From positions 1 through 21,564 of IMG/VR virus record IMGVR_UViG_3300027792_000061: DNA of 21,564 nucleotides. One strand, given 5' to 3'. The DNA is from a virus. Shown piece after piece: positions 1 to 21,564 of this stretch. The notes below the pieces were generated by a model, which was given only the letters and a program-made list of their open reading frames with translations, was not told the DNA's origin and made no database searches. The number at the start of each line of letters is the position of its first letter. Position 1 is the first letter of the stretch. The position numbers and the translations under genes were made by a program.

Positions 1-14
1 AAGAAGGATGTAGC

Positions 15-257
15 ATGAGCAAGCAATTCATCGTGAAGGTCCAGCAGCCTCTCTTTTCCTCTGACTGGAAGGAAGGGAAGGACCCTGGGTTCTATATCTA
101 CGATGAGGATCGAACCTTCACGCAATTCTTCAACCCACCCGAAGCGTTGGTGAAGGCTCTGGGGGAGAGGCCCAAGGCGTACTTCTGGGCCACGATCAAG
201 AATGGGACTCTGGACATCGATGTGGGAACTCCTTGCGACCAAGATCAGGATTGGTGA
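15..257 (+). CDS. Hypothetical 80-residue phage protein
   Basis: I do not recognise this family. The ATG is preceded by a purine-rich AAGGATG at the expected distance, which supports this start. The product is small, acidic and rich in aromatic residues (FYIYDED, FFN, YFWATIKNG), and looks like a compact soluble beta-type domain with no signal peptide or membrane segment. It is the first complete gene in the window and lies about 50 nt upstream of the next gene in the same direction, so it is probably in the same transcript. No catalytic motif is visible and no function is assigned. Confidence 0.75.
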   Translation: MSKQFIVKVQQPLFSSDWKEGKDPGFYIYDEDRTFTQFFNPPEALVKALGERPKAYFWATIKNGTLDIDVGTPCDQDQDW

Positions 258-306
258 ACCATGAGCTTGAAGTGGGAAAAGGTGCCTGGCCAGAGGAGAT
301 CAAGAA

Positions 307-687
307 ATGAATAAGAGTCTTCTCACCAAGATCGACAGGTTCTTGGCCCAGAAACGCAAAAGCAAAGGAGGATGGGCTGAGGTCCAGCCTACGGATGTGC
401 CGCAGCTCTGTGGCATCATCGATGCTCTGATCGAGGCCAAATTCGACAAGGACCCAGACGGTGACCTGCCGATCGAGTTCACAGTCGTGGACCGCACAAG
501 GTTTGAGCCCATGCACTTTGCGCCCACTCCCTACCTGGGGCTTGCCCAATGTGGTGACTTGACCCCGGACCAGGTACAAGACATTTTCGATCTCCACATG
601 ATGAACCTGACCATCGCACATGATAGGCTCAATGTAGCGCACAATATCATTAGACACGAGCGGACTAAGACCACAGAAAAGCGGTAA
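307..687 (+). CDS. Hypothetical 126-residue phage protein
   Basis: Not recognised. The start is supported by AGGAGATC at 294-301, a ribosome binding site pattern that recurs at other starts in this window. The protein has a basic N-terminus (MNKSLLTKIDRFLAQKRKSK), a central mixed region and a helical C-terminus rich in His, Asn and Arg ending in TKTTEKR. There is no signal peptide, transmembrane segment or paired-Cys motif; the two cysteines are far apart. It lies 6 nt before the next gene, consistent with one operon. An antisense frame across this region is judged a shadow. Confidence 0.75.
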   Translation: MNKSLLTKIDRFLAQKRKSKGGWAEVQPTDVPQLCGIIDALIEAKFDKDPDGDLPIEFTVVDRTRFEPMHFAPTPYLGLAQCGDLTPDQVQDIFDLHMMNLTIAHDRLNVAHNIIRHERTKTTEKR

Positions 688-693
688 CTCCTG

Positions 694-1632
694 ATGACCG
701 ACAAAGACGACACCATGCCCATGCTTACCCACCACGCCATGGGCTTCAAGCAACCAAAGAAGAAGATCGATGATGACGGTGACGAGTTCGAAGAGCCTCG
801 TCCAGAGCCGGAACCCATGTCCATCGATCCGTTCATCGAAGAGATCGCCAAGCTCAAAGCTTCGCAAAGTCCGGCGGTACGTGACACCATTGAACGAGCC
901 CCATGCTTCGGTCGCAACTGGTTCATCGACTCTGTGATCGCCACCGAGAACGACACAGACGTGGGCGGAATCTGTGACCAGTGGGACTGTGATCTGAGAT
1001 CGCTGTGTGAGTTGGTCTACACCAGAGCTTTGGGCGTAGAGCAGAAGAAGGAAGAGTCACCTGCGTCCTACCAGGACACCCAGGAGATCCCACCTCAGAC
1101 CATAGGCAAGAACAAGCGTAAGAAGATCAAGGTGAAGGTTAGGAAGTACACCCGCTTCCCCTACGTAGACCAAGGAAGGCCGATCGACAAGTTGGCAACA
1201 TTGATCTGGGAACTGCTTGGGAGCCCTCCTGCTCTACCTGATTCCTGGATGTTCCCTTCGGTAAAAACCAAAGAAGATCTAGAACTTGCGCCAAAGCAAT
1301 TTAGGGATCGCTTTGGTTCTGGAGTTATGGTATCAAGGCGATCAAACTACCATCAGTTCTTTAGAGATGGTTTTCACTTTTTGCGCTTGTGGATGACAGC
1401 GCCTGGCGGCGGATGGATGGATATCTCAGGCGACCTCGCGAAAGCGGTCCTAAAGGTCGTGCCCACACTGAAGATCGAGCATCCTCCTCAAGGCATGCTG
1501 CGCAAGCGGTACAGGTTCTACCCACACCGAGTCTACATCCATCGAAAGGCGCAAGTTGATCGTTTTGCCGAGGTGTTTGAGCATCTCGGGATCATGCCAA
1601 TGGCGGACCAAGAACAGGAGAAGGGTCAATGA
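694..1632 (+). CDS. Unrecognised 312-residue protein with a CFG/Cys module
   Basis: Family not recognised. The N-terminus is charged and low in complexity (residues 18-42, acidic and Pro-rich). Residues 70-110 hold a Cys-rich segment: CFG at 71-73, then C94, C99 and C105, the pattern C-aromatic-G...C-x4-C-x5-C. A similar module lies in the C-terminal extension of the ssDNA-binding protein at 6577-7962. A basic stretch (residues 139-152) follows, then a globular C-terminal half rich in aromatics. No good ribosome binding site precedes the ATG at 694, and in-frame ATGs at 715 and 721 are alternatives. The gene ends in a 4-nt ATGA overlap with the next. Codon use in about 1259-1390 is visibly AT-richer than in the flanks. 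The Cys module suggests metal or nucleic-acid binding, which is inference. Confidence 0.8.
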   Translation: MTDKDDTMPMLTHHAMGFKQPKKKIDDDGDEFEEPRPEPEPMSIDPFIEEIAKLKASQSPAVRDTIERAPCFGRNWFIDSVIATENDTDVGGICDQWDCDLRSLCELVYTRALGVEQKKEESPASYQDTQEIPPQTIGKNKRKKIKVKVRKYTRFPYVDQGRPIDKLATLIWELLGSPPALPDSWMFPSVKTKEDLELAPKQFRDRFGSGVMVSRRSNYHQFFRDGFHFLRLWMTAPGGGWMDISGDLAKAVLKVVPTLKIEHPPQGMLRKRYRFYPHRVYIHRKAQVDRFAEVFEHLGIMPMADQEQEKGQ

Positions 1633-2303
1633 AGATCAAGGGTTTCAACTCCAAGGAACAGAAGTGCTACGACGTGCTCTCAGACGGTGAAGTTCACAAC
1701 ATCGCTGAGATGAAGAAGAAGTTCGCCAAGGACGCCACCGAGCGTTGCAAGGAGACCTACGAGAAGGGCTGGGGCGAAGAGGAAGTCGACGCCATGGCCC
1801 AGAGCATGGTCCGCAACAGCATCCGCCGGTTGATTCGTGACGGCTGGGCTGAGAAGTCAGCCTATGGCACTTACAAGCTGACCACGACCGGCAAGCGGTG
1901 GGTCAAGGATGGCAAAGAGGCCACCAAGTCCTTCGGCACCAAGCGTGGTCGCAAGCCGATGACTGACGAGGAGAAGGAAGCGGCTCGCAAGAAGCGGGAG
2001 AAGGAGGCCAAGGAGGGCGGCGGCAAGAAGAAAACAACTGCCAAGGCCAAGTCCGCTGCGAAGACCAAGAAGACTGCCAAGGCCAAGCCTGCTGCCAAGA
2101 AGACTGCCAAGGCCAAGCCCGCTGACAAGAAGGTGAAGAAGGTCTCCATGAAGAAGGCCGTCAAGACGGCTGATGCCCGCAAGCACAACGGGGTGGGCAA
2201 GAAGAAAGCCGAGGAGGCCAAGAAGCGGGCAGCCAAGCAGGCTGTCAAGGACAAGGCCGAGCAGGCTCGTGAGCGTGCTGAGGTCGAGACCGACACCAAC
2301 TGA
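1629..2303 (+). CDS. Linker-histone-like protein: winged helix plus Lys/Ala/Pro-rich tail
   Basis: The 224-residue product has two parts. Residues 1-95 read as a winged helix-turn-helix: helix FNSKEQKCYDVLSDG, a helix around EVHNIAEMKKKF, a recognition-like helix VRNSIRRLIRDGW and a beta wing YGTYKLTTTGKRWV. Residues 105-110 (KRGRKP) match an AT-hook core. Residues 110-224 are a highly basic Lys/Ala/Pro tail with repeated TAKAKPAAKK-type units, ending in a mixed-charge helix. A winged-helix globule followed by a K/A/P tail is the architecture of eukaryotic linker histone H1, and K/A-rich tails also occur in bacterial HU- or H1-like proteins. The start overlaps the upstream stop as ATGA, so translation is probably coupled. 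DNA binding is a strong inference; a role in genome compaction or transcription is unproven. Confidence 0.85.
   Translation: MKIKGFNSKEQKCYDVLSDGEVHNIAEMKKKFAKDATERCKETYEKGWGEEEVDAMAQSMVRNSIRRLIRDGWAEKSAYGTYKLTTTGKRWVKDGKEATKSFGTKRGRKPMTDEEKEAARKKREKEAKEGGGKKKTTAKAKSAAKTKKTAKAKPAAKKTAKAKPADKKVKKVSMKKAVKTADARKHNGVGKKKAEEAKKRAAKQAVKDKAEQARERAEVETDTN
2071..2130 (+). repeat. 30-bp tandem repeat in the basic tail
   Basis: Two adjacent 30-bp units, 2071-2100 and 2101-2130, differ at only two positions and encode the repeated KKTAKAKPA(A/D) tail unit of the linker-histone-like protein. A more diverged partial copy precedes them (about 2035-2070). The unit is a whole number of codons, so copy number can change by slippage or recombination without breaking the reading frame. 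Confidence 0.85.
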
Positions 2304-2334
2304 TCTACTCTGCCTGACAACCTGGGAGATCGTC

Positions 2335-2823
2335 ATGGAAGATACTGCTGCCTCGAGAGTTGGCTCGCCCTATACTGTTGTCCGCACCATCAAGGAGACT
2401 TCTGTTGGTCCGGAGGAAGAACCTACCGTGAAGATCGCGGCTCTGGTTCAACAGAGGAGACGAGACGACGGTAAGCTGAGCCGCGAGTTCGTTTCAATCC
2501 GATGCGATCTTGGGAAGAAGGTCATGTTCTTCTCCGTGGCAGCAGCCAAAGATCTGATCTCAGGTCTGACCCAGGTGGTTCCAGAGGCAGACGTCGAAGA
2601 CGCTCGCATGCGTCAGGAGTTCGAATCCAGGCGCAAACGTGACCAGGAGGACTGGGAGAAGCGATTGTCTGGAGAGGCCGGCAACGGTAGCAGAACTCAT
2701 CGAACAGGAAAGACGGAACGAGACAAGAAGAAAGACAGCTACAAGTCTCCAGAGAAACGAAAGCAAGAGAAGTCTGAACGTGACCGAGAGATTCGGTCCA
2801 ACATGCAGAAGAGCACAAGATAG
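2335..2823 (+). CDS. Unrecognised 162-residue highly charged protein
   Basis: Not recognised. The open frame extends upstream into the preceding gene, but ATG 2335 with GGGAGATC at 2324-2331 is the preferred start because it leaves a 31-nt gap and uses the recurrent initiation pattern of this phage. The N-terminal half (about residues 1-85) looks globular with alternating strands (TVKIAALVQQ, REFVSIRCDL, KKVMFFSVAAAKDLI). The C-terminal half is a long, strongly charged, presumably helical or disordered stretch rich in Arg, Lys, Glu and Asp. The gene ends at the TAG that forms part of the next ribosome binding site (TAGGAG), so the two genes are tightly linked. Confidence 0.8.
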   Translation: MEDTAASRVGSPYTVVRTIKETSVGPEEEPTVKIAALVQQRRRDDGKLSREFVSIRCDLGKKVMFFSVAAAKDLISGLTQVVPEADVEDARMRQEFESRRKRDQEDWEKRLSGEAGNGSRTHRTGKTERDKKKDSYKSPEKRKQEKSERDREIRSNMQKSTR

Positions 2824-2832
2824 GAGATCATC

Positions 2833-3255
2833 ATGGCTACCAAGGCCAAGGCGGGCAAGAAGAACGGCAAGAAGGAGCTGTCCCCGGTCCAGAAACTGCA
2901 GAAAGAGATCGATGATCTGGAAAACCAGATGTACGATCTCCCAGATGTCCCTGACTTCTACCCCAACTGGGACGTCATGGAAGGCTGCAAGACGGAGCTG
3001 AAGAGCTTCCAGAAGTCCCTCAAAGCAGCTGGCATCCAGGTCGATGCCTCGCAATACCTGTTCCTCTGCCGGCAGCTGGTTGACGCTGCCAGGGCTCTCG
3101 AGAAGGACATGAAGGCCGAGGAGAAGAGGTTCGCTCAGAAGAACAAGGATCTGCAGAAGCAAATCAACGACAAGAACAAGCAGATCTTCAAGATCGAAGA
3201 TCAGGAGCGCAAGAACACTAGCGCTCGTCCTGCACCCACGTTCACGAATCTCTAG
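2833..3255 (+). CDS. Unrecognised 140-residue coiled-coil protein
   Basis: Family not recognised. The start is fixed by AGGAGATC at 2822-2829. The N-terminus is a short Lys/Ala/Gly-rich basic arm (residues 1-17, TKAKAGKKNGKK). A first amphipathic helix follows (SPVQKLQKEIDDLENQMYDL), then a Pro-containing linker (PDVPDFYPNW), and a long C-terminal heptad-like helix (about residues 75-128) rich in Lys, Glu, Gln and Leu. The composition suggests an oligomeric coiled coil. No enzyme motif is seen. The neighbours are basic or zinc-binding small proteins upstream of the polymerase. Confidence 0.8.
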   Translation: MATKAKAGKKNGKKELSPVQKLQKEIDDLENQMYDLPDVPDFYPNWDVMEGCKTELKSFQKSLKAAGIQVDASQYLFLCRQLVDAARALEKDMKAEEKRFAQKNKDLQKQINDKNKQIFKIEDQERKNTSARPAPTFTNL

Positions 3256-3267
3256 CAGGAGGGTCAC

Positions 3268-3549
3268 ATGCCGTTCGTCGTCGACGTGCAGTGTGAGTGT
3301 GGACACGTCCGTACAATTTGGCTCAAGAACAGCAAGGCAGAACCTGACGCCGACGACACGGCATGCCCCAAGTGCAAGAGCACCAAGTTCGTTCGCATCG
3401 TCGGAGGCAGTGCCTACCTCCAGAGCAACGACCCAGAAGTTCGTAACGCCATGCTCAAGAAGAGGAGCGAAGATCACTCTCGTGCCAGCTTCAAGGACAA
3501 CCTCGAGCGTGTGAAAGACTACGCTGGCAAGCGTGGAGTGAAGCTGTGA
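3268..3549 (+). CDS. Small zinc-ribbon protein (93 residues)
   Basis: Residues 9-36 form a rubredoxin/FmdB-like zinc ribbon: C9-x-C11-G, then C33-PK-C36 followed by a beta strand (STKFVRIVGG). The first knuckle has one spacer residue instead of two. The C-terminal third is a charged helix (RASFKDNLERVKDYAGKRG). AGGAGGG just upstream is close to a perfect Shine-Dalgarno and fixes ATG 3268. Zinc-ribbon proteins of this size are often nucleic-acid or protein adaptors. The specific role is unknown. Confidence 0.85.
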   Translation: MPFVVDVQCECGHVRTIWLKNSKAEPDADDTACPKCKSTKFVRIVGGSAYLQSNDPEVRNAMLKKRSEDHSRASFKDNLERVKDYAGKRGVKL

Positions 3550-3561
3550 ACGGAGAATGAA

Positions 3562-3855
3562 GTGAGCGTAGACTACGATCGTCGAAGGTGTGAGGAGTTC
3601 GTCCAGCGAGTCCTTTTCCAGGGGGACCCGTTTTTCGTACGGTTCTGGATGCACGCCAACGGTCTCGTAGATGGCAGACCCTTATACGATGGCAGACCCT
3701 TCTACTGCCTCGACGCCCTCTACGTTGAGTGGCACAACATGAGCCTGTGGAACAAGCAGGCTGTGCTCTTCCTGATGATTCCGCCTCTCGATCGAATCGC
3801 CTCTGAGAAGGCACAAGAACTGTGTGGCCTGGCAAGACAGCAGGAGCCTTTGTGA
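3562..3855 (+). CDS. Hypothetical 97-residue protein with internal six-codon duplication
   Basis: Not recognised. A GTG start is preceded by a CGGAGAA ribosome binding site. The protein is rich in aromatics (FVQRVLF, FFVRFW, YCLDALYVEWH) and ends with a helical segment. Codons 37-48 are a tandem duplication (DGRPLY then DGRPFY). The TGA stop overlaps the GTG start of the polymerase gene as GTGA, so this small gene may be translationally coupled to the polymerase. No catalytic or metal-binding motif is evident. Confidence 0.75.
   Translation: MSVDYDRRRCEEFVQRVLFQGDPFFVRFWMHANGLVDGRPLYDGRPFYCLDALYVEWHNMSLWNKQAVLFLMIPPLDRIASEKAQELCGLARQQEPL
3670..3705 (+). repeat. 18-bp in-frame tandem duplication
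   Basis: Positions 3670-3687 and 3688-3705 are identical except for one base (the last base of the fifth codon, Leu versus Phe). The unit is six codons long, so it keeps the reading frame. It looks like a recent slipped-strand duplication. Confidence 0.9.
3842..3846 (+). promoter_or_regulatory. Ribosome binding site that sets the polymerase start
   Basis: AGGAG lies 5 nt before GTG 3852. It favours GTG 3852, which overlaps the upstream stop by 4 nt, over the in-frame ATG at 3822, which lies inside the upstream gene and lacks a comparable site. Confidence 0.75.
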
Positions 3856-5831
3856 TCACACCCATCGGACTGAATGATCCGCTGAAAGCTAGGACATGGA
3901 AAGGTGTGGCAGGGGGAGTCTACACCCTGATCGACACCATGCCACTGTGGAAGCACTTCCACAAGCAGCTCATGACACGAAAGCAGGTGGCCTGCGACAC
4001 AGAGACCAACAGCCTGGATTTCTCTGGCGGCCACATCGTAGGCGTCAGTTTCAGTTGGGGTGCAGAGAACAGCTACTACATCCCTGTTCGGCACGAGACC
4101 GGAGAGCAGCAGCTAAAGATCGAAGACATCATCGATGACCTGAAGGAATTCTTCGATCAAGAAGACTTGATCACAATTTGGTTCAACGCCAAGTTCGATC
4201 TTCACTTCTACCTGAACGAAGGGATCACACCTCGAGGAGTGGTCCACGACGTTCTGATTCAGCACAAGCTGCTCAGAGAGACTGGCTCTGCCGAGTTGAA
4301 GGAACTGTCCAAGCAGGAGATTGATCCCAATTGTGACATGTGGGAAGTGGCGATCGACGATTTCCGCACCAAAAAGGGTCGCGAGAAAATCCCTGCGCCA
4401 ACGCCGACCAATCCCAAGCGCACGCTGATGCGCAAGAAGAAGAATGTCCATTACGGGATGGTCCCGATCAACATGATGACGCCCTATTCGGCGTCAGACA
4501 CCCACTACACCTGGGCTCTCTGGAAGAAGAAGATGCCCAAAGTGGCCGAGAATGAAGATCTGCGCAACCTCTACCTCATGGAGAGCCAACTGCTCTGGGT
4601 TCTCCTCGAGATGGAACACAGGGGGGTGTACATCAGCCGCCAGTACCTTGAGAAAGCAGGACCGGACCTCGAGGCTGAAGCCAAGAAGTACGAAGAGTCA
4701 GCACTGAAAAAGCTTGGGGCACAGATCAACCTCGCTTCCAACGATGAGCTGGCCAAAGCTTTTCAGCGTCTGAAGATTCCACTCACGAAGAAGACAGACA
4801 AAGGGAAGATCAGCCTCGACGTCGAGGTCATGGAGAAACTCGCTATCAAGTACGATGTGTGCGAGGATATTCTTCACTTCCGACAGACCAAGAAGCTCAA
4901 GAGCACCTACGTTGAGAACATCCTCAGCAAGCTCGATCCCAACGACTACCTTCATTGCACCTACAACCAAAATGTGACCACGGGCCGCATGTCGAGCCAA
5001 GGTCCCAATTTGCAGAACATACCTGCGAAGACCAAGACGATCCGAAAGGCTTTCGTCTGCCCAGACGGATACATCATGGTCTTCATTGACTACTCGCAGG
5101 TCGAGGTCCGACTGACAGCTCACTACAGCCAAGATCCAGTACTCCTCGACTGCTACAATGTCACCAAGCGTGACGTTCACACCAACACCCTCTGCGAGGT
5201 GTTCGGCTACGACTACGATGAAGTTCTGAAGATCTTGGACGACAACGCCCATCCCAAGTTCGAGGAAGTGTCCCTCCTTCGAAAGGTAGCCAAGACAACC
5301 AACTTCCTTGTGATCTACGGTGGCGGCGCCGAAAACCTGCGGGCTAAGATCAGCTCCCCCAAGAGGCAGTTCGCCAAAGATCAGTGTCAGAAGTTCATCG
5401 ACCAGTACTTCGCCAAGCTCCGGCAGCTTAAGCGGTGGATCATCAGAACGTCTGGCCTAGTTCTGACAGACAAGTACGTCCAGAACTACTTCGGTCGCTA
5501 CCGCCGGTTCGAGGAGTTGAACAACCCAAGGCTGGAGAAGTGGGAGCGCGAGCGCTGCCAGCGACAAGCGGTCAATTTCCTGATTCAGGGAACCTGCGCT
5601 GACCTGTTCAAGGTGGCCATGGTCCGGGTCGGCGACATCCTGCGCGGGATGAGATCTCGGCTCGTCATGACGATCCACGACGAATTGGTGTTCTACATCC
5701 ACAAGAACGAGTTGCCGGTCCTCAACCCAATCGTAAAGACTATGGAAGACTGGAACTTCTCGATTCCCATCATCGCCGAGGTCTCCTATGCCCGTGATTC
5801 TTGGGCAGGGAAAAAAGCCCTCCACATGTGA
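3852..5831 (+). CDS. polA: Family A DNA polymerase with 3'-5' exonuclease domain
   Basis: Replicative phage DNA polymerase of the Pol I/T7 family, 659 residues from GTG 3852. The DEDDy proofreading exonuclease is visible: Exo I D49-x-E51 (CDTETNSLD), Exo II D116 (NAKFDLHFY) and Exo III Y212-x3-D216. The polymerase motifs are complete: motif A D413 (FIDYSQVEVR), motif B R477-x3-K481-x3-F485-x3-Y489-G, and motif C H609-D610-E611. QGTCADLFK (about 579-587) matches the conserved Gln region. There is no 5' nuclease domain, so the length fits an exo-pol protein. The Phe at the E. coli F762-equivalent position (F485) is the usual residue. The start overlaps the upstream stop as GTGA. Neighbouring ssDNA-binding and RecA-like genes support a replisome role. 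Confidence 0.97.
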   Translation: MITPIGLNDPLKARTWKGVAGGVYTLIDTMPLWKHFHKQLMTRKQVACDTETNSLDFSGGHIVGVSFSWGAENSYYIPVRHETGEQQLKIEDIIDDLKEFFDQEDLITIWFNAKFDLHFYLNEGITPRGVVHDVLIQHKLLRETGSAELKELSKQEIDPNCDMWEVAIDDFRTKKGREKIPAPTPTNPKRTLMRKKKNVHYGMVPINMMTPYSASDTHYTWALWKKKMPKVAENEDLRNLYLMESQLLWVLLEMEHRGVYISRQYLEKAGPDLEAEAKKYEESALKKLGAQINLASNDELAKAFQRLKIPLTKKTDKGKISLDVEVMEKLAIKYDVCEDILHFRQTKKLKSTYVENILSKLDPNDYLHCTYNQNVTTGRMSSQGPNLQNIPAKTKTIRKAFVCPDGYIMVFIDYSQVEVRLTAHYSQDPVLLDCYNVTKRDVHTNTLCEVFGYDYDEVLKILDDNAHPKFEEVSLLRKVAKTTNFLVIYGGGAENLRAKISSPKRQFAKDQCQKFIDQYFAKLRQLKRWIIRTSGLVLTDKYVQNYFGRYRRFEELNNPRLEKWERERCQRQAVNFLIQGTCADLFKVAMVRVGDILRGMRSRLVMTIHDELVFYIHKNELPVLNPIVKTMEDWNFSIPIIAEVSYARDSWAGKKALHM

Positions 5832-5894
5832 AATCGACATGGCCGATTGTCCAGTAAGACCCACCTCGCCTGTATAAAGGGCAAAGGGGACACG

Positions 5895-6536
5895 ATGGAC
5901 AAAGACTTCAACGGGCTCGCAACACCACTCCAAGTCAACGACAGAGACTGGGGCAACCCAATCGCTGACGATGTTCAGATCGACAACGGGAACCTGGATC
6001 AAGAGTTCCTGGGCCAGGCTGAGAAGTATGCCTGGTGGGCGTTCCTGACCGAGCACGCAAAGGATCAGGTCAATCAGATCAAGTCGGAGCTGGACGTTCT
6101 CTACGCTCGACTCGACCACAAGGTCAGGACCAAGGCACAGATCGCTGCCGTCGATGCCAAGACCAATAAGCAGGTTCCGATCAAGTACACCGAGAAGATG
6201 GTCGAGAACGAAGTCACCACCTCCACTGAGTACCAAGAGCTGCTGTCCCGATACAACAACGCCAAGAAGCAGGCAGGGCTCGCTACCGCTGGCATGATGG
6301 CAATGAACCAGCGGCGAGACATGCTGCTGCAGCTGGGCGCCAACTACCGGACAGAGGGACAGGCTGATCCAATTATCCTGAAAGAAGCCGCCCGCGAGAA
6401 GGCAGCTCGCTACGCAGAGGAGCGTGAACGACGGAAGGAAGAGCGCAAGAGCAAGGCTGAGATGGCTAGCAAGGCCCAGGAAGAGTCAACCACTACCCCT
6501 CCAGCACGCAAGCCTCCCATGAAGAGGCCCCAGTAA
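5895..6536 (+). CDS. Coiled-coil protein, possible recombination mediator or replication accessory
   Basis: Family not firmly recognised; 213 residues from ATG 5895, which has AAAGGGG upstream. The longer TTG start at 5847 is less likely. The central part is helical with heptad character (AKDQVNQIKSELDVLYARLD, TSTEYQELLSRYNNAKKQAG) and is followed by a strongly charged Arg/Glu/Lys helix (about residues 155-192). The tail is Pro/Lys-rich, with TPPARKPPMKRP near the end, resembling the PPGKKPP motif in the next two recombination proteins. It sits between the polymerase and the gp32-like protein, where a UvsY-like mediator or a replisome accessory would be plausible; that is inference from position and shape only. 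Confidence 0.8.
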   Translation: MDKDFNGLATPLQVNDRDWGNPIADDVQIDNGNLDQEFLGQAEKYAWWAFLTEHAKDQVNQIKSELDVLYARLDHKVRTKAQIAAVDAKTNKQVPIKYTEKMVENEVTTSTEYQELLSRYNNAKKQAGLATAGMMAMNQRRDMLLQLGANYRTEGQADPIILKEAAREKAARYAEERERRKEERKSKAEMASKAQEESTTTPPARKPPMKRPQ

Positions 6537-6576
6537 CCCAATCTGCCGCTGAGCAGGTAACCCAAAGGAGATCGAA

Positions 6577-7962
6577 ATGGCTCTGAAAGCTGACATGGCG
6601 AAAGCCCAAAAGAAGGCGGCAGAAGAAGCTGCACGAGCAGCAAGCTTCGGCACCTTCGGCACCCTCAAGTGGTGGAAGCCCAAGAAGGGCAAGAACAAGA
6701 TCAGAGTAATGCCACCTTGGACCGGTGAGGGGCACAACGCCTATCAGTGGTGGCGGGAGGTCTGGGTACACTGGGGGATCGGCCCCGACGACGACAACAA
6801 GCAGAGCGTGGCTTGCCTCGCCAAGACTCCCGAGGCCAACAACCAGCCCTGCCCGATCTGTGAAGAGGTCGAGCGGCTTCGCAAGTCCGGTGATCCGGCG
6901 GACCTCGAGTTGGCCAAGCAGATCAAGGCCAAAATGCGGGTCTACGCCAACATCATCGATCTCAAGGACCAGACGTGGACCGCTGATGAGATCGAGGAGC
7001 TACAGGCTGCTGGCGTGGAGGAGAACAACCTCCCCGCTGAAGGCGATCCCAAGATCCAGGTCTACAGCTTCGGCTCTGGCGTCTTCAAGGAGCTGCTGGA
7101 CTACTACACTGACGTGATCGACATCACCGATCTCGACGAGGGTCGCAGTGTGCTTCTCACTCGCGAGGGTGATGGGATCAACACCAAGTACCGCTGCCGC
7201 ATCGAGCAGGAGTCGACGAGGGCCCCGGTGCCGGATGACGAGCCCAAGCTGCACAGCCTCGACAACATCATGCAGCTCAAGACGGGTGCCGAGCTGAAGG
7301 CGATCCTGGAAGGAGTCGATCCGGAAGAGGTCAAGAAGCTCGAAGCCAAGAAGACTGGAAACAAGGACAAGGCCAACAAACTCGCCGCCGCCAAGAAGGC
7401 ACAGGAGGAGTCGGAGGACGAGGAAGAGACCTCCGAGGAGGAAGTAGAGGAAGAGACCTCTGCCGAGGAAGAAGCTGAAGAAGAAGCTGAGGCCGAGCCG
7501 GAGAAGCCCGCTACCAAGCCTGCCGCCAAGGCCCCTCCAGGCAAGAAGCCGCCCACCAAGAAGGATGAGGACTGGCCGCCGGTCGATGACGAGGGCTTCC
7601 TCGACTTCGACAAGCTCACGGATGACCAGATCGAGGACAAGCAGAACATCGCAGTCCAGGACACCAACGGCACCTCTGTCTACGTGCAGTGCTATGGCGC
7701 AGCGCGTCAGAGGGACGAGGACGACGAGAACTGCTCCCAGAACTGCCCCCTCTTCAAGCGCTGTGGTGAACGCATTGCAGCTCTGGACGCTGCTGAGGCC
7801 GCCGCCAAGGCGAAGAAGGCACCCGGGAAGCCTCCTGGCAAGCCGGCCCCTGGGAAGGCCCCTGGGAAGGCTCCTGGCAAGCCGGCACCCAAGGACGAGG
7901 GTGACGGTGACGTCGACGAGCTGGAGCGCCAGATGAAGAGCGCAGTCAAGGGGAGGAAGTAG
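6577..7962 (+). CDS. T4 gp32-like zinc-containing ssDNA-binding protein with extended C-terminus
   Basis: The N-terminal 260 residues resemble T4 gp32. After a Lys/Ala helix (1-22) comes the strand KWWKPKKGKNKIRVMPPW, then candidate zinc ligands H65, C80, C92 and C95 (ACLAKT...PCPICEEV), close to gp32's H64/C77/C87/C90 order and spacing. An OB-fold core follows (VYANIIDLKD, IQVYSFGSGVFKELLDYY). Residues 278-309 are strongly acidic, like the partner-binding tail of gp32, but here the acidic stretch is internal. Beyond it lie a PPGKKPP motif (320-326), a small domain with C372, C386, C390 and C396, and a PGK repeat (415-439). At 461 residues it is much longer than gp32 (301). The start has AGGAGATC. 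A strong terminator follows. Its expected job is coating ssDNA at forks and recombination intermediates. Confidence 0.92.
   Translation: MALKADMAKAQKKAAEEAARAASFGTFGTLKWWKPKKGKNKIRVMPPWTGEGHNAYQWWREVWVHWGIGPDDDNKQSVACLAKTPEANNQPCPICEEVERLRKSGDPADLELAKQIKAKMRVYANIIDLKDQTWTADEIEELQAAGVEENNLPAEGDPKIQVYSFGSGVFKELLDYYTDVIDITDLDEGRSVLLTREGDGINTKYRCRIEQESTRAPVPDDEPKLHSLDNIMQLKTGAELKAILEGVDPEEVKKLEAKKTGNKDKANKLAAAKKAQEESEDEEETSEEEVEEETSAEEEAEEEAEAEPEKPATKPAAKAPPGKKPPTKKDEDWPPVDDEGFLDFDKLTDDQIEDKQNIAVQDTNGTSVYVQCYGAARQRDEDDENCSQNCPLFKRCGERIAALDAAEAAAKAKKAPGKPPGKPAPGKAPGKAPGKPAPKDEGDGDVDELERQMKSAVKGRK
7819..7893 (+). repeat. PGK codon repeat in the ssDNA-binding protein tail
   Basis: A run of five Pro-Gly-Lys units separated by Pro/Ala (APGKPPGKPAPGKAPGKAPGK) is encoded by near-identical 12-bp DNA repeats, for example around 7847-7872. 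It makes a flexible, basic, Pro-rich linker before the acidic C-terminal segment. Confidence 0.85.
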
Positions 7963-7972
7963 CGCAGCCCAT

Positions 7973-8003
7973 CAGCAGGAGCGACCCCCCTCGTGACCTG
8001 CTG
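7973..8003 (+). promoter_or_regulatory. Hairpin upstream of the terminator, possible attenuator partner
   Basis: A perfect 7-bp inverted repeat, CAGCAGG (7973-7979) with CCTGCTG (7997-8003), encloses a 17-nt loop containing six consecutive C (7985-7990). The C run could alternatively pair with the six G (8015-8020) of the terminator 5' arm, so a switch between two RNA folds is conceivable. The regulatory role is inference. Confidence 0.4.
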
Positions 8004-8012
8004 TTAGCTGGG

Positions 8013-8066
8013 ATGGGGGGCGGGAGATCGTGGATGCCCTCCTCGCGATCCCGCCCCCCATTTTTC
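8013..8066 (+). terminator. Strong intrinsic terminator after the ssDNA-binding protein gene
   Basis: The 5' arm 8013-8030 pairs with the 3' arm 8046-8061 in a GC-rich stem of 16 bp with a 2-nt bulge. The loop is about 15 nt, and the 3' side runs into a T tract (8061-8065). It ends only 17 nt before the next start codon (8083), so it would separate the ssDNA-binding gene from the downstream recombination genes or act as an attenuator that lowers their expression. Confidence 0.9.
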
Positions 8067-8082
8067 TTGAAAGGAGTCAACC

Positions 8083-8280
8083 ATGTTGGTCGTTGTTTCG
8101 AAGATCAAAGCCATGGCCAAGGCCGCCGGTCTTCGCACCTCCCTCGAGTTCTGCGACAAGCTCAGCGAGGAAGTCCAAGCCGTCATCATCCAGGCAGCCA
8201 AGAACGCCAAGGCGGCCAAAATGAGCACGATCAAAGATCGGCACATGCCAAAGATCGTGCTCGAGGATCCGGAGGAGTAG
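8083..8280 (+). CDS. Small histone-fold-like protein (65 residues)
   Basis: A 65-residue product that reads as one histone fold. A short helix SKIKAMAKAAG (residues 6-16) is followed by a loop LRTS, a long central helix LEFCDKLSEEVQAVIIQAAKNAKAAKM (split here: 21-38 and 39-47), and then loop plus third-helix start STIKDRHMPKIV (48-59). The order and the KxxTIKxxH/D-type loop 2 resemble archaeal histones and the short bacterial histones known from Bdellovibrio, but with a truncated third helix and an acidic end (LEDPEE). AAGGAG upstream fixes the start. It lies directly after a strong terminator and immediately before a MazG-like gene. DNA binding and dimer formation are inferred. An unrelated helical small protein is the main alternative. 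Confidence 0.8.
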   Translation: MLVVVSKIKAMAKAAGLRTSLEFCDKLSEEVQAVIIQAAKNAKAAKMSTIKDRHMPKIVLEDPEE

Positions 8281-8667
8281 GTGAATCCCAAAGACTACGT
8301 CCAAGGAGTTCTCGTCACCGAGTCGCGTGACATGGCAGACATTGCCACTCGTGCCACTACGGTTCGAACCATCCGCCTGCTGCATGCAGCCATGGGGTTG
8401 GTCACCGAGGCTGGAGAGTTCCTTGATGCTGTGAAGAAGCACATCTTCTACGGCAAGGAGTTCGACAAGACCAACCTCGTCGAGGAGCTGGGAGATCTTT
8501 TCTGGTACATTGGCATAGCCTCTGATGTCCTCGACCGCTCCTTCGAAGAGATCATGCAGATCAACCACAACAAGCTCGCCGCTCGTTACGGGAAGGGCTT
8601 CAGCTCTCAGGCTGCCAACGATCGAGATCTTGCCAAGGAACGCAAGGTACTCGAAGAGAAAGAGTAG
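8281..8667 (+). CDS. MazG-like nucleoside triphosphate pyrophosphohydrolase
   Basis: A 128-residue all-alpha NTP pyrophosphohydrolase. The Mg-binding pattern is present: E43-x2-E46 in LVTEAGEFLDAVKK and E68-E69-x2-D72 in LVEELGDLFWYIG. This family hydrolyses (d)NTPs, and in some cases ppGpp, to NMP and pyrophosphate. Phage versions may adjust nucleotide pools or blunt host stress signalling. The GTG start directly abuts the upstream TAG stop, and GGAGGAG within the end of the preceding gene is its ribosome binding site, so the two are likely co-translated. The tail after about residue 105 is charged. Confidence 0.92.
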   Translation: MNPKDYVQGVLVTESRDMADIATRATTVRTIRLLHAAMGLVTEAGEFLDAVKKHIFYGKEFDKTNLVEELGDLFWYIGIASDVLDRSFEEIMQINHNKLAARYGKGFSSQAANDRDLAKERKVLEEKE

Positions 8668-8670
8668 ATC

Positions 8671-9801
8671 ATGCCGAAGACGCCTCCAGGGAAGAAGCCA
8701 CCTGTTCGGCAACCCGCTACAGCGAAGAACAATCCTGCCATCGATCTGGTCACTTTTGCTGTCAAGGGCATGGAGGATAAGTTCGGGAAAGGCGCTGCCA
8801 TTACTCCTGAGGCGGACACCGTGCTCTGCAAGGTCGATGCGTGGGCCAGTTGCAACAACTTCGTGATCGACCACGCCATCGCCGCCGGCAATCCCAACAT
8901 CCCGGGAGGCATTCCGTTCGGGCGACTGACTGAGATCGCCGGCAGGAATGGCAGCGGCAAGACAACGCTTCTTGGTCACGCTGTGGCGTCGACGCAGCGA
9001 ATGGGTGGTATCGCCTGCGTGGGAGACACGGAACAGGCCCTGGACCTCGGCTACTGGAGCCAGCTGGGTGTCAATCTCAGCCACCTTGTGCTCTTCCAGA
9101 GCGACTGCATCGAAGACGTCTTCGAGAAGGCTATCTACCTCATCCACACGATCAAGGACAAGCAGGCCAAAGTCCCCGTACTCATCGGCTGGGACTCTCT
9201 TGGAGGCACCCCGACCCGGGCACAGCTCGAGGCCGCCACCGACGCCCATTTCTATGCTGAGGCTGCCAAGGTGGTGGGCAAGAATCTGCAGAAGGCCATG
9301 GCTCTCATCGCCAAGGAGAAGATCGCTCTGGTCTTCGTCAACCACCTCTACCGAGACATCAACGTCAAGTACGGTGATCCATGGCAGAGCTATGGTGGTG
9401 AGAAGGTGCAGTTCTGCGCATCGCTCCGCATCAGGCTCATCAAGGGTTCTCCGATCAAGGAAGGTGGTGCAGCTGGTGCTGAGGAGGACGACGAGAAGGA
9501 TGTGATTGGGCACCGCAACTGGGTCCACATTTTGAAGAACAAGATGGGCCCCGTGCTTCGCAAAGTCCAAGTTCCATGCCTCGGCAACCATGGCTTCTCG
9601 GAGGATTACACAGTCTTTGAGCAGGCTGTGCGAATGAAGATCTTTGAGAAGAGCAAGAGCTGGATCAAGTGGAACGACGAAGACATCAACTTCCAAGGCT
9701 GGGCTGGGTTCCAGGACAAGATCATTCCTCATCCTCGCTACCGAGAACTAGTCGCTGTGGTGAAGGAAAAGTACAGTGAAGCAAAGGTCTTCGGAGGGTG
9801 A
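8671..9801 (+). CDS. RecA/UvsX-like recombinase
   Basis: A 376-residue strand-exchange ATPase. The Walker A is GRNGSGKT (91-98), the catalytic-glutamate region is GDTEQALD (E121), Walker B is VPVLIGWDSLGG (D175), and the L2-proximal motif is VFVNHL, with N-H where RecA has N-Q. Residues 1-20 form a Pro/Lys N-terminal arm (TPPGKKPP at 4-11) that repeats a motif of the ssDNA-binding protein. The insertion GGAAGAEEDDEKD (265-277) is acidic. The start follows the MazG stop by 3 nt and has GATC immediately before ATG. Together with the gp32-like, Mre11-like and Rad50-like genes it supports recombination-dependent replication. Confidence 0.95.
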   Translation: MPKTPPGKKPPVRQPATAKNNPAIDLVTFAVKGMEDKFGKGAAITPEADTVLCKVDAWASCNNFVIDHAIAAGNPNIPGGIPFGRLTEIAGRNGSGKTTLLGHAVASTQRMGGIACVGDTEQALDLGYWSQLGVNLSHLVLFQSDCIEDVFEKAIYLIHTIKDKQAKVPVLIGWDSLGGTPTRAQLEAATDAHFYAEAAKVVGKNLQKAMALIAKEKIALVFVNHLYRDINVKYGDPWQSYGGEKVQFCASLRIRLIKGSPIKEGGAAGAEEDDEKDVIGHRNWVHILKNKMGPVLRKVQVPCLGNHGFSEDYTVFEQAVRMKIFEKSKSWIKWNDEDINFQGWAGFQDKIIPHPRYRELVAVVKEKYSEAKVFGG

Positions 9802-9874
9802 CGAATTTTGTTGATCTGGATCGCTGTTAGTAGGATGATGTCGAATCGTTAGATATTGAAGATCGAGGGGACCA

Positions 9875-10426
9875 ATGTCAATTGACGATCCCACCATCCC
9901 ACAAATTGGTTGGTACTTCCAGCTGGGTTCGAAGCCCAAGCAGTGCAAGGTATGGCATGACGGCAAGCCGGTCCCAAACATCACGCGACTGACCTTTGAG
10001 GTCGATGCCAAGCTGCCATTGGCAGTGGCCCACGTGGATATCTTCGGAGCTGCTGCCACGGTGGTGCTGCCAGATGAGCAGGTCAAGATCCTTCAGAACC
10101 AATACGAGCTTCCTGGGATTGGTCGCACAATCAAGCCACCTCCTGACCTGAAACAGATCTCTCTCAAGCAGTGCATTCAGTGGCTGTTCACCAGCGCCAA
10201 GGACTGCATTGACTACGACATCGTGATCTTCTTTGCAACACACGCTGATAAGATCTTTGTTGATGAAGTAGAGCACCCAGATATGCCGGGGGAGGTCTAC
10301 TACTCCTTCATCGACTTCTACCTTACCGATGGCATAGAGATACGATGGTCCCTGGACGAGGGGTGGAGCAGTCCAGTCGAAGAGGCTCTTCGTTCCATGT
10401 GGACCCTCCTACGCCATGGTCGATGA
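9875..10426 (+). CDS. Hypothetical 183-residue protein
   Basis: Not recognised. ATG 9875 has GAGGGGA upstream. The N-terminal half is beta-rich (IGWYFQLG, QCKVWHDGKPV, ITRLTFEVD, AVAHVDIFG, ATVVLP), then a Pro-rich turn (IKPPPD) and a helical segment (LKQCIQWLFTSAKD). A second strand-rich part ends with VEEALRSMWTLLRHGR. The 73-nt region upstream (9802-9874) is AT-richer than its surroundings and has no terminator-like hairpin. The gene overlaps the next by 11 nt. No function can be assigned. Confidence 0.78.
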   Translation: MSIDDPTIPQIGWYFQLGSKPKQCKVWHDGKPVPNITRLTFEVDAKLPLAVAHVDIFGAAATVVLPDEQVKILQNQYELPGIGRTIKPPPDLKQISLKQCIQWLFTSAKDCIDYDIVIFFATHADKIFVDEVEHPDMPGEVYYSFIDFYLTDGIEIRWSLDEGWSSPVEEALRSMWTLLRHGR

Positions 10427-10790
10427 AGAGAAAAAGACCATCTGGGACATCCCTGGCGTCGGACAGCTAATCTCAGGGATCAAGACGGAGCTGATGAAGG
10501 TCAGCTCCAACGACGTCGTGATCCACGTCCAATTCCCTGCCGGCACCCCGCACGATCGATCTGCTGCTTTCGCCCAGGCTATGCGGAAGGAGTTCCCTCC
10601 TAGAGTCCGCATGTGCTTCACCACACCTGGTGTGAAGATCAGTGTCTCCAGGCCCAAAGAGGTCAATCTCACCTTGCAGAACTGTGAGATGAGCATGGCT
10701 GATGTCCACGACTACGTAGACAAGGCGTTAGCTGAGGAAGCTGACACGGTGAATATCGTGATCTCAAATATTAAGTGGAAGAGGCTATGA
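10416..10790 (+). CDS. Hypothetical 124-residue protein
   Basis: Family not recognised. The product has an N-terminal helix (IPGVGQLISGIKTELMKV), then alternating strands and helices (DVVIHVQFP, SAAFAQAMRKEF, RVRMCFTTP, VKISVSRP) and a C-terminal strand NIVISNIKW. It starts 11 nt inside the upstream gene without an obvious ribosome binding site, so it probably depends on translational coupling. Its stop overlaps the next start as ATGA. The alpha/beta composition suggests a compact folded domain. Confidence 0.75.
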   Translation: MVDEEKKTIWDIPGVGQLISGIKTELMKVSSNDVVIHVQFPAGTPHDRSAAFAQAMRKEFPPRVRMCFTTPGVKISVSRPKEVNLTLQNCEMSMADVHDYVDKALAEEADTVNIVISNIKWKRL

Positions 10791-11095
10791 GCCTGAAGAA
10801 ACCAGAAACCTCCGAGGAATTCATGTCCACCTTGACCAAGCACGTTTGCGACAACTGCAAGAGGGAGACAACCGACTGGTACCTGGAGATAGGTTGGATT
10901 CAGATTCGCGGCCAGGGAATCTCGATTGCAAAGGGTCGCAAGCCAGATAGGACTGGAGACACTCACTACATCAGGCTTAGTGAGACAGGCACTCTAGACT
11001 TCTGCAACATCGCTTGCTTCGTTGAGTACCTCCACAGAGTGCAAAAACCCAAAGCAGAAAAGTGCTCAGAGTGTGGAGCTGAGAAGACTTCATGA
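10787..11095 (+). CDS. Small Cys-rich, probable zinc-binding protein
   Basis: 102 residues from ATG 10787, which overlaps the upstream stop as ATGA and follows GGAAGAGG. An in-frame GTG at 10775 is less likely. Cysteines come in three groups: CDNC near residue 18-21, FCNIAC near the middle, and CSEC near the C-terminus. This suggests a treble-clef or zinc-ribbon arrangement, with the middle helix (FCNIACFVEYLHRV) similar in style to treble-clef knuckles. The C-terminal CSECGAEKTS could be a second half-site. The function is unknown; nucleic-acid or protein binding is inference. The stop overlaps the next ATG by 4 nt. Confidence 0.8.
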   Translation: MSLKKPETSEEFMSTLTKHVCDNCKRETTDWYLEIGWIQIRGQGISIAKGRKPDRTGDTHYIRLSETGTLDFCNIACFVEYLHRVQKPKAEKCSECGAEKTS

Positions 11096-11277
11096 AGAAG
11101 AGTCATCGCATGGTATGTGAGATAGACGAGGTACGCTTCGGCGCCGTAGGTGTCCGAAAGGGGCTACAAGATGCAGTCCAGAAAAGACTCGACGAAGGGT
11201 GGACACTTCGTGGAACTGTCAATGGGAGCAGTGACGCATACCTGATCTTTGTTCGTAAAGAAGCGGCGAAGACATGA
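11092..11277 (+). CDS. Small DUF4177-like protein (61 residues)
   Basis: A 61-residue protein whose pattern (helix LQDAVQKRLDEGWTL, then strand RGTVNG, then strand AYLIFVRKE) is like the small DUF4177/DUF1737 fold, where a GW-containing turn links a helix to a beta hairpin. It overlaps both neighbours by ATGA (4 nt each), so it is likely translated as part of a coupled chain ending in the Mre11-like gene. The family assignment is by eye and tentative. The function of the family is not established. Confidence 0.75.
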   Translation: MKKSHRMVCEIDEVRFGAVGVRKGLQDAVQKRLDEGWTLRGTVNGSSDAYLIFVRKEAAKT

Positions 11278-12380
11278 AAGTCCTGCTCTTCAGCGACCTG
11301 CACGCTCACGCCTTCAAGGCGTATTCCACGGTCCTTCCGCAGCCCGTTGGTAGGAACAGCCGTCTGCATGACGCCATCTTGATCCTTCAGGAGATCAAAG
11401 CCATCGCCGACAAGGAAGATGTGGATGGGATTCTCTTCGGAGGGGACCTCTTTCACATCCGGCCAGGCGCCGGGACAATGAAGATCTCGACCTTCAACGC
11501 CATCTACGATGCGATAGCTAGACTGAAGATCGGCAGGGAATTTGTAGGGCTCCTGGTTGGCAACCATGACCAGGGCGATCGAGCCGGGCGAGAGCACAGC
11601 ATCTACGCCTTCGGCTCCATCGTCACGGTGATGGACAAGCCAGAGTGGTTCAACTTCACACCTGATCTCCACGTTTTCGCATTGCCGGCGCAAAGCAAGA
11701 ATGCTCCAATAAAAGAGATCATTGATCTGAATCTAAACCCTGACTTCGAAGGTCAGGCGATTATGCTTGGCCATCTTCCGATAGCCGGCGGTGTGGTTGG
11801 CTGCAACTTCCACATGCCGGACGAGAGCGCTACCAAGGTCGATGATTTGCGGCCCGACTACTTCCGTCGCATCTTCCTTGGTGACTTCCACAAGCCCCAG
11901 ACGCTTCAACCCAGCGTCCAGTACATCGGTGCTACGCACCACCACAATTGGGGAGACGCAGATCAGCGCCGAGGCTGCTTGATCTGGGACACTGAAACGA
12001 ACGTGGTCAAGTTTCACCACCTGACCTCAGCACCCAAGTTCGTGAAGGTGCCGATCGACAACGTCTCCAACATGACCGTAGTGGACCTGCAGGGCAACTT
12101 CATTCGCGTGGTCCATAACGCTCCTCTTTCTGGTGCAACAAGCGAGCAGATCAGGGTCGAGTACCTGAAGGCTGGGGCCAAGGTTGTAGAATTTTGGCTT
12201 GATCAGAAAGCCAGTTCCATTATGGGTGCTACCAAGAATAATGAATTCCACCCCGCGATGGACCACGAGGAGATGGTTGTCACCTTCGTCAAGAAGGAAG
12301 TCCCCGACGACCTGGACGAAGACAGCTTGATCGGTTTTGGTAACAACATCTTGGCCAAGGCGCTCGAGAGATACGAATGA
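11274..12380 (+). CDS. Mre11/SbcD-like recombination nuclease subunit (T4 gp47-like)
   Basis: A 368-residue calcineurin-like metallophosphoesterase. All phosphoesterase motifs are present: I D8-x-H10 (FSDLHAH), II GGDLFH (D58), III GNHDQ (96-100), IV GH (166-167) and V GDFH (203-206). Phage gp47/D12-type proteins pair with a Rad50-like ATPase to process DNA ends for recombination and replication restart, and to help degrade host DNA. The partner gene is at 13410-15341. The C-terminal third (about 235-368) probably carries the partner-binding region. The start overlaps the previous stop as ATGA. Confidence 0.95.
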   Translation: MKVLLFSDLHAHAFKAYSTVLPQPVGRNSRLHDAILILQEIKAIADKEDVDGILFGGDLFHIRPGAGTMKISTFNAIYDAIARLKIGREFVGLLVGNHDQGDRAGREHSIYAFGSIVTVMDKPEWFNFTPDLHVFALPAQSKNAPIKEIIDLNLNPDFEGQAIMLGHLPIAGGVVGCNFHMPDESATKVDDLRPDYFRRIFLGDFHKPQTLQPSVQYIGATHHHNWGDADQRRGCLIWDTETNVVKFHHLTSAPKFVKVPIDNVSNMTVVDLQGNFIRVVHNAPLSGATSEQIRVEYLKAGAKVVEFWLDQKASSIMGATKNNEFHPAMDHEEMVVTFVKKEVPDDLDEDSLIGFGNNILAKALERYE

Positions 12381-12754
12381 TGACGCTGGCCAAATTCCCG
12401 GTGTCGACGGTCAGGAAGTACAGCAGCCGCTGGGGATACATCCGAATCCCAGCCACGGTACCAAATGAGATCGGTGCGGAAGGCTGCAGTGTTCATGGTC
12501 GAAAGTGGAAAGAGGTCTCCGAGCTGATGAGGCGTGTCTTCGTTGTCGAGGCTAGACCAAGCCCGATAACGGATGACATCCTGTACCTCTGTCTCAGTCC
12601 ATTGTTCGATGAACTGGAAGAGGGAGCTGAGCCGCCGGAATACGAGGCATGGTTCGAGATGAATCGCCGTGAAACAGACGGAGAAGAGATCGTAGAGTTC
12701 AAGCGATTCAATCGACTTGGTCACATTGTAGTTCAACGCGATATGAGGTGGTGA
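12377..12754 (+). CDS. Hypothetical 125-residue protein in the gp47-gp46 interval
   Basis: Not recognised. It starts as an ATGA overlap with the Mre11-like stop. The N-terminus has strand-type segments (GYIRIPATVP) and a helix (WKEVSELMRRVFVVEA). A central acidic stretch (LFDELEEGAEPPEYEAW) follows, then a charged C-terminus ending in VVQRDMRW. The gene is the first of four small genes separating the Mre11-like and Rad50-like genes. No motif gives a function. Confidence 0.75.
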   Translation: MMTLAKFPVSTVRKYSSRWGYIRIPATVPNEIGAEGCSVHGRKWKEVSELMRRVFVVEARPSPITDDILYLCLSPLFDELEEGAEPPEYEAWFEMNRRETDGEEIVEFKRFNRLGHIVVQRDMRW

Positions 12755-12757
12755 GCC

Positions 12758-13087
12758 GTGGAAGAGATCAACCTCGCCAACACTTCTACCCAACCCAGCG
12801 GAACGTGCCAGAACTGCCAGCAAAGACCAGCTACAACATTCTGGACTGGCACAGAAGGGACATTGGCGTTCGTTCACGGTATGTACCAACAGTGGTGCAT
12901 GGTCTGCTGCCTCAAGGAGCAACTGAGATACGCTCGTGAGCAAGCAGCCCGCATCCCAGAGATAGAGGCCCATCTGGCTCAGCTCGAGACCAAAGAGGAG
13001 GAAGTTAGTGGACGCACTACTGAAGATACTGGAGACGAGGGCTCCGACAGGGTGGTTCTTACCGTCTACAGTAAGGATGACGGTTAG
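12758..13087 (+). CDS. Small Cys-rich protein with C-terminal helix (109 residues)
   Basis: A GTG start 3 nt after the previous stop, with GAGGTGG as its ribosome binding site. CQNC near residue 17-20 and WCMVCCL near residue 46-52 make a probable four-Cys zinc site, followed by a long amphipathic helix (KEQLRYAREQAARIPEIEAHLAQLE). The last 30 residues are acidic and Ser/Thr-rich and lie in the 80-nt overlap with the next gene. The function is unknown; the knuckle pair suggests a treble clef. Confidence 0.75.
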   Translation: MEEINLANTSTQPSGTCQNCQQRPATTFWTGTEGTLAFVHGMYQQWCMVCCLKEQLRYAREQAARIPEIEAHLAQLETKEEEVSGRTTEDTGDEGSDRVVLTVYSKDDG

Positions 13088-13229
13088 CCAAATGCGAGTG
13101 TTGGAGCAGCGAGGCTACGTGGAATCATCCAGAGTCGGATCAAGAGTCATCCACTACCGAATAGTGCCACGCTGCAAGCTTCACGGTGAGAAGCTGCCAT
13201 GTGAGAAATGTCATGCCAGCACGATTTGA
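13008..13229 (+). CDS. Winged-helix DNA-binding protein with C-terminal Cys motif (73 residues)
   Basis: Residues 1-53 read as a minimal winged helix: helix MDALLKILETRAP, helix STVRMTVSQMRVLEQRGY and a beta wing ESSRVGSRVIHYRIV. A C-terminal segment with C56, H59, C65 and C68 (CKLHGEKLPCEKC) could bind zinc. The GTG start has an excellent AGAGGAGG site (12994-13001), which supports translation inside the end of the previous gene (80-nt overlap). An internal ATG at 13092 would lose the first helix. Winged-helix proteins of this size are often phage transcription regulators; target and role are not known. Confidence 0.75.
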   Translation: MDALLKILETRAPTGWFLPSTVRMTVSQMRVLEQRGYVESSRVGSRVIHYRIVPRCKLHGEKLPCEKCHASTI

Positions 13230-13413
13230 CGACTGCGAGGTCAAGCGAGCCACTGATAAGGCTCTCCTCATCTACATCCCAGACTTGGAAGAGAGCCGCT
13301 GGATTCCAAAGTCAGCTGTCCACGACGACTCAGAGGTCTTTGACGATGAAGAGAACAGTAGAGGCACACTCGTCATCGTAGATTGGTTCGCTGAGAAGGA
13401 AGACCTTGTATGA
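13213..13413 (+). CDS. Small acidic conserved-type phage protein (66 residues)
   Basis: ATG 13213 lies inside the end of the previous gene. An in-frame GTG at 13186 would give a less plausible N-terminus. The pattern RATDKALLIYIP, then WIPKSAVHDDSEV, then GTLVIVDWFAEKEDL matches a small protein family I have seen in phages and bacteria, with a conserved WIPKS-x-HDDSEV core, but I know no function for it. It is beta-rich, acidic and about one domain in size. Its stop overlaps the Rad50-like start as ATGA, so it may help drive translation of that ATPase. Confidence 0.75.
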   Translation: MPARFDDCEVKRATDKALLIYIPDLEESRWIPKSAVHDDSEVFDDEENSRGTLVIVDWFAEKEDLV

Positions 13414-15341
13414 TCTTTATTCGCACCATCATCGAAAACTTCTTCTCCATCACTGACAGGGTGACCTGGGAGATGGAGAACCAAGGCCTGGTTCTCATCT
13501 CCGGAGAGAACTACGACAGCCCGGCAGCGGACAGCAATGGCGCCGGCAAGTCGACCCTCTTCGAGGCGTTGGTCTGGGCCCTCTGGGGCAAGACTACGAG
13601 GGGTCAGACCGGTGACGGTGTTGTGAATCGCCAGGCTAAGAAGAACTGCATGGTGGAGGTCTGGGTAGGTCACGAAGACAAGACCTACTGCATCAGCCGC
13701 TACCGCAAGCACGACACGAACGGTAACGATCTCGAATTCGAGCACTACGAAGGTGCCTACTCCAACGATCTGAGCCAAGGCACTTCGACTCTGACCCAGG
13801 ACAAGGTCAACGCTTTCCTCGGCATCGACTACGACACCTTCATCCAGGGACCAATGATCCCTCAAGGGCACTTCAAAAAGTTCTCAGAGATGACCGATGG
13901 TGAGCAGAAGGCCATCTTCGATAGGGCTCTGCAGACTGGCGTTCTGGCTGAGGCGCTGAAAGAGACCAACGATCGTGTTTCGTTAGTCAGTCAGCGCTTG
14001 ACCCAGGATGAGCAAAACTACGCCACCCTGGCAGAAGATATTGGTGATCTACAAGACACTGTGCAGCGCTACGAATCGGAACGGGCCAACTGGAGCAAGG
14101 ACAAACGCTACTCGCTTTGTGACCTGGCTAAGCAGATCGTGGCCGTAGTCGAGCAGCAGGAGGTCTTGTGGGAGCAAAGTCAGGCGATTGACTTCTCCAA
14201 GGCCCTTGCTGACTCCAAGGCCACCACTGCTCACCTCAAGGGTCAGAGCGACGAACTGAAACAGAAGTGGGACGACCTGAGAACTGAGATCAAAGACAAA
14301 CTGGCTACTGCCAGAGCAGGACATAGGTTGGCTTTGGATGCGCTGACCGCTCTGAAGACTGAGGTTGTTGACCTGGAGCGCATGGAGGGATCGCCGTGCC
14401 CAACATGTAGACAGATTGTCAACGAGACACATATCAAGTCCTGCCACCACACTATCGAAAAGAAGATCAGTGATAAGAAGGCACTAGCCAGTTCGCTGTC
14501 CAAGCAGATTGAGCTACTCGAATCTGATCTGACGAACAGCCAAGAAGCCCATAACGCGGCCTACACCACCATCGTAGCCAAGCTCAATGAGCAAGAGACC
14601 TCCCACCTCAAGCTGGTAGACGAGGCCTCAACAGCCAAGGCTTGGGTCAACGAGCTGGCAGCACTGAACCGGCAGGAGTTTACGCTGCGCAAACTGTTCA
14701 AGCAGAAGCAAACCGAGACCACTTCGTTCAACGACTTGATCGACGACGCTCAACGATTGGTGGTCACGAAGAGGGAGGAGATGGCCAAGGTTCGGGCCTC
14801 CATCCGCCGGTTGCAGATCGATCTGGAGCATCTCCACTTCTGGCAATACGGCTTCTCCAACAGAGGGCTGAAGAGTCATATCCTGGCTTCGGTGACGCCA
14901 TTCCTGAATGAGCGGGTCGATCACCACATTCGGGCCTTGGCCGGCGACGAGCTGTCGATCAAGTTCAACACCCAGACCACCCTGAAGTCAGGAGAGACCC
15001 GTGAGAAGTTCTCTGTACAGGTCACCAACCTCCACGGAGCGGATTCTTACGCTGGCAACAGCGGTGGAGAGAAGGGTCGAGCAGATCTCGCGATCAATTT
15101 TGTCATGTCTGACCTTATGTCTTCGCGCTCTCGGCGTCCTTATCCTCAGCGATTTCTCGATGAGCCTTTTGAGAACCTGGATGAATCCGGTGTTGAAGCT
15201 GTCATGGAACTGCTTTCGGATTTGGCAGTGGATGCAGGGTCCATCTTCGTCATCACTCATCTAGATTCAATGAAGGGGCTCTTCGCGAAGACGATGAAAC
15301 TGATCAAGCGCAACGGCGTGACTCAGCTCGAGGCGTCATGA
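13410..15341 (+). CDS. Rad50/SbcC-like recombination ATPase (T4 gp46-like)
   Basis: A 643-residue SMC-type ATPase. The Walker A is SNGAGKST (42-49), preceded by a longer loop than in SbcC (GENYDSPAAD). The coiled-coil arms run through about residues 175-470 around a zinc hook CPTC at 330-333. The ABC signature is NSGGEKGR (about 550-557) and Walker B is FLDEPFENLD (582-591), followed by a D-loop and the H-switch region VITHLDSM. The length is normal for a phage gp46. It would bind the Mre11-like protein at 11274-12380 as the end-processing complex. The start overlaps the upstream stop as ATGA. Confidence 0.96.
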   Translation: MIFIRTIIENFFSITDRVTWEMENQGLVLISGENYDSPAADSNGAGKSTLFEALVWALWGKTTRGQTGDGVVNRQAKKNCMVEVWVGHEDKTYCISRYRKHDTNGNDLEFEHYEGAYSNDLSQGTSTLTQDKVNAFLGIDYDTFIQGPMIPQGHFKKFSEMTDGEQKAIFDRALQTGVLAEALKETNDRVSLVSQRLTQDEQNYATLAEDIGDLQDTVQRYESERANWSKDKRYSLCDLAKQIVAVVEQQEVLWEQSQAIDFSKALADSKATTAHLKGQSDELKQKWDDLRTEIKDKLATARAGHRLALDALTALKTEVVDLERMEGSPCPTCRQIVNETHIKSCHHTIEKKISDKKALASSLSKQIELLESDLTNSQEAHNAAYTTIVAKLNEQETSHLKLVDEASTAKAWVNELAALNRQEFTLRKLFKQKQTETTSFNDLIDDAQRLVVTKREEMAKVRASIRRLQIDLEHLHFWQYGFSNRGLKSHILASVTPFLNERVDHHIRALAGDELSIKFNTQTTLKSGETREKFSVQVTNLHGADSYAGNSGGEKGRADLAINFVMSDLMSSRSRRPYPQRFLDEPFENLDESGVEAVMELLSDLAVDAGSIFVITHLDSMKGLFAKTMKLIKRNGVTQLEAS

Positions 15342-15907
15342 TCAGTTTCAAACTTCCAGATGATGCCTTGAACAAGGCACTATGTGACTTGGCCATCAAT
15401 GACATCAAGGAATCCCTGTCTAAAATCGGATGGGACATGAGTATGTTCGCTGGGCCTCTCAAAGTCACGTTAAGGTCAGATCTAGGTCCAGACTACAAGT
15501 TGTCATTGTTTGCTTCGATCAAGGTACAATCCGCTGCGAAATTAGTGACTGTGGAAGATGTCGTCTCCCACATGGCACTGCTGACCGTTGGAGATTCATC
15601 AGAGCAAGCCAAATTGATCTCAATGCACATGAGGACTATGGCTCATGAGATGGTCGGTGGCATCCTCAAGGAGTATGGCACCAGCTACGCTGAGGAATCC
15701 AAACGGCGCTACGAGGCCTTGAAGAAGCAAGCTGAAAACCCAAACTACATCTTCCCTAACTTCCCTATTATCTCTGATCCAACATTGCCTCCTGGCACAA
15801 TGAAGTTGGTATCTCCAAATGGAGAGGTTGTAATGAAGATCAAAGAAGAGACAGTCAAAGAAGCTATCGACGATAGAAAAAAGAACGCCAAATGGAAGAT
15901 CGACTGA
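15338..15907 (+). CDS. Hypothetical 189-residue protein
   Basis: Not recognised. ATGA overlap with the Rad50-like stop implies coupled translation. The N-terminal half alternates helix and strand (DALNKALCDLAINDIKESL, LKVTLRSDL, KLSLFASIKV). The middle is a long helix (HMRTMAHEMVGGILKEYG...SKRRYEALKKQAE). The C-terminal third has a Pro-rich segment (FPIISDPTLPPGTM) followed by a beta hairpin (MKLVSPNGEVVMKIK) and a basic tail. The coding sequence is less GC-rich than the Rad50-like gene. The function is unknown. Confidence 0.8.
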   Translation: MISFKLPDDALNKALCDLAINDIKESLSKIGWDMSMFAGPLKVTLRSDLGPDYKLSLFASIKVQSAAKLVTVEDVVSHMALLTVGDSSEQAKLISMHMRTMAHEMVGGILKEYGTSYAEESKRRYEALKKQAENPNYIFPNFPIISDPTLPPGTMKLVSPNGEVVMKIKEETVKEAIDDRKKNAKWKID

Positions 15908-15921
15908 CACAGGAGTTGATC

Positions 15922-16338
15922 ATGAAAACAGTGTACATTGCAGGTCCATTCACAGCGCCAACTCCATGGCTAATCGAGAACAATGTTCGACGGGCCGAAG
16001 AGTTGTCACTGAAGGTGTGTGCCCTAGGCAATGTCGTAGCTCTTTGTCCACACACCATGTACAGGTTCTTTTATGGTATGGAGACGGCCAATTACTGGTA
16101 CGAGGCCACTCTTGAGTTGCTTCGACGGTGCGATGCTATTATCATGCTCAACGGATGGGAACAATCCACCGGAGCCGTTGGAGAGCACACAGAAGCTATC
16201 GAGTTGAGCATCCCAATCTTCACTGAAGATCAGCTTGATCTGGTGCAGGACTGGGCCAAGCTGGTACTACCAAGCCAGCAGGAAGTTCACAACTGGCTGC
16301 AGCTGGAAAAGGCCAAGAGGAAGGGTCACCATGAGTAG
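15922..16338 (+). CDS. DUF4406/nucleoside 2-deoxyribosyltransferase-like protein
   Basis: 138 residues from ATG 15922, fixed by AGGAG at 15911-15915. A longer in-frame ATG at 15892 overlaps the previous gene. The fold signature is VYIAGPF at the N-terminus, helix NVRRAEELSLKV, PHTMY, then CDAIIMLNGWEQSTGAVGEHTEA and a final IPIF strand. This is the nucleoside deoxyribosyltransferase-like/DUF4406 pattern, with the likely active-site Glu in GEHTEA. The true family exchanges or hydrolyses N-glycosidic bonds of deoxynucleosides or nucleotides, so a role in nucleotide salvage or modification is plausible but not shown. The tail past residue 105 is helical and basic. Confidence 0.85.
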   Translation: MKTVYIAGPFTAPTPWLIENNVRRAEELSLKVCALGNVVALCPHTMYRFFYGMETANYWYEATLELLRRCDAIIMLNGWEQSTGAVGEHTEAIELSIPIFTEDQLDLVQDWAKLVLPSQQEVHNWLQLEKAKRKGHHE

Positions 16339-16798
16339 CCAGAAGAAAAACGATCAGAGGTCTCCATTCGAGAAGAAGATAGCCGAGAAGAAGGAGAAGG
16401 CCGCCGAGCAGGAGGAAAAAGACATCCAGGAGGAGTACATCCGAGCACGGGCTCTCAAGGAGTGGCCTACGGTCAAGCACCTCAATCAGGCGCTCCGCTA
16501 CCTAGAGGTCTTTGCTCAGCTGATGAAGATCAAGCCATTCCTGGCCTGGATGAAGAAGCACATCGAAATTCACGATCAGGTGAATCACCAGGAGAAGACG
16601 ATCGACACCTTCGTCGTCTACAAGGACGAGACCCAAGAGATCCACGCCCATGACATCCCTGACGATGCGCCGCCAGACCAGAATCTGATTCGCTGCCCTG
16701 GCTGCGGCGTGCTATTCGACGCCAACGTGCGGGCTCCGGTGATTCAGCTCGCCACTTCGATCCCGAAAGATCTGACACCCCCTACGAAGAAAGAGTAG
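16331..16798 (+). CDS. Unrecognised 155-residue charged protein with CPGC motif
   Basis: Start ATG 16331 overlaps the previous gene by 8 nt and has AAGAGGAAGGG upstream; the longer frame from 16235 is not favoured. The N-terminal 45 residues are a very charged helix (FEKKIAEKKEKAAEQEEKD). A helical domain follows (HLNQALRYLEVFAQLMKIKPFLAWMKKH), then a strand-rich part (IDTFVVYKDETQEIHAHDI), a CPGCG knuckle near residue 126 and a tail with TPPTKKE. A lone CxxC plus nearby His could bind zinc in a dimer. Family and function are unknown. Confidence 0.8.
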   Translation: MSSQKKNDQRSPFEKKIAEKKEKAAEQEEKDIQEEYIRARALKEWPTVKHLNQALRYLEVFAQLMKIKPFLAWMKKHIEIHDQVNHQEKTIDTFVVYKDETQEIHAHDIPDDAPPDQNLIRCPGCGVLFDANVRAPVIQLATSIPKDLTPPTKKE

Positions 16799-16801
16799 TC
16801 C

Positions 16802-16827
16802 GTTGCCGAGCCAATCAGTGGCTCAAC
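16802..16827 (+). promoter_or_regulatory. Short hairpin just before a ribosome binding site
   Basis: GAGCC (16808-16812) and GGCTC (16820-16824) form a 5-bp stem with a 7-nt loop; flanking GTTG and CAAC could extend an alternative stem. No T run follows, so it is not a terminator. It sits directly upstream of the AGGAGG site of the next gene and might affect mRNA processing or access. Weak evidence. Confidence 0.25.
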
Positions 16828-16838
16828 AGGAGGCTATG

Positions 16839-17168
16839 ATGTCAAAGAAGAGTGGTTCCAAAATCGATCTGGTCAGGAAGTTCCTTCTGACTGACCCACA
16901 AGGCACGTTCAAGGACTTCGACAAAGCGACTCCGGGTGTGCTTTCGTCATCGTACTTCGCAACGATGAAGAGCCAGCTCAAGAAAAAAGGTGAGCTGGCT
17001 TTGGCCAGCGGTGCCAAGGTCAAGAGGGCTCCGAGAAAGGCGGCAGGAATCCCCCCGGTGAATGGCTCTCTCTCGTCCAAGGTCGCCGACCAGAGAGCAT
17101 TCCTGGACTGGGTGGATGTCGGCATTGCCAATGGCTATGTCGACAAGCTCAAAGATCATCTCGCGTAG
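16839..17168 (+). CDS. Unrecognised 109-residue basic protein, HTH-like N-terminus
   Basis: Adjacent ATGs at 16836 and 16839 follow AGGAGG at 16828-16833; 16839 gives the better spacing. The N-terminal segment (SKIDLVRKFLLTDPQGTFKDFDKATPG then SSSYFATMKSQLKKKG) reads as a helix-turn-helix with a basic recognition-type helix. A basic linker (AKVKRAPRKAAG) and a short helical C-terminus (DQRAFLDWVDVGIANGYVDKLKDHL) follow. It lies three genes upstream of the terminase large subunit, so a small terminase or DNA-binding regulator role is possible, but this is only inference from position and shape. Confidence 0.75.
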   Translation: MSKKSGSKIDLVRKFLLTDPQGTFKDFDKATPGVLSSSYFATMKSQLKKKGELALASGAKVKRAPRKAAGIPPVNGSLSSKVADQRAFLDWVDVGIANGYVDKLKDHLA

Positions 17169-17189
17169 TCCGATGGAAGGGGTGTCCCT

Positions 17190-17768
17190 GTGGGAAAGCC
17201 GTTAGTAATTGGGATCGACAACGGACTCTTGGGAGCGATCGTCGTCGTCGACGTGAACTTCCGCCTGGTGGACTACAGGGACACCCCAACCGTCAACCTC
17301 GGCAAGAAGGGCAAGGTCAAGCACGACTTCGCCACCGCTGAGATGGGCAACATACTCAGAGAATTCATGGCTTTGAGCGACAACGTCATGGTCTGGTTGG
17401 AACAGGCCCAGGCAATGCCCAAGCAAGGGCTCAGCTCCACGTTCAAGACGGGACGAGGGTTCGGTTTGTGGGAAGGAATCTGTATCGGATTGGGGATCAA
17501 ATATGATATAGTCCACCCCGCTACGTGGACCAAGGTGGTGTTGAGAGATGTGCCGGCAGGAGACCCCAAAGCCAGGTCGATGACGAAGTGCCAGCGGCTG
17601 TACCCCACACTGCCGCTGACCAAGCCACGAGGCAAAGTTCTATCCCTGGACGGTCGATCCGACGCATCTTTGATCGCCACCTACGGCATGCTGCAGATGA
17701 AGGGTCAAGACCCAGGAGAGATCAATGTCAGACAAGTCGAAAAAAGGCCGCCCCCAAGAAGAGCCTAA
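17190..17768 (+). CDS. RuvC-like Holliday junction resolvase
   Basis: A 192-residue RNase H-fold nuclease with a GTG start. The catalytic acidic set fits RuvC: D10 in VIGIDNGLLGAI, E71 in WLEQAQAMPKQG, and D154/D158 in LDGRSDASLIA. The Gly-rich stretch TGRGFGLWEGICIGLGI and HPATWTK match phage RuvC-like proteins. It would cut branched recombination intermediates so that terminase can package linear DNA. Its last 44 nt overlap a small Cys-rich gene in another frame, giving a basic, Pro-rich C-terminus (EKRPPPRRA) dictated partly by that overlap. Confidence 0.93.
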   Translation: MGKPLVIGIDNGLLGAIVVVDVNFRLVDYRDTPTVNLGKKGKVKHDFATAEMGNILREFMALSDNVMVWLEQAQAMPKQGLSSTFKTGRGFGLWEGICIGLGIKYDIVHPATWTKVVLRDVPAGDPKARSMTKCQRLYPTLPLTKPRGKVLSLDGRSDASLIATYGMLQMKGQDPGEINVRQVEKRPPPRRA

Positions 17769-17856
17769 GCCTAAGACACCCGAGGTCCCACGATGCTCCA
17801 AGTGCAGACAACCCGTGCTGCGTTGCACATGCAAGGACAATGAGCTGAAGAAATAG
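17725..17856 (+). CDS. 43-residue zinc-knuckle-like protein
   Basis: A short open frame. ATG 17725 has AGGAG at 17714-17718, 6 nt upstream. It encodes a basic Pro/Lys arm (KSKKGRPQEEPKPKTPE) and then C24-SK-C27...C36-T-C38, a likely zinc knuckle. It overlaps the RuvC-like end by 44 nt and ends 1 nt before the next ATG, filling what would otherwise be the only gap here. The arrangement supports a real gene. Function unknown. Confidence 0.72.
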   Translation: MSDKSKKGRPQEEPKPKTPEVPRCSKCRQPVLRCTCKDNELKK

Positions 17857-17857
17857 A

Positions 17858-18400
17858 ATGAGCCAGGCTGAGCGTGCATACGTCGCCATCGACGTGAACA
17901 ACCTCTGGCATTCCTGCCGGGAGATCCATGGCAGGGACGCGAGGGTCAGCTACTCATCTCTGAAGCAGCTGATCTGTTCCAGACAGTTCGCGAACATGCC
18001 GCGACAAGCGAAGATCGTTGCCTATGCTGTGACCGTCCAAGGCAGCGACAAGCAGCCCGCTCAGAATGCTCGCTTCCTGCGATCACTCCGCAACCTTGGT
18101 TTCACAGTGAAGACCAGAGATATGAGGATCGAAAAAGGTCTTCTCAAGCCGTATGCCACGGATTGGGATGTTGGAATTGCCGTTGACGCTATCAGCGACA
18201 TCGATACCTTCGACACCTTCGTGCTGGTTTCTGGTGACGGTGACTACGCTCTGTTGCTTGAGAGGTTGAAGAGGTTGAACAAGCGAGTTGAAGTGATCAC
18301 TTTTCAGAATGTCGCCTCGAGTCTGCTGCACAACGCCGCTGACGAGATCATATTCTTGACGGATAGAGAAGTGTTCCAAGACCCGGGAAGACGGTCATGA
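17858..18400 (+). CDS. NYN/PIN-like (LabA/DUF88) ribonuclease-type protein
   Basis: A 180-residue NYN-domain protein. The acidic active-site pattern is present: D12 with N14-N15 (AYVAIDVNNLWHS), D104 and D110 in WDVGIAVD, and D127-x-D129 in VSGDGDY. NYN domains are PIN-like metal-dependent nucleases that act on RNA. The full domain is contained, with a short polar tail. It starts 1 nt after the 43-residue Cys protein and its stop overlaps the terminase start as ATGA. A role in RNA turnover or processing during infection is plausible; substrate unknown. Confidence 0.9.
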   Translation: MSQAERAYVAIDVNNLWHSCREIHGRDARVSYSSLKQLICSRQFANMPRQAKIVAYAVTVQGSDKQPAQNARFLRSLRNLGFTVKTRDMRIEKGLLKPYATDWDVGIAVDAISDIDTFDTFVLVSGDGDYALLLERLKRLNKRVEVITFQNVASSLLHNAADEIIFLTDREVFQDPGRRS

Positions 18401-20259
18401 ACGAAGAGATCAAGAAGAACCCGCCTCCCAAAAGGACAGCGGTCAAGATCAAACCGACACGGCAGGCCGTAAAAATCAAGAAAGACGAGCAGCCAATCCA
18501 AGATGTCCTTGGTAACCTGATGCCATCGCAGCAGGCCCATGACTTCTCAGGTATCAGCTCAATCTCTCCGGCTAGTGTTAGCCCAGACCAGTTGAATGCC
18601 CTCAAGCAAGAGAACTTCCTGCTATGGGCTTGCACAACAGGTATCGAGGTTGATCACAAACCGTTTGACATAGACTCGCACAAGTACCTTATTCCGATGT
18701 ATCTGGATCGAAACAAGGAATTTGTGCTAATGAAGAGCGCCCAGATGGGTGCCACGATCTTCGTTCTGCTCAAGCTCTTCTGGTTCTGCCTATACCGTTC
18801 GGTCAAGGCTTGCTTCTTCTTCCCCACCCAGGATGATGTAGCCCTGCTGTCCAAAGATCGGCTCTATCCCCTGGTGATGAGCAACCCAGAGTTAGCTGAT
18901 GCCGTTCAAGACACTGACACCATCGGATTCAAAAAGGTAGGAGCCAAGTCTTCCCTCTACATGCGCCACCTCGGCGGCGTCGCCTCCAAGGACTCTACCC
19001 CATTTGACATGCTAGCCTTCGACGAAGTCCGACTGATGAATGCAGCGGACATCGACCAAGCGAGGGAACGCGTAAGCCACAGCATCTTCAAATGGATCAT
19101 GCAAGTTTCCACCGCCGGCTATCCACACGCGGACATTCACCGGCAGTTCATTCAGGGTACTCAGAATTACTGGCACTCTAAGTGTAACTGCCCTGACGGA
19201 GTGATCTTGTCTGAGGTGTGGCCAGATTGCATGGCCATCACTGACAAGGAGATCTACTACCGATGCCCCCGTTGCAAGATGAGGATCAACGATCCCCAGA
19301 ATGGCCGATTCATACCGCACAATCCTGGCGTGGACGTCTCCAGCTACCACATCCACCAGATGATGTCGAAGTTCATATCGCCGGCAGAGATCTGGCGTGC
19401 CTTTACCACGACCCAAAACCTGAAAGAGTTCCACAACGCCAAGCTGGGCAAGCCATACGTCGATGCTGAAAACGTCCCGGTCAGCACAGATGATCTGATC
19501 GCATGCGAGAACACAGACATCCTGTGGGGCCCTGTCAAGGGCCGCAAGAGCCAGGTCGCCATGGGCGTGGACCAGATGTCAGGCAACAACTACGTGGTCA
19601 TCGCGGAGCGCCAACCTGGAAAGAAGAGAATAATCCATTACGAGATCATCGACAGCATGAATCCGATGTACTACGAAGGTGGGCAGCGGATCACTCCGTT
19701 CAAGCGCCTCTACCAATTGATGAAGGAGTACGACGTCGATCTGTGCATCATCGACGCCATGCCTAACTCCAATGAGGCGATCGACTTCGCTCGTACTTTC
19801 CCACGACGTGTCTTTGTGGCCTGGTACCTCGATAGCCATGGCACTCAGAGAGACATTGTGCAGTGGGGAGACCGTCCCAAGGACAAGATGAACGTCCGCA
19901 AGGGTGGACCAGGACTCAAGTTCAAGTACACTTGCGTTCTCAACCGTTACATGTCGATCGATTTCGCACTTGCTGAGATTGCCCACCGCAATTGCGAGTG
20001 GCCTGCCCCAAGCACGCTGATCCAAATGGCCCGTGGCCTTGAGACCGGCCGCTACGAACCCCAGGCGATTTTCCGCAACTACTTCTACTTGCATGCCACG
20101 AAAATCGTTCGGCAAAAGGCTGTCGTCAACGAGGAAACTGGCACGTTCAGAATGGAGTGGGTTAACCTCGGTCTGGATCCGCACAGCGTGCATGCGTGGA
20201 ACTTCTGCAACATCGCCTTGGAACGATTGCGGCGCGTGCCACTCATGACATTTGGTTAG
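18397..20259 (+). CDS. Terminase large subunit, GpA type
   Basis: A 620-residue packaging motor/nuclease of the lambda GpA-like family. The ATPase part has a deviant Walker A KSAQMGAT (113-120), a strand into FFFPTQDD, and Walker B MLAFDE (205-210) followed by a coupling segment VSTAGYP. A zinc-ribbon-like insertion has C263-x-C265 and C290-x2-C293. The nuclease part shows D392 (MGVDQMSGNNYVVI), D453 (LCIIDAMPN) and a C-terminal D in GLDPHSVHAWNF. The first 45 residues are a Lys/Pro-rich arm. It overlaps the NYN gene by 4 nt. No obvious small subunit is adjacent. Confidence 0.94.
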   Translation: MNEEIKKNPPPKRTAVKIKPTRQAVKIKKDEQPIQDVLGNLMPSQQAHDFSGISSISPASVSPDQLNALKQENFLLWACTTGIEVDHKPFDIDSHKYLIPMYLDRNKEFVLMKSAQMGATIFVLLKLFWFCLYRSVKACFFFPTQDDVALLSKDRLYPLVMSNPELADAVQDTDTIGFKKVGAKSSLYMRHLGGVASKDSTPFDMLAFDEVRLMNAADIDQARERVSHSIFKWIMQVSTAGYPHADIHRQFIQGTQNYWHSKCNCPDGVILSEVWPDCMAITDKEIYYRCPRCKMRINDPQNGRFIPHNPGVDVSSYHIHQMMSKFISPAEIWRAFTTTQNLKEFHNAKLGKPYVDAENVPVSTDDLIACENTDILWGPVKGRKSQVAMGVDQMSGNNYVVIAERQPGKKRIIHYEIIDSMNPMYYEGGQRITPFKRLYQLMKEYDVDLCIIDAMPNSNEAIDFARTFPRRVFVAWYLDSHGTQRDIVQWGDRPKDKMNVRKGGPGLKFKYTCVLNRYMSIDFALAEIAHRNCEWPAPSTLIQMARGLETGRYEPQAIFRNYFYLHATKIVRQKAVVNEETGTFRMEWVNLGLDPHSVHAWNFCNIALERLRRVPLMTFG

Positions 20260-20268
20260 GATCAAACT

Positions 20269-20517
20269 ATGAGCCATCCAGACTTTGAGGTTGATCAATG
20301 GGTCGAGGTAAGGTCTTCCAATTTATCCGCCGTGGGGACAAAGGACGACTTCCTGATCGTCCAGTTCAGGAACGGGGAGATGTACCGCTATCCGGATCTA
20401 GCACACGAGATGGAAGAGATCCTGAATGCGGAGTCATCGGGGAAGTACTTCCACCAGAACATCCGACACCAGAGCTACGAAAGGCTGGAAAAGGGAAGCT
20501 GGCCGGAAGCCCAGTAG
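20269..20517 (+). CDS. KTSC-domain protein (82 residues)
   Basis: The KTSC pattern is clear: VRSSNLSAVGTKDDFLIVQFRNGEMYRYPDL (split: 14-29 and 30-44) followed by LNAESSGKYFHQNIR. The family is small, named from conserved residues, and has no firmly established biochemical function. The start at ATG 20269 follows AGGATC. A slippery AAAGGGA heptamer lies in the correct phase 19 nt before the TAG stop, so a fraction of ribosomes may continue in the -1 frame to 20738. Confidence 0.9.
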   Translation: MSHPDFEVDQWVEVRSSNLSAVGTKDDFLIVQFRNGEMYRYPDLAHEMEEILNAESSGKYFHQNIRHQSYERLEKGSWPEAQ

Positions 20518-20738
20518 AAGATCTGGGCGACATCCCAAAGCTGTCGCACAAGGAAGGTGGCCTGGCGAATGTCAAGTCCTACTGCCGATTCTACTTGAAG
20601 AGACCGTGGCGCCTCCTGCTGATGAGCATCTGCTCTGGTGGTGGGACGAGACCTCCGTGTGTCGACTTCTACTGGTGCCTGCAGAAGCCATTCAAGGAGA
20701 AAGACCCGGATAGCTTCGACGAGGGAGAAGAGGATTAG
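20298..20738 (+). CDS. Overlapping -1 frame: possible frameshift extension of the KTSC protein
   Basis: This frame is open from ATG 20298 to 20738 and overlaps the KTSC gene for 220 nt. The overlapped part is Gly/Arg/Pro-rich and looks like an out-of-frame shadow. The part after about 20518 looks coding: an aromatic segment (YCRFYLKRPWRLLLM), CVDFYWC, and an acidic end DPDSFDEGEED. It stops immediately before the RNase H ATG. No ATG/GTG/TTG with a ribosome binding site exists in this frame near 20518. Either the KTSC ribosome shifts -1 at 20490-20496, or translation starts at ATG 20298, which has GAGG upstream. Which one is used is not decided by the sequence. Confidence 0.5.
   Translation: MGRGKVFQFIRRGDKGRLPDRPVQERGDVPLSGSSTRDGRDPECGVIGEVLPPEHPTPELRKAGKGKLAGSPVEDLGDIPKLSHKEGGLANVKSYCRFYLKRPWRLLLMSICSGGGTRPPCVDFYWCLQKPFKEKDPDSFDEGEED
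20490..20496 (+). other. Candidate -1 ribosomal frameshift site AAAGGGA
   Basis: In KTSC codon phase the site reads A-AAG-GGA, an X-XXY-YYZ heptamer. A 5-bp hairpin, CCCAG (20510-20514) with CTGGG (20523-20527), lies 13 nt downstream and covers the TAG stop. The spacing is longer than usual. A shift here joins the KTSC frame to the open frame ending at 20738. Confidence 0.4.
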
Positions 20739-21224
20739 ATGTTGTTCATCAACACTGACAGCTCAATTGAGCCGTTCAACCCAGGCGGCATTGTGTCTTG
20801 GGCCTTCATCGTCAAAAACGGACAGAACCTAGTACACCAAGAGGCCGGTATCTCGGTCAAAGGAGGTGCTCTGGCAACCAACAATATCGGAGAATACCAT
20901 GCCGTGATTGCGGCCATGCTGTGGTTGATCAAGCTTCCTGTGGGGAAAAGACAACCCGTCATTATCAAGTCAGATTCACAGCTCATCGTGAACCAGTGTA
21001 GCGGTACCTGGGAATGCCGTGACGAGAAATTGGTTCCTCTTCACGAAATGGTGATCAAAGCCAAGGCTCGTTACGGTCGGGGTGTCACCTTCCAGTGGAT
21101 TCCCAGAGAAAAGAACACCGAAGCGGATGCGTTGTCGAGAACTGTGTACGACGAAGACGAAGTCAAGCACTTCAAGGATAATCAGATCGATATCCTGTTC
21201 GAAGGCGACGATATCACATTCTGA
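20739..21224 (+). CDS. Ribonuclease H (RNase HI type)
   Basis: A 161-residue RNase H-fold enzyme. The catalytic set D7 (FINTDSS), E52 (NNIGEYHAV), D79 (IIKSDSQLIVNQ) and D130 (REKNTEADALS) is complete. It would degrade RNA in RNA-DNA hybrids, such as Okazaki or origin primers, fitting a phage that carries its own exo-pol polymerase without a 5' nuclease domain. The ATG directly follows the TAG of the upstream open frame, with GAGGGAGAAGAGG as ribosome binding site. The C-terminal 25 residues are acidic. Confidence 0.93.
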   Translation: MLFINTDSSIEPFNPGGIVSWAFIVKNGQNLVHQEAGISVKGGALATNNIGEYHAVIAAMLWLIKLPVGKRQPVIIKSDSQLIVNQCSGTWECRDEKLVPLHEMVIKAKARYGRGVTFQWIPREKNTEADALSRTVYDEDEVKHFKDNQIDILFEGDDITF

Positions 21225-21234
21225 GGAGATCATT

Positions 21235-21564
21235 GTGAGACGATTGATCATCGGCTTCGGCCATAAAAGGTGCAGAGGCAAAGACACAGCAGCAGCCATG
21301 GCCTTTGAGAACCTGCAAACAAGGGGCATGAAAGTGCGCCACGACGCCTTCGCCTACTCCCTGAAGGAAATGTGCAGGGTTGTCTTCGGCTTCAACGATG
21401 AGCAACTCTACGGTGACCTCAAAGGCATTCCTGATCCATATTGGGGATTCACACCGCGCTGGGCCCTGCAGTACGCCGGCACTGAAGCCATGCGGAAAGT
21501 GATCGACGACCAGATCTGGGTGAAGACCTTCGTCCGGCGAGTCCAGCAGGACCAGCACACCTCG
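21235..21564 (+). CDS. Deoxynucleoside monophosphate kinase, N-terminal part (cut by window end)
   Basis: A GTG start with AGGAGATC at 21224-21231. The 110 visible codons start with RRLIIGFGHKRCRGKDT, the P-loop style of phage dNMP kinases (T4 gp1-like), then FAYSLKEMCRVVFGF and the family-typical PRWALQYAGTEAMRKVIDD...IWVKTF. The enzyme phosphorylates dNMPs to dNDPs to feed phage DNA synthesis. The frame is still open at the last base, so the C-terminus lies outside the window. Confidence 0.9.
   Translation, partial: MRRLIIGFGHKRCRGKDTAAAMAFENLQTRGMKVRHDAFAYSLKEMCRVVFGFNDEQLYGDLKGIPDPYWGFTPRWALQYAGTEAMRKVIDDQIWVKTFVRRVQQDQHTS

Follow-up and report, generated by a model that had tools for sequence, protein, structure and literature searches.

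A stand-alone, bacterial-dimer-like histone and a winged-helix protein of H1-like layout in the replication region of a contractile-tailed phage

The window analysed here, a stretch of 21,564 nt (IMG/VR record IMGVR_UViG_3300027792_000061), comes from a contractile-tailed phage, and a 109.6 kb contig (G001) represents the same phage. The two open reading frames singled out by the original prediction, 1629-2303 (224 aa) and 8083-8280 (65 aa), exist on the + strand as described. Both lie in the replication region, as had been proposed, with polA, a gp32-like SSB gene, UvsX/RecA, an SbcC-like gene and terminase as same-strand neighbours. The features of the two genes are as follows.

1629-2303, + strand: winged-helix protein with a basic Lys/Ala tail (H1-like layout), 224 aa
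1629-1910, + strand: winged-helix domain (aa 1-94), the part that is conserved across the family (AF2, alignment)
1941-1958, + strand: AT-hook-like KRGRKP (aa 105-110), shared with the relative G003 but missing from G004 and L021 (alignment)
2028-2186, + strand: disordered tail rich in Lys and Ala (aa 134-186), with a net charge near +20 (AF2 pLDDT about 43-47, composition)
2065-2132, + strand: 30-bp tandem repeat encoding part of the tail, 2.3 copies, 94% matches (TRF)
8070-8076, + strand: AAAGGAG, Shine-Dalgarno-like site of the histone gene, 6 nt before 8083 (sequence reading)
8083-8280, + strand: stand-alone alpha-3 (bacterial-dimer-like) histone, 65 aa (phmmer, profile, AF2, Foldseek)
8086-8124, + strand: histone alpha-1 (aa 2-14), with K7, K9 and K13 (AF2 secondary structure)
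8143-8214, + strand: histone alpha-2 (aa 21-44; AF2 model)
8221-8244, + strand: loop 2 and truncated alpha-3 (aa 47-54, MSTIKDRH; alignment, AF2 helix 52-54)
8248-8277, + strand: short acidic C-terminal extension after alpha-3 (aa 56-65; alignments)
8281-8667, + strand: MazG-like pyrophosphohydrolase, directly 3' of the histone gene (Pfam PF03819, 1.1e-7)

Both its sequence and its predicted fold identify the 65-mer as a genuine histone of the alpha-3 group, in agreement with the histone fold originally read from it. Searches of the PDB with phmmer returned HLp (1e-4), HTkC (4e-4) and HBb (2e-3), and a profile of three phage homologues (A1) returned HTkC (3.7e-9), HBb (8.5e-8) and HLp (about 8e-6). 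The good-scoring PDB matches of this profile were histones only, with E from 3.7e-9 to 7.5e-6 against four alpha-3 members. The AF2 model (pLDDT 83.8) has helices at residues 2-14, 21-44 and 52-54, that is, a long alpha-2 and the alpha-3 cut to 3-4 residues that, within a histone fold, defines alpha-3 histones. The best 50 Foldseek matches of the model in the PDB all came from histone-fold complexes, including HLp (E 9.6e-4), HTkC (4.1e-3) and HBb (4.4e-3), with target TM of 0.75-0.80 and rmsd of 1.5-1.9. Single-sequence scans of Pfam, NCBIfam and PHROGs did not identify the 65-mer, but for a protein of this length such a negative carries no information. We also considered an antisense ORF that overlaps the gene and dismissed it as a shadow of the sense codons: it is the sense-strand product that resembles known histones, and every neighbouring gene is read from that strand. 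The histone codons are under purifying selection (dN 0.40 and dS 1.26 between the window and the relative G002).

In HBb, K10, K12 and K16 contact DNA (PMC11317129). These lysines, together with the further HBb contacts S9, S24, T53 and R57, are identical in the 65-mer, where the counterparts of S9, K10, K12, K16, S24, T53 and R57 are S6, K7, K9, K13, S20, T49 and R53. K7, K9 and K13 also keep the spacing of the alpha-1 lysines in the logo of bacterial dimer histones (K11, K13, K17), and are invariant in phage and Elusimicrobiota homologues. R49, N53 and R55, the tetramer residues of HLp, are N41, A45 and M47 in the 65-mer; since the face-to-face tetramer residues are absent, a dimer is expected. 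The RxTxxxxD motif, which is RGTVKARD in the homologue of the 115 kb relative G004, has degenerated to MxTxxxxH, and the R-D clamp is lost. The RKTxxxD motif of bacterial dimer histones is thus lacking, and we therefore call the protein bacterial-dimer-like. The 10 residues after alpha-3 form no helix (last block pLDDT 58); this extension is common to the G002 and G004 homologues, and Elusimicrobiota histones do not have it. Judged from its sequence, the 65-mer looks like a bacterial dimer histone with a short phage-specific C-terminal extension. Its DNA binding may be weak, because the computed net charge is only about +1.6 and the C-terminus is acidic.

Three further lineages of this phage family carry histone homologues, whose positions differ, and the histone is therefore a retained family feature. 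Retention of the gene is also indicated by its divergence, which is about as large as that of structural proteins of the same phages. A fourth phage homologue, in the related phage G163, carries the canonical motif (RKTIKAQD) and matches Pfam CBFD_NFYB_HMF at 3.5e-4 (21.2 bits, just under the cut-off of 21.4). No homologues were found in the named phages and plasmids searched, and two cyanobacterial "relatives" proved to be chance matches inside a 313-aa protein. Histones of this kind are present in 35 of 150 Elusimicrobiota genomes, and the N-terminal 18 residues of the 65-mer (LVVVSKIKAMAKAAGLRT) differ at just one position from those of a chromosomal histone of Elusimicrobiota (17 of 18 matching). 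Both observations would suit a phage histone directed at the host, which heterodimerises with or displaces the host histone and so disturbs chromatin and transcription, and the weakened R-D clamp may point to a non-canonical partner. We nevertheless consider such a role unlikely, as the three related phage histones group in a clade of their own (support 89/92) whose join to Elusimicrobiota is infirm (41/10), and a search by terminase for a prophage relative in Elusimicrobiota gave one distant match only. The same tree leaves a recent host origin of the phage histone unsupported.

The 1629-2303 gene, preceded by a Shine-Dalgarno-like AGGAG 8 nt before its start, had been read as a protein of linker histone H1 architecture. 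The N-terminal winged helix is confirmed by the AF2 model of residues 1-94 (pLDDT about 87, blocks 74-91), with helices at 8-17, 25-43, 50-70 and 86-93 and strands at 74-76 and 81-84. The KRGRKP motif is likewise present, yet it is not conserved among relatives. Part of the tail is encoded by the 30-bp repeat, and its composition is Lys/Ala and not K/A/P, since residues 101-224 hold 37 K and 25 A but only 3 P. The layout of a winged helix followed by a basic disordered tail is that of H1, whereas kinship fails: in Pfam, neither linker histone PF00538 nor chlamydial Hc1 PF07432 matched any of four homologues up to E 1, and the H1 fold is absent from the best 50 Foldseek matches of the model. 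Because there is no H1 or Hc1 match, the structural neighbours are other winged helices, the AT-hook is unconserved and the L021 orthologue (159 aa) has almost no tail, the protein is not a linker histone. The likeness is one of layout only, by convergence and not by descent.

The N-terminal 100 aa are under purifying selection (dN 0.09 and dS 0.82 between the window and G003). In the conserved winged-helix part, AQS.VRNS.RRL.RDGW is invariant among homologues, and conservation is strongest in the putative recognition helix. Its Foldseek neighbours are PhiH1-repressor-like proteins, MarR, MukE, T4 MotA and BlaI, and weak PaaX matches were obtained for all four homologues. These results point to a phage transcription factor of MotA or repressor type, with the tail as an accessory affinity tether and not a compaction domain. 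We regard this as a real possibility, though at somewhat less than even probability, because all Foldseek E values exceed 0.01, too high to assign the superfamily, and because three of the four homologues have a long, strongly basic tail. This reading covers the 224-aa protein only and does not conflict with our favoured account of the histone. The basic tail would also suit neutralisation of packaged DNA by one or both proteins as virion components, similar to what has been suggested in moraphages (PMC12619734), but the histone is weakly basic and both genes lie among replication genes, outside the structural module, which makes a virion role very improbable.

The original prediction had joined the two proteins into one chromatin-like system. 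G001, which is the same phage, and G004 each contain both genes; the fragments each hold one, G003 the H1-like gene, with another gene at the syntenic place of the histone, and G002, which lacks the replication region, the histone. In G004, some 31 kb separate the two genes, which does not suggest a closely coupled functional pair. A two-part chromatin, in which the histone bends DNA and the H1-like protein, over or between the units, compacts or protects replicating DNA, would draw on the presence of both genes in these two lineages and on the right layout of winged helix and basic tail. Against it, the histone gene changes its place in the genome while the winged-helix gene stays upstream of polA, the L021 orthologue is without most of the tail, and linker-histone homology is lacking; we hold it to be improbable. 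Equally doubtful is the broader proposal of an uncultured tailed-phage lineage with a minimal chromatin, where the histone would bend replicating phage DNA and a convergent H1-like protein would lock or regulate it, in place of HU.

Our assessment, from sequence and models, is that the 65-mer, a histone of the bacterial-dimer type, probably acts as an HU-like DNA bender, and that the 224-aa protein is probably an independent winged-helix DNA-binding protein. The histone would most likely form head-to-tail homodimers, which would rest on the DNA backbone through the lysines of alpha-1 and the edges of loops 1 and 2 and, like HBb, bend DNA without sequence specificity. It would thereby serve as the phage's HU-like architectural protein in genome replication and recombination; no HU or IHF was found in five phage records, possibly incomplete contigs, in a search that detected its positive controls. 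The basic disordered tail of the separate winged-helix protein would raise non-specific DNA affinity.

The characterisation of bacterial histones is recent, and the phage histones described to date belong to another type, predicted to bridge DNA; in the literature searched, we found no description of stand-alone bacterial histones in phages. The family studied here keeps a minimal stand-alone histone, and one relative apparently has a second histone lineage. Such phages offer a simple system for the role of a histone on a small, fast-replicating genome, and also allow asking if phages spread histones between bacteria.

Among known systems, the 224-aa protein resembles H1, Hc1 (PF07432) and the moraphage H1-like protein (PMC12619734) in its basic Lys/Ala-rich tail and DNA-binding layout, and H1 also in its winged-helix globule; it differs from all three in the lack of a family match, in its other winged-helix relatives and in its variable tail. 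The "phage histones" of Schwab et al. 2024 (PMC11390915) have a helical domain for tetramerisation at the C-terminus. They share with the window protein the alpha-3 fold, a tailed-phage source and the lack of RxTxxxD, whereas the 65-mer has a 10-residue low-confidence tail instead, and its relatives in G004 and G163 keep RxTxxxxD. The chromosomal histones of Elusimicrobiota (L023, L024) show 40% identity over the alignment and almost the same N-terminal 18 residues, but they have KKTLGAED, lie in a cellular locus next to a nuoA-like gene, lack the C-terminal extension and form a separate clade. Face-to-face HLp (9qt0) and HTkC (9f2c) have the same fold, belong to the alpha-3 family and are the best single matches in sequence and structure; unlike them, the 65-mer is without the tetramer residues (R49, N53, R55 of HLp). 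The bacterial dimer histone compared, HBb/Bd0055 of Bdellovibrio bacteriovorus (PDB 8cmp, 8fvx, 9ezz, 9f0e; PMC11317129, PMC11390915), is 34% identical to the window protein and 43% to the G004 homologue. With it the 65-mer shares a single histone fold, a truncated alpha-3, the alpha-1 lysines, the loop contacts and the absence of face-to-face tetramer residues, and from it the 65-mer is set apart by its tailed-phage genome, the lost R-D clamp, the 10-aa C-terminal extension and the low net charge.

The 65-residue product of window positions 8083-8280 is a histone, as the original prediction had it, and the sequence, profile, model and Foldseek evidence for this is well beyond chance. Its best phmmer matches among all PDB chains are four prokaryotic alpha-3 histones (1e-4 to 2.6e-3), and a profile of the three phage homologues finds HTkC (3.7e-9), HBb (8.5e-8) and HLp (7.5e-6) in the PDB, with the archaeal HmvA and HMf ranking lower. 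The AlphaFold2 model (five-row alignment, pLDDT 83.8) has helices at residues 2-14 and 21-44 and a third helix of three residues. Foldseek places HLp, HTkC and HBb on top, with 50 of the top 50 matches from histone-fold complexes, and a structural library of viral proteins holds a few unnamed or uncharacterised proteins of similar fold.

The plus strand of the window encodes polA, a gp32-like SSB, MazG, UvsX/RecA, an SbcC-like protein, a NYN nuclease and terminase, with protein identities of at least 98.75% to part of contig G001 (IMGVR_UViG_3300009082_000018, 109.6 kb). Because this near-identical contig encodes a tail sheath and tail fibre, the window belongs to a contractile-tailed phage. 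G001 has 36-39 proteins in common with contig G004 and some 20 in common with G002; most of these are structural, and the identities listed are around 40-70%. A 77% identical terminase segment links G163 (20.9 kb) to the same phages; by these comparisons, all four form one phage family. A 4.7-kb cluster in G001 holds 41 tRNA genes (L063:9616-14268, equal to G001:49616-54268); the related contig G003 has 42, G004 and G002 none. The G163 terminase ORF (L099:1717-3048, minus) starts with a segment that resembles the C-terminal part of an intein (...VLADSGLLVHN before CPDGVIL), and the terminase match in DNA stretch L085 spans 2578 bp, longer than usual.

Histone homologues are retained in G002 (75.8 kb, 58% identity), G004 (115 kb, 55%) and G163 (about 34%), and no HU/IHF was found in five records of this family. 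The histone genes are placed as follows:

Window 8083-8280, plus strand: between SSB on one side and MazG on the other
G002: before the homologue of the window 3562-3855 gene
G004: 31 kb from the H1-like gene
G163, L099:1498-1695, minus strand: directly after terminase

Upstream, the gene is adjoined in G002 by one for a 90-aa product that reads as a small winged helix (L012:1129-1401), and in G004 by a homologue of window 13008-13229. A single clade (support 89/92) unites the histones of the window, G002 and G004. Since the G163 histone, a second and more canonical lineage, falls apart from this clade, near HLp with weak support, two acquisitions are possible.

Among cellular proteins, the best relatives found were chromosomal histones of Elusimicrobiota (L023, L024); L024 is identical to the phage histone at 17 of 18 residues across LVVVSKIKAMAKAAGLRT, and 35 of 150 Elusimicrobiota genomes bear histones. 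As other histone-bearing phyla were represented by PDB sequences only, one of them may hold a closer cellular relative. The tree fixes neither descent nor host; Elusimicrobiota are a possible source.

The second protein (1629-2303, plus strand, 224 aa), proposed as H1-like in architecture, kept its winged-helix N-terminus and basic tail under analysis, but falls outside the H1 family. AlphaFold2 gives a confident winged helix at residues 1-94 and a disordered tail with a low-confidence C-terminal helix. Foldseek neighbours are PhiH1-repressor-like, MarR, MukE and T4 MotA proteins (best E 0.028), and Pfam hints (PaaX, Mrr_N, MksE) all fall below cut-off. The winged helix is common to four homologues, its AQS.VRNS.RRL.RDGW segment invariant bar one conservative change in L021, whereas the tail is variable: that of the window includes a 30-bp DNA repeat, that of L021 is nearly absent, and the AT-hook-like motif is missing from G004 and L021. 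L021 also carries a 1128-aa PolA ORF (L021:5008-8394) with a long, intein-like in-frame insertion ending ...SYIGQGLLQHN before SCADLF. A basic tail, rich in A/P/K/G, is found on the gp32-like SSB of these phages too (in the window, 6577-7962, after an acidic stretch), so such low-complexity basic tails are habitual in these proteomes and not unique to the H1-like protein. The 224-aa protein resembles H1 in layout, in principle, and lies outside the H1 and Hc1 families; its role may be regulatory or architectural.

Joint packaging of DNA by the two proteins had also been suggested. Both genes occur in G001 and G004. Of the two, G003 carries the winged-helix gene alone and G002 the histone gene alone; these last two contigs are fragments, and G002 lacks the replication genes. 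This pattern is compatible with a joint system, though no proof of one. The 65-mer would form a dimer that bends DNA, and might stand in for HU in replication.

Already known are alpha-3 histones of phages that carry a tetramerisation domain (PMC11390915) and, in moraphages, an Hc1-type protein (PMC12619734); the literature searched, with most subscription journals outside its scope, held no stand-alone bacterial-dimer-type histone in phages. Among the alpha-3 subtypes defined by Schwab et al. (PMC11390915), we class the 65-mer as bacterial-dimer-like. The window (MxTxxxxH) and G002 carry a degenerate form of the RxTxxxxD motif, G004 (RGTVKARD) and the more distant G163 (RKTIKAQD) an intact one; all three close phage homologues extend 10 residues beyond alpha-3, with an acidic end in the window and G004. 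Unlike the phage histones of PMC11390915, the window protein has no helical tetramerisation domain, and unlike HLp/FtF histones it has N41, A45 and M47 in place of the tetramer residues R49, N53 and R55 (roles per PMC12701072). It retains the alpha-1 lysines and, as mapped by alignment, 7 of the 10 main HBb DNA contacts (listed in PMC11317129).
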